From the NCBI GenBank assembly GCA_025517425.1, contig JAOPJY010000001.1:854217-918216 (forward strand): DNA of 64,000 nt, written 5' to 3'. Below the pieces are notes generated by a model. It did no database searches and was not told where the DNA came from. It was given only the letters and a program-made list of their open reading frames with translations. Each line of letters begins with the position of its first letter. Positions within the stretch are counted from its first letter, which is position 1. The DNA is from Halobacteria archaeon AArc-dxtr1. GTDB taxonomy: Archaea > Halobacteriota > Halobacteria > Halobacteriales > Natrialbaceae. Shown here in pieces: positions 1 to 64,000 of this stretch. A program made the translations under genes and the position numbers.

Positions 1-764
1 TGACGGTAACCCACGTCAATCCGGACGCACTCGGTGACGTCACCGTCACCGTCGAGGACGGGACAATGTACTACGAGAGCACCGACGTGTTCAACCGTAA
101 CTTCGCTGGCAACACCTACGAGTTCGACGATGCATTCGATGATGACAACGGGTTCGGGATCAATGACGATCTCTTCGGCGGCGTCGAGGATGGTGACAAC
201 GGATACGGCGAGAGTCTGGACGAACTCTTCGAGGAGTACGAAGAGGACATCTGGATCGAGTACTCGGTGACGATGCCGGGGGAGATCATCGATCACAACG
301 CCCACCAGATCAGCGACGACGATCGGACCGCGACATGGGGATACATGGGCGACGAAATCGAGACGGTCTACGTCGAAAGTGAGATCGACGGTATAAATGG
401 CGACGATGGATCCGACGACGGGGCCAACGATTCAACCGGTAGTGATGATGGAGGTGCAGACGACGAAAGCACGGACGATGGGGGTGCGGACGACGACGGT
501 GACGATTCGATTGACAGCGACGACGAACAGACGGACAATGAGAGTACAGACGATGGCGGTAGTGTCTTCGACGATGGCGGCGTGTTCGATGACACACCGA
601 GCGACGACGGAGTTGCTGACGAAGGCGACACACCGAGCGACGACGGGAATGACCACGACGACGATGGCGGGAGCGTAAGCGACTCGATACCTGGCTTCGG
701 GATCAGCGCCATCGTGTTCAGTTCGCTGCTGGCCGGGGCTATCTTGGTGTTGCGACTTCGGTAG
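1..764 (+). CDS. Cell-surface protein, C-terminal part, with PGF-type archaeosortase tail (5' partial)
   Basis: The reading frame is open to the left edge, so the true start lies outside the window. The first visible part (about 110 residues) is a folded-looking acidic domain. A long linker follows, built of Asp/Gly/Ser/Thr (DDGGADDE-like). The end is a Ser-Ile-Pro-Gly-Phe-Gly motif, a hydrophobic stretch of about 18 residues and a basic tail (LRLR). This tripartite end is the known PGF-CTERM signal, which archaeosortase A removes when it attaches proteins to lipid. I infer an S-layer-associated or membrane-anchored surface protein; its function cannot be told from this part. Confidence 0.85.
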   Translation, partial: TVTHVNPDALGDVTVTVEDGTMYYESTDVFNRNFAGNTYEFDDAFDDDNGFGINDDLFGGVEDGDNGYGESLDELFEEYEEDIWIEYSVTMPGEIIDHNAHQISDDDRTATWGYMGDEIETVYVESEIDGINGDDGSDDGANDSTGSDDGGADDESTDDGGADDDGDDSIDSDDEQTDNESTDDGGSVFDDGGVFDDTPSDDGVADEGDTPSDDGNDHDDDGGSVSDSIPGFGISAIVFSSLLAGAILVLRLR

Positions 765-822
765 ACAGATCAGGGCAGAATAGACCCCACCGATTTTCAC
801 GCACGGCGTTCAACCACCACCC

Positions 823-1821
823 ATGGAGTACACCACGCTCGGAAACACCGGAACGACCGTCTCGCGACTGTGCTTTGGCACCTGGCGCTTTGGGAAAGAG
901 GTCGACGGCGTCGTCGAGACCGAACGAGACGAGGCCCACGAACTGCTCGATGCCTGTCGGGAGCACGGGATCAACTTCATCGACACGGCTAACGTCTACG
1001 GCGATCCCGACGGCACGAGCGAGGAGTGGATCGGCGAGTGGCTCGCAGACCACGACCGTGAGGACTACGTTCTCGCCTCCAAGGTCTACTTCCCCTTTAA
1101 CGGCTGGGGCGATCCCGGACCGAACGATTCGGGGCTGGGGCGAAAGCACATCCGAGCACAGATCGAGGGAACTCTCGACCGGCTCGGTACCGACTACCTC
1201 GATCTGTACTACATTCACCGCTGGGACGAGAAGACACCGATCCGGGAGACCATGCAGACGCTAACGGAACTCGTCCGAGAGGGTACAGTCCACTACCTCG
1301 GCGCCTCAACGATGGCGGCCTGGCAGCTCACGAAGGCGCTGTGGACCAGCGACGCCGACGGACTCGAACGGTTCGACGTCACACAGCCGATGGTCAACGC
1401 CGCCCACTACGACGCGGTCGGCGGCTACCTCGATGTCTGTGCCGACCAGGACCTGGCAGTCTGCCCGTACTCCCCGCTGGCAGGGGGCTTTCTCACCGGG
1501 AAGTACGACCGTGGTGACGACGGCGGCGTCGTCGCCCCCGACGGCTCCCGGGGAAGCTTAGACGACGCGTTCGGCGACCACTACGCCACCGAGCGCGCCT
1601 GGCGCGTTTTGGAGGCTGTCGAGTCCGTCGCCGACGAGGTCGATGCCACGCCTGCACAGGTCTCCTTGCGGTGGCTGATCGAGCAGGATCGCTTTACCTG
1701 CGTGCCGATCGTGGGCGCGCGCAGTCCGGATCAGCTCGCAGAGAACGTCGAGGCCGTCGAAATCGACCTCTCGGACGATCAGTTCGATCGCATCGACGAC
1801 GCCCGTGCCGAGGAACTGTAG
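823..1821 (+). CDS. Aldo/keto reductase
   Basis: This 332-residue protein is a full-length member of the aldo/keto reductase superfamily, NAD(P)H-dependent cytosolic oxidoreductases of carbonyl compounds. The N-terminus (MEYTTLGNTGTTVSRLCFGT) is the usual first strand and loop. The catalytic tetrad is visible: Asp and Tyr in FIDTANVYG, Lys in LASKVYF and His in YYIHRWDE. The GTVHYLGAS segment and the C-terminal VPIVGARSPDQLAENVEA cofactor-binding region also fit. The substrate cannot be predicted. It converges exactly on the stop of the ABC ATPase gene on the other strand. Confidence 0.93.
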   Translation: MEYTTLGNTGTTVSRLCFGTWRFGKEVDGVVETERDEAHELLDACREHGINFIDTANVYGDPDGTSEEWIGEWLADHDREDYVLASKVYFPFNGWGDPGPNDSGLGRKHIRAQIEGTLDRLGTDYLDLYYIHRWDEKTPIRETMQTLTELVREGTVHYLGASTMAAWQLTKALWTSDADGLERFDVTQPMVNAAHYDAVGGYLDVCADQDLAVCPYSPLAGGFLTGKYDRGDDGGVVAPDGSRGSLDDAFGDHYATERAWRVLEAVESVADEVDATPAQVSLRWLIEQDRFTCVPIVGARSPDQLAENVEAVEIDLSDDQFDRIDDARAEEL

Positions 1822-2718
1822 TCACCCGTCAGCGTCGACAAACTCTCGGTACAGATCGCGAATTGTCGGTTCCTCTCGGGAGATTACGTCGGCGTCAGGA
1901 AGGGTCGACGCCAACGTCGATTCGACGGCGGGCGATTCCGCGGTGACGCGAACGATCTCTCCGTCGACGGTTGCAGAGCGAACGCCGGGGACGGTCGCGG
2001 CGCGGTCGCAGGCGCTGGCTGGCTGTGGCGTCGTCAGCGCCATTTCTGTTTCCAGTTCGGCTCGCTGACACAGCTCCGCGTGCGTTCCGTCCGCCAGAAG
2101 TGTCCCCTCCGAGACGAAGCCGATTCGATCTGCGACGCCGTCTAATACGTCGATCTGGTGGGTCGTTACCAGAATTGCCGCACCGCGATCGCGTTCGGCC
2201 TCGATAATTCGGCGAGCGATGTCGGCCCCATCGGGATCGAGATTCGCGAACGGCTCATCGAGGATCAGGAGCTCCGGTTCGCCGATGATCGCCATCGCGA
2301 GACCGAGGCGCTGTTTCATTCCTTCGGAGTACGCTGTCGCTCGTTTCTCACCGGCGCCCTCGAGCCCGACCAGTGACAGTATACGATCGAGATCGTCGTC
2401 AGTTCCAGAGGCGTCACGAACGTACTCCAGATGCTCTCGGCCCGTCAGGTTCACGAACGGCGCGAACTGGTCGGGAAGGTAGCCGACCGGCTGTCTGGCT
2501 GCCATCGGATTGCGGTACGGATCATGTTCGAATACGGAGACGGTGCCTTCATCGGCCCGCATGAGTCCCATCCCGATACGGACGGTGGTCGACTTTCCGG
2601 CACCGTTCGGTCCCAAGAGACAGTAGAGATCACCTGTCGAGACCGAGAACGAGAGTCCGTTGGCGGCCGGTTCACCACCAAAGAACTTCGTCAGCCCAGA
2701 AACCGAGAACACGGTCAT
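1822..2718 (-). CDS. ABC transporter ATP-binding protein
   Basis: This is the 298-residue nucleotide-binding subunit of an ABC exporter. It shows Walker A GPNGAGKST, a signature variant YSEGMKQR in place of LSGGQ, Walker B LLILDEPFANLD and the H-loop TTH. I start it at MTVFSVSGLTKFFGGE because that ATG overlaps the permease stop by 4 nt (translational coupling); the frame extends 19 residues further upstream without homology. A C-terminal domain of about 80 residues after residue 210 resembles the accessory domain of NosF/drug-type ATPases. It pairs with the upstream permease. Confidence 0.93.
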   Translation of the reverse strand: MTVFSVSGLTKFFGGEPAANGLSFSVSTGDLYCLLGPNGAGKSTTVRIGMGLMRADEGTVSVFEHDPYRNPMAARQPVGYLPDQFAPFVNLTGREHLEYVRDASGTDDDLDRILSLVGLEGAGEKRATAYSEGMKQRLGLAMAIIGEPELLILDEPFANLDPDGADIARRIIEAERDRGAAILVTTHQIDVLDGVADRIGFVSEGTLLADGTHAELCQRAELETEMALTTPQPASACDRAATVPGVRSATVDGEIVRVTAESPAVESTLASTLPDADVISREEPTIRDLYREFVDADG

Positions 2719-3671
2719 TGGATCTCCTCCTTGCGGAAACGAAGGTAGCCCAGTCCGAGTGGGAGAACAGCCCATAGAATCATACCCAGAAGAGCGGCCC
2801 CGCTGGTGAGATAAAACGGCGTTGAGTGGAGTACGTCTTCGACTGGGAAGACGTACAAAACCGTGTGCCTAGGTGCAGCGGCTTCAACGGAGGTACTCGC
2901 GTGCCACGACGTGTTTGGCGCGCCGATAATTGGATTCGTCACGACGTGATAGAGACTATCGGGAACGAGTCGTTGAAATAAAAGGTACCCACTTGAGGGG
3001 TCTGTCTCGGCACGAATCGAGTGCGGTACTTTCGAGCCGGTAAGTTGGTGGTACGCCATCCAACTCAGAACCGCCTCCCAGACGAACACGACGAACAGAA
3101 ACACGAACGCGAGGAGGTTCGCGACGTGCCCCGAGCGAACAAGTGCCGACAGTCCGACCCCGATCGAAACACAGGAGACGGCGTACCCGGCCGTCACGAC
3201 GAGAAACGCAACAGTACGTATCGGAGACGGAGTCCCGTACCAGAAGATGCCGGCGGTCAACATAATCGCGACTGGGATCGCCGTCAAGACGAGAACGACG
3301 AGCGACCGTCCCAGTACCTTTCCGAGCACGATTTCGAGTCGACTGTGCGGCAGCGATGCCGTCACGATCAAACTCTGGCCCCGTTCATCACTCATCGCCC
3401 GATACCCGAGGAAGAACGCCGTCACAAACACGAACGGACCAGTAATGCTCTGCACGGCGGCGAGAGTCGTATTTCCACCTAATGTCTCCAGAAGAAGTGA
3501 CGTCCGGTGTGCGTGCGACCCGCCGATCCCGTACTGTCGCAACATCACGTACGTCACGAGGAGTCCAATTACAAACAGCAGGAGCGTGATTTTGTACTTG
3601 AGCGTCTGCTTGAACTCACGACGAACGATACTGCGTAGCGTATCAGGGCCGATTGTATTTTCTACGTTCAT
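2715..3671 (-). CDS. ABC transporter permease (ABC-2 type)
   Basis: This 318-residue membrane protein has about six hydrophobic segments. It begins with a cytoplasmic stretch, IRREFKQTLKYKITLLLFVIG in part, that is typical of ABC-2/NosY-type permeases. It contains the GYRAMSDERGQSLIVTASLPHSR motif region (shown only in part here), common in these exporters. The ATPase gene starts inside its last codons, so the two form an exporter operon of unknown cargo. An AT-rich block with a TATATTTTT-like element lies about 20-25 nt before the start. Confidence 0.88.
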   Translation of the reverse strand: MNVENTIGPDTLRSIVRREFKQTLKYKITLLLFVIGLLVTYVMLRQYGIGGSHAHRTSLLLETLGGNTTLAAVQSITGPFVFVTAFFLGYRAMSDERGQSLIVTASLPHSRLEIVLGKVLGRSLVVLVLTAIPVAIMLTAGIFWYGTPSPIRTVAFLVVTAGYAVSCVSIGVGLSALVRSGHVANLLAFVFLFVVFVWEAVLSWMAYHQLTGSKVPHSIRAETDPSSGYLLFQRLVPDSLYHVVTNPIIGAPNTSWHASTSVEAAAPRHTVLYVFPVEDVLHSTPFYLTSGAALLGMILWAVLPLGLGYLRFRKEEIQ

Positions 3672-3709
3672 ATACTGAAAAATATAGTGTTCCGACTAAT
3701 AATTTGTGG

Positions 3710-4678
3710 CTATGGGAAGAGAGAATCGTTCCCAGAGTCGAGCGTGGAGCCACTTCCGTTCTCCTCGCCTCGAAGTTCCAGATACGGCTGAAACGTCTGT
3801 CGGAGATCTACACAGTACACTCCGCGAACGTAGTCAATGCAGATTTCACCCATCCTGTTGTCGAACGTGGCCTGCAAGTACGCGTCGAAGTACTCGCCCC
3901 GATCAACGATATCGATCTCTGTGCCTTCGTGGCTCACAGCCCAGTTCGTATAGAGTACCGTATCGACTGCGTCGATATCTGTTACTCCGCTACTACCGCC
4001 GCGGTACCAGTCCCAGTAGATCCGTCCTCGCCACTCGTAGCCGGTGTAGTCAAACGACGCAGCATACGCGCTGATAGTGTCACTGTAGCTTGTGCTGTAT
4101 CGATACGAGGGGTGTGAGGTCGTACCTACCCGTGTCTGGTCGTTGGTGGTGCCGGATTCGACGAGTGACGCCTCGATGGATTCGTCGGAGCGGCGGTGAA
4201 CGTCGCGTTCGTTCCATCCCCACGTTTCGGCTGGGTCGTCATCGATTGCCTCGACTCCTGTCTCGTGGGATTGGAGCACTGTCCCCTGTTCTTGGGCGAG
4301 AATGGCGTCCGGCGAAACGTCTGCACCGCGTCGAGGGGCACCGTCTCGGTGTGTGAGTTGGACCTGTTCTCGGGCGACGTATTTCGGGAGGACGGCGTCG
4401 AAGAACGCCTCCACTTGCGGCCGCGTCAGCGCGGAAAACACCGCATCCATCTCGTCCGTTTCGCTCCACTCGACGAGTTGTTGCAGCGGGTTCGCATCTG
4501 CATCGAAGACGCTCTTGACGAACCGGTCTACCTGCGGGAAACTATGCGGATCGAAGTCGGTGTCGACGCCGTCCGGAGTGCGTTTTCCGCTGGCAGTCCC
4601 CGCCAGGATGGCCGAACCGACGGCGATTCCGGCGCTTCGTTTCAACAGCTTCCTTCTCGTAGGGTTATGATTACCCAT
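3710..4678 (-). CDS. Tat-exported protein of unknown function
   Basis: This 322-residue protein starts with a twin-arginine leader (PTRRKLLKRSAG followed by GIAVGSAILAGTASG), so it should be exported folded. The mature part is acidic and contains a Tyr/Ser-rich stretch (SYRYSTSYSDTISAYAASFD) that suggests a beta-rich extracellular domain. I recognise no catalytic motif. A TATA-like TTTAAACTA lies about 27 nt before the ATG, which supports this start and a leaderless message. It lies upstream of the ABC genes on the same strand with a 38-nt gap; the TATA-like block there suggests separate transcription of the exporter. Confidence 0.75.
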   Translation of the reverse strand: MGNHNPTRRKLLKRSAGIAVGSAILAGTASGKRTPDGVDTDFDPHSFPQVDRFVKSVFDADANPLQQLVEWSETDEMDAVFSALTRPQVEAFFDAVLPKYVAREQVQLTHRDGAPRRGADVSPDAILAQEQGTVLQSHETGVEAIDDDPAETWGWNERDVHRRSDESIEASLVESGTTNDQTRVGTTSHPSYRYSTSYSDTISAYAASFDYTGYEWRGRIYWDWYRGGSSGVTDIDAVDTVLYTNWAVSHEGTEIDIVDRGEYFDAYLQATFDNRMGEICIDYVRGVYCVDLRQTFQPYLELRGEENGSGSTLDSGNDSLFP

Positions 4679-4839
4679 GGCCGCCCATTGCCAAGAGTTA
4701 GTTTAAGAAGTTAAGCGTGAGAATTTATATTAGAGTGTGGTACAAAAGCTATGAGGTTGAAGAGCAGCCTCGGCTGACTGGGAGACGAACCACGAAGAAC
4801 GCCTATTTTGGTGTGGCTAACTAGCCGTCGGCGTTGTTG

Positions 4840-6267
4840 TCACAGTACGAGCGCGTCGACGAGGACGGCGACGAGGACGGCGCCGAGGAAGGCGTTCGAG
4901 GCGTGGAACGAACGGAAGGCGGCGGCCTCGGTCTGCTCGAAGTGGAGGCGAACGGCAGTCCAGAGGAAGATCCCACCGAAGAGCACGACCGTTGCGGCGT
5001 AAAGAACACCGAGATCGGTGATCCACGCCAGCGCGACCGTACCCGCGAAGGTGGCGGCGATGTAGTAGATGATGTGCTTTCGCGTGACCGTCTCGCCGCG
5101 GACGACGGGCATCATCGGGAAGCCGCCGCGGGCGTAGTCGTCCCGGTAGGCCAGCGCGAGGTTGTAGAAGTGTGCGGGCGTCCAGAGAAAGATGACGCCG
5201 GCGAGCGCGAGCGCCGGGAGCCCAATCTCGTTGGTGACCGCAGCCCAGCCGATCAGTGCGGGGAGTGCACCTGCGGCGCCCCCAATAACGGTGTTTTGGA
5301 CCGTGTTCGGCTTCAACAGGAGCGTGTAGACGACACTGTAGAAGACGATTGCGATCAGCCCCAGAGCGGCCGCCAGCAGGTTGATTGTGAGGAACGCGGC
5401 CATCGAGGCACCTGTCAGAACGAACCCAAAGAGTAACGCGTTCCGGACCGGAACCAGCTGGGTCGCGAGCGGGCGGTCGGCCGTCCGGGACATCCGCTGG
5501 TCGATGTCGCGCTCTAAGACGTGGTTGAACGTCCCGGAAGCGCCGATCGCTAACACGCCGCCGCCGAGGGTCGCGACGATAGTCGTCGGGGAGAGGTCGG
5601 GTCCGGCAGCCAGAGCCATTCCGGCCGCGGCAACGAGACAGAGCAACCACATCAGCCGCGGCTTCATCAGCTTGAAGTATGCAAACGCGGTGAGCCTGGC
5701 CCGGGCCCACCGGCCAGCCGGGAGCTGACTCGAACCCCCGGTATCGGCTGTGGTGTCGGGTTCGATCGGGTCGGGCGCTGGCTCGATCGCATCGTCCTCC
5801 CGACCGGTCGCGATTTCTAGGTCCCAGGCGAGACCGAGAACGATCAGCGAGAAGATCAGGACACCGAGCCCTAAGTGAAGGCCGGGGGCGATCGCCGCCG
5901 GGCCAAGGGTCGCAGTCGCCGCGCCGACGGCAATCTGCACGACGTAGAGGCTGGCACCGGCGAGCAGGACCGTCCGAACGCGTTTTGAGGTCGGACCGAA
6001 CAGCGCCGCCACCGCGGTGACGGCGACGAGTGCACCGACGAGGACCGCCGCGAGACGGTGGCCCCAGACGATCGCGAGCTCGGTCTGACTCAACGGATCC
6101 GCAGGAACTGTACAGGTCGGCCACGTCGAACAGGCCGATGAGGCGCCGGTCATCGAGGTTGTCGCGCCGACGATCAACAGGAGATAGACGCCGAGTGCGG
6201 TCGCTGCCAGTAGCGCGGAGAAGCGCTGTTGCGTGCCGATGGGACGTGGATACGACTCGAGCGTCAC
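4840..6267 (-). CDS. ctaB: Protoheme IX farnesyltransferase with N-terminal CtaA-like half
   Basis: The N-terminal half (about residues 15-150) has four membrane segments with the GHR and HLGLG histidines of the heme A synthase (CtaA/COX15) fold. The C-terminal 270 residues are a UbiA-type prenyltransferase with NHVLERDIDQRM and the YRDDYARGGFPMMP motif of heme O synthases. It should make heme O from heme B for terminal oxidases. I choose the GTG at 6267 because a TAAATA box lies about 32 nt upstream; the frame stays open to a GTG at 6333, but that start would put the box inside the gene. Such CtaA/CtaB fusions are known in haloarchaea. Confidence 0.87.
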   Translation of the reverse strand: MTLESYPRPIGTQQRFSALLAATALGVYLLLIVGATTSMTGASSACSTWPTCTVPADPLSQTELAIVWGHRLAAVLVGALVAVTAVAALFGPTSKRVRTVLLAGASLYVVQIAVGAATATLGPAAIAPGLHLGLGVLIFSLIVLGLAWDLEIATGREDDAIEPAPDPIEPDTTADTGGSSQLPAGRWARARLTAFAYFKLMKPRLMWLLCLVAAAGMALAAGPDLSPTTIVATLGGGVLAIGASGTFNHVLERDIDQRMSRTADRPLATQLVPVRNALLFGFVLTGASMAAFLTINLLAAALGLIAIVFYSVVYTLLLKPNTVQNTVIGGAAGALPALIGWAAVTNEIGLPALALAGVIFLWTPAHFYNLALAYRDDYARGGFPMMPVVRGETVTRKHIIYYIAATFAGTVALAWITDLGVLYAATVVLFGGIFLWTAVRLHFEQTEAAAFRSFHASNAFLGAVLVAVLVDALVL

Positions 6268-6345
6268 GGCAGTTCTTGTCTGAAGGTTCGACCGCGGGTA
6301 TTTAGGCGTCCCGCTTTCCGCGTTCGGAGTCACTCCCCCGTAGCG

Positions 6346-6684
6346 TCACATCCCCATATCGGAAGCCGCGCCGGGAATCGGCAGCTCGAAGGGATCGACT
6401 CCAAGTAGCTCTCCGACGTGATCAAGTGCCATGTCGAACCCGTAGTACCGCTCCAGCTCGTCGCCATCAACGCCGTCTCGGACTTTGAGCATCGCGTACC
6501 CATCGCGGTTCTGGGCGACGACGACGGGAAAGCCGTCGATCGATGCCGGCAGGGTTGCCCCATCGTCCCGACTTGCTGAGGCGGACCGTCGGAACGCAAG
6601 CAGTCGTTCCGTTTCAGTTTCGTCGTACACTGCTTGGACCGCATCTGTTCGTTCCATGCGTTCGGCGTCGGCATCGTTGCTCAT
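6346..6684 (-). CDS. Conserved small haloarchaeal protein, unknown function
   Basis: This 112-residue acidic protein has no signal or membrane segment. The central part (LPASIDGFPVVVAQNRDGYAMLKVRDG) looks like a small alpha/beta domain, followed by a helix ending with GAASDMGM. I start it at MSNDADAERMERTD; codons upstream lack the acidic composition of halophilic proteins. It sits between the heme biosynthesis gene and a divergent membrane zincin. No function can be assigned. Confidence 0.65.
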   Translation of the reverse strand: MSNDADAERMERTDAVQAVYDETETERLLAFRRSASASRDDGATLPASIDGFPVVVAQNRDGYAMLKVRDGVDGDELERYYGFDMALDHVGELLGVDPFELPIPGAASDMGM

Positions 6685-6782
6685 ATCTCGCTGTCGGAAG
6701 CGGACGAACGGGAACCTGTCGATTTCGGGACCCGGCAACGCGGATCGACACCGATTTGCCGGCGCTCTGATGACAGGCGTTC

Positions 6783-7730
6783 GTGACGTCTTCCGAGCCA
6801 GCGGCGTGGCGCCGCATCGCGACCCTCCATCGCCCCGCCGCAAGCGGCCCTCGATGGCTCGCGCTCTCGGCGGCGGCGTTCTTCGCGTTCGCGTACGTGT
6901 TCGCAGGCGTGCTGGCTGTCCGGCAGGGTCGACCTCTCCAACCGATTATCATCGGTGTTCCCGCGCCAGAAACACTCTCTGTGACGCTGTTCACCCTGGC
7001 GGTACTGCTCGTACTGGTCGTCGTCGCTCACGAGGCGATCCACGGACTGTTCGCGACCTGGTACGGTGGGGAGCCGAAGTACGGGGTCGATCTGACGTCG
7101 GTTGGGCTCCCCCACGCCTACGCCGCGCTCGCCGGCACCTACACGCGCGATCAGTTGCTCGTGATCCTTCTCGCGCCGTTTCTCGTCCTGACCGGTCTGG
7201 GGCTCGTGTTTCTTACGATTGTCCCCACTCTGGTGGTCGCCGTCGTTCTGGCGGCCAACGCTGCGGGCTCGATCGCAGATCTCTGGATGGCCGGTCGGCT
7301 CCTCCGGTATCCTTCGAGCGTCCGAATCGGCGAGCCACCGGTGTGCGTCGAGACCGACAACCGTTACGCCGACGAAGTATCAAACGGCGATACGACAGAC
7401 GGCGTGGCGATCTACGGACTCGCGTCCAGCGAGGAGACTGGCCACCCCAGCTCAGAACTACTCTCGTCGCTGGTCGTCGGCTCCGTCGGTACCTTCGCGA
7501 TCCTCGTGATGGGGCTGCTCTCGCTGGTGTTGCTCTCGCTCGCAGTCGGCAGTGGAAGCGTTACGATTGGCCTTGGTGATCGGCTGACGCTACTCAGACA
7601 TGACTTCGTTCCCGAGGAGGGGATCGCCCTGCTTCGCGTCGACGCCGCCGCAATTGTCGCGATATCCGCATTGGGCGGCGCCTGCTGGGCGGTCGTGGCG
7701 CATACGAGGCAATCCAAACCGAAAGGATAG
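6783..7730 (+). CDS. DUF3267-type membrane zinc peptidase-like protein
   Basis: This 315-residue protein has a GTG start and about five to six hydrophobic segments. An HExxH zinc-binding motif (AHEAIHGLF) stands at the end of the second membrane segment, followed by a YGGEPKYGVD strand, as in the DUF3267/site-2-protease-like family. It is probably an integral membrane metalloprotease; substrates are unknown. The N-terminus lacks a signal peptide. The PadR-like regulator gene starts 25 nt after its stop, which suggests co-transcription. Confidence 0.75.
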   Translation: MTSSEPAAWRRIATLHRPAASGPRWLALSAAAFFAFAYVFAGVLAVRQGRPLQPIIIGVPAPETLSVTLFTLAVLLVLVVVAHEAIHGLFATWYGGEPKYGVDLTSVGLPHAYAALAGTYTRDQLLVILLAPFLVLTGLGLVFLTIVPTLVVAVVLAANAAGSIADLWMAGRLLRYPSSVRIGEPPVCVETDNRYADEVSNGDTTDGVAIYGLASSEETGHPSSELLSSLVVGSVGTFAILVMGLLSLVLLSLAVGSGSVTIGLGDRLTLLRHDFVPEEGIALLRVDAAAIVAISALGGACWAVVAHTRQSKPKG

Positions 7731-7755
7731 AGAGCCAGAACCGTCGAGAGAGACC

Positions 7756-8034
7756 ATGACGAAGTGGCTCCAGAGCGGACGCCGACGCGACATCTGCATC
7801 CTGCTCGCGAGCGCCGGTGAGCGACGCGGACAGGAGCTCAAATCGGCACTTGAATCGCACTACGACGAGCGACTCGACCCGTCTTCCTTTTACGGATCGC
7901 TCTCGGCGCTAGTCGAGGCCGGGTTCGTCGAGAAACGGACCGAGGGGCTGTACGACGTCTACACGCTGACCGAGGCGGGAGAGCGACGGCTCGCCGCACA
8001 CTACGACTGGCTGCAGTCTTGCCTGGACGAGTAG
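7756..8034 (+). CDS. PadR-like winged-helix transcriptional regulator
   Basis: This 92-residue protein is almost entirely a winged helix: RRRDICILLASAGERRGQEL, then SSFYGSLSALVEAGFVEKR and the wing LYDVYTLTEAGERRL. This is the PadR pattern. I start it at MTKWLQSG, close behind the zincin gene (25-nt gap); the frame is open for 52 codons upstream, but that stretch overlaps the zincin gene out of frame. It probably autoregulates the zincin pair or acts on the downstream synthase; neither is shown by the sequence. Confidence 0.82.
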   Translation: MTKWLQSGRRRDICILLASAGERRGQELKSALESHYDERLDPSSFYGSLSALVEAGFVEKRTEGLYDVYTLTEAGERRLAAHYDWLQSCLDE

Positions 8035-8038
8035 AGAC

Positions 8039-8134
8039 GGTACCACATAGCGACGGCCGGATCCTCGTGACTCGAGTGACGCACGGTAGGCAGTGTGGTA
8101 CGTGTTCGAAGCGGTCACGGATAGTGACGCACGG
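8039..8134 (+). promoter_or_regulatory. Paired repeats upstream of the squalene/phytoene synthase
   Basis: Two repeat pairs occupy this intergenic stretch. A perfect 12-base direct repeat AGTGACGCACGG stands at 8075-8086 and 8123-8134. A perfect 8-base inverted repeat GTACCACA / TGTGGTAC stands at 8040-8047 and 8094-8101. Their place between a PadR-like gene and the synthase start at 8179 suggests regulator sites, but this is inference. Confidence 0.35.
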
Positions 8135-8178
8135 ACCGCGGTGTTTTTCCGGGAAGCGGACGAATAGGGGCTACGTCA

Positions 8179-9225
8179 ATGACAACGGGCCAGCGCGAAC
8201 GCACCATCGACGCCGACCTGGAGTGGTGTTCCGAGGCAGTACACGGCGTCTCGCGGACGTTTTCCATAACAATCGATCGGCTCGAAGAGCCGATGGCGAC
8301 GCAGATTTCCCTGGGGTACCTCTTGTGTAGAATTGCAGATACGATCGAGGACGCAGGGCACATTCCACCGGAGCGACAGACCGAGGTGCTCGAAACGTAC
8401 GACCGCCTGCTGGACCCGGACGATCCGACCGATGTCGAGGCGTTCATGGCCGACGTGGGGCCCTGGATCCCCGAGGATCCAAGCCCCGACTGGGAGGTTG
8501 TCGAGCAGACGCCCCGAGCCGTCCGGGCGTTCGAATCGATCGACGACGAACCGCGCGAGATCATGCGCGATCCCGTCCGAGAACTCGTCGGCGGAATGGT
8601 GATGTTCACCAGTCGGTACGCCGAGGAAGGGGGCCTACGATTACAGACGCTCGAAGAACTCGAGGAGTACTGCTGGTACGCCGCCGGCACCGTCGGCACC
8701 CTCATCACCGGACTCGTCGCCCGCGGGGCCTCCGAAGAGCGCGCCGAAGAGATGCGCGACAACGCCCGATCGTTCGCGCTGCTATTACAACTCGTCAACA
8801 TCGCGAAAGACGTCGAGTCGGACTACCACGAGGAGAACAACGTCTACCTCCCCGCCGAGTGGCTCGCCGAAGAGGACGTTCCGCTCGAAGCGATCACCGA
8901 GGAGCCAAATCACGGCGGCGTCACGAACGTAATCCGCCGGGTAACCGACCGTGCCGAGACGTATCTCGACGACGCACACCGGTATCTGGAGGTGCTACCC
9001 GAGCACCACGGCAATCGTCTCTCCGCGTGGGCGATTCCCTATCTGCTCGCGGTCGGCACGATGCGTGAACTCCGCGAGCGACCCGAGGACGTGATCCGCG
9101 AGGGTGACGTCAAAGTTTCTCGCGCCGAGGTGTACGAACTACTCCGAGCGTTCGAACGCGGCGTGACACGGTCGGGTGTCGACGACCTGCGCCGTGAAAT
9201 TTCGGAGAAACCGCTCCATCAGTAG
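8179..9225 (+). CDS. Squalene/phytoene synthase family protein
   Basis: This 348-residue prenyl synthase has both Asp-rich metal sites of the head-to-head condensing family: DTIED at residues 54-58 and DVESDYHEE near residue 213. The LGYLLCRIADTIED context resembles squalene synthases more than phytoene synthases, but the two cannot be separated safely by eye. The product would feed membrane squalenes or C50 carotenoids. It stands alone, with a T-rich stretch and paired repeats upstream. Confidence 0.88.
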   Translation: MTTGQRERTIDADLEWCSEAVHGVSRTFSITIDRLEEPMATQISLGYLLCRIADTIEDAGHIPPERQTEVLETYDRLLDPDDPTDVEAFMADVGPWIPEDPSPDWEVVEQTPRAVRAFESIDDEPREIMRDPVRELVGGMVMFTSRYAEEGGLRLQTLEELEEYCWYAAGTVGTLITGLVARGASEERAEEMRDNARSFALLLQLVNIAKDVESDYHEENNVYLPAEWLAEEDVPLEAITEEPNHGGVTNVIRRVTDRAETYLDDAHRYLEVLPEHHGNRLSAWAIPYLLAVGTMRELRERPEDVIREGDVKVSRAEVYELLRAFERGVTRSGVDDLRREISEKPLHQ

Positions 9226-9264
9226 CTGACCCGGCCTCGGACGGCGCCGTTTTTCAACCCAGCG

Positions 9265-9702
9265 TCACTCTACAGGCGAAATCTCGCTCTCGAGTTCGCC
9301 GTCCGGTGTGACGACGACGGTTACCGCGGCAGTGTCTGGCCCCCAGCCGCTTCCCGCCAGTCGGTCGACGATCTCCTCGTTTTCGAGTACCAGCACGTCG
9401 TCGCCCGTCTCCGCGCGAATTGCGTACGCTCTGGCGTGCTTGATCCAGGGACCAGCGATCGACATCTCGTCACCGTCCTCGCCCGCAGCCTCCAACTCGA
9501 CCGTCTGCTCGTAGCCGTCGTCGAGATTGCGCCCCGCCGTTATCACGACCTCGACAGCCTCTTGGGAATCGTTTCTGGCAACGAGCGGATCGAACCGCAG
9601 ATCGTTGCGTCGCACGTATTGCTCCCTCGCGTAGGCTCCGGTTCCGAGAGCGAGGAGACCACCGAGAGCGCCACCGAGGAGCGTTCGTCGACTGTACCGC
9701 AT
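9265..9702 (-). CDS. Exported or membrane-anchored hypothetical protein
   Basis: This 145-residue protein starts with MRYSRRTLLGGALGGLLALGTG, a twin-arginine-like leader that may also stay as a membrane anchor. The mature part is acidic and beta-rich, with alternating valines in its last third (TAAVTVVVTPDGELESE). No lipobox cysteine is present and no catalytic motif is visible. It is convergent with the squalene/phytoene synthase. Confidence 0.65.
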   Translation of the reverse strand: MRYSRRTLLGGALGGLLALGTGAYAREQYVRRNDLRFDPLVARNDSQEAVEVVITAGRNLDDGYEQTVELEAAGEDGDEMSIAGPWIKHARAYAIRAETGDDVLVLENEEIVDRLAGSGWGPDTAAVTVVVTPDGELESEISPVE

Positions 9703-9831
9703 CAGTCAATCGTTCTCTGCATTCGACAAAACTGTATCGGGTATTCTCGCCGACTCTCGTTGACGTGTGGACTGTCGGACGTTCGTTCCGCCCGAGAACC
9801 GAGGATAATCTTCAAGAGCGATGGGTGAGAG

Positions 9832-10413
9832 GTGGGAACTGATCTGGTGATCGGAGTGGCAGACGAATCAGCCGTCGGGGAGACGGACGTCGACACACGG
9901 CGACTCGCCGAGCGCGAGCGCCGCGCCCTCGAGTCCGCGGGTGTCGAGCCGAACACCGTCTCCCGCGGCGAGCGTTCCTACCGGATGCTCCTCGACGACG
10001 GCGTCGAGCCCGGGATCGCCAACGCCCTTCGCCGTCGGTTTTCCCTCCCGTGGTCGTTTGAAACAGTGGGCGACCTCGACCGTCGCTCCGCTGAGGTTCG
10101 CGGTCTCGGAGCAGCCGAGCGGGAGTGGGTCGCCGCGAGCACCGACGAGGAGTGGCAGGCGTTCGAAACCGATCGCCACTACCACGCCGACGAGGGCGAC
10201 GAGTCATCTGAGAGTCGACCGTGGCCGAAGCCGACGCCCGTCCACCGTGTCGCCGGCGTCGGCCCTGACGACGCCACAGCGCTGGCCGACGCAGGTGTCA
10301 CCTCCGCAGAGCGCCTGGCAACGATCGATGCCGGCGCGGTAGCCTCGGCACTGGGGCTGAACGTGCTACACGTCCGAACCTGGCGGTACAATGCCCGCGA
10401 GTTGCTCGAGTGA
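9832..10413 (+). CDS. Helix-hairpin-helix domain protein
   Basis: This 193-residue soluble protein has a C-terminal helix-hairpin-helix unit: VHRVAGVGPDDATALADAGV, then TSAERLATID, as in DNA-binding HhH folds that read GxGP turns. A second, weaker helical unit (EPGIANALRRRFSLPW) precedes it. It likely contacts DNA without sequence specificity. The start is uncertain: GTG codons at 9832, 9847 and 9856 are all in frame. It converges on a small membrane protein gene 3 nt away. Confidence 0.7.
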   Translation: MGTDLVIGVADESAVGETDVDTRRLAERERRALESAGVEPNTVSRGERSYRMLLDDGVEPGIANALRRRFSLPWSFETVGDLDRRSAEVRGLGAAEREWVAASTDEEWQAFETDRHYHADEGDESSESRPWPKPTPVHRVAGVGPDDATALADAGVTSAERLATIDAGAVASALGLNVLHVRTWRYNARELLE

Positions 10414-10416
10414 GAA

Positions 10417-10668
10417 TCAGGCGATCTCGCGTGGCCGGCCCCACGTCGACGTGAGCGAGACGTAGAGGCCGACACCGAACAGCAACAGTGCGTAAAACGC
10501 CCACCCGGGCCAGCCAGTCGACAGGAACAGCAGCGCCAAGAGTAACACCCAGAGTCCCAGAATAGCCGCGTCGAGTAGTAGTCTGGCGAGAACGACGACC
10601 GTCGTTCGCAGTCTGCTCTGTCCGCGCGTGTCTCCCGTTTGTGTCGTGTCTGTGGTGGAATTGGCCAT
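10417..10668 (-). CDS. Small membrane protein with two transmembrane segments
   Basis: This 83-residue protein starts at MANSTTDTTQTG. A polar Thr-rich N-terminus is followed by two hydrophobic segments (VLARLLLDAAILGLWVLLLA and the GWAFYALLLFGVGLYVSL stretch) and a short basic tail. The start lies 2 nt from the stop of the upstream protease-like gene, so the two are very likely one transcript. Function is unknown; it may be an accessory membrane subunit. Confidence 0.65.
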   Translation of the reverse strand: MANSTTDTTQTGDTRGQSRLRTTVVVLARLLLDAAILGLWVLLLALLFLSTGWPGWAFYALLLFGVGLYVSLTSTWGRPREIA

Positions 10669-10670
10669 CG

Positions 10671-11834
10671 TTAGAAGTGATATCCCTGCGTTTCGAGGAG
10701 GTGGTAGGCACTGACGCCCCAGACGTAGCTCTGTCCGGGCCACCAGGTGCGTGCGTTGTTCACGCCAGCGATGAGCACGCCGTCGGAATCTTCCGGATCA
10801 GGGTGATAGCTGACAGAGCCGCTGTCGCCATCTATCAGGTCCATCTCACCGCCCCAGCGAATCTGCCCGCGTCGGCAGAACTCGTCGGTGAAACACGTGA
10901 TCGCGTCGATTCCCTGGATCGCTCCGCTCGTGTGGCCGGTCATCGAACCCACCTTCTCTAAGTACTCGTCGCGCGCGATGAGATCTGCGAGTCCCCAGCG
11001 AGTGTACTGACCGTTGACGCGGACCGGCGGACTCTGGTCGATGATCGATCCGGGTTCGACCTCGCCGTTTGGCTCTACGGCCACGATATCCTCGGCTGGG
11101 TAGGCGTTTCTGACCGTTCCCAGTTCGATTGAACTGCCGTGCTCGACCGGAAGCGAGAGCGGCTTTCCGCGGACGTTGTCGCTCCCCTCTGCGTAATAGG
11201 CGTGTTCAGCCGTGGAGAAAAACGGCCCGTCGCCGTCGCGATGGTGGAGCGCCGGACCAAGCGTTGCCGTGCTGTCGTCCGTCTCGACGGAAACGCCAGC
11301 GGGAGCGCCGTCGGAAAGCTCACTCGCCAGTCGCGGCTCGACCTCGCCCGGATTCCGACCGTCTTCGAGTTCGGTGATCTGCTCGACGTCGATCGTGACG
11401 TCTGTGATCATGTCTGCGATATCCGACAGGGTGCCCGTGCTGACCGATACTCCGACGGAGACCGACGCGGTTCCCTCGTCGTAAGAGCTCGGAACGACGG
11501 TGCTTCCGAGGTAGCCGGTAACCCGCAGCCGCGAGAGCCAGTCGTTTAGTCGGATTGCCGATTCGACGGCGGCGTACCAGTCAGCCGGTACCGTTCGCGT
11601 CCGTTCAGTGAGCGACCACGGATCGTCGTGGTCCTCACGAACCAGCGCGGTGACGACCGGAACCTCGCCATCGTCGGCCGTCAGAAAGTGGTCAACGTCG
11701 AGGAACTGAGCCATTCCGAGCGCGTAGCCGCCGCTGGCGAGCGTACGGAGGAACTCCCGTCGGTCCATCCCGGTATCGACGCGCTCGCGAAGCGTTGCTA
11801 GTGACTGGGTGCGTGTCGATTCGTCAGTTGCCAT
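10671..11834 (-). CDS. Tat-exported trypsin-like serine peptidase homologue
   Basis: This 387-residue protein has a twin-arginine leader (MDRREFLRTLASGGYALG, residues 23-40). Motifs of the chymotrypsin fold are present in the right order: His in STAEHAYY (residue 211), Asp in AEDIVAVE (249) and Ser in DGDSGSVSY (338). They are joined by MTGHTSGAIQG, a typical S1 strand, and two cysteines (314, 320). I infer an exported serine peptidase. I start at MATDESTRTQ; 89 codons upstream are open but look non-coding. The small membrane protein follows directly. Confidence 0.7.
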   Translation of the reverse strand: MATDESTRTQSLATLRERVDTGMDRREFLRTLASGGYALGMAQFLDVDHFLTADDGEVPVVTALVREDHDDPWSLTERTRTVPADWYAAVESAIRLNDWLSRLRVTGYLGSTVVPSSYDEGTASVSVGVSVSTGTLSDIADMITDVTIDVEQITELEDGRNPGEVEPRLASELSDGAPAGVSVETDDSTATLGPALHHRDGDGPFFSTAEHAYYAEGSDNVRGKPLSLPVEHGSSIELGTVRNAYPAEDIVAVEPNGEVEPGSIIDQSPPVRVNGQYTRWGLADLIARDEYLEKVGSMTGHTSGAIQGIDAITCFTDEFCRRGQIRWGGEMDLIDGDSGSVSYHPDPEDSDGVLIAGVNNARTWWPGQSYVWGVSAYHLLETQGYHF

Positions 11835-12267
11835 TCCTGTCGTCGGCCGTCTCGTCGTGTCTTCGATCGTCAGTGTACCCGCCGGCAGACTGCAGTCGCC
11901 GACCCCGGTCGTGAGTGCCCGAATCTCCGATAACGATCCCAGTATCCGCCCAGTGAGTCGATAGCAATTCTGCCTGCAAGTGCCGTCAACGGACCCCTTC
12001 GAGTCGCCAGACAGCGTTTTCAATCTGTGTAGCGCTCCGATTGCAGTGGCCTCGGTGCTGTGACGGCCCGAACCGTTCGAGCCGTGTCGTTCGACTAACA
12101 CGCGGAGAGACGGTCAGAGACGGACGATAGGCGGCCCCTATGAGACGGTATGATTCGATTACTCACCCCTATCCTTCGCATAACAATGTCGGGGTTGCTG
12201 GTAGCGTGGCGTGCGGTCTCATACGCTCCTTGGGATACGAAGCCGGTTCGACTCCGGTTGGGAGTCT
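11835..12267. other. Intergenic region with no supported gene
   Basis: No open frame here has haloarchaeal coding character. The minus-strand frame that continues from the peptidase gene is basic and cysteine-containing and is probably not translated. Near the right end (12242-12258) a GCCGG-TTCGACT-CCGGT segment imitates a tRNA T-arm, but no complete cloverleaf can be built around it. Confidence 0.5.
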
Positions 12268-12615
12268 ATGCGTTTCGACGCTGCCGCTATGCCAGTCGAC
12301 GCGACGGAACTGTCGGCCGTCGATCTCGAACGCCAACTCTGGGTCGTGGTCGCTCTCGCACTCCTTGGAGACGTCATCACGACGTTCGTTGGCCTCCATC
12401 TCGGGCTCGGCGAGTCAAATCCCATCACCAGAAGTGCAATCGAGGCATACGGACTGATCGGAATGCTGGGTCTGAAGGCGGTCGCAATAGGCATTGGAGT
12501 GGCCTGCCGTCCGGCGTTGAGCCAGGCGTACCGACCGATTATCCCGGCCGGGCTGGCACTCCCGTGGGTCGTCGCTGTCGGCGTGAATCTGTACATGATC
12601 TCGACGGTCGTCTAA
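12268..12615 (+). CDS. DUF5658-like membrane protein
   Basis: This protein of about 115 residues has three hydrophobic segments. Its first membrane helix carries the pattern LLGDVITTFVGLHLGLGESNP, seen in small haloarchaeal proteins of the DUF5658 type. The start is uncertain between ATG 12268 and ATG 12289; the shorter form (MPVDATELSAVDLERQ) is equally good. Function is unknown, although the conserved Asp, Glu and Asn near membrane boundaries suggest a structural or transport role. Confidence 0.7.
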   Translation: MRFDAAAMPVDATELSAVDLERQLWVVVALALLGDVITTFVGLHLGLGESNPITRSAIEAYGLIGMLGLKAVAIGIGVACRPALSQAYRPIIPAGLALPWVVAVGVNLYMISTVV

Positions 12616-12887
12616 CCGCCGTCGGCGACGAGCGGACGGTGCGCCGGTTACGAGTAGGGGTATCAGAAGAAGATTGGCACCACTAGGTGATGCATACACC
12701 GTCGTGTCAGCGTGGGGATTCGAGCGCACGACGCCAAACAATCTGTTACTCGTCTCATAGACGGTTGGCGCGTGACTCAGAGCGTAGAGTGGCCGCAGAT
12801 GACGATTGTAGGCACTCAGTACTCGGTTACCTGGTGTAATGGTTGGCGGCGTTTATCCGGAAAATCCCCGTTGTTGTCGACGCCATT

Positions 12888-14471
12888 ATGGCAGACATGA
12901 GCTCACGAAATCTACTCGTTGCCCTGGTAGCAGCGCTGATGGTCGGTGCCGCCCTCGCGGTCGGAGGCGGGGCCGCCGTTCCAGCCCAGGACGACGACCA
13001 AGCGACGGACGAGACGCCAGAGACGGCTGACGAATCGCCACTCGACGTTGTAATCGAAGAGCCAACCATCCTCACGGTCGATGACTTAGAGGAGTGGGGG
13101 GCTGACGACGCTACCGAGAACGGTGTTGACGATGCTGACGACACCGAAGTCGACGATACCGAAGCGGACGATAACGGCGTTGACGACGGCGTCGAAGAAA
13201 ACGGCGTTGACGACGCCGAAATGGACGATAACGGTGTCGACGACGATGCTGCCGTCGACGAGTCCCTTCACGTAGCGATCGACGATGCGAACGTCTACAC
13301 GGAAGCAGCCACACAGGCTGACGCCGATGCCGAAGACGGCCAGATCACCGTCGAATCGGCCACCATCTTCGTCGTCGCGGACGCACAGCTAGACGACGTC
13401 GACGATAACGGCGTTGACGATGCCGAGATGGACGACAACGGCGTCGATGACGGCGACGACATCGACGAGGAAGAAGACGTGGATGAGCGACCGACCGGCG
13501 AGAACGATGTCGCCGAGAACGGCGTCGAAAACGACGATAACGGCGTTGACGACGCCGAGATGGACGAGAACGGCGTCGACGACGCTGACGACAGCGTCGA
13601 AGAGAACGGCGTCGATGACGCCGACAATGGCGAAATAGACGATAACGGTGTCGACGAATACGTCGACATCGAGCAAGCCACTGTCTTCGTCGTCATCCAC
13701 GACGACGGCGACCAGACCGATGACGGAGTCGCTAACGATGACGACGGGATGGATGACAACGGCGCCGATGACGCTGAGATAGACGAAAGCGGCGTCGATG
13801 ACGCTGACAACGGCGTCGACGACACCGAAGCGGATGATAACGGTGTTGACGACGCTGACAACGGCGTCGACGACACCGACACTGAGGTTGACGACAACGG
13901 TGTCGACGATACCACGGACGCCGATGTCCACATCCAGCAGGCAGACATCTACGTCGTCCACCACGACGACGCAGCCCCGGTTGATGAGAACGGTGTCGAC
14001 GACGCCGAGATGAACGATGACGAACTAGATGAGACTGACAACGGCGTTGACGAGACCGAAGCGAACGATAACGGCGTTGACGACGCTGACGACGGCGTCG
14101 AAGAAAACGGCGTTGACGAGACCGAAGCGGACGATAACGGCGTTGATGACGCTGACGATGGAGAAATGAACGATAACGGTGTCGATGACACTGCAGAGAA
14201 CGGTGTCGACGACGCTGACAACGGTGTCGACGATACCGAAGTGGACGACAACGGCGTCGATGACGTAAGTCAGGACGCTGACGTCCACATCCAGCAGGCA
14301 ACTATCGTCGTCGTTCACGACGATGTCGCAGATATGCCAGCGGAGCCGCCTGCTGAGGACAACGACTACGACAACGGCGAGGATGACGACTACGACAACG
14401 GCGAGGATGACGACTACGACAACGACGACGGTGTCGAGCAGGCAGCGGTCGCGAGCGCGTGCCACTGTTAA
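12888..14471 (+). CDS. Exported Asp-rich repeat protein (DDNGVDD repeats)
   Basis: This protein of about 527 residues starts with a Sec-type signal (MSSRNLLVALVAALMVGAAL). The mature chain is extremely acidic. It carries many copies of an 8-12 residue unit around DDNGVDD[AT]E, which fits the calcium-loop pattern [DE]xDxNGxxD. Short Val/Ile-rich modules such as DVHIQQADIYVVHHDD and YVDIEQATVFVVIHDD interrupt them about five times. The C-terminus has three DDDYDNGE copies and ends with ACHC; there is no PGF tail. I infer an extracellular cation-binding protein. Start 12888 or 12897 is possible. Confidence 0.72.
   Translation: MADMSSRNLLVALVAALMVGAALAVGGGAAVPAQDDDQATDETPETADESPLDVVIEEPTILTVDDLEEWGADDATENGVDDADDTEVDDTEADDNGVDDGVEENGVDDAEMDDNGVDDDAAVDESLHVAIDDANVYTEAATQADADAEDGQITVESATIFVVADAQLDDVDDNGVDDAEMDDNGVDDGDDIDEEEDVDERPTGENDVAENGVENDDNGVDDAEMDENGVDDADDSVEENGVDDADNGEIDDNGVDEYVDIEQATVFVVIHDDGDQTDDGVANDDDGMDDNGADDAEIDESGVDDADNGVDDTEADDNGVDDADNGVDDTDTEVDDNGVDDTTDADVHIQQADIYVVHHDDAAPVDENGVDDAEMNDDELDETDNGVDETEANDNGVDDADDGVEENGVDETEADDNGVDDADDGEMNDNGVDDTAENGVDDADNGVDDTEVDDNGVDDVSQDADVHIQQATIVVVHDDVADMPAEPPAEDNDYDNGEDDDYDNGEDDDYDNDDGVEQAAVASACHC
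13105..14265 (+). repeat. Coding repeats for DDNGVDD units
   Basis: The DNA repeats GACGATAACGGCGTTGACGA with synonymous changes (GGC/GGT, GTT/GTC, GAC/GAT) in dozens of copies, in frame. The third-position drift shows that the repeats are kept for protein sequence and are not a fresh expansion. Longer blocks combining EENGVDETEADDNGVDDAD-type units recur near 14040-14150, which suggests later block duplications. Confidence 0.85.
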
Positions 14472-14660
14472 CGATCGAATAGCTGCAATCGGCTGCAGAC
14501 TGCTGCCCGATCGCTTTTTTGCCGGCGCACCGACGGTTAGTCACAAACCGACTGACGATTGCCAATCGCACTCTGTGGGAAGTTGACGTCCAACGTGACG
14601 ACCGTTTTCGATACGTCGTCAGTCGCTACGCTTATTCACCACTCGATAAATTGTACGCAT

Positions 14661-15914
14661 ATGGCTGAGGCGAACCCGTTCGAAAGTCTTCAATCACAGA
14701 TCGACGAGGCGGCCGAAAATCTCGAAATTGGCGACGACGTCATCGATCGGCTGAAACATCCCGAACGTGTCCTCGAAACGAACCTGACGATCGAGCGCGA
14801 CGATGGCTCTCTCGAGCGATTCAAAGCCTTTCGATCGCAGTTCAACGGCGATCGCGGCCCGTACAAGGGCGGCATCCGATATCACCCCGAAGTTACCCGC
14901 GACGAGGTGAAGGCACTGTCGGGCTGGATGGTGTATAAGTGTGCCACCGTGGACATCCCCTACGGCGGTGGGAAAGGTGGCATCGCCGTCGATCCCGACG
15001 GGTACTCTGCAGCCGAGCTCGAGCGGCTCTCCCGTGCGTTCGCGGTCGAGCTACGGCCACTGATCGGCGTCGATCGGGACATTCCCGCACCCGACGTCAA
15101 TACCGGCCAGCGAGAGATGGGCTGGATCAAAGATACCTACGAAACGCTCGAGAACACGACCGAGCCGGGCGTTATCACGGGCAAAGCTGTCGACAGCGAC
15201 GGCAGTGAGGGACGCGTCGAAGCGACCGGCCGCTCGACCGTCGTCGCCGCCCGCGAGGCCTTCGAGTACCTGGGACGAGACATCGCCGATGCGACCGTCG
15301 CGATTCAGGGGTACGGTAACGCGGGCTGGATCTCCGCGAAACTCGTCGACGAGATGGGCGCAACCGTCGTCGCCGTCAGCGACTCCAGCGGCGGGGTCGC
15401 CAACCCCGACGGGCTGGATCCGATCGCAGTCAAAGAGTACAAAAATGAGACGGGAAGCGTCGTCGGATACGAGGGCGCGACCGAGGAACTCACGAACGAA
15501 GACGTACTCACCCGCGACGTCGACTTGCTCGTTCCCGCGGCCCTCGAGAACGCGATCGACGGAGACCTAGCCCAGGAGGTCGAGGCTGACGTCATCTCCG
15601 AGGCGGCCAACGGACCGCTGACACCAGCGGCAGACGAGGTGCTTGCCGACACCGAGACGATCGTCATCCCCGACATTCTCGCGAACGCCGGGGGGGTCAC
15701 CGTCTCGTACTTCGAGTGGGTGCAGAACCGCCAGCGCTTCTACTGGACCGAAGAGCGCGTCAACGAAGAACTCGACGCGATTATCGTCGACGCGTTCGAC
15801 GCCCTCGTCGACACCTACGAGGAACACGACGTAGAAACGTTCCGGACGGCCGCCTACGTCGTCGCGGTTCAGCGCGTCGCCGACGCCTTTGAGCAACACG
15901 GCGCGTTCCCCTGA
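14661..15914 (+). CDS. gdhA: Glutamate dehydrogenase
   Basis: This 417-residue hexameric-type glutamate dehydrogenase interconverts glutamate with 2-oxoglutarate and ammonia. It shows the substrate segment [13 protein letters not shown], the glycine-rich catalytic block [10 protein letters not shown] with its lysine, the catalytic Asp in [14 protein letters not shown] and the cofactor site [12 protein letters not shown] start at [10 protein letters not shown]; the upstream 34 codons contain the promoter (CTTATTCACC about 30 nt before). NAD versus NADP preference cannot be read reliably. Confidence 0.95.
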
Positions 15915-16066
15915 CGAACAGGGCGCGTTCCCCTGACGTGGGCGTTCGATGCTCGCGGTGACCGACCAGCGAGTGGTCGCTTCTCATGAAAGTCACGGAA
16001 CCCAACGTTTTCTGTGGAGTCGCGATAGGTATTTGGTCTTCCTGACTGTCTGGGTAGGTGAATCGA

Positions 16067-16573
16067 ATGCTCCGCGAACGACTCTCGACGTACCGCGATC
16101 GGGCCCGCCGAGAGCTCACGACGGCGATGACCGCGGAGTACACGCCACACGAGATCGCGCTGAGCTTCGCGATCGGGCTGTTCGTAACGGCGATGCCGAC
16201 CGGTGGTCTCGGTATCGGACTGCTACTCGGGCTGGCCTACTGGCAGGCGTGGGCGAGCAAGGCGGCGATGATCGCGGCGATTGCGGTGTTGAACCCGCTG
16301 GTCAAGCCGGCGGTTTACGTCGCCAGCTACCAGCTCGGCGCCGCTCTGCTCGGCAGCGAACTCGTGGTCTCGCTGGGCCATCCGACGCTCGATCTGGGGC
16401 TCGAAATCGTCCAGTTCCTCCTGTTTGGAAACCTCGTGATCGCCCTCTTGCTCGCTGCGCTGGGCTACGTCGCCGTCTTCCGGGTGACAGTGGCCTACCG
16501 CCAGCGCCAGGAACAAGTCTCGCCGGGTGGCGCCTGGGCCACCCTCTCCGTATTCGGCCGACGAAAGCGATAG
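16067..16573 (+). CDS. DUF2062 family membrane protein
   Basis: This protein of about 168 residues carries the DUF2062 pattern: EYTPHEIALSFAIGLFVTAM followed by PTGGLG and LNPLVKPAVY, with three to four membrane helices. A GTATTT box at 16029-16034 lies 27 nt before an in-frame GTG at 16058, so a start three codons earlier is equally possible. Its function is unknown; bacterial relatives are linked to cell-envelope lipid or sugar metabolism only by context. It is convergent with the next gene. Confidence 0.8.
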   Translation: MLRERLSTYRDRARRELTTAMTAEYTPHEIALSFAIGLFVTAMPTGGLGIGLLLGLAYWQAWASKAAMIAAIAVLNPLVKPAVYVASYQLGAALLGSELVVSLGHPTLDLGLEIVQFLLFGNLVIALLLAALGYVAVFRVTVAYRQRQEQVSPGGAWATLSVFGRRKR

Positions 16574-16576
16574 CCA

Positions 16577-17755
16577 CTACCAGCCGCGATTCTCGTCGTC
16601 TTCGTCACGGTCGCTCGTCTCGTCCCACGTCGACCAGCCGTCGTCGTCTGTTTCGGACCGGCTATCGTCCTCGTTGCCACCGTTCCAACCGTCGTCCTTG
16701 CCGCCAGCAGCGCCCCAGCCATCGTTCCCGTCTGAGTCGTCAGGGACGCCGATCCCTGGCTCACCGTCTCGTACTGCCTCTCGCTGGTCGGGGATCAGAT
16801 CGAGTTCGGGGTCGGTGTCACCGAGCAAGAGCAGCGCGTAGTACTGGAAGTACGTGGTGATCGGGACCCACACCAGCGCGACGAACACCAGAAAACTGAT
16901 CAGCGCGAGCACGACCAGGAGGAGGACGGGAATCGCCGCGAGGTCGCCGAGGGCGGCGACCAGAACCACGGCGACGACCACAACGGGGATCGCGAAGGCG
17001 AGCAACGAGATGCCGACGACGAACCAGACGGTAATCGAGATGACGAGGTTGAGAATCCAGACCAGCAGCAGGTAGACGACGTACTCCGCCCAGTTTCCGG
17101 CAAGCGCCGAGAGGAATCGACGCCAGGCGCTCAACACGCCGCGTTCTTCGAGCAACATCACCGGGGCGACGAACTCGGAGGTAAATCGGTTGACGACCGC
17201 GTACGAGAGAGCGACGGCCCCACCGAACAAGACGACCGCACCGGCCTCCACACCCGAGAGCGCGGAGAGTCCACCTGCCCCCGAGACGAGCAGGTAACTC
17301 GGAACGAGCGCCACCAGTGACGCGAGGAGCAACAGCGCGATTCGGAACCCGAACAGCCGGAGGCCGCGACCGAGGTTCTCGCGGAAATACCGGCGCACGT
17401 GAACCGTAGACGTACTGAGCGACTGGATGAAGACGAACTCCATGATCGCGGCGAGCAGGGCGTAGACGAGCCAGATGCCAAACACCACCAGCCCGATCAA
17501 CACGAGTGCGAGCACCAGCTCCTCCCAGGGCACCTCTTCGCCGGTCTCAGCTTCGAACTCGGATTCGAACTCCGAGAGGAACTCCCCGTCAGTGGTCATC
17601 TGAACGTCGCCGGCCGGAACCGAGGGGCCGCCGAATCCGAGGCTGCTGACGAAAAAGACGATCACGGCGAGCCTGAGCCACAGCCCGGGCCGAGCCGGCG
17701 TCAGGAACTCGCGGGTTGCGTCGATCGCATCGCTGAGGTCGTCGACGGCGTGCAT
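16577..17755 (-). CDS. Haloarchaeal multi-spanning membrane protein (DUF7544-like)
   Basis: This 392-residue protein has about six membrane helices after an amphipathic N-terminus (MHAVDDLSDAIDATREFLTP) and ends in a long Asp/Gly/Trp-rich polar tail (residues 340-392). The N-terminal pattern recurs in a haloarchaeal family of unknown function, related in layout to the glycerophosphoryl-diester membrane domain family. I start at MHAVDD; a further 15 codons are open upstream but overlap the putative promoter. Confidence 0.72.
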   Translation of the reverse strand: MHAVDDLSDAIDATREFLTPARPGLWLRLAVIVFFVSSLGFGGPSVPAGDVQMTTDGEFLSEFESEFEAETGEEVPWEELVLALVLIGLVVFGIWLVYALLAAIMEFVFIQSLSTSTVHVRRYFRENLGRGLRLFGFRIALLLLASLVALVPSYLLVSGAGGLSALSGVEAGAVVLFGGAVALSYAVVNRFTSEFVAPVMLLEERGVLSAWRRFLSALAGNWAEYVVYLLLVWILNLVISITVWFVVGISLLAFAIPVVVVAVVLVAALGDLAAIPVLLLVVLALISFLVFVALVWVPITTYFQYYALLLLGDTDPELDLIPDQREAVRDGEPGIGVPDDSDGNDGWGAAGGKDDGWNGGNEDDSRSETDDDGWSTWDETSDRDEDDENRGW

Positions 17756-17779
17756 ATGCCACCCCATACTCTCGACACA

Positions 17780-17812
17780 GTGAAAATGATACTGTTTCAC
17801 AGTGATCGAACG
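17780..17812 (+). promoter_or_regulatory. Inverted repeat between divergent genes
   Basis: The sequence GTGAAA-(9 nt)-TTTCAC forms an imperfectly extended dyad (ACAGTGAAAATG / CTGTTTCACAGT) about 30 nt upstream of the membrane protein start at 17755. CAGTG recurs three times in the region. It is a candidate operator for the minus-strand gene; the plus-strand kinase has its own TTTAACC box 25-30 nt before 17899. Confidence 0.3.
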
Positions 17813-17898
17813 GGGACGAGCAGTGTGACGGGGACAGCAACCTTCGAACGAGAGACTCGGTCGGGACGTTTAACCTACCGGCCCGTCTGTGTCGTGAT

Positions 17899-18708
17899 AT
17901 GGATATCCGCCAGTTCGCTCGCGGAACGGTCGCGTGGAGTCGGATCGAGCGCGTGATCCGGACGCTGGCGGAGCGATACGATCGGGAGGTCGTCCGCGTC
18001 GAGTTTTTAGAGAGTGATAACTGGCTATCGACGCCCTGCGTGATTGACGACAGGTGGTTCGTCAAGATCGTCTCCCGCCAGAACGCCTTGGTCCACGCGC
18101 TGTTGACCACCGGCCGAAACGTGGGCGCGTTCTCCTCGGGTGTCGAGGGCTTTTTCGACCGATTCGAGACACCCCTCGAGATGGTCGAACACGAGTACGA
18201 AGCCACAGAACGGATGCGCGAAATCGGGATCAACGTCCCGCGTCCGATCGAGGCGTTCGAAGTCAACGGACTCGGCGTCTTGGTTCTCGAGTATCTCCCG
18301 GCGTTCCGGACGCTCGAGGAGGTCGACGACGAGGCGGTTCGACGCGTGGCAGTCGACCTCTTCGAAATGTTGGCGATGCTTCACGAGCACGGCCTCGCCC
18401 ACGGCGACGTTCGCGCCGAAAACGTCCTCCTTTGTGGGGACGAACTGTACGTCATCGACGCGACGAACGTCTCACCGGACCGGGGTCACGAGACGACGGC
18501 CTACGATCTGGCGTGTGCGATGGCCGTCCTCGAACCCCGGATCGGTGCCAGAGACACCGTCCGAATGGCCGCGACCGTGTACGATCCTGAGACACTTCTC
18601 TCCGCACGGGAGTTCCTCGATTTCGTTCGCCTACGACCGGACCACGAGTTCGATAGTACAGTGCTCCGAAGCGAAGTCGAGAAGGTCGCTGATCTCGGGC
18701 AGGTGTAA
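17899..18708 (+). CDS. RIO-like atypical protein kinase
   Basis: This 269-residue protein has an N-terminal winged-helix-like part, then a kinase core with Lys in WFVKIVS, the catalytic loop AHGDVRAENVLL and metal-loop VIDATNVS in place of DFG. This is the layout of RIO and related lipopolysaccharide-kinase-like enzymes. It may phosphorylate protein substrates or act as an ATPase. TTTAACC about 28 nt upstream supports a leaderless ATG. The substrate is unknown. Confidence 0.78.
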   Translation: MDIRQFARGTVAWSRIERVIRTLAERYDREVVRVEFLESDNWLSTPCVIDDRWFVKIVSRQNALVHALLTTGRNVGAFSSGVEGFFDRFETPLEMVEHEYEATERMREIGINVPRPIEAFEVNGLGVLVLEYLPAFRTLEEVDDEAVRRVAVDLFEMLAMLHEHGLAHGDVRAENVLLCGDELYVIDATNVSPDRGHETTAYDLACAMAVLEPRIGARDTVRMAATVYDPETLLSAREFLDFVRLRPDHEFDSTVLRSEVEKVADLGQV

Positions 18709-18912
18709 GAACGGCTCGCCGGGGAAGGGAGTGGGCGAGAGCGACGAGCGAGGTCGGGAGTGGATCCAACTCCCGACGAGTGGCCGAGCGCGTGTACCGG
18801 TTTCGACGTGAAAAGCGCCTTCACCGGCATCTTCTCGTTGGCGGCCGATACCTAAAAGGCCACGGTTAGCTCGCACCGAGCGGCGCCTCTAGAGACGGCG
18901 CCTCAAGTACGG

Positions 18913-19347
18913 TCAATCGGTCGTCCGAAGATGTCGCTCGAGTGCCCGGCGGAGATTCTCGAGTTCGCCGTCTAGATTGCGCTTGAAGAAGGTCTCGACG
19001 CCGGGGAGCTTACCCTCGACGATGAACCGGTTCTCGAGTCGGCTTCCCGTCTCGGTCGCCGTGATCTCGTGGGTGCCGGTGACGTCCATCACCGCCGAGG
19101 TGCCGGTAAACTCGACGAACTCGGGGGGGCGTCGGGTTACGTCTTTCGTCCGGACCGTTGCCGTCTGTCGGACGAACGGGATCGGAAGTTCGACGTGCCA
19201 GGTGACCGCTCGCCCAGCCTCGTCGGTGACGGTGTAGTCCGAGACGACGCTGATGGCCTGCGCACGGTTTTTCGGATCTGCGATGAACTCCCAGACGCGT
19301 TGTGGAGGGGAATCGACCTCGAACGAACGTTCGACCCGGACGGTCAT
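18913..19347 (-). CDS. SRPBCC family protein
   Basis: This 144-residue protein is a START/polyketide-cyclase-like helix-grip domain. It opens with TVRVERSFEVDSPPQRVWEF and the DPKN turn, then alternating strands (TWHVELPIPFVRQTATV) and a long C-terminal amphipathic helix with GVETFFKRNLDGELENL. This resembles the CoxG/polyketide cyclase subgroup, which binds hydrophobic ligands. No catalytic role can be assigned. Confidence 0.85.
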   Translation of the reverse strand: MTVRVERSFEVDSPPQRVWEFIADPKNRAQAISVVSDYTVTDEAGRAVTWHVELPIPFVRQTATVRTKDVTRRPPEFVEFTGTSAVMDVTGTHEITATETGSRLENRFIVEGKLPGVETFFKRNLDGELENLRRALERHLRTTD

Positions 19348-19398
19348 AACCCGACGTGCGTCACTCAGGGGTAAAAAGTCGATGGAAGCGGCGACCAG

Positions 19399-19623
19399 TC
19401 AGCTAACCGTGACCTTCCAGGTCGTCGAACGGGCACGTCCCCACTTCTCGATGTCGACGTCCTCGGATTTCTCGGCGAGATGGGGGAGACGAGCCCCGAC
19501 CTGTTTCGAGGATAGTCCAATCGCGTCGGCGATGTTCTTGGCCCGGAAGTACTGCTCGCCGCGGGCTGCGCTCTCGCGGAGGTACGAGAGAATCCGCCGC
19601 TCTTCAGTGGAGTAGTCGCTCAT
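19399..19623 (-). CDS. Small winged-helix protein (DUF7123-like)
   Basis: This 74-residue protein is one helix-turn-helix: TEERRILSYLRESAARGEQY, then FRAKNIADAIGLSSKQVGAR and a basic wing EKWGRARSTTWKVT. It is a conserved haloarchaeal type and a likely DNA-binding regulator. I use the ATG of MSDYSTEE; the open frame upstream is basic and Pro/Ser-rich, so it is not coding. It is separated by 109 nt from the next small gene on the same strand. Confidence 0.8.
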   Translation of the reverse strand: MSDYSTEERRILSYLRESAARGEQYFRAKNIADAIGLSSKQVGARLPHLAEKSEDVDIEKWGRARSTTWKVTVS

Positions 19624-19732
19624 CGTCCACCGAAGATAGAGCGTGGATGGTCTTAACTCTTCATAGCGTTCGTCCGGGCGTGAAACTGTGAGCGACCGGA
19701 GCGGGAGCAGAAAGTGGGCTGTCGGTCGAGCG

Positions 19733-19936
19733 TTAGTCCCAGAGGTGAATGCCGACGACGGCGAGGATCGCAAAGAGAACGGCGGCACCAAAGCCCCAGG
19801 CGGCCGTGATTTCGGGAATGCCACCAAGTTCTAGAGCACCGACGATCATCGCGACTGCACCGATGAGAACGAGCGCGCCAAACACCATCGTGAGTCCGAG
19901 CCCCGTATCCGTCGCGGACTCCGTCTGCGTAGTCAT
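19733..19936 (-). CDS. Small two-helix membrane protein (DUF7525-like)
   Basis: This 67-residue protein has a polar N-terminus (MTTQTESATDTGLG) and two hydrophobic helices (LTMVFGALVLIGAVAMIVGA and GFGAAVLFAILAVVGIHLW). Small two-helix proteins of this type occur widely in haloarchaea with unknown function. A TTAATTG element about 25 nt upstream supports the chosen ATG. Confidence 0.7.
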   Translation of the reverse strand: MTTQTESATDTGLGLTMVFGALVLIGAVAMIVGALELGGIPEITAAWGFGAAVLFAILAVVGIHLWD

Positions 19937-20020
19937 ACGGCCCGGTTGTCGACCGGGTCCCTTAATTGCACCCATTCGTGTCGGTGTGACTGGCGACCGA
20001 TCGGGTAGTCACGAGCGGGC

Positions 20021-21052
20021 TCAGTTGATCGTCGTGTGTTCGGACTCCTCGTTGAGCGCGAGGTTCGCGGCGATCTCTGCGTTTCGCATCGCGTACTGGG
20101 CGGTTTGCTGGAGGCTTACGAGCACCTCCCGAACCTGGAGCAGATCGTGGTTGTTCATCTCCGGGAGATCGGCGAGGATCTCGCGCTCTCGATCCGAGAT
20201 TTCGTGGAACAGTTTGCGCGCCTCGATCATCTTGTCGTAGTCGCGTTCGACGGCCGACTCGACTGCCAGTGTCGTGATCTCGTCGACCTGTTCGGTCAGT
20301 TCGCGGATTTCGCGCATCGCCGCGTTATCGATGTCGAGTGAGTGATCGCCGGCCTCGAGGACAATTTCGGCGATATCTTCGGCGTTGTCGGCGGTGAGCT
20401 CTAAGTTCTTCGCGATCGAGCGGTAGCCGATCAGCGGGAATCCCGAGTCCAGCCCGACGGCGCGGGCGAGGTTGGGGTTCTGGTAGGCAGTAAAGATCAG
20501 GCGCAACAGGAGCACGAAGATCTTGTTCGCCTGGCGCTCTCGGTTCAGGGCTCGCTGGGCGAGGTCCGGGTTGCCGTGAGCGAGCGATTTGATCGCCTCG
20601 CCACGCATCGTCCGGCCGGTTCGCTCTAACCGTTCGAGGAGGTTATCGAGCGTGAAGTCCTCGGGGTCGACCGAGCAGCGAATCGAGATGCTTTCGGGGG
20701 TCTCTTCGATGACGCCAAGCCCCATCAGCTGGGTCTCCGCGCGGTAGACCGCGTTGATGTTCTCGGAGGCAAGGGCGCCGTCTTCGCACTCGATCCGGAT
20801 CACGCGCCGCCCGAGAACGTACTGCGCGACGATGGCGCGCTCGACGGCGTCGGCGTCTAAGTTGTCCGAGTGGATAATCGCCTCAGTCTCCTCGGAGTTG
20901 GCGGACTCGGGCATTACCGTCAGCGTTCCTTTCCCGCTGGTTCGAAGCGACACTTCATCGCCCTTCTCGACACCGTGCTCGCTTGCCCACTCAGCGGGCA
21001 ACGTCATCGCGAGCGTAGAGGGACCCAGTCGTTGTACCTTCCGCGTTTCCAT
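20021..21052 (-). CDS. AbrB-PhoU phosphate-uptake-type regulator
   Basis: This 343-residue protein joins an N-terminal SpoVT/AbrB-type DNA-binding domain (METRKVQRLGPSTLAMTLPA) to a PhoU helical-bundle region (about residues 110-335) with repeated acidic helices such as ITTLAVESAVERDYDKM. Archaeal proteins of this kind are annotated as phosphate uptake regulators. The ATG at 21052 is preceded by TTAAGG about 27 nt upstream. No pst genes are near, so the target is unknown. Confidence 0.85.
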   Translation of the reverse strand: METRKVQRLGPSTLAMTLPAEWASEHGVEKGDEVSLRTSGKGTLTVMPESANSEETEAIIHSDNLDADAVERAIVAQYVLGRRVIRIECEDGALASENINAVYRAETQLMGLGVIEETPESISIRCSVDPEDFTLDNLLERLERTGRTMRGEAIKSLAHGNPDLAQRALNRERQANKIFVLLLRLIFTAYQNPNLARAVGLDSGFPLIGYRSIAKNLELTADNAEDIAEIVLEAGDHSLDIDNAAMREIRELTEQVDEITTLAVESAVERDYDKMIEARKLFHEISDREREILADLPEMNNHDLLQVREVLVSLQQTAQYAMRNAEIAANLALNEESEHTTIN

Positions 21053-21057
21053 AGAGA

Positions 21058-21180
21058 GGAGTTGGCACGAGGTGACCTTAATCCTGACTATATTCAAAGT
21101 ATCTCGAATTGCATGATTATATTCATTATCAATACACCACTATTCAGTAGCGACCTTAAACAATTGGTCGTATAGAGGGA
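21058..21180. promoter_or_regulatory. AT-rich promoter block upstream of the AbrB-PhoU gene
   Basis: This stretch is much richer in A+T than its surroundings and carries several TATA-like motifs, among them ATATTC, GATTATATTC and a TTAAAC element. The element nearest the AbrB-PhoU start (TTAAGG on the minus strand) fits a leaderless message. The rest may hold regulator sites or a second upstream promoter; no clear dyad is seen. Confidence 0.4.
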
Positions 21181-21207
21181 CCACTGCGCAACCAAAGCGG
21201 CAACTAC

Positions 21208-22359
21208 TCAGACGACTTCGACGAGTCGCGTGGTGAACCGCCCCGTTCGTACCCGCCGCCAGCCCCGGAGCGCCTCGTCGAGGGCGGTGTCGCCCGTGTC
21301 GACTCTGAGCGTTCCGATTCCGTCTATCTTCTCCGGAGAGGCCACGATTTCGATCTCGTCAACGCCGCGAATAACGGCCGGCGAGAGCTGGTGGTTTCCG
21401 CGACCGAAGACGAACCCCTGGCCGCCGATCGGCGAGACGACGATCGTCGCAGGCGACGCGAGCGCCGACAGAATCTCCGACTCGGCGGCGTCACGGACGA
21501 TGAGTTCGCCGTCGCGCCAGACGTCGATCCCAAGCGGTGAGGCGTCAATCCCGAGTTCGTCCTCGATCCGGCCGACGGTGCCACCCGGACCGAAAACGTA
21601 GGTTCGATCCGGATCGATGTCGCGAGCAAAGCCAGCCGCGAGGGCGTCGACGCTCCCGCCGGCGAGTTGTTTGCTCGACTGGACGGCCGGCGACACCGGT
21701 ACCGGAACCACCGCCCGCAGCGTCGTCCGAACCTCGCCCTCGCGGTACGCTGCTTCGTCGATGTCGGTCACCTCGCGGGGCTCGGTTCGCTCGAACTCGG
21801 CAGCGATCCGACCGGCCTCATTTGGCGTGACGGCGAACACCGAGGAGTAGATCTTTACGCCGGCCGGCACGCCGAGCATCGGCGTCTTCGCGCCGGCATC
21901 TTCGATCGTCTCCGCGACGTCGACCGCCGTCCCGTCGCCGCCGACGAAGAGCACGAGGTCGACGTCGTACTCGAGACAGGCCGCAACGACAGCCCGCGTG
22001 TCGGCGGCCGTCGTGCCGGCCTCGGCAGGAGCGGCCGTAACGTCAATCGAGGAGGGATCGGACGTTGCCTCAGTCGAGGCGGGGTCGGACGCCTCCCTGG
22101 TCGAGTCGGGCTCGTAGATGACCGTCGGATCGAATCCGGCGTCACGGGCTGCCTGCGCTCCGAGAACGCCGGCGCCCGTGTAGAGTCGGACGTCGGACCG
22201 ACTGGCGGCCAGCGATTCGAGCGCCTCGCGAGCGCGGCTGGGAGCTCGTGGTTCTGCGCCCCGCTGAAGAGCCGCCTCGAGCTTCCCGTCGGTCCCTTTC
22301 AACCCCACCCGACCGCCCATGCCGGCGATGGGGTTGACGACGACGCCGATCGATTCCAT
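21208..22359 (-). CDS. ATP-NAD kinase family protein
   Basis: This 383-residue protein begins with the IGVVVNPIAGMGGRVGLKGT block of the archaeal ATP-NAD kinase/AcoX-like family. It carries the diagnostic GGDGT in LFVGGDGTAVDVAE, followed by MLGVPAGVKIYSSVFA. An insert rich in Ala/Ser/Thr/Asp (about residues 82-118) separates the first strands. It may phosphorylate NAD(H) with ATP, but this longer family is less characterised than NadK, so the exact substrate is inferred. Confidence 0.85.
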   Translation of the reverse strand: MESIGVVVNPIAGMGGRVGLKGTDGKLEAALQRGAEPRAPSRAREALESLAASRSDVRLYTGAGVLGAQAARDAGFDPTVIYEPDSTREASDPASTEATSDPSSIDVTAAPAEAGTTAADTRAVVAACLEYDVDLVLFVGGDGTAVDVAETIEDAGAKTPMLGVPAGVKIYSSVFAVTPNEAGRIAAEFERTEPREVTDIDEAAYREGEVRTTLRAVVPVPVSPAVQSSKQLAGGSVDALAAGFARDIDPDRTYVFGPGGTVGRIEDELGIDASPLGIDVWRDGELIVRDAAESEILSALASPATIVVSPIGGQGFVFGRGNHQLSPAVIRGVDEIEIVASPEKIDGIGTLRVDTGDTALDEALRGWRRVRTGRFTTRLVEVV

Positions 22360-22444
22360 ATGGAAGACGGTGGGTCGTCAGCGTGAAAAGTCGTGTCGTT
22401 GGCAGACGAGTGCAAGGAGGCCGTTGAGACGGGTGAAACGGTGG

Positions 22445-24160
22445 CTACGGACTGTACTCGACGACGTGGATACCGGAGTACATGCCCATAAAGACGACGC
22501 GGCCGTCCGGCAGAACCTCCATGTCGTAGGCAGCCTCAATTGGGTTGCCCGGCAGGAATTCCTCGATCTCGACGCTCCCGTCGTCGTTGAACGTCAGATA
22601 GCGGATGACGTCCATGTTCGAGGGATTCATGAAGAACTGTTTGCCCTCGAAATAGGGGTCAAGCGCCCCCTCGCCGTACTCGTCAGAGTACCGGTAGGCG
22701 ACACCAGCATCCGCAGATCCACCCGCGTCGAGTTCGGACCAGGTGGTCTCGCCGGGACGTGGCATGTCCGCCCAGGCGGCCGCATCCTCGTAGCTGGCGA
22801 AACTCTGGGGATGCCACAGCAACGCCGGCGTCACGTCCGGAATGTGCTCGATGCCGGTGTTGTTCGGCGAGCGGTTGCGCAGGTTGTCGAACCAGAACGG
22901 CTGGCGCGGCTGATCGTTCTCGAAGTCGTAGTCGCGGTTCGGATAGTACCCCTTAAAGAACGGGTAGCCCGCGTTCCCCGGCTTACAAAAGAGGTGGTGT
23001 GTGGCGTGACCCACTGTCCCCAGGTCGAAGTCCCACTCGGGAGCGTCGTTGCCGTAGTCGCTTACGAACGGGATCCCGGTGTGCTCGTCGACGTGGAGGT
23101 TGAACGGGTTGCGAAGTCCCATCACGTAGATTTCGGGATGGAACTCCTCCGCAGCGTAGGACTCGCCCGTCTCCCGTTCCCAGTACGCTTTGAGGTTGCC
23201 CTCCGGAATCTCGTAGCCGTTCTCGGAGGGGGTGATGCGCAGAAGCTTCCCGCGGAGGTCGGCCGTATTTCCAGACGTTCGCTGGGCGTCGGAAACCGCC
23301 GCCGGTCGGCCGCCGACGTCGCCGTCTCGCTCGTCGGTCATCGAATAGTCGATCTCGGGCCGATGGGGTGCGCCGACGTTGTTCGACTCGTCGCCGGTGC
23401 TGATCCAGAGGTCTCCCTCCGGGCCGAACTCGAGGCAGCCGCCGTAGTGACAGCAGGTCTCGAGCTGAACCGGGACCTCGAGAATTACCTCCTCGGAGTC
23501 GGGATCTAAGCCGTCGCCGTCCATCTCGAACCGAGAGATGAGCTGGGAGGCCGTCGTGATATCCTCGTTGTAGGGGTTGTCGATGAAGTCGAGATCGTCG
23601 CTTGCAGGATGGTAGAAGACGTAGACGTAACCGGTCTCTGCGAAGCTGGGATCGACGGCGATCCCCTGCCCGCCGAGTTCGCTCGCGTTCCCACCGGTGA
23701 GCTCCTCGGAGCCGACGATCACGTCGAGTTCGAGCGCCACGGTATGGTCTTCGGTATCCGGGTCGACGTAACAGATCTCGGTGACCTCGTCGCCGTGGAT
23801 GTTGACGTCGGCACCCTTTCCGATGTACCAAATGCGGCCCTCCGGATCGACGTCCATCTCCATCAACTCGCCGCTCGACTCGTGACCCAGGTCACGGACC
23901 TCGTAGTTGTCCCAGTCGGTGGCTGCCCCGGGGTCTGGCACCCAGTCGTGGTCTCTGTGCCAGTCTGGAACCGGTATTTCGAGTGGGTCGTCGCCGTTTC
24001 CGTTCTCACCGTTTCCGTTCTCACCGTTTCCGTTCTCGTCGTTAGGATCGTCGTCGCCGTCATCGCCGAGGCAGCCGGCCAATCCGATAGCGCTTGCTCC
24101 GCCGAGAGCCTGGGCAAGCCGGCGGATCCTCCCTTCAGTCGATGATGTGTCCTCGGTCAC
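22445..24160 (-). CDS. PQQ-dependent sugar dehydrogenase-type lipoprotein
   Basis: This protein of about 571 residues is exported by a Tat-like leader with a lipobox (RIRRLAQALGG ... GLAGCLGDD), then an NGNGE-rich linker. The body is a beta-propeller of the soluble glucose/sorbosone dehydrogenase type, with GQGIAVDPSFAETGYVYVFY, CCHYGGCLEFGPEGDLWIST and GLRNPFNLHVDEHTG motifs. I start at GTG 24160: the open frame runs 247 codons further, but a TTTTACTA box lies upstream of this start. PQQ use is inferred from family. Confidence 0.82.
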   Translation of the reverse strand: MTEDTSSTEGRIRRLAQALGGASAIGLAGCLGDDGDDDPNDENGNGENGNGENGNGDDPLEIPVPDWHRDHDWVPDPGAATDWDNYEVRDLGHESSGELMEMDVDPEGRIWYIGKGADVNIHGDEVTEICYVDPDTEDHTVALELDVIVGSEELTGGNASELGGQGIAVDPSFAETGYVYVFYHPASDDLDFIDNPYNEDITTASQLISRFEMDGDGLDPDSEEVILEVPVQLETCCHYGGCLEFGPEGDLWISTGDESNNVGAPHRPEIDYSMTDERDGDVGGRPAAVSDAQRTSGNTADLRGKLLRITPSENGYEIPEGNLKAYWERETGESYAAEEFHPEIYVMGLRNPFNLHVDEHTGIPFVSDYGNDAPEWDFDLGTVGHATHHLFCKPGNAGYPFFKGYYPNRDYDFENDQPRQPFWFDNLRNRSPNNTGIEHIPDVTPALLWHPQSFASYEDAAAWADMPRPGETTWSELDAGGSADAGVAYRYSDEYGEGALDPYFEGKQFFMNPSNMDVIRYLTFNDDGSVEIEEFLPGNPIEAAYDMEVLPDGRVVFMGMYSGIHVVEYSP

Positions 24161-24353
24161 GATAGTCAACCGTTCTGATAGGACTGCTACACTGTAGTAA
24201 AATTTGGGACGATCCTCACCCCCCGGCGATCGCCAGCGCGCTGTCGGGATCACATCTGCATCGAGGGGAGACGGGCACGGAAGGGACAACCGACATCGAG
24301 TACTCGCGACGGGTTTCTGAACCGTTAAGAGGGCGGGGGACACAGCGTAGCAC

Positions 24354-24473
24354 ATGAGCGAACTGACCACGCTGGCACTGGAAACTGACCTCCCGATGAC
24401 CGAAGTCGGCTGGGGAGTTCTGATCGTAAGCCTGCTCGTCGCTGTCGTCTGGCTGCTGGCGCTGTACCGGTGA
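24354..24473 (+). CDS. 39-residue single-span membrane protein
   Basis: An ATG at 24354 opens a 40-codon frame ending TGA at 24473. The peptide has an acidic head (MSELTTLALETDLPMTEVG) and one hydrophobic helix (VLIVSLLVAVVWLLALYR) with an inside-positive end. A CCGTTAAGA box lies about 27 nt upstream, as expected for a leaderless message. The stop abuts the stop of the convergent CinA-like gene. Function is unknown. Confidence 0.65.
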   Translation: MSELTTLALETDLPMTEVGWGVLIVSLLVAVVWLLALYR

Positions 24474-25166
24474 CTACTCCTCGGCGAGGTCGACCTGCGA
24501 CTTGAGCCAGGCGACGGCATCCTCGACCATCTCTGACCGATACCCCTCGACGAGGATTCGAACTGACTCACCCGGATAGCTGCCGACCGAGACGTCGAAC
24601 CGGTCGCGTACCGTCTCGATCCGATCGACGAGGGCACTTTCGGGTTCGTCGACGACGACGGTTCGCTGGTGGCGCGTTCGGCCGGTGAACTCGTCGGCGA
24701 CCGAATCAAACATCGCCCGCATCTCGGCAGGAACACCGGGGAAGACGTACACGCCCTCGAGTACGGCACCGGGTGCGACGCCGACGTCGTTGTGCAGCGG
24801 CCGTGCGCCTTCGGGTATCTCTGCCGTTCCGTCCGCGAGATCCCCCCGCTCGTAGCCGCCGGTTTCGGTGAGTCGCGAGATGACCGCCTCGGATTCGGCA
24901 AGATCGCAGCCGAGTGCGGCGGCGACGCCGGCCATCGTGACGTCGTCGTGGGTTGGCCCCAGACCGCCGGTCACGACGACCGCGTCGTAGGCCGCTCGGT
25001 ACTCGTTGACCACGCGGGCGATGTCCGCGACGCGGTCCGGGACGGTTGTCACCCGCCCGACGCGCGTCCCGTGGTCGGTAAGCCGCTCGCAGAGCCACGT
25101 CGCGTTCGTGTTCGCCGTTCGACCGGCGAGCAGTTCGTCTCCGACCGTCACGACGGCGGCGTCCAT
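24474..25166 (-). CDS. CinA-type molybdopterin-binding-domain protein
   Basis: This 230-residue protein matches the N-terminal domain of CinA (MoCF-biosynthesis/MoaB-Mog fold): AAVVTVGDELLAGRTANTNA, then VVVTGGLGPTHDDVT and YVFPGVPAEM. It lacks the C-terminal nicotinamide-nucleotide amidohydrolase domain of bacterial CinA. Family members with this domain can act as ADP-ribose pyrophosphatases; here the activity is inferred. It is divergent from thioredoxin with 231 nt between. Confidence 0.88.
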   Translation of the reverse strand: MDAAVVTVGDELLAGRTANTNATWLCERLTDHGTRVGRVTTVPDRVADIARVVNEYRAAYDAVVVTGGLGPTHDDVTMAGVAAALGCDLAESEAVISRLTETGGYERGDLADGTAEIPEGARPLHNDVGVAPGAVLEGVYVFPGVPAEMRAMFDSVADEFTGRTRHQRTVVVDEPESALVDRIETVRDRFDVSVGSYPGESVRILVEGYRSEMVEDAVAWLKSQVDLAEE

Positions 25167-25347
25167 ACCCGGCGTTCGTTCTCGGCGGACAAAGGCGTCT
25201 CGGGAGCGCCCGTCGCCGTCGCGAGGGACGTTCGTCGGTTCATCTGACGGTTGACAGACCGACGAGGGGGCAGAAAGGTCACCACGCGAGTCGACGGACG
25301 GCTGTCCGTACTCTAGAGCCGTCCGCTCGAGTTGGTACTCTCACGAT

Positions 25348-25384
25348 CTCCGTACGACCGGCGATATACATTTGTCCGACGGAG
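25348..25384 (+). promoter_or_regulatory. TATA box flanked by a 6-base dyad, thioredoxin promoter
   Basis: The TATA-like ATATACATTT (25365-25374) sits about 27 nt before the thioredoxin ATG at 25398. It is flanked by CTCCGT (25348) and ACGGAG (25379), an inverted pair. A 6-base pair can arise by chance, so operator function is only suggested. Confidence 0.35.
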
Positions 25385-25397
25385 TGATACACCTGAC

Positions 25398-25757
25398 ATG
25401 GGTCCGACGACACCGAAACCGACGACGGTCGCCGACGGCGACGCGCTCGAATCGTTCGTCGCGGACCGGGACGCTGCACTCGTCTTCTTTCACACGGCCG
25501 GCTGCGCTAAGTGCCGGGCAATGGAGCCGGTGCTTGGAAACGTCGCTCGGGAGACCGGCGTCCCGATCGGGATGGTCAACCCGGGAAACGATCTCTCGCT
25601 CGTGTCCCGCTTTTCCATCCGGTCGGTGCCGACGCTGGTCTGCTTCCGAGAGGGCGAGGCAGTCGCGACGCTCGCTGACGGGTTCCAGGGGACGGACGCA
25701 GTACTCGAGTTTTTGGCGGCGAACGCACCAGAGACGGTCTCGGGTGGGGAGTCCTAA
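25398..25757 (+). CDS. Thioredoxin-fold protein
   Basis: This 119-residue protein has the thioredoxin pattern AALVFFHTAGCAKCRAMEPVLG with a CAKC active site instead of CGPC, a cis-proline segment RSVPTLVCF and a final FQGTDAVLEFLA helix. It should be a disulfide or thiol-exchange protein in the cytosol. The unusual dipeptide between the cysteines will change its redox potential; the partner is unknown. It converges on the HTH regulator gene. Confidence 0.88.
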   Translation: MGPTTPKPTTVADGDALESFVADRDAALVFFHTAGCAKCRAMEPVLGNVARETGVPIGMVNPGNDLSLVSRFSIRSVPTLVCFREGEAVATLADGFQGTDAVLEFLAANAPETVSGGES

Positions 25758-25768
25758 CGCCACCCGGC

Positions 25769-26479
25769 TCACTCGACGGTCGCCAGCGACTCGAGAACGT
25801 CCTCGATCGGCTGGGTCGTCGTCGCCAGTGAGTAGCCATCGATCCGCGCGAGTTCGGCCGCGTGTTCCCACAGCTCGTCCTCTTCGATTCCGTGGAGGAC
25901 GACCGCGTTTGGCGTTGGGTTCAGCACTCGGAGGGCGATACCGACGCCCTCACCTCTAGTGACGTTCGTAAACACGAGCACGCGGCTCGTACTCTGCCCG
26001 TAAAGGCGAAAGAACTCCTCGCTCGAGAGGCGAGTGATCGCCTTGATGCTGTCGACGACTGTGTGGCCGCTTACGTGGTCCGTCTCCCCGCGGCTGATCT
26101 CGGTCCCGCCGATTGCGTCGTAGACGGTCTGAAGGGGCAACGAGGTGGCGTACTCCCGAAGATCGAGGACGACGTCGCTCTCGAAACCCGCCGACAGAAC
26201 CCGGCCGTACTGGCGAATCCGCTCGCCACCGCGGCGCTCGTCGATCGCCAGCAACCCAGTGACCAGACGGTTGACGACGCCGATCCCGGGACTTTCTCGC
26301 CGTCCGCTCTCGTAGTCGGAGATCACCGACGAGGAGACCGCAAGCTCCGTCGCCAGATCGGTCTGTGAGACATCGAAGTCGGTCCGCCACTTGCGCAACG
26401 TGGCGCCGGGATCGTCGCTCAGCGTGATCTCGCCGGCGATCTTCTCTGCGAGTTCCCGCTTCGGTCCACGGCCGCTCAT
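25769..26479 (-). CDS. XRE-family helix-turn-helix regulator with C-terminal sensory domain
   Basis: This 236-residue protein has an N-terminal Cro/C1-type HTH: LRKWRTDFDVSQTDLATELA, then SSSVISDYESGRRESPG. The remaining 140 residues form an alpha/beta domain with conserved-looking ITRLSSEEFFRLYGQSTSRV and NVTRGEGVGIALRVLNPTPN. This arrangement is a known archaeal regulator type of unknown ligand. It is divergent from azlCD with 115 nt between, so control of amino-acid export is possible but inferred. Confidence 0.85.
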   Translation of the reverse strand: MSGRGPKRELAEKIAGEITLSDDPGATLRKWRTDFDVSQTDLATELAVSSSVISDYESGRRESPGIGVVNRLVTGLLAIDERRGGERIRQYGRVLSAGFESDVVLDLREYATSLPLQTVYDAIGGTEISRGETDHVSGHTVVDSIKAITRLSSEEFFRLYGQSTSRVLVFTNVTRGEGVGIALRVLNPTPNAVVLHGIEEDELWEHAAELARIDGYSLATTTQPIEDVLESLATVE

Positions 26480-26594
26480 TGGTTGTCGGTCGCCCGGTCA
26501 CCCCAAGTAGCTACCGGAGTCGGTGCCGCCTCGCACACAGGCCGACCGTTCCGAGCCGGATTTACGCGTCGATGCCTGACTGACGACGAACGAC

Positions 26595-27350
26595 ATGACC
26601 GGATCGGACGAGTCTACGCAGGGTTCCTCGGAGTTCCCGTCCGAGGCCTCCACGAAGTCCCCGACAGACGTACGCTTCAGCGCCCGCGGCGCCTGGGCTG
26701 GCTTCGTAATTACCCTCCCGGTCGCCCTCGGCGTGGCTGGCTACGGCGTCGCGTTCGGCATCCTCGCCGATCAGGCGGGCTTGAGCGTCGCGGAAGCGGC
26801 GCTGATGAGCGCGACCGTGGTCGCCGGAGCCGCCCAGATCGTCGCCGTCGAGCTCTGGGAGAACCCGATTCCGGTGGCCGCGATCGTGGTCACGACGTTC
26901 GTGGTCAACCTCCGGTACTCGCTGATGGGGGCTGCGTTACGGCCGTGGTTTCGCCACCTCTCACCGCGCCAGGCCTACGGCAGCCTCTTCCTGATGGCCG
27001 ACGAGAACTGGGCGCTGACGCTGCGCGATCTCAAGTCCGGCAGCGGACGTGGGGCGTTCTTGCTGGGAAGCGGAATCGCAATCTGGACGGCGTGGGTCGG
27101 AGCGACGATCCTGGGCGCGGCTGCAGGCGGGGCGATCGGTGACCCGAGAGCCTACGGCATCGACTTCATCCTCGCCGCCGTCTTCGCCGCGCTCGCAGTC
27201 GAACTCTGGGAGGGGCGATCCTCGGTCGTCCCCTGGTGTGTCGCCCTCGCGACGGCGCTCGTCGCGGCCTCCCTGTTTCCGGGCCAGTGGTACATCCTGC
27301 TCGGCGGCGTCGCCGCCTGCGCCGTGGAGGTGGCGCGGTATGAGGAGTGA
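26595..27350 (+). CDS. azlC: AzlC-type branched-chain amino acid exporter, large subunit
   Basis: This 251-residue membrane protein has the AzlC pattern. A polar Ser/Thr-rich head is followed by GAWAGFVITLPVALGVAGYG, AFGILADQAGLSVAEAALMS and VVTTFVVNLRYSLMGAALRP, the conserved Asn-Leu-Arg-Tyr region. With AzlD it forms a small permease that exports branched-chain amino acids or analogues. The azlD ATG overlaps its end by 11 nt. Confidence 0.9.
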   Translation: MTGSDESTQGSSEFPSEASTKSPTDVRFSARGAWAGFVITLPVALGVAGYGVAFGILADQAGLSVAEAALMSATVVAGAAQIVAVELWENPIPVAAIVVTTFVVNLRYSLMGAALRPWFRHLSPRQAYGSLFLMADENWALTLRDLKSGSGRGAFLLGSGIAIWTAWVGATILGAAAGGAIGDPRAYGIDFILAAVFAALAVELWEGRSSVVPWCVALATALVAASLFPGQWYILLGGVAACAVEVARYEE

Positions 27351-27702
27351 GTGGATACGGACCGGAACCGAGACGATCCCCGCGATCGGTTCGGGAGCGC
27401 TCTCGCTCGACCCGCTGGTCGTCTTCGTCATCTTCCTGATGACGGTCGCGACCATCATCACCAAGATGGGCGGACTGTGGCTGGTGAGCCACGTCGAACT
27501 GAGCGATCGGGTTGAGGCCGGCATCTCGGTGCTCCCCGGCGCGATCATCGTCGCGATTCTCGGTCCGGAGCTCGCCGCCGGCGGCCCGGCGGCGTGGGGC
27601 GCTGCGGGCGTCACGGCCGTGGTCATGTGGCGGACGGAGAATATCCTGCTGTCGCTGTGTGCCGGGCTGGGAGCGATCGTTCTGCTCCGGTCCGTTGGGT
27701 AG
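27340..27702 (+). CDS. azlD: AzlD-type small subunit
   Basis: This 120-residue protein has four hydrophobic segments and the AzlD layout: LSLDPLVVFVIFLMTVATII, WLVSHVELSDRVEAGISVLPG and a final WRTENILLSLCAGLGAIVLL stretch. It overlaps azlC by 11 nt in another frame, so it is co-translated with it. Its first 20 residues form a polar stretch before the first helix. Confidence 0.88.
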   Translation: MRSEWIRTGTETIPAIGSGALSLDPLVVFVIFLMTVATIITKMGGLWLVSHVELSDRVEAGISVLPGAIIVAILGPELAAGGPAAWGAAGVTAVVMWRTENILLSLCAGLGAIVLLRSVG

Positions 27703-27707
27703 CTCGA

Positions 27708-28502
27708 TCACGCGCCGTACGTCGATCGGAGATACGAAACGATCTCGTCGACGAGAGCAGGATCGTACGTCCAGAATCCGTAATACCGACCGGGATCGCG
27801 CTCCACTGCGAGCAGCCCACACGCGTTCAGCTCACTGCCACCGCCGTCGAAGATCACGAACCAGAACTGACCGAGTTCGCCACCGGCGTCCGAGATGACG
27901 TTGACTGCGTCGGCAGAGGGGACGGTGCTCGCGTCGGCGGAGCCGATCCCGCTCTCGCTCGCCGTTCCATGCTGGACTCCAACCGCGCCACTCCACTCGT
28001 CTTCGACGAATATTCGGACTGAGACGTCGCTGTCGTGGGCAAACCGCTCGTAGATCGGGAACTGCGCTTTGAACGCGGCGACGCGCTGGAAGCCGACGTA
28101 CAGCGTGCCGTCGTCGACGCGCCAGGCGCGTTCTTCGATCTCGCGTGTCGTCGCCAGCATCTGGCGGCGGTCGTAGGCGGTAAAGATCGTCTCGTCGAGG
28201 AACCGAAACAGGACGTGGAGATCGGCGCCTGCGTCTGCGGGTTCCCATGGAGCGGAAATCTCCGGCGAGAGGATTGCGTTGAACGTTTCGAGACTGAGGG
28301 CGCCACTGAACTCGCCCGTTTCGTCCCGCATCACGAGGAGGGCTCGATTCGATCCCGTCTGAAGGTCGTGGTGTACGACGTCGACGTTTCGCGTCGAAAA
28401 CTGAGCTTTGAGCTCCGCTGTGACGTCCTCGTCGTCCGTGTACACCTCGAGTGTCTTCTGTCGGGACCGAACAGTTTCGAGTACGTCGTGGAGCGAGTTC
28501 AT
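27708..28502 (-). CDS. DICT-domain sensory protein
   Basis: This 264-residue soluble protein has a DICT sensory layout. The N-terminus (MNSLHDVLETVRSRQKTLEV) is followed by a stretch reading FLDETIFTAYDRRQMLATTR and ERFAHDSDVSVRIFVEDEW, and a C-terminal WFVIFDGGGSELNACGLLAV block. DICT domains are linked to light or redox signalling in haloarchaea and cyanobacteria. It follows the DUF7344-like gene by 17 nt, so the two are one operon. Confidence 0.8.
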   Translation of the reverse strand: MNSLHDVLETVRSRQKTLEVYTDDEDVTAELKAQFSTRNVDVVHHDLQTGSNRALLVMRDETGEFSGALSLETFNAILSPEISAPWEPADAGADLHVLFRFLDETIFTAYDRRQMLATTREIEERAWRVDDGTLYVGFQRVAAFKAQFPIYERFAHDSDVSVRIFVEDEWSGAVGVQHGTASESGIGSADASTVPSADAVNVISDAGGELGQFWFVIFDGGGSELNACGLLAVERDPGRYYGFWTYDPALVDEIVSYLRSTYGA

Positions 28503-28519
28503 CTGTCTCGTGGATGGGA

Positions 28520-28879
28520 TCAGTCGCCGCGTTCGAGGATTGCGTTCAGTTTTGGCGAATTCGTTCTGGCGACGGTGAGCGTTTCGACATCGAACTCGAG
28601 GTAGCCGAGCGTGTCGAGTTTCGGAAGGACTACGTGGTGGAGTTGGATTCGGACCCGGTCGTGGTCGGTAGAAATTGCGAGTCTGTCTGTCGCCGCCGCC
28701 TCGAACCCCGTCACCGCGTCGGTGAGTTCCTCGAGCGTCGCGGTCTGTCGGTCCGAGAGAAAGTAGAGGGTATATCTGGCGTGTGCGTTCGCGAGAACGC
28801 CGAACAGTTCGTCCAGTGGTAACTCTCCCTCCGCCGATCGAACCGCATCCAGATCGATCTCGAGCTGATCACTCGACAT
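28520..28879 (-). CDS. Winged-helix regulator (DUF7344-like)
   Basis: This 119-residue protein starts with an acidic head and GELPLDELFGVLANAHARYT, then LYFLSDRQTATLEELTDAV and a basic wing RVRIQLHHVVLPKLDTLGYL. This is the pattern of a haloarchaeal winged-helix family. ATG 28879 is preferred over GTG 28885 since a CCAAATCAT box lies about 26 nt upstream. It is paired with the DICT protein and probably forms a two-part signalling unit. Confidence 0.8.
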   Translation of the reverse strand: MSSDQLEIDLDAVRSAEGELPLDELFGVLANAHARYTLYFLSDRQTATLEELTDAVTGFEAAATDRLAISTDHDRVRIQLHHVVLPKLDTLGYLEFDVETLTVARTNSPKLNAILERGD

Positions 28880-29017
28880 TATCACGATCTATGATTTGGA
28901 ATGGTATGAATCTCGTGCTGGCACGCAGCAGGAGCGAATCGCGCGAATCGTCGGTCGGCTCTCCCAATCGGCGTCGTGTGTAAATATCGCTACTCAGACA
29001 GAAGCTACCTCCGCGAC

Positions 29018-29380
29018 TCAGTCGTCTTCGGTGGTCGTCTCTCCCTCCCGAGCCTCGATCCGCGCCCGACAGTCGACACACCGCTGGGCCAACTCCGACA
29101 GGTTGCGCTCGACGTCGATCGATCCCAGCTCGTGGTCGTCATCGTAGGCCAACGGGCTCTCGTGGTTCATTCCCCGCCGTTCGAGCTCCACAGCGAGTTC
29201 GTCGTGGCGTGACTGAAGCAGGCTCGTGTCGACCTGGTTTCGCTCGGCGTGGCCCCGGACGATAGCCTCGCCGTGGGGATGATTCAGCAGCGTCCCCACC
29301 TCCTGGTGCATCTCCGAGTGCTCGCCAAGTAAGTGCTGGTCACAGAGCAGTGCCGGGTCGACGCCCCACAGGCGCGTCAT
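29018..29380 (-). CDS. Pyrimidine dimer DNA glycosylase (T4 endonuclease V-like)
   Basis: This 120-residue protein starts MTRLWGVDPALLCDQHLLGE, which matches the short endonuclease V-type family, with Thr at the N-terminus after Met removal as the known catalytic nucleophile. It goes on with EVGTLLNHPHGEAIVRGHAE and RHDELAVELERRGMNHESPL. It should excise UV-induced pyrimidine dimers, an obvious use in salt ponds. Residues of the active site other than Thr2 are inferred from family. Confidence 0.75.
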   Translation of the reverse strand: MTRLWGVDPALLCDQHLLGEHSEMHQEVGTLLNHPHGEAIVRGHAERNQVDTSLLQSRHDELAVELERRGMNHESPLAYDDDHELGSIDVERNLSELAQRCVDCRARIEAREGETTTEDD

Positions 29381-29952
29381 CGACGGGACCCCTCCGGAGC
29401 GGTTGCGTGGTAGTTCCCCGCTGTGTCGGGGCGGGTCGAACCGCTCGGTGTCGAATCGTTCACGCCCAAGGCTTAGGAGCCACAGGGGATAATCTGTGCC
29501 CCTCGAGCCGTGGGGCCGCTTGCGAACGTGTCGACGAAACTGTGAGCTGTGGCGGATATTGGACCGAGTCGCACTGACGATCTGTGGCCGGTTTGTTAGC
29601 CGACACCGAGACGATCAAGGACACCGTCGTCTCACTCATTTTTAACGTCGAGGGCTCCGACTCTTTCTGTAGTGAGTTCGTTTTCTCCATTCGAATACCT
29701 CGTCGAGACGGTCGGGTTGCTGCTGGTAGCGACGACGAGAGTCTGGAACTCGCCAATGTCGCCCACAGGGAACTGGATGGGCGGTGCTAGTATACTACTG
29801 GGTCAGGTAACGAAGGTACGGTTATGTACGGCGTCGGCCGCGGTGACGCGACGTCGCCAGCCAGTGCGTGCGTGTTCGGACTGTTTGTCCAAGTGTCTGC
29901 GCTCGCGTTCGGGCGTCGGGGTGAACCGCGTTTGATCGACCTACCGACCACG
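29381..29952. other. Intergenic region of about 570 nt with no supported gene
   Basis: Short open frames on both strands are Ser/Thr- or Arg-rich and lack the acidic composition seen in real genes here. A CACAGGGGAT / ATCTGTGCCCCT-like pairing at 29481-29503 could form a hairpin. The region may hold a non-coding RNA or decayed gene, but nothing in it supports either. Confidence 0.4.
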
Positions 29953-31035
29953 CTACTGGAGGTAACTCAGCAACGGATCGCCGCCATCGGCGCCCTCTCG
30001 CTCTAAGGCAGTCATCGTGTCCGGCGAGAGACCCACGAGGTGACAGAGCGGATTTCCGGGGTAGACGACGGGGTTCTCGAGAACACCGACGACGAGTCCG
30101 GTAAAGGGGGCTTCGACGGAGACGATGTCGTCTTCCTCCTTGAACGGGTTCGTGATCGTACAGATCACGTCGCCCTCCCTGACCAGCTCGCCGCGACCGT
30201 GTTTCATGTCGACGATCCCGCCCGCGTCGGCACGGATCCAGGTCTTTTCGTCGTCGTCGTCGATGACGGTCCGCCAGCCGGGCCAGTGGACAGACGACTC
30301 CGTGTGGAGGCCGAACTCCGCGAGGACGCTGGCAACGCCCGTCAGCGCGCGGTCGATAAGCGAGCGCTGGAAGCGGTGGGCTTCGCCCATCTCGACGGTG
30401 ATCGTCGGGACGCCGGCCTGGGTCGCCTCGTGTCTGAGGGTCCCGGAAGCGCCTTCGCCGTCGATGATGACGTTCGAACTGAACGCGTTTGCCAGCCGGA
30501 CGATCTCGGGAAACTCCATGTCTGCCCGGACGTGGAGCATGTTGGTCCGCCCACGCGTCGAGGTATGGAAGTCGATACCGAGGTCGCAGGGCTCGATGAA
30601 GTTCGTGAAGATTCGGTGGGCCATCCGCCGGGCGCTCGTCGACCCCTCGCGGCCGGGGAACGACCGATTCAGGTCCCGGTCGTAGATCGGCAGGTACCGC
30701 TCCTGGGCCAGAAAGCCGGGGACGTTCATTACGGGGAGGCAGACGAGTGTTCCGTGGAGAACCGAGTGATCCCAGTCGTGGGCGACCTCGCGGACGACCT
30801 CGATACCGTTTAGTTCGTCGCCGTGAGCGGCCGCCGAGAGGAACACAGTCGGCCCGGGATGCTCGCCGTTGACGACGGTGACGGGGATTCGCACGGGATC
30901 GCCCAGATAGGTCTCGCTGATCCCGTATCGGATGTTCGCGGACTCACCCGGATCGACCCGGCCGCCGTTGTAGGTGAAGACGTCCTCCAGTTCGTCCGGA
31001 TCCGCACCGTCGCTGGGAGGCTCCGCATCGTTCAT
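29953..31035 (-). CDS. Succinylglutamate desuccinylase/aspartoacylase family hydrolase
   Basis: This 360-residue protein is a zinc M14-like hydrolase of the AstE/ASPA group. It shows the metal ligands His and Glu in AAAHGDELNGIEV, a third ligand His in DLGIDFHTSTRGRTNMLHV and the catalytic Glu in TVEMGEAHRF. A C-terminal biotinyl-like domain (SVEAPFTGLVVGVLENPVVY) follows, common in this family. It likely removes an acyl group from an N-acyl amino acid or related solute; the substrate is unknown. Confidence 0.88.
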   Translation of the reverse strand: MNDAEPPSDGADPDELEDVFTYNGGRVDPGESANIRYGISETYLGDPVRIPVTVVNGEHPGPTVFLSAAAHGDELNGIEVVREVAHDWDHSVLHGTLVCLPVMNVPGFLAQERYLPIYDRDLNRSFPGREGSTSARRMAHRIFTNFIEPCDLGIDFHTSTRGRTNMLHVRADMEFPEIVRLANAFSSNVIIDGEGASGTLRHEATQAGVPTITVEMGEAHRFQRSLIDRALTGVASVLAEFGLHTESSVHWPGWRTVIDDDDEKTWIRADAGGIVDMKHGRGELVREGDVICTITNPFKEEDDIVSVEAPFTGLVVGVLENPVVYPGNPLCHLVGLSPDTMTALEREGADGGDPLLSYLQ

Positions 31036-31210
31036 ATACTCACTCTATCGCCAACGCTAAAACGTGTGCCGTCACGAGGCCGAACTCGGCCCCGATGACG
31101 AAGCGCTCGTTGGGCGGTGTCGAATCGAGTATTTTAGCGGATCGAATTCGACGAAGCGTCATGAGGAACGGGGATACTTATTTTGTGTGTGGCCTGTTAT
31201 CGTAGCTCGT

Positions 31211-31960
31211 ATGGACATTCGCAATGCAACCGAGGAGGATCTGGCGTCGATCCGAACGGTGGCCCGCCGCTCGCTGCACTCGCTGTACACGGAGTTTCTC
31301 GGTGAGGACACTGTCGAAGAGGGGATCGACCAGTGGTACGGCGACGGCGCCGCCGACGAGATCGCGGACGACCACGCCCTATTCGTAGTGGTCGAACGCG
31401 ACGGCGAGATTATCGCGTTCTCCCAGAGCGAACTGGTCGGCCAGCGCTACGGCACGGGACAGATCCTCTGGCTCCACGTCGACCCGGACCACCGCGGAAG
31501 TGGGCTCGGCGTCCGACTACTGGTTCGCACCCGCGAACGGTTGCTCGAAGCGGGTGCTGATCATATCCTCGGCTTCGTCCTCGCGGGCAACGACGCTGGA
31601 AACGCGTTCTACCGCGAACACGGCTTCGAGCAGGCGAGCCAGCGCGACGTCGAGATCGGTGCCAAGACGTTCACCGAGAACGTCTACGTCGAGGGCGGAC
31701 TGAACGGTGGCAGCTGGGAGGCGACCGACGACCTCACGATCGATGGGCAGAATCGCATCGTGAGCTACGGTGAAGTCACGCGCGGCTCGCAGTCGCCGTT
31801 CTACGCGGTCTACGAGGGGCCTGACCGCGATCGGCGCTACGGCTGGCTCTGTGGCAACTGTGACTCGGTCGATAACGCGATGGACGCGATGGGGCGGATC
31901 GAGTGCAACACCTGCGGAAACCGACGCAAGGCGACGCGCTGGGACGCATCCTATCTCTGA
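31211..31960 (+). CDS. GNAT N-acetyltransferase with C-terminal zinc ribbon (DUF5816-like)
   Basis: This 249-residue protein has an N-terminal GNAT domain (residues 1-160) with the acetyl-CoA site LWLHVDPDHRGSGLGVRLLV and NDAGNAFYREHGFEQ. The C-terminal 75 residues form a separate domain with CGNC and CNTCGN, a four-cysteine zinc ribbon in the DUF5816 style. A TTATTTTG box lies about 28 nt before the ATG. The acceptor substrate is unknown; the ribbon may steer it to a protein or nucleic acid. Confidence 0.83.
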   Translation: MDIRNATEEDLASIRTVARRSLHSLYTEFLGEDTVEEGIDQWYGDGAADEIADDHALFVVVERDGEIIAFSQSELVGQRYGTGQILWLHVDPDHRGSGLGVRLLVRTRERLLEAGADHILGFVLAGNDAGNAFYREHGFEQASQRDVEIGAKTFTENVYVEGGLNGGSWEATDDLTIDGQNRIVSYGEVTRGSQSPFYAVYEGPDRDRRYGWLCGNCDSVDNAMDAMGRIECNTCGNRRKATRWDASYL

Positions 31961-32211
31961 TCGCCCCGGCAACTGCTTCGGGATGTCGTCGACTCACGGT
32001 CAGGACTCGTTGGGACAGTTCTCATTTCGAATGTGTTGGTCACCCAAAGTATCCGATGTATCTGGATGTTTCCCGCTGTTCGCCCTCCATTACAATTGGT
32101 GTACCGGGCAACCCACCAGATGAACCGCCGTCGACATGGCGGATCGGACGTTTGTGACCGGCCGACGATCGATGAATCCGCACACATGGTGACGACACCC
32201 CAGACGACGCT

Positions 32212-33699
32212 ATGAATAGACAGGAGCACATCGTCCGCGGCTTCAAGGCGACGCTCGTCGCGCGAGCCGTCTACATGCTCTCCAGTGCGCTGTTGATGCT
32301 GGTGCTGGCGCGGTACCTGCTCGACCCGGAGGGATACGGCGCGCTCTACTGGGCGATCGGCATTTTAGCCGTCGTCCAGCTGTTTGCCGACGTGGGCCTC
32401 GGGAAGTCAGCGGCGCGGTACGTCGCCGAGTATCGGGAACGAGACCCCGGACAAATCCCCCACCTGCTGCGGTCGACGGTCGCGTACAAGCTCGTCGTCA
32501 TTGCGATCGTTTCTACGATCCTCCTGTTGTTCCACGAGACGATTGCGGACCTCCTCGGCGATCCGGATGCTGCCCCGTTTCTCGCCGCCGGCGTCGTCTA
32601 CGTTGCCGTCCGGTCGTTCGACGGGTTCGCCCAGATCGTCTTCCAGGGGTTCAACCAGCTCGGCTACAGCGCGGCGGTCCAGGCGATCGGCGGCGTGGCT
32701 CGTCTCGTCTTCGCCGTCGCCTTCGTCCTGCTCGGTCTCGGCGCCCTCGGGGCCTTCTTTGGCTACATCGTCGGCTACACCGTCGGCGCCGCCGTCGGAA
32801 TTACGGCGCTGTACCTCACGTTTTACTCCCGGTACGAGCCCGCCAACCGGTACGAGGACGGCCTCTCCCGGCGACTGGTCGAGTACAGCGTTCCACTGAC
32901 TGCGACCCGGAGCGCGAACGTTCTGGATAAACAGATCGACATCGTCCTCGTCGGCGTGCTGTTGAATCCGGTCGCGGTCGCGTTCTACACCCTCGCAAAG
33001 CAGATTTCGGACTTCGTGCTTGCGCCGGCCGAGTCGCTTGGCTTTACCATCTCGCCGAACTTCGGCGAGCAGAAGGCAGCCGGGAAGATAGCCGAGGCCC
33101 GCCAGATCTACGAGAGCGCACTGACGAACGTCCTCTTGCTCTACATTCCGGCTGCCGTCGGGCTCGCAATCGTCGCCGGTCCGTTCATGACGCTCGTGTT
33201 CGGCGCCGACTACGCCGGAGCCGGGCCAGTCTTGCAGATCCTCGCCGCCTTCATCGTCCTCCAAGCGATCACGAACCTGACCAGCGACAGTCTGGATTAC
33301 CTGGGTCGGGCACGATCACGGGCGATCGCGAAAGGCGGGACGTCGGTCGCGAACGTGATCCTGACCGTCGCGTTGCTGCCGGTAATCGGTGTCATCGGGG
33401 CGGCGATCGCGACCGTCGCTACCCACACCGTTTACGTGGCGGTCAATCTCTACATCGTCCACTCCGAGCTCTCGCTGCGAGTCGCCGAACTCACGCGGAC
33501 GATCGGGGCCATCTGTGCGGTCACCGCCGCGATGGCCGTCGCCGTCATCGTGGCGGTTCCGATGGTCTCGAGCATCGTGATGTTGTTCGTCGTGATCGGT
33601 CTCGGTGCGGCGATCTGGGCTGCGCTGGCTGTGGCGAGCGGGCTGCTCGATCCGCAGGACGTTCGGGAGATCGTTGCGACGCCCGAGATCGGGGAGTGA
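32212..33699 (+). CDS. Polysaccharide flippase (Wzx/MOP superfamily)
   Basis: This 495-residue protein has about fourteen membrane helices and the MOP-superfamily pattern: GFKATLVARAVYMLSSALLM and YLLDPEGYGALYWAIGILAV at the N-terminus. It also carries charged helices such as RLVEYSVPLTATRSANVLDK in the middle, typical of Wzx proteins. It should flip lipid-linked glycans for S-layer glycosylation or exopolysaccharide. No glycosyltransferase gene stands next to it. Confidence 0.88.
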   Translation: MNRQEHIVRGFKATLVARAVYMLSSALLMLVLARYLLDPEGYGALYWAIGILAVVQLFADVGLGKSAARYVAEYRERDPGQIPHLLRSTVAYKLVVIAIVSTILLLFHETIADLLGDPDAAPFLAAGVVYVAVRSFDGFAQIVFQGFNQLGYSAAVQAIGGVARLVFAVAFVLLGLGALGAFFGYIVGYTVGAAVGITALYLTFYSRYEPANRYEDGLSRRLVEYSVPLTATRSANVLDKQIDIVLVGVLLNPVAVAFYTLAKQISDFVLAPAESLGFTISPNFGEQKAAGKIAEARQIYESALTNVLLLYIPAAVGLAIVAGPFMTLVFGADYAGAGPVLQILAAFIVLQAITNLTSDSLDYLGRARSRAIAKGGTSVANVILTVALLPVIGVIGAAIATVATHTVYVAVNLYIVHSELSLRVAELTRTIGAICAVTAAMAVAVIVAVPMVSSIVMLFVVIGLGAAIWAALAVASGLLDPQDVREIVATPEIGE

Positions 33700-33722
33700 G
33701 TCGAGGGAACAGAGTCTCCGAG

Positions 33723-34361
33723 CTACGCCTCGTCTGTCACTGCGAGCGTAAACCCACACTCGACGCGCTCGCCGTCCTCACCACCGCCCTCGTGGTATTC
33801 CTCCTCGCTTTCCAGATCGTACACCTCGTACGCTGACGAAAACCGATACTCGCCGGTGGCGAGGCAGTCGTCGACATCGTCGCCGTGTTGGATAACGTGG
33901 CGAACGTCCGACTGCGTCTCACCTGACTCCAGAACGCCGTCGTAGAGCGCGTCCTCTCGAACGAGGCGCTCGTCGTCCGCGAGCGACCAGCACCCGTCCG
34001 AATCGAGGTCGAGACGGTCGGCTTCTTCGGTCGTAATGGTGTACAGTCCGTTCGGCTCGCTTCCGCTGAACTGGCCGACGCGATACCGAAACCAGATTGA
34101 AAATGCCACGAGCTGTGGTCCGGTGTTTTCGACCTCGAGAGTCAGTTCGGGGAGGTCGCCATCGTTCAGCGACGCCGACTCGATCTCGACGTCGAAGGAG
34201 ATTCCGTGTTCGTCCGGCGCATCGGTTATTTCTGCCACGGAGAGGGTTCGGGTCATCGCATTACTGACTCCGGCGGCTTCGGTTACGTCACCGATGCAGC
34301 CACTGAAACCGGCTATTCCCGCGACGGCGCCTGATGCGAGTAGATCACGTCTGGAGGGCAT
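33723..34361 (-). CDS. Exported lipoprotein of unknown function
   Basis: This 212-residue protein starts with a Tat/lipobox leader (MPSRRDLLASGAVAGIAGFS then GCIGDV), so the cysteine at about residue 21 should carry a lipid. The mature part is acidic and beta-rich, with a CATALYTIC-motif-free sequence and four cysteines in pairs. I start at MPSRRD; 8 upstream codons are open but lie in the promoter region. Function is unknown. It is divergent from the RimK-type gene. Confidence 0.72.
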   Translation of the reverse strand: MPSRRDLLASGAVAGIAGFSGCIGDVTEAAGVSNAMTRTLSVAEITDAPDEHGISFDVEIESASLNDGDLPELTLEVENTGPQLVAFSIWFRYRVGQFSGSEPNGLYTITTEEADRLDLDSDGCWSLADDERLVREDALYDGVLESGETQSDVRHVIQHGDDVDDCLATGEYRFSSAYEVYDLESEEEYHEGGGEDGERVECGFTLAVTDEA

Positions 34362-34514
34362 GAAAAATGGTTCGTGCTCCAACAAAAAAGTTGTGGACAG
34401 TCACACTGGGGTGTCTATCCATGATGCGCGAAGCGGACAGTGACTCGACTGTGAGAGTCACACATCGCTGATCGATCTATCAACGCTTTTCATCGACGTT
34501 GGTGTCTAGCGATC

Positions 34515-35858
34515 ATGGCCGTCGACGATCCCGTCACTGTAGGTGTGTTGAGTCTTCACACGAGTAAAGAAACGAAAGCGATTCTGAACGCCGTCGAAGC
34601 ACTCGGACACGACACCGAGTGGTTACGAAACGAGAATACGAGCGTCGAAGTGAACGACGGCGAGGTTGCCGTCGAGCCCGACGTCGACGTGATCGCCAAC
34701 CGAATGCTGCTCTCGAACACCGAACAGCCCTGCGAGGAACTCGGGATCGCGAACACGTTCTCACAGCTGGTTCCGATGCTGAACGAGCCCGGCGCCGTCA
34801 TGACGGCGTTTCACAAGCTCTCGACGGCCGCGGTGCTGGCGAACCACGGCGTTCGCGTCCCCGACGTCTTGCTCGCGCTCAACAGCGATCGACTCAACGC
34901 CGCCCGCGAGGAGTTCGGCGGCGAGGCGGTTTACAAGACCGCGATCGGCACCCACGGCGGCGGCACCTGGAAAGTCGGCCAGGACGACCCGATCAACGCG
35001 AAGGTCGGCAACCGATACGCGTTCCTCCAGCAGCTCATCGACATCGAGGACGTCCCCAACCGCGACGTCCGCGTCTACGTCGTTGGTGGCGAGATCGTCG
35101 GCGCGATGTATCGCTACGCGCCGGACAACGACTGGCGGACCAACGTCGCCCTCGGAGGGCACGTCGAGGACGCGACCGACGATCTGCCGGAGTCCGTCCG
35201 CGAGATGGCTCGCCAGTCGGCCGAGGCGACCGGCCTCGACTACGCTGGCGTCGACCTCGTCCAGGGTGACGAGGGCTGGTTCGTCCTCGAAGTGAACCCA
35301 ACGGCGGGATTCAAGGGGCTGTACGAGGCCACTCGAGTCAGCCCGGCTCCCTACATCGCGAAACTCGCCATCGAACGCGCCGGCGGAGCGGTCGACGAAA
35401 GCCGCGTCGAAAAGCTGGCCCACTCCTTGGACGACTCCCAGCCGTCGGCCCGCCCGCCTGAGTCGGTCGTCGTCGACGACGAGCCCGCGATCATCGGCTA
35501 CATCGAGGAGGTCACCCTCCTCGGGACGAGCGGTTCGAAGACGATCCACGCGAAATCAGACACCGGCGCGACCCGGACAAGCATCGACACCCAGCTCGCC
35601 GCCGAGATCGGCGCGGGCCCGATCAAGTCGATCACCCGCGTCAAATCCGGCAGCAGCAAGACATCTCGCAGCCGTCCTGTGGTCGACGTTGTGGTCGCCG
35701 TCGGCGGCAACCGCCACACCGTCACCGCGAGCGTCGAGGACCGGAGTCACATGGATTACCCCGTCTTGCTTGGCCGCGACATTCTGGAACACTACCGCGT
35801 AGACGTGAGCCGACGCGTCGATTCCGACGCCGTGGATACGCCCGAAGAAGAGGAGTAA
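34515..35858 (+). CDS. RimK-type ATP-grasp ligase fused to a retropepsin-like domain
   Basis: This 447-residue protein has two parts. Residues 1-290 are an ATP-grasp ligase of the RimK/LysX group with GTHGGGTWKVGQ and the metal site LEVNPTAGFKG (Glu259, Asn261). Residues 325-440 are a retropepsin-like (RimB/'ATP-dependent zinc protease') domain with IHAKSDTGATRTSID, where DTGA (349-352) is the aspartic-protease motif, and PVLLGRDIL. It may add and remove glutamate-type tails; this is inference. ACGCTTTTCAT stands about 25 nt upstream. Confidence 0.85.
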   Translation: MAVDDPVTVGVLSLHTSKETKAILNAVEALGHDTEWLRNENTSVEVNDGEVAVEPDVDVIANRMLLSNTEQPCEELGIANTFSQLVPMLNEPGAVMTAFHKLSTAAVLANHGVRVPDVLLALNSDRLNAAREEFGGEAVYKTAIGTHGGGTWKVGQDDPINAKVGNRYAFLQQLIDIEDVPNRDVRVYVVGGEIVGAMYRYAPDNDWRTNVALGGHVEDATDDLPESVREMARQSAEATGLDYAGVDLVQGDEGWFVLEVNPTAGFKGLYEATRVSPAPYIAKLAIERAGGAVDESRVEKLAHSLDDSQPSARPPESVVVDDEPAIIGYIEEVTLLGTSGSKTIHAKSDTGATRTSIDTQLAAEIGAGPIKSITRVKSGSSKTSRSRPVVDVVVAVGGNRHTVTASVEDRSHMDYPVLLGRDILEHYRVDVSRRVDSDAVDTPEEEE

Positions 35859-35982
35859 CACGCGATCGTCGTCCGGGTTCGCTGGTCAGTGTTACCTGTG
35901 CGTGGCAAACACGGCGTCTACAGCGAACGGAGTTACAGAGAGGAACGAATATACGAGCCCACTGTGATGGAAGCGGTGTTCC

Positions 35983-36561
35983 GTGGAGACCACTCTGCTT
36001 GTCGGTGTCTGGTTGTTCGCCATCACACACGTCGATACGCTTGTCGTCATCGGTGCGTTTTGTGCGGACAACGATTACCGGGTCTGGGAGGTGCTCGTCG
36101 GACATTACGTGGGCTTTTCGATCGGCCTCGCCGCTGCGATAATCGGGACCATCGTCGCCGCTGAACTGCTCCAAGAGTGGACGTTTCTCTTGGGGTTTGT
36201 CCCCCTCAGCATCGGCCTCTGGGGCCTCGTTCGGCGTCCCCCAGAAACAACGATCGACGACTTGCCAGTTGTGCCGAACTCCCTCGGACGGATCGGTGTG
36301 GTCGCCGTCGCGGGGATCGGTCTCAGCGGCGAAAACGTCGCGGTGTTCATTCCGTTTTTCGTCGAGCTTTCGCCACGAGAGCTGTTCTTCGTAGTCTGTG
36401 TCTATCTGATTGGCGCCGGACTCGTCTTTCTCACTGCGCTCCAGATCGTGTCTCGCGTCGCTGTCGATGGTATTTCTGATCGTCTCGACCGATGGCTCGT
36501 CCCCACTGTGCTGGTGGGAGTCGGTGGATACGTTATCGTGACCGGGTTGATCATCGGGTAA
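35983..36561 (+). CDS. CadD-type cadmium resistance transporter
   Basis: This 192-residue protein has a GTG start and five to six membrane helices with the CadD layout: GVWLFAITHVDTLVVIGAFC near the start and IGLSGENVAVFIPFFVELSP in the middle, followed by GGYVIVTGLIIG at the end. This small LysE-like superfamily includes cadmium/cation exporters. An AATATACGA box lies about 30 nt upstream. It does not adjoin the metal P-type ATPase further on. Confidence 0.8.
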   Translation: METTLLVGVWLFAITHVDTLVVIGAFCADNDYRVWEVLVGHYVGFSIGLAAAIIGTIVAAELLQEWTFLLGFVPLSIGLWGLVRRPPETTIDDLPVVPNSLGRIGVVAVAGIGLSGENVAVFIPFFVELSPRELFFVVCVYLIGAGLVFLTALQIVSRVAVDGISDRLDRWLVPTVLVGVGGYVIVTGLIIG

Positions 36562-36719
36562 GCGATCGGACTGGACGGCTACGTCACAGCCAAAATCGGT
36601 CGCGATACCTGTCGAACGTCGCTGTAGCTGAGAAGAGCTAGCGATGAACCGATCTTCTGAATTGGTGATTGCTACTGGAGTCCGAATATTATTTTGTAGT
36701 TCAAAAGGATAGTCACCCC

Positions 36720-36863
36720 ATGACGAAACTCAGCAAGGAGTGCAAAACCCATCTTGAGACAGCACTGAGCGAGGACGACCCCGCTCAGAAGGATTACCAT
36801 ATTCGACAGGTATTGCAAGCGTGTGGAGTCGAGGATGTCCCAGAAGGGATAACGGATCAGTAA
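36720..36863 (+). CDS. 47-residue conserved-looking small protein
   Basis: This peptide, MTKLSKECKTHLETALSEDD followed by PAQKDYHIRQVLQACGVEDV, forms two acidic-basic amphipathic helices with two cysteines. A GAATATTATTTTG box about 30 nt before the ATG supports expression. The composition fits a real small haloarchaeal protein; its role is unknown. The in-frame 17 codons upstream include the promoter. Confidence 0.6.
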   Translation: MTKLSKECKTHLETALSEDDPAQKDYHIRQVLQACGVEDVPEGITDQ

Positions 36864-37066
36864 GCACTCCCCACACTGAGAAATCACTGCTCACCGGTGA
36901 TTGGTCACGAGTCCGTGTCGCAGTCGCGCTCTGTAGTTACCACAAACCCATCGACGGGAGTCCCCGTTTTGCGTCTCGATAGCGTTCGATCGTTGCGTAG
37001 CAAACACGCGCAGGTGCCAGATTGGAAACGACGGGTTACATACCGACGGATGAATCTACCCTAGGT

Positions 37067-37218
37067 TCACGACTCGTACTCAGCCCACAGATACCGCGTC
37101 GCCATGCTCCGGTAGGGTCGCCACGGTTCGGCGATCTTCCGGAGTTGGGGCCGGGAACGTTCGGCGCCGTCGGCGTACAGCGTCTCCATGCAACGCCGAA
37201 CCGCGAGGTCCCCAAGTG
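37067..37218 (-). pseudogene. Truncated copy of the AlkA-like glycosylase 3' end
   Basis: These 152 nt match the end of the intact glycosylase gene at 40647-40798 at about 93% with no gaps. On the minus strand they read LGDLAVRRCMETLYADG onward to RYLWAEYES and stop, with only about five amino-acid changes and TGA in place of TAA. The match begins exactly at the catalytic Asp region and ends at the stop codon. No other part of the gene is present, so it is a relic. Confidence 0.85.
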
Positions 37219-37331
37219 AACCTAGCCGTTCGACGCGTTTGGGTACGTTCCACCACCACGTATTTCCGATCGTTGTTCGAACACAGTCGTATGGATTGTC
37301 TCCTGAGCGGTCTCGTCACTCGTCGGCGACG

Positions 37332-38912
37332 ATGAACGGGTACTACCGCCGGTATCTCCAGGTGTTCCTCCGGTTTCTCCCGTTCGCGATCGCCTTCCTC
37401 AGGGATCGACGGCGATTCCTGTTCATCGGGCCGCCGAGGCGCGTCGAGGAAGACGTCCACCGCAAACGCGCCGAGCGGTTGACGGAAACGATGCTCGATC
37501 TCGGGCCGGCGTTCATCAAGGTCGGCCAGGTGCTCTCGACCCGACCGGACATCGTACCGCCGACGTACGTCGACGTCTTCGCGACATTACAGGACGAAGT
37601 TCCCGAAGGGGTGGGAGGTGATCCCCTGACGGTCGTTGAGGCAGAACTCGACGAGCAGATTGATCTCGAAACCGTCGATCCCGTGGCCGGCGGGTCGCTC
37701 GCGTTCGTCTACACCGCCGAGTACGAGGGCGAACGGATCGCGCTGAAGGTTCGCCGGCCCGAAATCGCCCCGATCATCGAGCGCGATATCCGGGTCATCA
37801 GGGGCCTCGTGCCGCTGCTTTCGACGTTCGCCGACGAGCGCCAGCGCTACTCGCTTGAGAACATCGCCGACGACTTCGAGAAGATCATCCTCGAGGAACT
37901 CGACTTCGAACGCGAGGCGTCGATCATGGCCGAGATCGGCGACAACGTCGCCGACGACGATCGGATCGTCGTTCCGACGGCGTACCCCTCGCTCTGTTCC
38001 GAACGGGTGGTGGCGATGGAGTACGTCGAGGGCGAGAAGATCACCAGTGAGCGGGCGCTGGAAAACGTCGGTATCGAACCGACCGAGATGGCGACGCTGA
38101 TCGCCCGGACATACCTCGAGATGGGACTCGTCGACGGCGTATTTCACGCCGATCCCCATCCTGGAAACCTTGCAGTGACCGACGACGGCCGACTCGTCAT
38201 CTACGATTATGGGATGAGTCAACGCCTCAGCCAGCAAGAGCAGGATGACATCACGAGCCTCTATCGCACGCTCGTTCGTCGGGACGTCGACGGGCTACTG
38301 GAGACGCTCATCGCTCTGGAGGTGCTGGAACCGAACGTCAACCGCGCCGAACTCCGGCGCGTCCTCGAGTTGGTAATCGAGAACCTCGAAGGGCGGTCCG
38401 ACATCACCTGGCGGATGATTATCACTGAGCTGTTCTCGACGCTTTACGATTTCCCGTTCCGTATCCCCCCGAACGTCCTGCTCCTCGTGCGCGTCGGAAC
38501 GGTCGGCGAGGGCGTCTGTCGGAGCCTGGACCCGGAGTTCGACTTCATCGCCGTCACGCGCTCGTTTCTCGTCGATCACGGATTTATCGAGAGCGAACTA
38601 GAGGCACTGTTCGACGATTTCCGAACCGATCTCCGCCGATCGACGCCGGTGCTCGCTCGACTGCCTGCCAGAACCGATACCGTTTTGGGCCAACTCGAGA
38701 ACGGCGAACTTGTCGTCAGAACCGACCCCGTGGACCCGCCGAGCGATGGTGATCCCGGGGTCGGCTACGCCGTACTCGCCGGTGCGTTGGTCGTCTCGGC
38801 CGCAATCCTGACGTTCCAGGAGGTAGCGTACGCGCTCACCAGCCTGGCGGGGGCGTTCGTCGTTTTCGGTCAGTACCTTCGCCTGCAGTGGGCGAGAACA
38901 GGTGGCCGGTGA
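37332..38912 (+). CDS. ABC1/UbiB-type atypical kinase
   Basis: This 526-residue protein has the UbiB family marks: a KxGQ-type N-terminal motif AFIKVGQVLSTRPDIVP, the Ala-rich loop AGGSLAFVYTAEY, Lys in IALKVRRPEIAP, the catalytic HADPHPGNL and metal-loop YDYGMSQRL. Two membrane helices at the C-terminus (about residues 475-515) anchor it. It likely supports isoprenoid quinone handling at the membrane. I start at MNGYYRRYL; the frame runs back into the glycosylase relic by chance. Confidence 0.9.
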   Translation: MNGYYRRYLQVFLRFLPFAIAFLRDRRRFLFIGPPRRVEEDVHRKRAERLTETMLDLGPAFIKVGQVLSTRPDIVPPTYVDVFATLQDEVPEGVGGDPLTVVEAELDEQIDLETVDPVAGGSLAFVYTAEYEGERIALKVRRPEIAPIIERDIRVIRGLVPLLSTFADERQRYSLENIADDFEKIILEELDFEREASIMAEIGDNVADDDRIVVPTAYPSLCSERVVAMEYVEGEKITSERALENVGIEPTEMATLIARTYLEMGLVDGVFHADPHPGNLAVTDDGRLVIYDYGMSQRLSQQEQDDITSLYRTLVRRDVDGLLETLIALEVLEPNVNRAELRRVLELVIENLEGRSDITWRMIITELFSTLYDFPFRIPPNVLLLVRVGTVGEGVCRSLDPEFDFIAVTRSFLVDHGFIESELEALFDDFRTDLRRSTPVLARLPARTDTVLGQLENGELVVRTDPVDPPSDGDPGVGYAVLAGALVVSAAILTFQEVAYALTSLAGAFVVFGQYLRLQWARTGGR

Positions 38913-39087
38913 CGTCGTCGGCGAGCGATCGGACGAGACTGCGACGGCTCTGAGGGATGGGCGAAACCGCGCGGACGAACGCTGCTCCGGATCGATACCC
39001 GAAAGCGCACGTTGTCGGGGACCGGGTCCGCCCCAGACACCACTCGCCCACCACCGTTTTCCCCTCGTGGGAGGTTCCTACGAACGA

Positions 39088-40566
39088 ATGCAACTGAAGA
39101 CAGTCAGAATCGACATTGGAACGAGCCGCGCGCTCGTCCTGTTGAATGCCACCGACGCGAGCGAATTGGGGGCCCATCCTCTCGATCGGGTCCGGATCGG
39201 ATACGACGAGAAAACGACGACGGGGATCGTCAAGGTGACCGACGAACTGGTCGAGGAGGGGGTCGTCGGTCTGACCGAGCCACTCCACCACGTTCGGAGT
39301 CCGGTCGAGGTGACGCTCGCTGGGACGCCCCGATCGGTCCGATACGTTCGAAAGAAACTGAACGACGTCGAACTCCGGCGCCACGAACTCGAGACGATCG
39401 TCGAGGACATTCACGAGAACCGACTCTCGGACATCGAACTAGGTGCGTACGTTTCTGCCATCTATACGAACGGGTTCTCGCTGGAGGAGACGAAGCATCT
39501 GACCGAGGCGATGAGTGACGTCGGCGAGCGGCTGACGTGGGATGCCCCGATCGTCGCCGACAAGCACTCGGTCGGCGGCGTGGCGGGAAACTGCGTGACG
39601 CCGATTCTGGTGTCGATCGTCGCAGAGGCAGGACTGGCGATGCCTAAGACCTCCTCGCGGGCCGTGACGTCGCCGGCGGGGACCGCGGACGTCATGGAGG
39701 TGTTCTGTGACATCGAGTTCACCGTCGACGGAATCGAGGAACTCGTCGCGGAGACGAACGCCTGTCTCGTCTGGGGTGGCGGCGTCGACCTTTCCCCAGT
39801 CGACGACGAGATCATCCGCGCTGAGAATCCGCTTTCGGTGGATCCGCCAGGCCAGTTGATGGCCTCCATCCTCTCGAAGAAGCGAAGCGCCGGATCGACC
39901 CACGTTGTGATCGACATCCCCTATGGAGAGGGAGCGAAAGTCGAGAGTCTCGTCACGGCGCGAGAGCTGGCCGACGACCTCAAGCGTGTCGGCGAGCACT
40001 TGAAAATGGACGTTACCTGCGCGATCACTCACGGGACGGATCCGATCGGACGCGGGGTCGGACCCGTCCTCGAGGCTCGCGACGTCCTCGCCGTGCTGGA
40101 GGGAGACGGGCCGGAATCGCTCCGGCTGAAGTCCGTACGGCTCGCGGAGATGCTGCTCGATCACTGCGGCGTGGACGCCTCGGCGAGCGAGATCCTGGAG
40201 TCAGGGCGCGCCCTCGACCGGTTCCGGCGGATCGTTGCCGCCCAGAACGGCGACCCCGACGTCAGCACCGACGACCTCGAGCCGGGTGAGGAGACGGCGA
40301 CCCTTCACGCGGAGCGTGCAGGCGTCGCCGCCCGCGTCGATAACAGGCAACTCTGTGACGTGGCCAGACGGGCCGGGGCGCCGCGGGACGCGCGGGCCGG
40401 GCTCGTGGTCCATCGATCGGTCGGTGATTCGATAGCTGACGGTGACCCGCTGTACACGATCTACGCGGAGACGACCACGAAACTCGAGGCAGCGGTGGAC
40501 CTAGCGACCCGGAGCGAACCCATCCGCGTTCGAAGCAAGGCCGACGCACTCGTAGAACACCGGTGA
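39088..40566 (+). CDS. deoA: AMP phosphorylase
   Basis: This 492-residue protein is an archaeal AMP phosphorylase. The N-terminal 80 residues form the barrel domain absent from bacterial thymidine phosphorylase. The core shows ADKHSVGGVAGNCVTP and MPKTSSRAVTSPAGTADVME, the phosphate and nucleoside site. It splits AMP with phosphate to adenine and ribose-1,5-bisphosphate, the entry to the archaeal NMP pathway through an isomerase and RuBisCO, neither in this window. I start at MQLKTVRIDIG. Confidence 0.92.
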   Translation: MQLKTVRIDIGTSRALVLLNATDASELGAHPLDRVRIGYDEKTTTGIVKVTDELVEEGVVGLTEPLHHVRSPVEVTLAGTPRSVRYVRKKLNDVELRRHELETIVEDIHENRLSDIELGAYVSAIYTNGFSLEETKHLTEAMSDVGERLTWDAPIVADKHSVGGVAGNCVTPILVSIVAEAGLAMPKTSSRAVTSPAGTADVMEVFCDIEFTVDGIEELVAETNACLVWGGGVDLSPVDDEIIRAENPLSVDPPGQLMASILSKKRSAGSTHVVIDIPYGEGAKVESLVTARELADDLKRVGEHLKMDVTCAITHGTDPIGRGVGPVLEARDVLAVLEGDGPESLRLKSVRLAEMLLDHCGVDASASEILESGRALDRFRRIVAAQNGDPDVSTDDLEPGEETATLHAERAGVAARVDNRQLCDVARRAGAPRDARAGLVVHRSVGDSIADGDPLYTIYAETTTKLEAAVDLATRSEPIRVRSKADALVEHR

Positions 40567-40646
40567 ACGCACGAGGCACAGATCGAACTACATCTGAACG
40601 CGAGAGGGAGCCGAGATGGCGTCGAATATTCAACTCCATCAGCCAT

Positions 40647-41246
40647 TTACGACTCGTACTCAGCCCACAGATACCGCGTCGCCACGCTCCGGTAGGGTCG
40701 CCACGGTTCGGCGATCTCCCGGAGTTCGGATCGGGAACGTTCGGAGCCGTCGGCGTACAGCGTCTCCATGCAACGCCGAACCGCGAGATCTCCAAGTGGC
40801 AATACGTCCGGGCGCTCGAGAACGAAAATGCAGTACATCTCCGCGGTCCACTGGCCGACCCCCCGGATCTCGGTGAGGGTGTCGACGACCGCCTCGTCGG
40901 CAGCGTTGGCGAGCCCCTCTCGTGTTAAATCGCGCTCCTGAAACGCCTGCGCGGCGTTTCGCACGTACTCGACCTTCTGTGAGGAGAGCCCCGCCTCTCG
41001 TAGCGCATCCTCGTCGGCTGCGAGGACGGTCTCCGGCGTCACGTCCCCCGCAAGCGTTTCGAAGACTCGATTGCGGACCGCACGCGCGCTTGCGGTCGAG
41101 AGCTGCTGGTTGATAATCGAGATACAGAGGCGTTCGTACTCGTCCCAATCAGGTTCGACGTACGGGTCGTGGGCGTCTATCAGCCCTGCCATCACGGGAT
41201 CCCGGCGCAACACGGGTTCGGCCTCGTCGAGCATATCGGTGAGCAT
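40647..41246 (-). CDS. DNA-3-methyladenine glycosylase (AlkA-like, HhH-GPD)
   Basis: This 199-residue protein has the HhH-GPD layout: ISIINQQLSTASARAV, GLSSQKVEYVRN, the hairpin TEIRGVGQWTAEMY and the catalytic Asp in LPLGDLAVRR. It removes alkylated bases from DNA. It lacks the iron-sulfur cluster of Nth/MutY. I start at MLTDMLDEAE. A second copy of its last 152 nt lies at 37067-37218. Confidence 0.92.
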   Translation of the reverse strand: MLTDMLDEAEPVLRRDPVMAGLIDAHDPYVEPDWDEYERLCISIINQQLSTASARAVRNRVFETLAGDVTPETVLAADEDALREAGLSSQKVEYVRNAAQAFQERDLTREGLANAADEAVVDTLTEIRGVGQWTAEMYCIFVLERPDVLPLGDLAVRRCMETLYADGSERSRSELREIAEPWRPYRSVATRYLWAEYES

Positions 41247-41360
41247 CACGGGGGACTCGACGGGCAAAGGCGTCTCGGTTGGCCATGGGAGGTGCGTTCC
41301 GTCGGTCGGGATCGTATGGCGACGCCGCCTTTTTCGACCGTCGGGCCGTAGACGCGACCC

Positions 41361-41897
41361 GTGCAACCAGTCGTCCACCTCGCGGTCGGCTACCTCTGTT
41401 ACGCCGCGTTCGCGCGGTGGCGAGACGGAGGTCCGCCCGCGGAACTGCCGGCGCTCGCGGCGATCGTCGGCGCGGCGCTGCCGGACCTACTCGACCAGTC
41501 GCTGGCCGCAGCCGGAATTACCGAGGTCACCCGGACGATCGGTCACTCGCTACTGTTCGCGCTCCCGGTCGTCGCCCTCGTCTGGGCGGTTGCGGCCAGC
41601 CGGGACCGATCCGTCCTTGGCGTCGCCTTCGGGATCGGGTACGTCTCACACATCGCGACCGACGTCCCGTGGCACGTCCTCGCCGGAGACTATCACGAAC
41701 TCGGCTTCCTGCTCTGGCCGGTGACCGAGATGCCGGAGTACTCGGGTGTCAAGCCGCTCGGAACGATTCCGGGCCTCGGCATCGAGGCGACGACGCTGTG
41801 GATCGAGGCCGTGATTCTCGTCGCGGGCGTCGCGCTCTGGCGGGCCGACGGCTATCCGGGGACGGAGCCGATTCGGCGCGCAGTCAGCCGAGAGTAA
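41361..41897 (+). CDS. Membrane-bound metal-dependent hydrolase (YdjM-like)
   Basis: This 178-residue protein has a GTG start and four to five membrane helices with the YdjM/DUF457 pattern: QPVVHLAVGYLCYAAF with its His, IVGAALPDLLDQ and GIGYVSHIATDVPWHV. The conserved His/Asp residues fit a metal site inside the membrane. Its natural substrate is unknown. It converges on the metal P-type ATPase gene. Confidence 0.85.
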   Translation: MQPVVHLAVGYLCYAAFARWRDGGPPAELPALAAIVGAALPDLLDQSLAAAGITEVTRTIGHSLLFALPVVALVWAVAASRDRSVLGVAFGIGYVSHIATDVPWHVLAGDYHELGFLLWPVTEMPEYSGVKPLGTIPGLGIEATTLWIEAVILVAGVALWRADGYPGTEPIRRAVSRE

Positions 41898-41912
41898 ACG
41901 ACGGTCGGTGGG

Positions 41913-44471
41913 TTACTCCGACTCGGGGTGATCCACCGCTGCGGTGTCAGGCGTCTCTGGTTCGACGTTCGCGAGTCGCATCGCGTTGCCCGTCACACCG
42001 AGGCTCATCCCCATATCGCCGATGACGACCGCGTGGATTACGGTCACGAGCCCGAACGGCGCCCCCGCCGCGAGGACGGCTTTCACGGCGAGACTCGACC
42101 AGACGTTCTGCCGAATAACGCCGTTTGCCGTGCCTGAGAGCTCGTAGAGGTACGGCAGTCGGGTGAGATCGTCACCCATCAGTGCCACGTCGGCGATCTC
42201 GAGGGCGGTGTCCGTCCCCGCGGCGCCCATGGCGATCCCGACCGTCGCGGTCGCGAGCGCCGGCGCGTCGTTGACGCCGTCGCCGACCATGGCGACGTGG
42301 GTTCGGTCTTCGTCCTCGTCGGAACCCTCGAGCCGGCGAATCCACTCGAGTTTCTCCTCGGGGAAGAGTTCGGCGTGGGAGGCGTCGACGCCGACTTCCT
42401 CGGCGATGGCCCGGGCGGTGCCCTCGTTGTCGCCGGTGAGCATCACGACCCGCACGCCTTGCTCTTGGAGCCGGGAGACGGCCCACTTCGCTTCGGGACG
42501 GACGCGGTCAGCTACGCCGATGATCCCCAGTGGCCGGTCCTCGGTGCCGACGACGACCGCGGTCTTGCCCTCGCGCTCGAGGTCCGGAACGACGTCCGCG
42601 AGCACGTCCAGACAGGCCTCGCGATCGCACTTCGAGGACGAGTCGTAGCCCATCTCGGCCAGCGTAACGCCGCCGTCGGTCGTCGCGTGAACGTGTTCGA
42701 GGTCGGCCAGGCCGTCGAACAGGTCCGGCTTACCGACGTAGTAGGTCTCGCCGCCGACCTCGGCGCGAACGCCCTTGCCGGTCAGCGCTTCGAAGTCCGA
42801 AACGGACGGCCGGCTGCGTTCGCCCTCGTCACCGACGACACCCTGCTCCTCGGCGTAGCCGACGATGGCCCTGCCGATCGGGTGCTCACTTCGGTGTTCG
42901 GCCGCGCTCGCGATGTGCACCAGTTCGTCCTCGTCGACCCCTTCGAGCGGGATTATATCGGTCACCGACAGGTCTCCTTCCGTGAGCGTTCCCGTCTTGT
43001 CGACCGCGAGCACGTCGCTGTCGCCGACCGCCTCGAGGTGCTTGCCGCCCTTGATGAGCACGCCGTTTCGCGCGGCGTTCGTGATCCCCGAAACCACGCT
43101 GACGGGCGTCGAGATGACCAGCGCGCAGGGACAGGAGATCACGAGCAGCGTCAGGCCGACGACGAACCAGTAGCCCCAGGACGCGCCGAACGCGAGTGGA
43201 GGAGCGACCGCGGCCGCGAGTGCGAGGGTCACGACGATCGGCGTGTAGACGCCCGCGAAGCGGTCGATGAACTGCTCTCGGTCGGTCTTCTCGCGTTCGG
43301 CGTCCTCGACCAGTCGGACGATCCGGGCGAGCGTCGACTCGTCGGCCGGACGCTCGACGTCGACCTCGAGGTAGCCTGACTCGGCGATCGTCCCCGCGTA
43401 GACCTCGTCTCCCTCCGTTTTGTCCGCGGGGACGCTCTCGCCGGTGATCGGCGACTGATCGACCGCGCTCCTCCCCTCGAGTACCGTCCCGTCGGCCGGC
43501 ACCTTCTCGCCGGGTCGGACGACGGCGGTGTCGCCGATCTCGAGGTCGGCTGCGGGAACCGTCTCCTCGCTCCCGTCGGGGCGCTTGACCGTCGCCGTCT
43601 CCGGCGAGAGCTCCATCAACTCGCGCAGAGAGTCCCGCGCCCGGTCCATCGAGAAGCGCTCGAGCAACTCGGCGACCGAGAACAGGACCGCGAGCAGCGC
43701 GCCTTCCTTCGGGAAGTGGGCGGCGACGCTCGCGAGGATACCGATGCTCATCAGCAGGTCGATGTCCAGACTGCGGTTGCGGGCCGAGTAGTAACCGTTA
43801 CGGACGATCGGTGAACCGGCGAGCACGGCGGCCGCAACGAAGAGGGCGTGCGAGAGGTCGTACTCGCGACCCGCGACCGTCGCGAGCGTCGGATCGACCG
43901 CGGGAACGACGAACTCCAGAAGGAGACCGACCGTCACGAGGATGGCACCGAGTCCGGTTCCGAGAGCGCGACGGCTCTTCCAGACGGTGCGCTTTTCGGC
44001 GATGGGATCGCGCTCGTCGCCGATCGGCGTCGCGTCGTAGCCGGCCCCCTCGATCGCGTCGACGATCGCCTCAATCGAGTGGTCGTTGCTCGTCGTCACG
44101 GTTACGCGGCCGGCTGTCGGCCGGGTCTCGACCTCCTCGAGGCCGTCGACGGACTCGAGTGCGTTCTCGACTTTGTTCGCACAGGAGGCACAGTCCATCC
44201 CGGGAACCGAGAACGATCGCTCGGCGGCTACGCCCGCGACCTCGTACCCCGTAGCTTGGACGCGGTCGGTGACCTGCTCTGCGGTCGTCATCGTCAGATC
44301 GTACGTGACGACGAGGCGACCGCTCGTCACGTGGGCGTCTACGTTGTCGATACCCTCGAGTCGCCTGACGCTGCGTTCGACCTTGTTGGCACAGGAGGGA
44401 CAGTCCATCTCGGGGACCCGGAGCGCGAGCGTGCGGCTCGACTCGGGCGACTGCTCGTCGAACTCGCTCAT
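41913..44471 (-). CDS. Heavy-metal P1B-type ATPase (Zn/Cd-type) with two HMA domains
   Basis: This protein of about 852 residues has two N-terminal metal-binding domains (MDCPSCANKVE and MDCASCANKVE), then eight membrane helices, the SCPCALVISTPVSV site and the phosphorylated Asp in DKTGTLTEG near residue 490. The CPCALVIST-plus-GVLIKGG context resembles ZntA/CadA rather than copper pumps, so Zn/Cd/Pb export is inferred. A KCDREAC insert lies in the nucleotide-binding region. AAATAAC about 27-35 nt upstream allows start GTG 44486 or ATG 44471. Confidence 0.9.
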   Translation of the reverse strand: MSEFDEQSPESSRTLALRVPEMDCPSCANKVERSVRRLEGIDNVDAHVTSGRLVVTYDLTMTTAEQVTDRVQATGYEVAGVAAERSFSVPGMDCASCANKVENALESVDGLEEVETRPTAGRVTVTTSNDHSIEAIVDAIEGAGYDATPIGDERDPIAEKRTVWKSRRALGTGLGAILVTVGLLLEFVVPAVDPTLATVAGREYDLSHALFVAAAVLAGSPIVRNGYYSARNRSLDIDLLMSIGILASVAAHFPKEGALLAVLFSVAELLERFSMDRARDSLRELMELSPETATVKRPDGSEETVPAADLEIGDTAVVRPGEKVPADGTVLEGRSAVDQSPITGESVPADKTEGDEVYAGTIAESGYLEVDVERPADESTLARIVRLVEDAEREKTDREQFIDRFAGVYTPIVVTLALAAAVAPPLAFGASWGYWFVVGLTLLVISCPCALVISTPVSVVSGITNAARNGVLIKGGKHLEAVGDSDVLAVDKTGTLTEGDLSVTDIIPLEGVDEDELVHIASAAEHRSEHPIGRAIVGYAEEQGVVGDEGERSRPSVSDFEALTGKGVRAEVGGETYYVGKPDLFDGLADLEHVHATTDGGVTLAEMGYDSSSKCDREACLDVLADVVPDLEREGKTAVVVGTEDRPLGIIGVADRVRPEAKWAVSRLQEQGVRVVMLTGDNEGTARAIAEEVGVDASHAELFPEEKLEWIRRLEGSDEDEDRTHVAMVGDGVNDAPALATATVGIAMGAAGTDTALEIADVALMGDDLTRLPYLYELSGTANGVIRQNVWSSLAVKAVLAAGAPFGLVTVIHAVVIGDMGMSLGVTGNAMRLANVEPETPDTAAVDHPESE

Positions 44472-44540
44472 CACCTGTTCGTACACGGTCCGCCAGCATA
44501 CGAGTTATTTGGCGCACGCCAACTCCGGCGGTGACCGAAC

Positions 44541-44729
44541 TCACTCCCCAGACGCCCACTCGTGTCGGGCGCAGTCGAGAGCGAGCATGAACACGAGATA
44601 CAACACGGGTACACTCACGATGAACGCCCAGTCGATCCGGCCCCGGTAGGCCTGAATCGCAAACAACACGCCGAAGACGATCTGCGCACCGATCACCCGC
44701 CGCTGCCACGGTAGCTCGGACACGTCCAT
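44541..44729 (-). CDS. Small two-helix membrane protein
   Basis: This 62-residue protein reads MDVSELPWQRRVIGAQIVFG and has two hydrophobic stretches (QIVFGVLFAIQAYRG and FIVSVPVLYLVFMLALD). It stands between the HTH-10 regulator and the P-type ATPase on the same strand, 69 nt before the ATPase start. It may belong to the metal module, perhaps as an accessory of the pump, but nothing in it binds metal visibly. Confidence 0.65.
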   Translation of the reverse strand: MDVSELPWQRRVIGAQIVFGVLFAIQAYRGRIDWAFIVSVPVLYLVFMLALDCARHEWASGE

Positions 44730-44810
44730 GCCGGGCGTTGAGCGAGCCAGAACAAGTATCCCGTCGATTTGGCTCCGTGACTGTCGCTGGTTGTGGGTTC
44801 CGAGCGCTCG

Positions 44811-45551
44811 CTACCGGCTCGGGGCGATCGCCGCCAGTGACTCGTCTTCGCGGACGAACGTCCGTGCGAGCTCGCTTTCGGCTCGCTGGAGGCGGTACGA
44901 GAGCGTCGAGCGCGGAATCCCCAGCTCGGCGGCCAGTTGGGTGAGATCGATAGCTCGCGGCGTCTCGTAGTAGCCGCGGTCGACGGCCGCCCGAAGCGCC
45001 TGGCGCTGTTCGGCCCGCAGCCTCTCGTCGGGGGTGTCGCGGTTCGGATCGACGTCCGTCAGTCGGAGCATCTCCATACCCGCACACTCGCCGACTTCCT
45101 CGCCCAGCGCGTCGAAGAATGTGTGGATCGGCGCCTCGTCGTCGAGGACGATCCGCCAGCGGTACCGGCGCCCCTCGCGGTACGTTTCGAAGAGCAGCCC
45201 CTCCCCTAACTGATCGAGAGCGACGTGCGGGACGGAGGTACAGACGTCCGTCCGATCCCAGTAGGTGTAGACGACCAGCTCGTCGCTCGAACGGTCGAGA
45301 ACCTGCGTCTCGCAGTCGGCGCCACAGTCGTCTCGGATCAGACAGTCCGCACAGTAGGTCACATCGCGGTAGGCGGTTTCGAGCGTCTCGAGAGCCGCCG
45401 CTGAGCCAGTGGCGTGGTCGACCCGCCAGAGACTCTCGGGGGTGACGTGACAGGAGAGCGATCGCACTTGCGTCCCGGGATTGTCCGCGAGGGCGTCTGC
45501 GACGGGGTTCGTCCCGGGATCGTACTCGAGGGCGAAGACGAACTCTCGCAT
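44811..45551 (-). CDS. HTH-10 (Bat-type) regulator with Cys-rich sensory part
   Basis: This 246-residue protein has a C-terminal HTH-10 domain: RAAVDRGYYETPRAIDLTQL, then AAELGIPRSTLSYRLQRAE, as in the Bat family. The N-terminal 150 residues are a sensory domain with CADCLIRDDCGADC, four cysteines that could bind a metal. Since the next genes on this strand are a small membrane protein and a metal ATPase, a metal-responsive regulator is inferred. I start at MREFVFALEYD; the open frame upstream is long but non-coding in character. Confidence 0.85.
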   Translation of the reverse strand: MREFVFALEYDPGTNPVADALADNPGTQVRSLSCHVTPESLWRVDHATGSAAALETLETAYRDVTYCADCLIRDDCGADCETQVLDRSSDELVVYTYWDRTDVCTSVPHVALDQLGEGLLFETYREGRRYRWRIVLDDEAPIHTFFDALGEEVGECAGMEMLRLTDVDPNRDTPDERLRAEQRQALRAAVDRGYYETPRAIDLTQLAAELGIPRSTLSYRLQRAESELARTFVREDESLAAIAPSR

Positions 45552-45608
45552 GCGTCGCCGTAGGGGCTCACGGGAAAAAGCGTTCCCGGTGGGCCACGTA
45601 GAGGGCGT

Positions 45609-46148
45609 GTGCCACGACGCGATTCCCAGCCGGGAGTGCGAGAGCGGTTGCGAGGGCTCTGGGAGTTCTATCTGGCGTACACGAACACAGGGGTTCACAC
45701 CGCTGCAGCCGCCGCACTCGCGATTTTCGGGCTGCTCGTCTTCGTCGACCCCCTGTTCGCTGTCGTCGCCATTGCCTCGTACGTGCTCCCGCCGCTTGTT
45801 CTGTACGCACGCTCGAACGGAAGACGGAGCGTAGAGCCCATAGGAGACAGCGTAAAGCGCGCACCGAATCGGCCAGATGCGAGTCGGCGTCGCGAAAATG
45901 CGACTGCGGATCCACCACGCACAGGAGCAGCTACTGCTGGAGACGAGCCCGATCGCAACCCCAACAGGAGCGTGGATGCGGGCGACGGCGATGAGGCGGA
46001 CACTGACACGGACGGCGACACGGACGATGGCGATGCTGACACCGACAACGGCGACACGGACACCGATACAGATGCAGACGGTGGCGACACGGACACCGAT
46101 ACAGATGCAGACGGTGGCGACACGGACACCGATACGGATCGCGCCTAG
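45609..46148 (+). CDS. Membrane protein with repetitive Asp/Thr tail
   Basis: This 179-residue protein has a GTG start, two membrane helices (TAAAAALAIFGLLVFVDPLF and the AVVAIASYVLPPLVLYA stretch) and a long tail of GDTDTDTDADG units. The tail is built of 11-residue repeats. It has no export signal beyond the helices. Its 5' end is divergent from the HTH-10 gene (57 nt between). Function is unknown; the tail should be flexible and strongly charged. Confidence 0.65.
   Translation: MPRRDSQPGVRERLRGLWEFYLAYTNTGVHTAAAAALAIFGLLVFVDPLFAVVAIASYVLPPLVLYARSNGRRSVEPIGDSVKRAPNRPDASRRRENATADPPRTGAATAGDEPDRNPNRSVDAGDGDEADTDTDGDTDDGDADTDNGDTDTDTDADGGDTDTDTDADGGDTDTDTDRA
46050..46138 (+). repeat. 33-bp tandem repeat coding GDTDTDTDADG
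   Basis: Two perfect 33-nt units (46050-46082 and 46083-46115) and a partial third follow one another in frame. Earlier codons (from 45998) are degenerate versions of the same unit. Perfect copies point to recent slippage or unequal exchange, so copy number may vary among strains. Confidence 0.85.
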
Positions 46149-46165
46149 CTCGACAGTGACGAGCT
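46147..46165 (+). terminator. Hairpin overlapping the stop codon
   Basis: AGCTCG (46147) and CGAGCT (46160) form a 6-bp stem with a 7-nt loop that begins inside the stop codon of the membrane protein gene. It may mark the transcript end, although archaeal termination mostly relies on oligo-T, which is missing here. Confidence 0.3.
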
Positions 46166-46182
46166 GTCTCGTGATCAGAAAT

Positions 46183-46199
46183 AAACTAAATAGTAGTTT
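46183..46199 (+). promoter_or_regulatory. AAACTA dyad over the TATA region of the dehydrogenase/hydratase gene
   Basis: AAACTA-AATAG-TAGTTT is a perfect 6-base inverted repeat inside an AT-rich TATA-like stretch (AATAAACTAAATAG). It lies about 60 nt before the 46251 start, so a short leader is expected. Its place over the likely TATA box fits a repressor site for fatty-acid metabolism, which is inference. Confidence 0.4.
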
Positions 46200-46250
46200 C
46201 CAGCCGAGACCGGGGAAACGTTCAAACCGCTGCCTGCCCCACGTTGTGAC

Positions 46251-48233
46251 ATGGATATCGAGGACGTCAACACTGTCGCAGTTCTCGGCGCCGGAAATAT
46301 GGGTCACGGAATCGCAGAGGTTGCAGCCATCGCAGGCTACGACGTGGCGATGCGCGACATCAACGAGGAACTGGTACAGGACGGCTACGAGTCGATCGAG
46401 TGGTCGCTTTCGAAGCTCGTCGAGAAAGATCGACTGACCCAGGACGAGGCCGATGCCGCCGCCGAGCGCGTCCGACCGATCGTCGACGTCGAGGAGGCCG
46501 TCGGCGACGCCGACGTCGTCATCGAGGCGGTTCCCGAGCGAATGGAGATCAAAGAGGAGGTCTACGAGGAGGTCTGTGCGGCGGCGCCCGAGCAGGCGAT
46601 CCTCGCGACGAACACCTCGAGCCTCTCGATCACGGCGCTTTCGGAGTTTACCGACCGACCAGAGCGGTTCTGCGGGATGCACTTTTTCAACCCGCCGGTG
46701 CGGATGGATCTCGTCGAGGTCATCACGGGTGAGGAGACCGACGAGGACGTCCTCGACCTGATCGAGGCGCTCGCCGAGGACTTCGGTAAGACGCCCGTCC
46801 GCGTCCACAAGGACGCACCGGGGTTCGTCGCCAACCGCATTCTCGTTCCGCTGATGAACGAGGCCTGCTGGCTCGTCTCCGAGGAGACGGCGACCATCGC
46901 CGAGGTCGACTCGACCACCAAGTACGGGATGGGACTCCCGATGGGCACCTTCGAGCTGGGCGATCACGTCGGCAACGACGTCAGCTATCACGTTCTCGAG
47001 TACATGCACGAAGAGCTTGGCGACCCCTACGAGCCCGCGCCGCTGCTCGCCGAGGTCGTCGACGAAGAGAAACTCGGAAAGAAAACCGGCTCGGGCTTCT
47101 ACGAGTACGAGGACGGGCCGGGCGTCGAGATTCCGACCGACGAACAGTCCGACCTCGTCCGCGAGCGCCTGATCGCCACGATGGCCAACGAGGCGGCCAA
47201 GCTACTCGGCGACGGCGTTGCAACCCCCGACGCGATCGACAAGGCGGTCACGCTCGGCGCGGGCTTCCCCGACGGGCCGGTACAGATCGCCGAGGAGTTC
47301 GGCCTCGACGCGGCCCTCCAGACACTCGAGTCCGCCGCCGAGGAGACGGGCCATCCCCGGTACGAACCGGCCGATTATCTCCGTGAACGCGCAGAAGTCG
47401 GTGGCTTCCGCGAGGGCGCCGAGAGCGAGGCTGGTGACGACGCGCCGTCGTTCGAGGCGATCCGGGTCGAGTATCCCGGGGAGATGGTTGGCGAAATCGT
47501 CCTCGATCGTCCCCACCGCATGAACACGATCAGTGACACGACCCTCGACGAACTCGTCGAGGCCGTCGAGTTGCTCGAAGCCGACGAGGACGTTCGGGCC
47601 ATCTTGCTTACCGGCGACGGTGACCGGGCGTTCTCCGCCGGCGCGGACGTCCAGAGCATGGCCGCTGGAGGTGCAGATCCGATCGACGCCGTCGAGCTCT
47701 CGAAGCGAGGGCAGTCGGTCTTCGGGACGCTCGAATCGGCTGATCTGCCGGTCGTCGCAGGAATCGACGGCTACTGCCTGGGTGGTGGGATGGAACTTGC
47801 GACCTGTGCCGACCTGCGCGTCGCGAGCGACCGCTCGGAGTTCGGCCAACCCGAACTGAATCTCGGACTACTGCCCGGCTGGGGCGGGACCCAGCGCCTC
47901 TCAGCGATCGTCGGCGAGGGACGTGCCAAGGAGATTATCCTCACCGCCGACCGGTTCGACGCCGAGACGATGGCCGACTACGGCTTCGTTACGGAGGTCG
48001 TCGACCGCGAGGAGATCGACGAGCGCGCGTTCGAGCTCGCGGCACAGCTGGCCGGCGGGCCGCCGATCGCGACGAAGTACACCAAACGGGCGATGCTCGC
48101 CGGCCGCGACGACACCGACGCCGGCCTCGAGTACGAGTCCTCGGCGTTTGGCCACCTGATGGGAACCGACGACCTGATGACGGGCATGACCGCGTTCATG
48201 GGCGATCACGAGCCGGAGTTCGAAGGAAAGTAA
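46251..48233 (+). CDS. 3-hydroxyacyl-CoA dehydrogenase/enoyl-CoA hydratase fusion
   Basis: This 660-residue protein joins a 3-hydroxyacyl-CoA dehydrogenase (residues 1-390; NAD site VAVLGAGNMGHGIAEVAAI, HFFNPPVRMDLVEVI) to a crotonase-fold hydratase (about 400-660; AFSAGADVQSM, CLGGGMELATCADLRVAS). The order is reversed from bacterial FadB, where the hydratase is N-terminal; archaeal bifunctional enzymes of this order are known. It should carry out two consecutive steps of beta-oxidation or the reverse path. Confidence 0.93.
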   Translation: MDIEDVNTVAVLGAGNMGHGIAEVAAIAGYDVAMRDINEELVQDGYESIEWSLSKLVEKDRLTQDEADAAAERVRPIVDVEEAVGDADVVIEAVPERMEIKEEVYEEVCAAAPEQAILATNTSSLSITALSEFTDRPERFCGMHFFNPPVRMDLVEVITGEETDEDVLDLIEALAEDFGKTPVRVHKDAPGFVANRILVPLMNEACWLVSEETATIAEVDSTTKYGMGLPMGTFELGDHVGNDVSYHVLEYMHEELGDPYEPAPLLAEVVDEEKLGKKTGSGFYEYEDGPGVEIPTDEQSDLVRERLIATMANEAAKLLGDGVATPDAIDKAVTLGAGFPDGPVQIAEEFGLDAALQTLESAAEETGHPRYEPADYLRERAEVGGFREGAESEAGDDAPSFEAIRVEYPGEMVGEIVLDRPHRMNTISDTTLDELVEAVELLEADEDVRAILLTGDGDRAFSAGADVQSMAAGGADPIDAVELSKRGQSVFGTLESADLPVVAGIDGYCLGGGMELATCADLRVASDRSEFGQPELNLGLLPGWGGTQRLSAIVGEGRAKEIILTADRFDAETMADYGFVTEVVDREEIDERAFELAAQLAGGPPIATKYTKRAMLAGRDDTDAGLEYESSAFGHLMGTDDLMTGMTAFMGDHEPEFEGK

Positions 48234-48460
48234 TCGATTCGGGCGGCGTCGGGCGGTGGGTCAGACACGAGGCCGCCGCCAAGAGCAGTCCGTAACTGCG
48301 ACAAACTCGCCACTGGATGCTGTCGAAGCTCGATTTCGGGCTGTTCCAGGCCAGAGGGCTACGACCTCGTGTCTGGCTCACCGGTCGCGAGTTTTATCAC
48401 ACAGAAGTACCATTAGAGATTCGAGGCAGTGATGGATGATGGGACAGAAGGGGCCGACTC

Positions 48461-49033
48461 ATGACTGACGAGCCCGAGATCCTCGTCGTCGATGACGAGG
48501 TTCGACTGGCGGATCTGTTCGCCGCATGGCTCGAAGGCGAGTGGGCAGTAGCGACCGCAACCGGCGGCGACGAGGCGCTCGCCGCAATGACAGACTCCGT
48601 CGAAGTCGTCTTGCTAGATCGGCGGATGCCCGGGCTCTCCGGGGACGACGTTCTCGACGCCATCCGGGAGGAGGGATACGACTGCCGGGTGATTATGGTG
48701 ACTGCGGTCGACCCCGATTTCGACATTATCGAGATGGGGTTCGACGACTACCTGGTCAAGCCTGTCTCGAAGGACGAACTCGTCGAGACGGTCGAGTCCG
48801 CACTTACCCGATCCGGGTACGAGACTGCAGTCCAGGAGTACTACGCACTCGTTTCGAAGAAAGCGCTGCTCGAATCAGAGAAGACAGACCACGAGCTCAC
48901 GAACAACGATGAGTACGTCGAGCTTCGCGATCGTGTCGAGGACCTCAAAACACAGGTAGACACCTCGGCCGCCGAGTTTACCTCGCACGAGGACTTCGTC
49001 GGCGCGTTCCAGGATCTAGAGCCACGAAACTGA
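48461..49033 (+). CDS. HalX-type response regulator
   Basis: This 190-residue protein has a receiver domain (residues 5-120) with the acidic pair in ILVVDDEVRLADLF, the phospho-acceptor Asp in VVLLDRRMPG and Lys in DDYLVKPVSKDEL. The C-terminal 70 residues are a HalX domain (LVSKKALLESEKTDHEL), a coiled helical output unit of haloarchaea. The cognate kinase is not in the window. It stands alone, with 227 nt upstream. Confidence 0.92.
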   Translation: MTDEPEILVVDDEVRLADLFAAWLEGEWAVATATGGDEALAAMTDSVEVVLLDRRMPGLSGDDVLDAIREEGYDCRVIMVTAVDPDFDIIEMGFDDYLVKPVSKDELVETVESALTRSGYETAVQEYYALVSKKALLESEKTDHELTNNDEYVELRDRVEDLKTQVDTSAAEFTSHEDFVGAFQDLEPRN

Positions 49034-49137
49034 GACGGGGCGCATTCGAACGCACCCGAGAGAGCCGCCGGCTGCGGATCGACGCGGCGCCTCCCGTCGA
49101 AACAGACGCGGCGTACACCTTCAGACCGCGTGACGGC

Positions 49138-50289
49138 TCAGTACGGCGACTGTCGGTAGATCAGGTTTCGCTGGACCTCGTTCGTCCCCTCGTAGATGAC
49201 GGGGACGCGTGCGTCCCGGTAGAGCCTGGAGATCGGCCGCTCTTCTAAGACCGAGCGCCCACCGTGGAACTGCATTCCCTGTTCGGTGATTTCGACGGCG
49301 GCTTCGGTCGCAATTGTCTTCGCCAGTGCGGCCCAGTAACCTGCGTTCTCGTCGGCTTCGACCTTCTCGCAGGCGCGCCAGGTCAGCGCGCGGGCGCTCT
49401 CGAAGGACAGAAGCATGTCGGCCAGCCCGTGCTGGACGGCCTGGAAGTCAGCGACCGTCCGGCCGAACCCTTCGCGGTCGTGGACGAACTCCCAGGCTTC
49501 GTCGATGGCGGCGGCAGCAATCCCGAGGCTGTGGCCGGCGACGGCAACGCGACCGTGGTTGAAGAAGTCTGCCAGAAGCATGAAGCCAGCTCCTTCGTGA
49601 CCGATCAGATTCTCGGCGGGTACGCGGCAGTCGTCGAAGGTGATGTGGGCCTGCTTCGAGGCGCGCATCGCCATCTTCTCGGGAATGTGCTCGGCCTCGT
49701 AGCCGTCGAGATCAGTTGGAACGATAAACAGCGAGTGGTTTGCGTATCGGTTGTCGCTGTCATCGGTGCGGGCGTAGACGGTCACCCAGTCGGCTTCGAC
49801 GCCGTTGCCGATCCAGTACTTCTCGCCGTTTAGGACGTACTCGTCGCCGTCGCGTTCCGCACGAGTCTGCATCCCGGCTAAGTCGCTGCCAGTGTCGGGT
49901 TCTGACACCGCGAGACCGGAGATCTGGTCGCCCTCGGCGACGGGTCGGATATACTCCTCGCACTGCTCTTCGGTGCCGTAGTCGTAGGTGATCTCGCAGC
50001 CGAAACTCGCCAGCTGCAGGGTCAGGCCGATGCCGGCGTCGGCGCGGTAGAACTCCTCGGTGAGTGCGAGCAACTGGGCGAGGTCAAAGCCCCGTCCACC
50101 GTACTTCTCTGGAATGTCCTGACCGGCCAGCCCCGCCTCCTGGGCGGCTTCGAGGATATCGTGGGGGTATTCGCCGGATTGGAAATACTCTGCGGCTCGC
50201 GGCTCGATGTGTTCGCGCGCGAACTCCCGCGCCTCTGCTTTGATGTCGGTCGCCCGGTCCGGGACGATGGTGTCGTCAAGCAACTCCAT
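49138..50289 (-). CDS. Acyl-CoA dehydrogenase
   Basis: This 383-residue flavoprotein of the ACAD family shows GLAVSEPDTGSDLAGMQT (substrate and flavin site), WIGNGVEADWVTVYART, and the catalytic Glu region VPVIYEGTNEVQRNL. It introduces the 2,3-double bond in acyl-CoA, the step before the hydratase domain encoded 900 nt away. Chain-length preference cannot be told. It would pass electrons to an ETF, not in this window. Confidence 0.93.
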   Translation of the reverse strand: MELLDDTIVPDRATDIKAEAREFAREHIEPRAAEYFQSGEYPHDILEAAQEAGLAGQDIPEKYGGRGFDLAQLLALTEEFYRADAGIGLTLQLASFGCEITYDYGTEEQCEEYIRPVAEGDQISGLAVSEPDTGSDLAGMQTRAERDGDEYVLNGEKYWIGNGVEADWVTVYARTDDSDNRYANHSLFIVPTDLDGYEAEHIPEKMAMRASKQAHITFDDCRVPAENLIGHEGAGFMLLADFFNHGRVAVAGHSLGIAAAAIDEAWEFVHDREGFGRTVADFQAVQHGLADMLLSFESARALTWRACEKVEADENAGYWAALAKTIATEAAVEITEQGMQFHGGRSVLEERPISRLYRDARVPVIYEGTNEVQRNLIYRQSPY

Positions 50290-50396
50290 ACGAGTTCATA
50301 GTGGTCGGGGGAAGATATAGGTCGGGGACGCCGAATGGATCGCCGATTCCGGCCGATCGAGGTCGAGGACGATGTGATAGTCGGATTGCGGACCTT

Positions 50397-50774
50397 TTAG
50401 CCGGCGAACCCGGTGAGAAGCCACTCGCCGTTATCGCCGTCGTCGTCGGCGATACGCGGAGCGCTGACGAGCACGAAGGCGCTCTCGGCGTTGCCGTTTC
50501 TGATCTGGCGGGTCGACTCCGGCGAGATCCAGAGCGCGTCGCCGGCTTCCATCGAGACCGGTTCGTCGTCGACGACGACGGTCGCCTCGCCCTCGATTAG
50601 AACGTAGACCTCCTCGTGTTCGTTGTCCGCGTGGTCGTGGGGTTGACTCTTCCAGTCGGGATCACAGCGGGCGACGGTGACTCCGACCTGTTCGGTCTGG
50701 AGCGGATCCGAGAGAAAGTGCATCGCGCTCGAGACTTGCTCGACGTCCTCGTAGTTGACCTTGGTGTACGACAT
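50397..50774 (-). CDS. Cupin-domain protein
   Basis: This 125-residue protein is a single cupin with the two motifs: SQPHDHADNEHEEVYVLIEG (His, His, Glu ligands) and MEAGDALWISPESTRQI. A metal-bound small-molecule or sensory role is likely. Its TATA-like TTTTACTA (50801-50808 on the minus strand) lies about 28-34 nt before the ATG, inside a palindrome. It is divergent from the HxlR regulator gene. Confidence 0.85.
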   Translation of the reverse strand: MSYTKVNYEDVEQVSSAMHFLSDPLQTEQVGVTVARCDPDWKSQPHDHADNEHEEVYVLIEGEATVVVDDEPVSMEAGDALWISPESTRQIRNGNAESAFVLVSAPRIADDDGDNGEWLLTGFAG

Positions 50775-50797
50775 CGTAGATCGGGATACGGCGGGAG

Positions 50798-50870
50798 CGT
50801 AGTAAAACTACGTGCTCGCCGAGATTCGCCGGCGTCTCAATCGCTGAGGTTCGACGGTATCTCGGCGAGC
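50798..50870 (+). promoter_or_regulatory. Operator region between divergent cupin and HxlR genes
   Basis: Three dyads lie in the 134-nt intergenic space. CGTAGTAAAACTACG (50798-50812) is a palindrome covering the cupin TATA box. A perfect 12-base inverted repeat, GCTCGCCGAGAT (50814-50825) and ATCTCGGCGAGC (50859-50870), is separated by 33 nt; its right arm ends 8 nt before the CTATACC box of the HxlR gene. CTCAATCGCTGAG lies between the arms. A regulator binding here could shut both promoters. Confidence 0.6.
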
Positions 50871-50908
50871 CCGAACCCCTATACCCTTCCACGCCTTCAG
50901 AGGTGACA

Positions 50909-51274
50909 ATGTCATCCCCACAGCAGCGAGCACCTGTCGAAGAGCCGACCGTCGAGGCCTGCCCCGTCATCGAGTCGATCGAGCGAATCGGCTCGCAGTG
51001 GCGTCTCGCGGTTCTTCACGAACTGCTCGACGGGGAACAGCGGTTCAACGAACTCAAGCGCTCGACCGGAGCGAACGCTCGCACGCTCTCGCGCGTGCTC
51101 GACGACCTCGGCGAGATGGGGTTCGTCGCTCGGCGCACGGAGGAGGACGCACCCATCGCGACCTACTACAGCCTGACGGAGAAGGGAGCCTCGCTGGAGC
51201 CAGTGTTCGCCGAGATCGAATGCTGGGCGGGCACCTGGCTGGCGGAGTGCGAGGACCCAGAAGAAACCCGGTAG
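50909..51274 (+). CDS. HxlR-family transcriptional regulator
   Basis: This 121-residue protein is an HxlR-type winged helix. It has the conserved Cys in EACPVIESIERIGSQWRLAV, then LDGEQRFNELKRSTGANART and the wing ARRTEEDAPIATYYSLTEKG. HxlR proteins often sense reactive electrophiles or oxidants through such a cysteine. It likely controls the divergent cupin gene and itself via the repeats between them. CTATACC stands about 27 nt upstream of the ATG. Confidence 0.9.
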   Translation: MSSPQQRAPVEEPTVEACPVIESIERIGSQWRLAVLHELLDGEQRFNELKRSTGANARTLSRVLDDLGEMGFVARRTEEDAPIATYYSLTEKGASLEPVFAEIECWAGTWLAECEDPEETR

Positions 51275-51293
51275 CTGCCACCGGACGATCGGC

Positions 51294-51740
51294 TCAGTTG
51301 CCGGGTTCGAACTCGACCAACTCGAGTGACCGATCTAAGTGACAGACCTCGTGTGGCGGTTCACCGAGCATCTCGCGAATGCGGTACTCCTCGTCGAAAG
51401 AGACACCGTCGGGCTCGCAGAACTCGTGGCTCGGACACTCGACGTAGGGACAGGGGCCCGCCAGGCTGTTCTTGCTGCCGGCGTAGGCGCCCTGCTTGGG
51501 AACGGTTGCTTTGACGGGCGCTCGCTCGACTTCGACGGCACGGACGCCGCCGTCGTGCATCGCACACTCGAGGGTCTGGGCGTTCTCTCGGACGGCAGTG
51601 ACACGGTATTTTGCGTCGGACTCGAGATTGAGACACTGGCTTCGGTACGGACAGCCCGCGCAGGCGTCGGCCTCGCCGTGGTAGACGAACTCGGTCCCCG
51701 GTTCGGCCAGCCGGGTTCCGAGGAGGGTGACGGTCGACAT
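51294..51740 (-). CDS. UPF0179 family cysteine-rich protein
   Basis: This 148-residue protein is a full-length UPF0179 member. It begins STVTLLGTRLAEPGTEFVYH and has two Cys clusters, ACAGCPYRSQC and PCPYVECPSHEFC, plus a last Cys in PHEVCHLDR. The clusters would bind zinc or an iron-sulfur cluster. The family is archaeal and uncharacterised. It converges on the HxlR gene, 19 nt apart. Confidence 0.9.
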   Translation of the reverse strand: MSTVTLLGTRLAEPGTEFVYHGEADACAGCPYRSQCLNLESDAKYRVTAVRENAQTLECAMHDGGVRAVEVERAPVKATVPKQGAYAGSKNSLAGPCPYVECPSHEFCEPDGVSFDEEYRIREMLGEPPHEVCHLDRSLELVEFEPGN

Positions 51741-51836
51741 ACCACGTTCTACCGGCCAGGCGCCGATAAATCTCTCGTCCGCGCGAGTTCGGATCTGCTC
51801 TGATCTGACGAACGCGTGGGGACTCGGGAGACCGCC

Positions 51837-52232
51837 TCAGCTCCCGTCGCCGGTCAACTCGTCGAGGCGCTCGAAGTATTCTTCTCTCGGGACCTGGTAG
51901 AGCGCCCGGTAGTCGATCTCACCCGCGTCGAACCGATCGGCGAGCTCGAGTAGGCAGTCGACGGCGGCCTCACGGCTCGAAAATCGGTTCGTCTCTCTGA
52001 GGTGGACTTCCGGCTCCAGGTAGAGGGTGACGTGCCAGTCGGTGTCGACCGAGTTCGGGTTGGTTCCGGGTCGGCGGGTTCGACGCCCGTGGGTGAGATA
52101 CAGCGTCGGGAGGCAGGCGGCTGGAAGGAGCTGGCCGTCGAAGACGTCAGGCCGGTAGGCGAGCACGATCCGGCCGTCCTCGCTCTCGTCCCAGACGGTC
52201 CATCCGTCGGGCAACTCCGCCAGTGCACTCAT
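51837..52232 (-). CDS. DUF5820-like small acidic protein
   Basis: This 131-residue soluble protein begins MSALAELPDGWTVWDESEDG and runs through a strand-rich part (DTDWHVTLYLEPEVHLRETN) to helical RFDAGEIDYRALYQVPREEY. It resembles a haloarchaeal family of unknown function. I start at MSALAEL; the 46 open codons upstream are basic and lie in the spacer. No catalytic motif is visible. Confidence 0.75.
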   Translation of the reverse strand: MSALAELPDGWTVWDESEDGRIVLAYRPDVFDGQLLPAACLPTLYLTHGRRTRRPGTNPNSVDTDWHVTLYLEPEVHLRETNRFSSREAAVDCLLELADRFDAGEIDYRALYQVPREEYFERLDELTGDGS

Positions 52233-52679
52233 GGCCGGAGCTACGAACGGGAGCCATAAGTCGCCGTCGGCCGGCGACGTGTAGGAAGCGCGCGCGAGTA
52301 CGGGTGAGCGTCTGCAGGCGATCCGTTTATACATCGCTGCGCTGGTGTCCCCGCTCACACCCGCCGACAATCATCGGTTCTGTCAGATGAGTGCTGAAAA
52401 TAGTTCTTCATAAATACCTTTTGGGGTTATACTTATGTATCTGGATTACTCACTCATTAAATACTATCGGTATCCGATCGACAGACCGATTCCGCGCCGC
52501 GCTCGTTTCCGAGGACCGTCACTGCGATCGACGACCCGGCTCACGACGGCTCTGTGGCGCACGTAAACATATGGCACGAACCGCCGCCGCCCGACCGGCA
52601 GTCGCTCTCCGAGCCCGTCCGCGCCGCGATCAGCGGTCGGCAACGAATCCAAAGCGAACCCATCCAATTCCATCAGACT
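52233..52679. other. Intergenic region upstream of the PrkA operon
   Basis: This 447-nt spacer has a GC-rich left part and an AT-rich core (52385-52470). It contains the promoter of the PrkA operon and a leader of nearly 200 nt before the first ATG. The in-frame extension of PrkA upstream to 52554 (basic, Pro-rich) is not credible as coding. I see no gene in it. Confidence 0.55.
52458..52478 (+). promoter_or_regulatory. TATA box followed by a palindrome, PrkA operon promoter
   Basis: TTAAATACTA (from 52458) is the best TATA-like element. The palindrome ATCGG-TAT-CCGAT (52466-52478) overlaps its right end, between the TATA box and the expected transcript start near 52488. A second TATA-like CATAAATACC lies at 52409-52418. 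The position fits a repressor operator; it leaves a leader of about 190 nt. Confidence 0.45.
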
Positions 52680-54752
52680 ATGACCGGTGACACAGAGACA
52701 CTCGAGACGCTCAGTACCGAATACAGGGAATCGATCCCCGAAGACCTGCGCGAGACGAAGTCCTTCGAGTGGTATCTCCAGGAGTGTTACGCGGACCCCA
52801 AGATCGCCCGCAACGCCCACCAGCGAGTGGCCGATATGTTCGATTACTACGGAACGACGTACGACGAGAGTGCCGGCGTCGTCGAGTATCACCTCGCGAG
52901 CGAGGACCCGCTCCAAGACGGTGAGAACGCCTTCTACGGCACGGTCATCCACCAGGCGATCCACGAGTTCGTCAACAAGATGAAATCCGGCGCGCGACGC
53001 CTCGGCCCGGAGCGCCGGATCAAGCTCCTCCTTGGACCGGTCGGCTCCGGGAAGTCACACTTCGATACCCAGGTTCGGCGGTACTTCGAGGACTACACGA
53101 TGCGCGAAGCCGGCCGAATGTACACCTTCGAGTGGACGAACCTCTGTGACGTCATCAGAGATCAGGACCCGACCGACGACGTCGTCCGCTCGCCGATGAA
53201 TCAGGATCCGCTCGTCTTGTTGCCCGTCGAGCAGCGCCAGCAGGTGATCGCGGAGATCAACGAGCGCTTAGACGCGCCGTACACGATTCAAAACGAGCAG
53301 GCGCTCGATCCGGAAAGCGAGTTCTACATGGATAAGCTACTGGCGTACTACGACGACGACTTACAGCAGGTCTTAGAGAACCACGTCGAGATCGTCCGGC
53401 TCGTCGCCGACGAGAACAAGCGCCAGTGTCTCGAGACGTTCGAACCCAAAGACAAGAAAAATCAGGACGAGACCGAGCTGACGGGCGACGTCAACTACTC
53501 GAAGATCGCGGTCTACGGCGAATCCGATCCGCGCGCGTTCGACTACTCCGGAGCCTTCTGTAACGCAAACCGCGGCATCTTCTCCGGCGAGGAGCTGTTG
53601 AAGCTCCAGCGGGAGTTCCTCTATGACTTCCTGCATGCCACCCAGGAGGCGACGATCAAACCCAAGAACAACCCCCGGATCGACATCGACCAAGTGATCG
53701 TCGGGCGAACGAACATGCCCGAGTACAAGGATAAGAAGGGCGACGAGAAGATGGAAGCCTTCAACGACCGCACCAAGCGGATCGACTTCCCCTACGTCCT
53801 CGCCTACGACCAGGAGTCGAAGATCTACGGAAAGATGCTCGACAACGCCGATGTCCCCGATATCGACGTCGAGCCACACACCCTGGAGATGGCGGGGCTG
53901 TTCGGCGTTCTCACCCGAATCGAAGAGCCCGACACGGAGACCGTCGATCTCCTCTCGAAGGTCAAAGCCTACAACGGCGAGATCGACGAGGGCGACGACG
54001 TCGACGTGAAGAAACTGCGCGCCGAGGCCGAAGAAAAGGCCGAGATCGGCGAGGGGATGGAGGGAATCTCGCCCCGGTTCATCGGCGACGAGATCGCCGA
54101 AGCGATCATGGATTCGAAACACCGCCAGCGCGGCTTCCTCTCGCCGCTTACGGTGTTTAACTTCTTCGAGGAGAACTTAGAGCACCACGGCTCGATCCCC
54201 GAGGAGAACTTCGAGCGCTACTACCGCTACTTGGAGACGGTCCGCGAGGAGTACCGCGAGCGCGCCATCGAGGACGTCCGCCACGCGCTGGCCTACGACG
54301 TCGAGGAGATCCAGCGCCAGGGCGAGAAGTACATGGATCACGTGATGGCCTACATCGACGACGACACGATCGAGGACACGCTCACGGGACGCGAACAGGA
54401 GCCAGACGAGACGTTCCTGCGATCGGTCGAAGAACAGCTCGAGATTCCCGAAGACCGCAAGGACGACTTCCGCCAGGAGGTGTCGAACTGGGTCTCCCGG
54501 CGCGCCCGCGAGGGTGAGGCGTTCAACCCGCAAGACAACGAGCGCCTGCGCCGCGCCCTAGAGCGCAAGCTCTGGGCCGACAAGAAACACAACATCAACT
54601 TCTCCGCGCTGGTCAGCGCGAGCGACGTCGACGACGACGAGCGGTCGGCCTGGATCGACGCGCTGATCGAACAGGGGTACTCCGAGGCCGGCGCCAGGGA
54701 GGTCCTCGAGTTCGCCGGCGCGGAGGTCGCCAAAGCCGAGATCGAGGACTGA
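52680..54752 (+). CDS. PrkA-type serine protein kinase (first copy)
   Basis: This 690-residue AAA+ kinase has a PrkA N-terminal region with Walker A LLLGPVGSGKSHFD (residues 117-130) and the long PrkA-specific body (NPRIDIDQVIVGRTNMPEY). In bacteria PrkA acts with YeaH and SpoVR in stress and starvation control. In this window it leads a four-gene operon. I start at MTGDTETLETLS; the next gene follows after 9 nt. Confidence 0.9.
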   Translation: MTGDTETLETLSTEYRESIPEDLRETKSFEWYLQECYADPKIARNAHQRVADMFDYYGTTYDESAGVVEYHLASEDPLQDGENAFYGTVIHQAIHEFVNKMKSGARRLGPERRIKLLLGPVGSGKSHFDTQVRRYFEDYTMREAGRMYTFEWTNLCDVIRDQDPTDDVVRSPMNQDPLVLLPVEQRQQVIAEINERLDAPYTIQNEQALDPESEFYMDKLLAYYDDDLQQVLENHVEIVRLVADENKRQCLETFEPKDKKNQDETELTGDVNYSKIAVYGESDPRAFDYSGAFCNANRGIFSGEELLKLQREFLYDFLHATQEATIKPKNNPRIDIDQVIVGRTNMPEYKDKKGDEKMEAFNDRTKRIDFPYVLAYDQESKIYGKMLDNADVPDIDVEPHTLEMAGLFGVLTRIEEPDTETVDLLSKVKAYNGEIDEGDDVDVKKLRAEAEEKAEIGEGMEGISPRFIGDEIAEAIMDSKHRQRGFLSPLTVFNFFEENLEHHGSIPEENFERYYRYLETVREEYRERAIEDVRHALAYDVEEIQRQGEKYMDHVMAYIDDDTIEDTLTGREQEPDETFLRSVEEQLEIPEDRKDDFRQEVSNWVSRRAREGEAFNPQDNERLRRALERKLWADKKHNINFSALVSASDVDDDERSAWIDALIEQGYSEAGAREVLEFAGAEVAKAEIED

Positions 54753-54761
54753 CGATCGATC

Positions 54762-57104
54762 ATGACCGGACACGACTACGTCCGTGCGGCAGACCGCACC
54801 CTCGAAGACGCCTACGAGGAGCCGACGAGCCTCGCTGCGTACGTCGACCAGCTCTTCGAGGCTCCCCAGGTCGCCGCCCACGCCTCGAAGTACCTGCTGG
54901 CGGCGATCGAAGCCGCGGGTACCCGGACGGTCGTCGAGGAGGGCGAGGAGAAGACTCGCTACCGCTTCTTCGACGATCCGTACAACGACGGCGAGCACGC
55001 CGTCCTCGGCAACACCGAGGTGTTGAACGCCTTCGTCGACGACCTCCGATCGATCGCGGCGGGCCGGGCGAAAGACGAGAAGATCATCTGGTTCGAGGGA
55101 CCCACGGCGACGGGGAAGTCGGAGCTAAAGCGCTGCCTGGTCAACGGGCTGCGTGAGTACTCGAAGACGCCCGAGGGGCGGCGGTACACGATCGAGTGGA
55201 ACGTCGCCACCGTCGACATCGACTCCCGGGGACTCTCCTACGGCGGCGATCCGACCGTTGGCGACGAGGACCACTGGTTCGAGAGCCCGGTTCAGTCCCA
55301 CCCCCTCTCGGTGTTCCCCGAGGAGACCCGCGAGGAGCTGCTCGCCTCGCTCAACGACCAGCTCGACGACCGGCTCCCGATCCGCGTCGAGACGGAGCTC
55401 GATCCGTTCTCGCGGGAGGCGTACGAGTTCTTAGAGGAGCGCTACCGCCGGGAGGGAACCGAGGGACTGTTCTCGGCGATCACCGACGAGCGCCACCTCC
55501 GTGTGAAAAACTACGTCGTCGACGTCGGCCAGGGGATCGGAATCCTCCACAGCGAGGACGACGGCCGGCCGAAAGAGCGCCTCGTGGGCTCGTGGATGCA
55601 CGGAATGCTCCAGGAACTGGACTCCCGTGGACGGAAGAACCCGCAGGCGTTCTCCTACGACGGGGTACTCTCGCAGGGCAACGGCGTCCTGACCATCGTG
55701 GAGGACGCGGCCCAGCACGCCGACCTCTTACAGAAGCTGTTGAACGTTCCCGACGAGCAGTCGGTGAAACTCGATACGGCGATCGGCATGGACGTCGACA
55801 CGCAGCTGCTGATCATCTCGAACCCGGACCTCGAGATGCAACTCGACCAGCACGCCGACCGGAACGGGATGGATCCGCTGAAAGCGCTAAAGCGCCGACT
55901 TGACAAACACCGCTTTGGCTACCTGACCAACCTGAGCCTCGAGACGGAGCTGATTCGCCGGGAGCTGGCCGACGAGACGGACGTCTGGACGGCAGACGAG
56001 TACGACGAACTGGCCGACCGCATCCGCGAGCCGGTGACCGTCCACGTCGGCAACAGCGTCCGGGACGAGGGCGAAGAGAAACGGCGTCCTGGCGGCGCTG
56101 CCGCCGGCTCCGTGACGGCAGGGGCTGGCACCAGGGAGTTCGCACCCCACGCGATCGAGGCCGCTGCGCTGTACGCCGTCGTGACCCGCCTCGACGAAGA
56201 AAATCTTCCGGCGGGGATCGACCTCGTCGACAAGGCCCTCCTGTTCGATCAGGGCTACCTCCAGACGGGCGACACGCGCCAGGGAATCGACGAGTTCGCC
56301 TTCGACGGCGACGGCCACGACGGCGAGCACGGCATTCCGGTCACCTACACCCGGGACCGACTCGCCGAGTTGCTCCAGACCGAGCGCGACCGCCATCACC
56401 CAGAACTGCCCGTCGCGAACGTGATCATGCCCAGAGACGTCCTGAACGCGATGGCCGACGGGCTCGCCGACGCACCGGTGTTCTCCGCGGGCGAGCGCTC
56501 CGAGTTCGAGAACCGAATCGTCCCGGTCAAGAACTACATCTACGATCGCCAGGAGGACGACGTCGTCGAGGCCATTATGCACGACCACGGGGTCGAGGAG
56601 GAGGCCGTCGCCGAGTACGTCGAGCACGTCTACGCCTGGGAGACCGAGGAGCCGCTTTCTAACGACCGCGGCGAAGAGATCGAGCCGGATCCGCTGAAGA
56701 TGAAACTGTTCGAGGTCGAACAGCTCGGACGGTTCTCCGAGGAAGCGTACCAGGGCGACCAGCCCAGAGAGCGCGTCGTCGACTTCCGGCGCGAGCGGAT
56801 CATCACGGCGCTGAACCGCCACGCCTGGGAGCACCGCGACGAGGATTTCTCGGTCGCGAACGTCGACCTGACGGAGATTCCGGTGATCCGAGACGTCTTG
56901 GAGAGCCACGATTGGGACGACGTCGCCCGAACGTTCGAGGATCTCGACCCCCGCCAGTGGGACGATCCGCCGAGTGGGACCGAAACTGCAGCCGTCAAGG
57001 AGCGGACGATCGACGCCATGGTCTCCGAGCTCGACTACTCGCGGGCGTCGGCAGAACTGACCAGCAGGCACGTCATGGGACAGGTGAGCTACCGATGGGA
57101 CTGA
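54762..57104 (+). CDS. PrkA-type serine protein kinase (second copy)
   Basis: This 780-residue protein is a diverged paralogue of the first PrkA. It has Walker [15 protein letters not shown] (residues 111-124), an extra N-terminal part and a Gly/Ala-rich insert near residue 450 ([16 protein letters not shown]). Both halves of the PrkA family (AAA+ and C-terminal helical part) are present. It may heterodimerise with, or regulate, the first copy; this is inference. The DUF444 gene starts 16 nt after its stop behind a GGAGG Shine-Dalgarno-like stretch. Confidence 0.88.
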
Positions 57105-57107
57105 CCG

Positions 57108-57112
57108 AGGAG
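57108..57112 (+). promoter_or_regulatory. Shine-Dalgarno-like GGAGG before the DUF444 start
   Basis: GGAGG stands 8 nt before ATG 57121. Most genes in this window lack such a site because they look leaderless, so it supports the start choice for this internal operon gene and efficient re-initiation after the second PrkA gene. Confidence 0.5.
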
Positions 57113-57120
57113 GATCGATT

Positions 57121-58437
57121 ATGGGACTGAGAGACGACTTAGAGCGGTTCTACGAGGTGGGCGAGACGCGCCGCGAGGATCTGGCCGACTTCATCCGGTA
57201 CGGTGACTTGACCGGGGGCAACTCGGACCGTATCGAGGTCCCCGTCAAGATCGTCTCGCTGCCCGAGTTCGCATACGATCAACGGGATCAGGGTGGCGTG
57301 GGTCAGGGCGACGGCGACACGCCCGACGTCGGCCAGCCCGTCGGCCAACCACAGCCCGGCGACGGCGACGACGACGGCGAACCCGGGGAGGAAGGTGGTG
57401 AACACGAGTACTACCAGATGGACCCCGAGGAGTTCGCCCGGGAGCTAGACGAGGAACTCGGCCTCGACCTAGAGCCCAAGGGCAAGCGGGTCGTCCGAGA
57501 GACGGAGGGGCCGTTCACCGATCTCACCCGGTCGGGTCCGGACAGCACGCTCGACTTCGACCGGATGTTCAAGGAAGGGCTCAAGCGCAAGCTGTCGATG
57601 GAGTTCGACGAGGCGTTCGTCCGGGAGATCTGCAAGGTCTCCGGAATCACGCCCCGCGAGGTCTTCGAGTGGGCACGCGGAGAGAGCCTCCCCGTTTCGA
57701 TGGCCTGGATCGAAGAGGCCCACGCCGACGTCGAAGACGACCGCGGCGTCTGGCCGTCGATCGAGGCGGTCGAGGAGAACGTCGAGCGCGAACCGGTTCA
57801 ACAGACCATCCGCCGTGAGGGGATCGGGCACGTTCCCTTCCGGCGCGAAGACGAGCGCTACCGCCACCCCGAAATCGAGGAGGAGCGCGAGCAGGCCGTC
57901 GTCGTCGTCAATATCCGCGACGTCTCGGGCTCGATGCGCGAGAAGAAACGCGAGCTCGTCGAGCGGACGTTCACCCCACTCGACTGGTATCTCCAGGGGA
58001 AGTACGACACCGCCGAGTTCGTCTACATCGCCCACGACGCCGACGCCTGGGAGGTCTCCCGCGAGGACTTCTTTGGCATCCGATCGGGCGGCGGGACGCG
58101 CATCTCGAGTGCCTACGAGTTGGCCGCCGAAGTCCTAGAGGAGTACCCCTGGAGCGACTGGAATCGGTACGTCTTCGCGGCGGGCGATTCGGAGAACTCG
58201 AGCAACGACACCGAAGAACGGGTGATTCCGATGATGGAGGAGATCGACGCCAACCGACACGCCTACGTCGAGACCCAGCCCGGCGGGAACGCGATCAACG
58301 CCACCCACGCCGAGGAGCTAGAGAAACACTTCGGACAGGACGCCGAGGACGTGGCGGTGACGTACGTCACGGACGCCGAGGACGTCACCGACGCGATCTA
58401 CGACATCCTGAACACGGAGGACGAGACCGATGCGTAA
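57121..58437 (+). CDS. DUF444 (YeaH/UPF0229) vWA-like protein
   Basis: This 438-residue protein has an acidic Gly/Asp/Gln-rich N-terminal third ([19 protein letters not shown]) and a C-terminal von Willebrand A-like domain. The MIDAS motif is DVSGSM in [19 protein letters not shown], followed by [18 protein letters not shown]. This is the UPF0229 family, the fixed partner of PrkA and SpoVR. It probably acts as an adaptor or substrate of the kinases. Confidence 0.92.
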
Positions 58438-58460
58438 CAGCCCCAACACGGAGGGAACAG

Positions 58461-60488
58461 ATGCCTAAGCCACACAGCAACGCCGACAGATTCCGAAAGC
58501 AACGAATCGCGAGCGAGCTCGAGGAGCCGGTCAGCGAGGCGCGGAACCTGGCGCTGTCGCTCGGACTCGATCCCTACCCGGTCAACTACTGGATCGTCGA
58601 CTACGACGAGATGAACCAGCTGATCGCCTACGGGGGGTTTCAGTCGCGATACCCCCACTGGCGGTGGGGGATGCAGTACGACCGCCAGCGAAAGCAGGGT
58701 CAGTACGGTGGTGGGAAGGCCTTCGAGATCGTCAACAACGACAACCCCTCCCACGCCTTCCTCCAGGAGTCAAACACGGTTGCCGACCAGAAGGCCGTCA
58801 TCACGCACGTCGAGGCTCACGCCGACTTCTTCGCGAACAACGAGTGGTTCGGCCTGTTCACGGCGGGACGCGTCGACGACGAGCCGGTCGATGCTGCGGC
58901 CATGCTCGAGCGCCACGCCGATCAGATCGAGGAGTACATGTCGGACCCCGAAATCGACCGTGCCGAGGTCGAGAAGTGGATCGACCACTGCCTCACGTTA
59001 GAGGATACGATCGACCAACACCAGGTCTTCAGCCGCCGACTCGACTTCGAGGGCGAACCCGACGACGACCGAGACGAGATCAGCGAGCGGCTCGAGGAGC
59101 TCGGACTCTCCGATGAGGTGAAAGGAGAGGTGTTCGACGACGAGTGGCTGGCAGCGGTCGAGGACGATGGCGAAGGCCACAGATTCCCTGCCGAACCCGA
59201 GAAGGACCTCCTCGCGTTCGTCAGAGAGCACGGGAAGCAGTACGACCGAGAGGCAGAACGCGCCGTCGAGATGGCAGAGTGGCAGCGAGACGTCCTCGAC
59301 ATGCTGCGCGAGGAAGCCTACTACTTCGCCGCCCAGAAGATGACGAAGGTGATGAACGAGGGGTGGGCCAGCTACTGGGAGTCGGCGATGATGGGCGGGG
59401 AGACGTTCGCCGGCGACGACGAGTTCCTGAGCTACGCCGACCACATGTCGAAAGTGCTCGCTTCGCCCGGACTCAACCCCTACAGTCTGGGACTGGAGCT
59501 GTGGCAGTACGTCGAGAACACGACGAACCGCCGCGAGGTCGTCGAGCGATTGCTTCGAGTCGAGGGGATCACCTGGCGCAACTTCGACGATGTCGTCCAC
59601 TTCGAGGACGTACTCACGACTCTCGAACCGCCACGGGCACTCGACCGGATCACCGCCGACACCGTAGACGCAGTCGCGGACCTGCCGGACGCCTACGTTG
59701 ACCGGGAGGCGCTCGCCCGGGCCCAGGAGGGAGCGATAGACGTCGACCAATACCCGTGGAAAGTACTCACCTTCGAGGGGATGGCCCGGCGCCACTACTC
59801 GCTGGTCAAACCCCAACACCGGGGCTTTCTCCGCCGCGTGAGTCAGTCCGAACTCGAGCGGATCGGCCGCTACCTCTTCGACGACACCCGCTACGACAGC
59901 GTCGAGGCGGCACTGGCAGACGTAACGTTCACCGCGGGATGGGACCGGCTGTTCGACGTCCGAGAGAGCCACAACGACGTCACGTTCTTAGACGAGTTTC
60001 TCACGGAGGAGTTCGTCCGGGAGAACGACTACTTCACGTACGAACACTCGCGGGCGACCGGCGGCTACCACGTCTCGAGCACCGATCCCGCAGACGTCAA
60101 GAAGAAGCTGTTGTTACGGTTTACGAACTTCGGGAAGCCGACGATCGCGGTCTACGACGGGAACTACAACAACGCCAACGAGCTGTTGCTCGGCCACCAG
60201 TACAACGGCGTGATGCTTGACATGGAGCAAGCAGAGGAAACGCTCGCGCGCATCTTCGAGCTGTGGGGCCGTCCGGTGAACCTGCTGACGATCGTCAAGG
60301 CGGTCGACGACCACGACATCGAGGTCGCCAAGCGTCGCAACAGGGAGCCGACGGTCGACGAAGAAGGGCGACTGTTGCGCTACGACGGGGAGACCCTCAC
60401 GACCGAGGAGGTCCCCTGGGAGGCCGTCGACCACCTGGCGGCCGACGACGTCGACTACGACACGAAGCCCGACGACTGGCTCGCGTGA
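58461..60488 (+). CDS. SpoVR family protein
   Basis: This 675-residue protein has the SpoVR features: LGLDPYPVNYWIVDYDEMNQ near the start, QKMTKVMNEGWASYWESAMM with its His-less helix and HADHMSKVL-like segments, then a long C-terminal part (HQYNGVMLDMEQAEETLARI). Bacterial SpoVR is needed for spore cortex and stress survival with PrkA and YeaH; archaea do not sporulate, so a stress or stationary-phase role is inferred. GGAGG stands before its ATG. Confidence 0.93.
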   Translation: MPKPHSNADRFRKQRIASELEEPVSEARNLALSLGLDPYPVNYWIVDYDEMNQLIAYGGFQSRYPHWRWGMQYDRQRKQGQYGGGKAFEIVNNDNPSHAFLQESNTVADQKAVITHVEAHADFFANNEWFGLFTAGRVDDEPVDAAAMLERHADQIEEYMSDPEIDRAEVEKWIDHCLTLEDTIDQHQVFSRRLDFEGEPDDDRDEISERLEELGLSDEVKGEVFDDEWLAAVEDDGEGHRFPAEPEKDLLAFVREHGKQYDREAERAVEMAEWQRDVLDMLREEAYYFAAQKMTKVMNEGWASYWESAMMGGETFAGDDEFLSYADHMSKVLASPGLNPYSLGLELWQYVENTTNRREVVERLLRVEGITWRNFDDVVHFEDVLTTLEPPRALDRITADTVDAVADLPDAYVDREALARAQEGAIDVDQYPWKVLTFEGMARRHYSLVKPQHRGFLRRVSQSELERIGRYLFDDTRYDSVEAALADVTFTAGWDRLFDVRESHNDVTFLDEFLTEEFVRENDYFTYEHSRATGGYHVSSTDPADVKKKLLLRFTNFGKPTIAVYDGNYNNANELLLGHQYNGVMLDMEQAEETLARIFELWGRPVNLLTIVKAVDDHDIEVAKRRNREPTVDEEGRLLRYDGETLTTEEVPWEAVDHLAADDVDYDTKPDDWLA

Positions 60489-60501
60489 GTGTTTTTTCTT
60501 C
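60489..60501 (+). terminator. Oligo-T run after the SpoVR gene
   Basis: GTGTTTTTTCTTCC follows the SpoVR stop directly. Archaeal RNA polymerase stops mainly at such T runs. It likely ends the PrkA operon and separates the HEAT-repeat gene, which has its own ACTTTTGTAC box about 30 nt before its ATG. Confidence 0.55.
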
Positions 60502-60562
60502 CTGAACGCGCCCGAAGAAACTATCGGCAGACTTTTGTACGCGTTCTGATACGGAATGGACG

Positions 60563-61573
60563 ATGAACGGGGAGGGGGAACCCGTGGTGCAACCCGACCA
60601 GAGCGATGACGACGTTGATCTTCCGTCGACCCTCGCACAGCTCGACGATCCGGACCCAGCAGAACAGCGCCGGGCCGTCGACACGGTCAGGGATGCCGTA
60701 GAAACGCAGCCGATGGCGGTGGTTCCGACGGTACCGAAGCTGCGGGAGTTGCTCTCACGGGAGACGGTCGACTGTCACGAACAGATCGCCTACTGCCTGG
60801 CCGAGCTGGCGACGGCCTCGCCCGACGACGTCGCACCGTCGGTCGCCACGCTAGTAGAGGTTAGTCGCGACAACGCGACAACGGCTACGACCGGGGAGAT
60901 ACTCCGGTGCCTGTCGGCCGTCGCTACCGAACGTCCGGACGCCGTCGCCAAACACGTCCCTGGGATCGTCGCAACTCTGGAGGAACGCGGACCTACCGAC
61001 CGGTGGGGAATCGCCACGCTTTCGGCAGTTACAGCGGAGTATCCGGAAGCGGCCGAACCCGCGACGCCCGTCTTCGAGGCAGCGACGAGAACCGGTCCCG
61101 AAACCGCCGGGGCAGCGGCGCTGTCCGGGCTCGGTCGACTGGCCAGGGTGGGTGCCACAACGTCTTCGTCGTTCGTGGACGTCGCAGGCTCTCTCGCCGA
61201 TCACGAGACGCCGTCGGTTCGGCGAAACGCGGTGGGCTGTCTGGCGGACGCGAGCTACCGATATCCCGCTGCGGTCGAGCGATGGCTTCCAACGGTCGCC
61301 GAGGCGCTCGAGAGCGGCGATCCGGTGACGCGATCGAACGCAGCAGTGGTCGTCGCTCGTATCGAAGCGGACGGCCGGACGGTAAACGCTGGTGCTGATC
61401 GACTGATTGCCTTGCTCTCAGACGACGACGCGGACGTTCGGGCCAACGCCTGCGTCGCGGTCGGGTGGGCTGCCGTCGACGGCGCTCGCGATCCCCTCTC
61501 GAGAGTCTGTGAGCAGGATCCCGAGCCGGGCGTTCGCGAGCGTGCGTCGTGGGCGCTTGCGCAACTCTCGTAG
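60563..61573 (+). CDS. HEAT-repeat protein
   Basis: This 336-residue acidic protein is made of about eight helical repeats of 35-40 residues (AEQRRAVDTVRDAVETQPMA, TPSVRRNAVGCLADASYRYP, DADVRANACVAVGWAAVDGA). HEAT repeats bind partner proteins. It is on the same strand as the PrkA operon but probably separately promoted. I infer an adaptor, perhaps for the operon products; the sequence does not prove it. Confidence 0.85.
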   Translation: MNGEGEPVVQPDQSDDDVDLPSTLAQLDDPDPAEQRRAVDTVRDAVETQPMAVVPTVPKLRELLSRETVDCHEQIAYCLAELATASPDDVAPSVATLVEVSRDNATTATTGEILRCLSAVATERPDAVAKHVPGIVATLEERGPTDRWGIATLSAVTAEYPEAAEPATPVFEAATRTGPETAGAAALSGLGRLARVGATTSSSFVDVAGSLADHETPSVRRNAVGCLADASYRYPAAVERWLPTVAEALESGDPVTRSNAAVVVARIEADGRTVNAGADRLIALLSDDDADVRANACVAVGWAAVDGARDPLSRVCEQDPEPGVRERASWALAQLS

Positions 61574-61648
61574 GGTTTCCCTTCGTGGTACCGTCGTCCC
61601 TCCATCCGTCGGTGTCGGCGTTCCGTCCACCCGCGTGACACCGCTCCA

Positions 61649-62308
61649 TCACACTCGAATGGGACGATCCGCAGAGACGCAGTCTACGCCACGGAGCGCG
61701 AGAAGACGGGCGACGGTTCGGCGCTCGACCGTCCAGGCGTGGACTTCGAGACCGAGGGCCTTCGCGCGCGGGACGAGCGTCGTCGACAGACAGCGCCAGT
61801 AGTTCGCGCCGACGACGTCACAGTCGAGTTCGACCGCAGTCGTCACGGGCGTCTCGAGGTGTCGGCTCACGAGCAGTCCGGTCGGCTGCTCGCGGTCGCG
61901 TTCCCGGATCGCCCGGAGTTCGTCTTCCAGAAACGAGGTCGTGACGACCCGGTTTTCGACGCCTTCGAGCGCCGCGAGGACGTCCGCTGCGATCCCCGCC
62001 GCTTTCATCTCGAGGTTCACCTCCACCGTCGGTGGGAGGGCCTCGAGAACCGCCTCGAGTGTCGGAACGCGCTCGCCGGAATCGAGTACAGAGAGGGTTG
62101 TTAGCTCCGCGAGATCGATCTCGTCGACCCGACCAGTGCCGTCGGTGACACGATCGACTGTCTCGTCGTGGATGACGACGAGTTCCCCCGAGCCACAGCG
62201 ACGGACGTCGAACTCGACGGCGTCGGCCTGTGCCGCGGCGGACTCGATCGCGCCGATTGTGTTCTCGGGAGCGGTCGCCGCGAACCCACGGTGGGCGATG
62301 AGTCGCAT
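61649..62308 (-). CDS. Glycerophosphodiester phosphodiesterase
   Basis: This protein of about 219 residues has the GDPD active-site set: IAHRGFAATAPENTIGAI, VEFDVRRCGSGELVVIHDE and VEVNLEMKA, with the His-Arg-Gly, Glu-Asn-Thr and His-Asp-Glu residues in place. It cleaves glycerophosphodiesters from lipid turnover to glycerol-phosphate and an alcohol. It is short but complete (C-terminal VDCVSADRP). GTG 62314 is an alternative start. Confidence 0.93.
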   Translation of the reverse strand: MRLIAHRGFAATAPENTIGAIESAAAQADAVEFDVRRCGSGELVVIHDETVDRVTDGTGRVDEIDLAELTTLSVLDSGERVPTLEAVLEALPPTVEVNLEMKAAGIAADVLAALEGVENRVVTTSFLEDELRAIRERDREQPTGLLVSRHLETPVTTAVELDCDVVGANYWRCLSTTLVPRAKALGLEVHAWTVERRTVARLLALRGVDCVSADRPIRV

Positions 62309-62417
62309 TCTCACGTCGGGAGAGGGTGTCCGAACGTATCAACGTACTGCCGGGAGATGCATTCCGCCGAGACACACCCAGACATTGATTCACACAGAGG
62401 TCGTAATCGAACCACCC

Positions 62418-63134
62418 ATGCCACCGACAGCAGCGTTCGACTTCGCGGACACCGTCGCCGTCGTGACCGGCGCAAGCGGCGCGCTCGGGAGCGCGACGGT
62501 CGACCAATTTGCCGACGCCGGCGCGACCGTCTGTGCGGTCGACGTCGTCGCCCCAGACGAGGACGACAGTTTGCTCGATACCAGTGAGAACGTCGCCTTC
62601 TACGAGGCAGATCTCACCGACGAGTCAGCCGTCGAAGAACTGTTCGCCACCATCGTCGACGAACACGGGCGCGTCGACCACCTGCTCAACGTCGCGGGCA
62701 CGTGGCGCGGCGGCGACCACATCGAGGAGACCGATCTCGACGAGTTCGAACTCCTCGTCGATATCAACGTCAAGACGGCGTTTCTCGCCTCGAAACACGC
62801 CCTTCCTCACCTCCAGGAGCGCGAGGGGGCGATCGTCAGCGTCAGCGCGCGCTCGGGACTGGAAGGCGGCGCGGGAGACGGCCCCTACCGGATCACGAAG
62901 GCGGGAATTCGGATCCTGACGGAGACGCTCGCCGAAGAAAATCGCGGCACAGTTCGGGCGAACTGCGTCATGCCGAGCGTGATCGACACGCCGATGAATC
63001 GCGAGATGATGCCCGACGCCGATCACGACTCGTGGGTCGATCCGAGCGAGATTGCCGACGTGATGGCGTTTCTGTGCAGCGACCGGGCGAGCGCCACGAG
63101 CGGCGCTGCGGTTCCAGTGTACGGTGAGGCGTGA
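62418..63134 (+). CDS. Short-chain dehydrogenase/reductase
   Basis: This 238-residue Rossmann enzyme has the cofactor motif VTGASGALGSA and the catalytic Tyr and Lys in PYRITKAGIR, preceded by Ser in VSVSARSGLEGG. The Asp at the end of the second strand (CAVDVVAPD) favours NAD. Sequence from NCVMPSVIDTPMNREM on is typical of FabG-like members. The substrate is unknown. It is divergent from the glycerophosphodiesterase gene, 109 nt apart. Confidence 0.9.
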   Translation: MPPTAAFDFADTVAVVTGASGALGSATVDQFADAGATVCAVDVVAPDEDDSLLDTSENVAFYEADLTDESAVEELFATIVDEHGRVDHLLNVAGTWRGGDHIEETDLDEFELLVDINVKTAFLASKHALPHLQEREGAIVSVSARSGLEGGAGDGPYRITKAGIRILTETLAEENRGTVRANCVMPSVIDTPMNREMMPDADHDSWVDPSEIADVMAFLCSDRASATSGAAVPVYGEA

Positions 63135-63188
63135 GCACTGGCTCGGGTCACGCGCCGGTCGAAAATGTGATTTCGAGACGTTATCGGA

Positions 63189-64000
63189 TTACTGATCACC
63201 CAACCACGGGATGAAGTCGTCGGTCAGGAACTCGACGTAGTCGATAATACCGAGCGTGAGGGTGACGGCGAGGACGATCAGGATCGGAATCCGTACCGCC
63301 CAGATCCAGGCCGATCCGAGCGATCCGAGATCGCCGATCCCCTTCTCTAGTTCTTGGACCGCGACCTTCGGCGCGATCCAGCCGACGAGGATGACGAGCA
63401 TGAACGCGCCGAAGATCAGTAACACACCATCTGCGAAGCCATCGAGCAGGTCAAGCAGGTACAGTTCGAACTGGTCTGCAGACGGGTCGAGCGTCACTGG
63501 CACACCGAGCAGGTAGATCGCCCCGCCCATACCGAGGGCGGCCTTCCAGCGTTCAATCCCCTTCTCGTCGATGACGTAAGAGGTGACAACCTCGAGCAGC
63601 GAGATCGCACTCGAGAGGGCGGCGATCGCGACAGTGCCGAAGAACACCAGGCCGATGATCCGGCCACCCGAGACGTCCGCGAACGCTTCGGTCATGCTGA
63701 AGAAGATCGCGCCGACGGTCTCCTGAGTCGGATCGGCGCCCGCAGAGAGGATCACCGGGAACACGATGAGCCCGGTCACGAACGCGATAGCGGTATCGAA
63801 ACCGATGATGATCGTGCCGTCCTCGGCTAAGTTCCGGTCTTCACCGAGGTAGGAGGCGTAGGTAATCATCACGCCCATCCCGAGCGAGAGCGTAAAGAAG
63901 GCCTGTCCAGCGGCCGCCGGCAACAGCGTCGTCCAGTTGGAGACGATCGTACCGAAGTCCGGCGAGAGGTAGAACTCGTACCCGGCACCCGCGTCGGGCA
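63189..64000 (-). CDS. Sodium-dependent (NSS family) transporter, 5' partial
   Basis: The frame continues to the right edge, so the N-terminus is missing. The visible 270 residues carry the C-terminal helices of the neurotransmitter:sodium symporter family, with GQAFFTLSLGMGVMITYASY and the EVVTSYVIDEKG segment. These transporters take up amino acids or similar solutes with sodium ions, useful in a salt-loving cell. The substrate cannot be told. Confidence 0.9.
   Translation of the reverse strand, partial: PDAGAGYEFYLSPDFGTIVSNWTTLLPAAAGQAFFTLSLGMGVMITYASYLGEDRNLAEDGTIIIGFDTAIAFVTGLIVFPVILSAGADPTQETVGAIFFSMTEAFADVSGGRIIGLVFFGTVAIAALSSAISLLEVVTSYVIDEKGIERWKAALGMGGAIYLLGVPVTLDPSADQFELYLLDLLDGFADGVLLIFGAFMLVILVGWIAPKVAVQELEKGIGDLGSLGSAWIWAVRIPILIVLAVTLTLGIIDYVEFLTDDFIPWLGDQ

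Follow-up and report, generated by a model that had tools for sequence, protein, structure and literature searches.

Exported Natrialbaceae proteins in which putative beta motifs alternate with acidic spacers

Halomucin of Haloquadratum walsbyi is an exported acidic haloarchaeal protein that is thought to hold a hydrated coat. It is likened by description to the protein considered here; it is very much larger and has other domains. Exported haloarchaeal proteins with DUF7282 (PF23951) and CARDB (PF07705) domains have the same type of signal peptide, the same motifs (three or six) and the same acidic spacers, and their genes lie beside a DUF7343 gene in several genera, as do six-motif genes. 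They differ from the present protein, in which Pfam finds neither domain. A set of Natrialbaceae period-5 proteins (L005, L011 and L014) is exported as well, and acidic NG(V/L)DD spacers separate its hydrophobic blocks of beta type. Its members differ in having another signal peptide and hydrophobic blocks of period 5 (LTIDELTIETMDVETLTIDELTVED), and Pfam gives no match for L005. Finally, the calcium loops of EF-hand, dockerin and thrombospondin type-3 (TSP3) repeats (Dx[DN]xDG) are similar to the repeated units of the present protein in their acidic residues around an NG turn. The calcium-loop pattern reads Dx[DN]xDGx[ILV][DSTN], with Asp obligatory at position 1 (PMC3123361).

Signal peptide and six hydrophobic motifs

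In the window, which is the whole stretch of 64,000 nucleotides analysed, positions 12888-14471 form one open frame of 527 residues (plus strand, as are all features of the gene given below). An earlier note on this DNA began the protein at the ATG at 12888. The likely start is the ATG three codons downstream, at 12897 (MSSRN...), because aligned relatives begin MSVRN or MNARN; with the start set by homology, the coding sequence spans 12897..14471. The protein has 152 Asp and 54 Glu residues and just two Lys or Arg, for a net charge of -204. A putative Sec-type signal peptide, MSSRNLLVALVAALMVGAALAVGGGAAVPA (12897..12986), is its sole strongly hydrophobic 19-residue segment. The signal has a single Arg and is therefore not of the twin-arginine kind; it can be aligned with those of relatives and belongs to their MSxRN/MNARN type. 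A profile of the signal and first motif scores the window gene at E 2.3e-22, the gene itself being a row of the underlying alignment. The export proposed in the earlier note stands, and so does its view that a PGF tail is lacking: no PGF match is present, and hydropathy outside the signal stays at or below 0.95 over 19 residues, so that neither the PGF motif nor the C-terminal transmembrane segment of PGF-CTERM archaeosortase substrates is found in the window protein.

Between the repeat blocks, which had been the subject of the earlier note, lie six hydrophobic segments that it overlooked: LDVVIEEPTILTV, LHVAIDDANVYTE, GQITVESATIFVV, EYVDIEQATVFVV, ADVHIQQADIYVV and ADVHIQQATIVVV. They follow the consensus [LI]x[VI]T[IV][ED][QE]AT[IV][FY]VV, or LxVTIEQATIFVV in short form. 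A score matrix trained on 41 proteins, the window protein included, finds exactly six motifs in the latter, with scores of 8.3-32.8 against a maximum of 3.95 in shuffled control sequences. Motif 1, LDVVIEEPTILTVDDL (13041..13088), scores 17.9 and coincides with an AlphaFold strand at residues 53-65. Motif 2, LHVAIDDANVYTEAAT (13266..13313), is atypical, with a score of 8.3 and short predicted strands within 128-138; one atypical motif is also present in most relatives, at a place that varies. Motifs 3, GQITVESATIFVVADA (13338..13385), and 4, EYVDIEQATVFVVIHD (13656..13703), both score 30.6 and match predicted strands at 152-165 and 257-272. Motif 5, ADVHIQQADIYVVHHD (13920..13967; score 32.0), corresponds to a strand at 345-360, and motif 6, ADVHIQQATIVVVHDD (14277..14324; score 32.8), to one at 465-477. 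Conservation of single motifs by their order along the chain is weak (median permutation fraction 0.18).

The AlphaFold run on the window protein, made with four input sequences, places strands on all six motifs and leaves every spacer as coil. A homologue from a Natrialbaceae metagenome-assembled genome (MAG), modelled in a second run, likewise shows strands on its five motifs and coil on its spacers, with two low-confidence helices elsewhere. Confidence is low in both (mean pLDDT 45.8 and 41.7; pTM 0.32 and 0.25), with motif blocks reaching up to 69. The strand residues fall almost exclusively in motifs, and since a strand assignment needs a partner, the models presumably pair motifs across spacers; the motifs probably pair into a beta sheet. 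Foldseek finds no solved structure that matches the models.

Relatives occur in 14 other genomes of the window's taxonomic family, the Natrialbaceae. Searched against 392 genomes of the order, the profile of signal and first motif hits 164, with every strong hit in the Natrialbaceae. Some of the weaker hits cover the signal part alone, so for the gene family this count can only be a ceiling. A DNA pattern for VTIE[QE]ATIFV matches contigs of Natronococcus and Natronorubrum and one Natrialbaceae MAG. A search of named genomes with the whole protein returned no match, nor did a plasmid search with a short N-terminal query. The plasmid search with a DUF7282-type member returned Haloterrigena and Natronorubrum sequences, mostly annotated 'hypothetical protein', and several of the family's hits agree in their coordinates with these plasmid records. 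Forty Natrialbaceae relatives were compared in full with the window protein. Among these 41 proteins, six motifs are found in 17, five in eight and three in 11, the last being of the DUF7282/CARDB type with the exception of L065. The signal peptide is common to the relatives, and the main class adds five or six hydrophobic beta motifs to it. Neither Pfam, NCBIfam above cut-off nor PDB sequences match the window protein, and no literature, experiment or expression data were found for this group of proteins. Judged from sequence comparison, these exported proteins are best read as one hitherto undescribed family, which is widespread in the Natrialbaceae and whose deposited members carry the annotation 'hypothetical protein'. 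A near-constant strand count is combined in it with acidic spacers that vary freely and with a cysteine tail that recurs at the C-terminus.

Acidic spacers and the question of calcium loops

The NGVDD units of the window protein occur in spacers 1 (13089..13265), 3 (13386..13655), 4 (13704..13919) and 5 (13968..14276), which are modelled as coil throughout. An acidic tail (14325..14459) follows, in which a 24-bp tandem repeat encodes three DDDYDNGE-type units. The repeats are real: 24 NGV[DE][DEN] units are observed against 0.09 in shuffles. The earlier note had counted dozens of [DE]xDxNGxxD units, which is true of this looser form; the strict form [DE].D.NG..D occurs ten times, against 0.13 expected in shuffles. 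Its view that silent third-base drift betrays selection on the protein is borne out, with pS at 0.71 and pN at 0.28 over 28 NG-centred ten-codon windows, the NG codons left out. The repeats are nevertheless not the conserved part of the protein. Distances between NG pairs are irregular, 6-18 residues inside blocks and up to 59 between them, with no fixed repeat. Spacer sequences differ wholly from one relative to the next, among them DDNGVDD, DDNETDDGVGT, EEPVDEEP and DDYENDEA, and acidity alone is kept. DDNGVDD is the unit of the window protein and L058, DNGLED of L057, DDNESD of L061, EADDYE of L074, EPVDEN of L055 and EPVEEE of L091. The strict unit is present in at most one copy in 20 of the 26 members with at least five motifs. 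Two relatives from the same genus, L052 and L053, have six motifs and one or no NGVD-type unit. When closely related members are compared pairwise, identity is 70-96% over the motifs, where gaps make up 0-7%, and 44-96% over the spacers, where they make up 5-38%. On these comparisons, the repeated DDNGVDD stretches are read as fast-changing spacers between strand segments.

The earlier note had likened the units to the calcium loops of dockerin and TSP3 repeats and proposed calcium or magnesium binding at the cell surface. As specific Ca or Mg loops of this kind, the units would fold round ions into a rigid surface rod. The excess of strict units over shuffles and the surplus of silent over replacement changes within them speak for such loops, as does L058, in which the 12-residue pattern D.[DN].[DN]G..[DNE]..[DE] occurs 24 times where 1.7 are expected. 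The window protein itself has none of these 12-mers, nor have most members. In the window protein, D.[DN].DG is absent and D.[DN].[DN]G occurs once. Glu occupies position 1 in 12 of the 13 units with an acidic start, where the pattern demands Asp, and position 8 is D or E after a valine at position 7, whereas the published EF-hand pattern is hydrophobic at position 8 (PMC3123361). Pfam-A, whose models include TSP3, dockerin and EF-hand, returns no family even with the cut-off relaxed to E 1, a result to be read knowing that HMMER may under-score biased sequence; PDB sequences are likewise without a match. AlphaFold models the units as coil at a pLDDT of about 45. The disorder so predicted, and the near absence of the unit from same-genus relatives and most of the family, come close to what the earlier note had named as grounds for giving up the idea, though the repeats are present in more distant relatives. 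Profile, pattern, conservation and folding tests thus lend the calcium-loop reading no support. Loops of the dockerin, TSP3 or EF-hand type were rejected on account of Glu at position 1, an acidic position 8, irregular spacing, lack of conservation in the family and the absence of a profile match, and we consider specific ion loops highly improbable. Unspecific cation binding by the acidic spacers is plausible. The better-looking 12-mers of L058 indicate that resemblance to calcium loops can drift closer, and haloarchaeal DxDNG repeats should not be taken for such loops. The spacers of L058 are nearly perfect period-8 DDNGVDDA arrays; calcium binding would be better tried on this protein than on that of the window.

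What the spacers keep is their composition, with a mean of 51% D/E (standard deviation 9) and almost no K/R; those of the window protein have 47% D/E and a K/R fraction of 0.0. The explanation that we favour, and to which we give about an even chance, is that the window protein is a secreted surface protein of strands and acidic spacers, with sheet-forming motifs, spacers acting as a brush, and cysteines that fix the chain. It would be exported by the Sec pathway as a chain built strand, acidic spacer, strand. After export, the six motifs would come together as a beta sheet, whether in a single molecule or across several. The spacers would stay unfolded as a charged brush or mesh that holds water and cations on the cell surface, hydrated and weakly cation-binding. 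The terminal cysteines could then hold the chain in place through disulfides or some other thiol linkage. DDNGVDD would be merely a spacer unit multiplied in this lineage. If confirmed, the protein would represent a natural salt-adapted strand-and-spacer material.

The spacers could alternatively be drifting low-complexity insertions whose only task is to keep the protein soluble and extended in brine, the six-motif beta domain doing the work, for instance by binding a partner or an envelope polymer. This accords with the free variation of spacer sequence and length (8-153 residues), with the nearly constant number of motifs and with the existence of spacer-poor members (L077, 334 aa). Acidity, however, is kept at 32-61% D/E by each of the 26 members that have five motifs or more, and codon changes in the NG units are mostly silent; composition therefore appears selected, and spacers that serve as filler are a possible, somewhat unlikely account.

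C-terminal cysteines and place in the genome

The frame ends in ACHC, as the earlier note had it. The Cys-His-Cys at 14460..14468 contains the only cysteines of the window protein, two within its last three residues. Counted from residue 33 onwards, the 26 members carrying five motifs or more have 22 cysteines in all, of which 16 fall within the five C-terminal residues (binomial 4e-28, relatedness ignored). A terminal Cys or CxC is present in 11 of these members, from six genera, and absent from 15; the tails take the forms ACHC, THCTC, TSCSC, TSCAC, TSC, ATAC, TAC and TNC. Disulfide cross-linking, metal binding and a thiol anchor may all be considered as roles. A more specific version, in which a split beta domain with six strands up to 150 disordered acidic residues apart is fixed to the envelope or cross-linked through the C-terminal Cys-x-Cys, an undescribed thiol or lipid attachment replacing the PGF/archaeosortase anchor, strikes us as unlikely. 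Confirmation of the favoured model would raise the question of surface retention without the known anchor.

Genome context links the family to the DUF7282/CARDB proteins. After its six motifs, L072 has a CARDB domain (E 2.7e-8) and then a DUF7282 domain (E 2.6e-43). Two proteins with three motifs, L069 and L071 (Haloterrigena and Natronorubrum), have a DUF7282-type part recognised by eye from L072, and share the locus of six-motif genes, with dihydroorotase-like and sugar-epimerase-like genes (named by eye) and a DUF7343 winged-helix protein. Given this shared locus, the simplest view is that the domain-free form and the DUF7282 form are variants within a single gene lineage. The window gene lies elsewhere, on its own, flanked by a DUF5658 gene and a glutamate dehydrogenase gene, which are far apart in same-genus genomes. 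At the old locus of the window genome (L109:5647-6639), the DUF7343-type gene and the next gene are 28 bp apart with nothing between them; two genomes of the same genus, G018 and G019, keep a six-motif gene there. The empty gap means that the gene has been lost at this place, and it lies elsewhere. Horizontal transfer was considered and set aside: in the N-terminal tree the window protein sits on a long branch in a loose grouping with members from its own genus, and relocation plus rapid change therefore suffices as an explanation.

The DUF7343 neighbour raises a further explanation. Part of the family has the gene of this winged-helix regulator immediately upstream, and the protein could serve the regulator as an envelope sensor or be its target. 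In seven of 20 neighbourhoods, the adjacent upstream gene on the same strand does encode a DUF7343 protein that probably has a membrane segment. Other loci adjoin a PEP-carboxykinase-like gene or lie elsewhere, and across the neighbourhoods of family members no functional gene partner is conserved at every locus. The window genome keeps the regulator at the old place without a six-motif gene, which is evidence against an obligate pair, and we regard the regulatory link as very unlikely.

Three other features of the window were recorded. At 10671-12101 on the minus strand, an ORF of 476 aa without a Pfam match appears by eye to be of the secreted serine-protease type. At 23994-24037, a perfect 15-bp repeat encodes a GENGN linker near the N-terminus of an apparently exported glucose/sorbosone-dehydrogenase-like protein, so named by eye. 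The minus-strand ORF at 44811-47009, which encodes an HVO_2928_N / HTH_10 regulator, contains a 33-bp tandem repeat (46017-46139).
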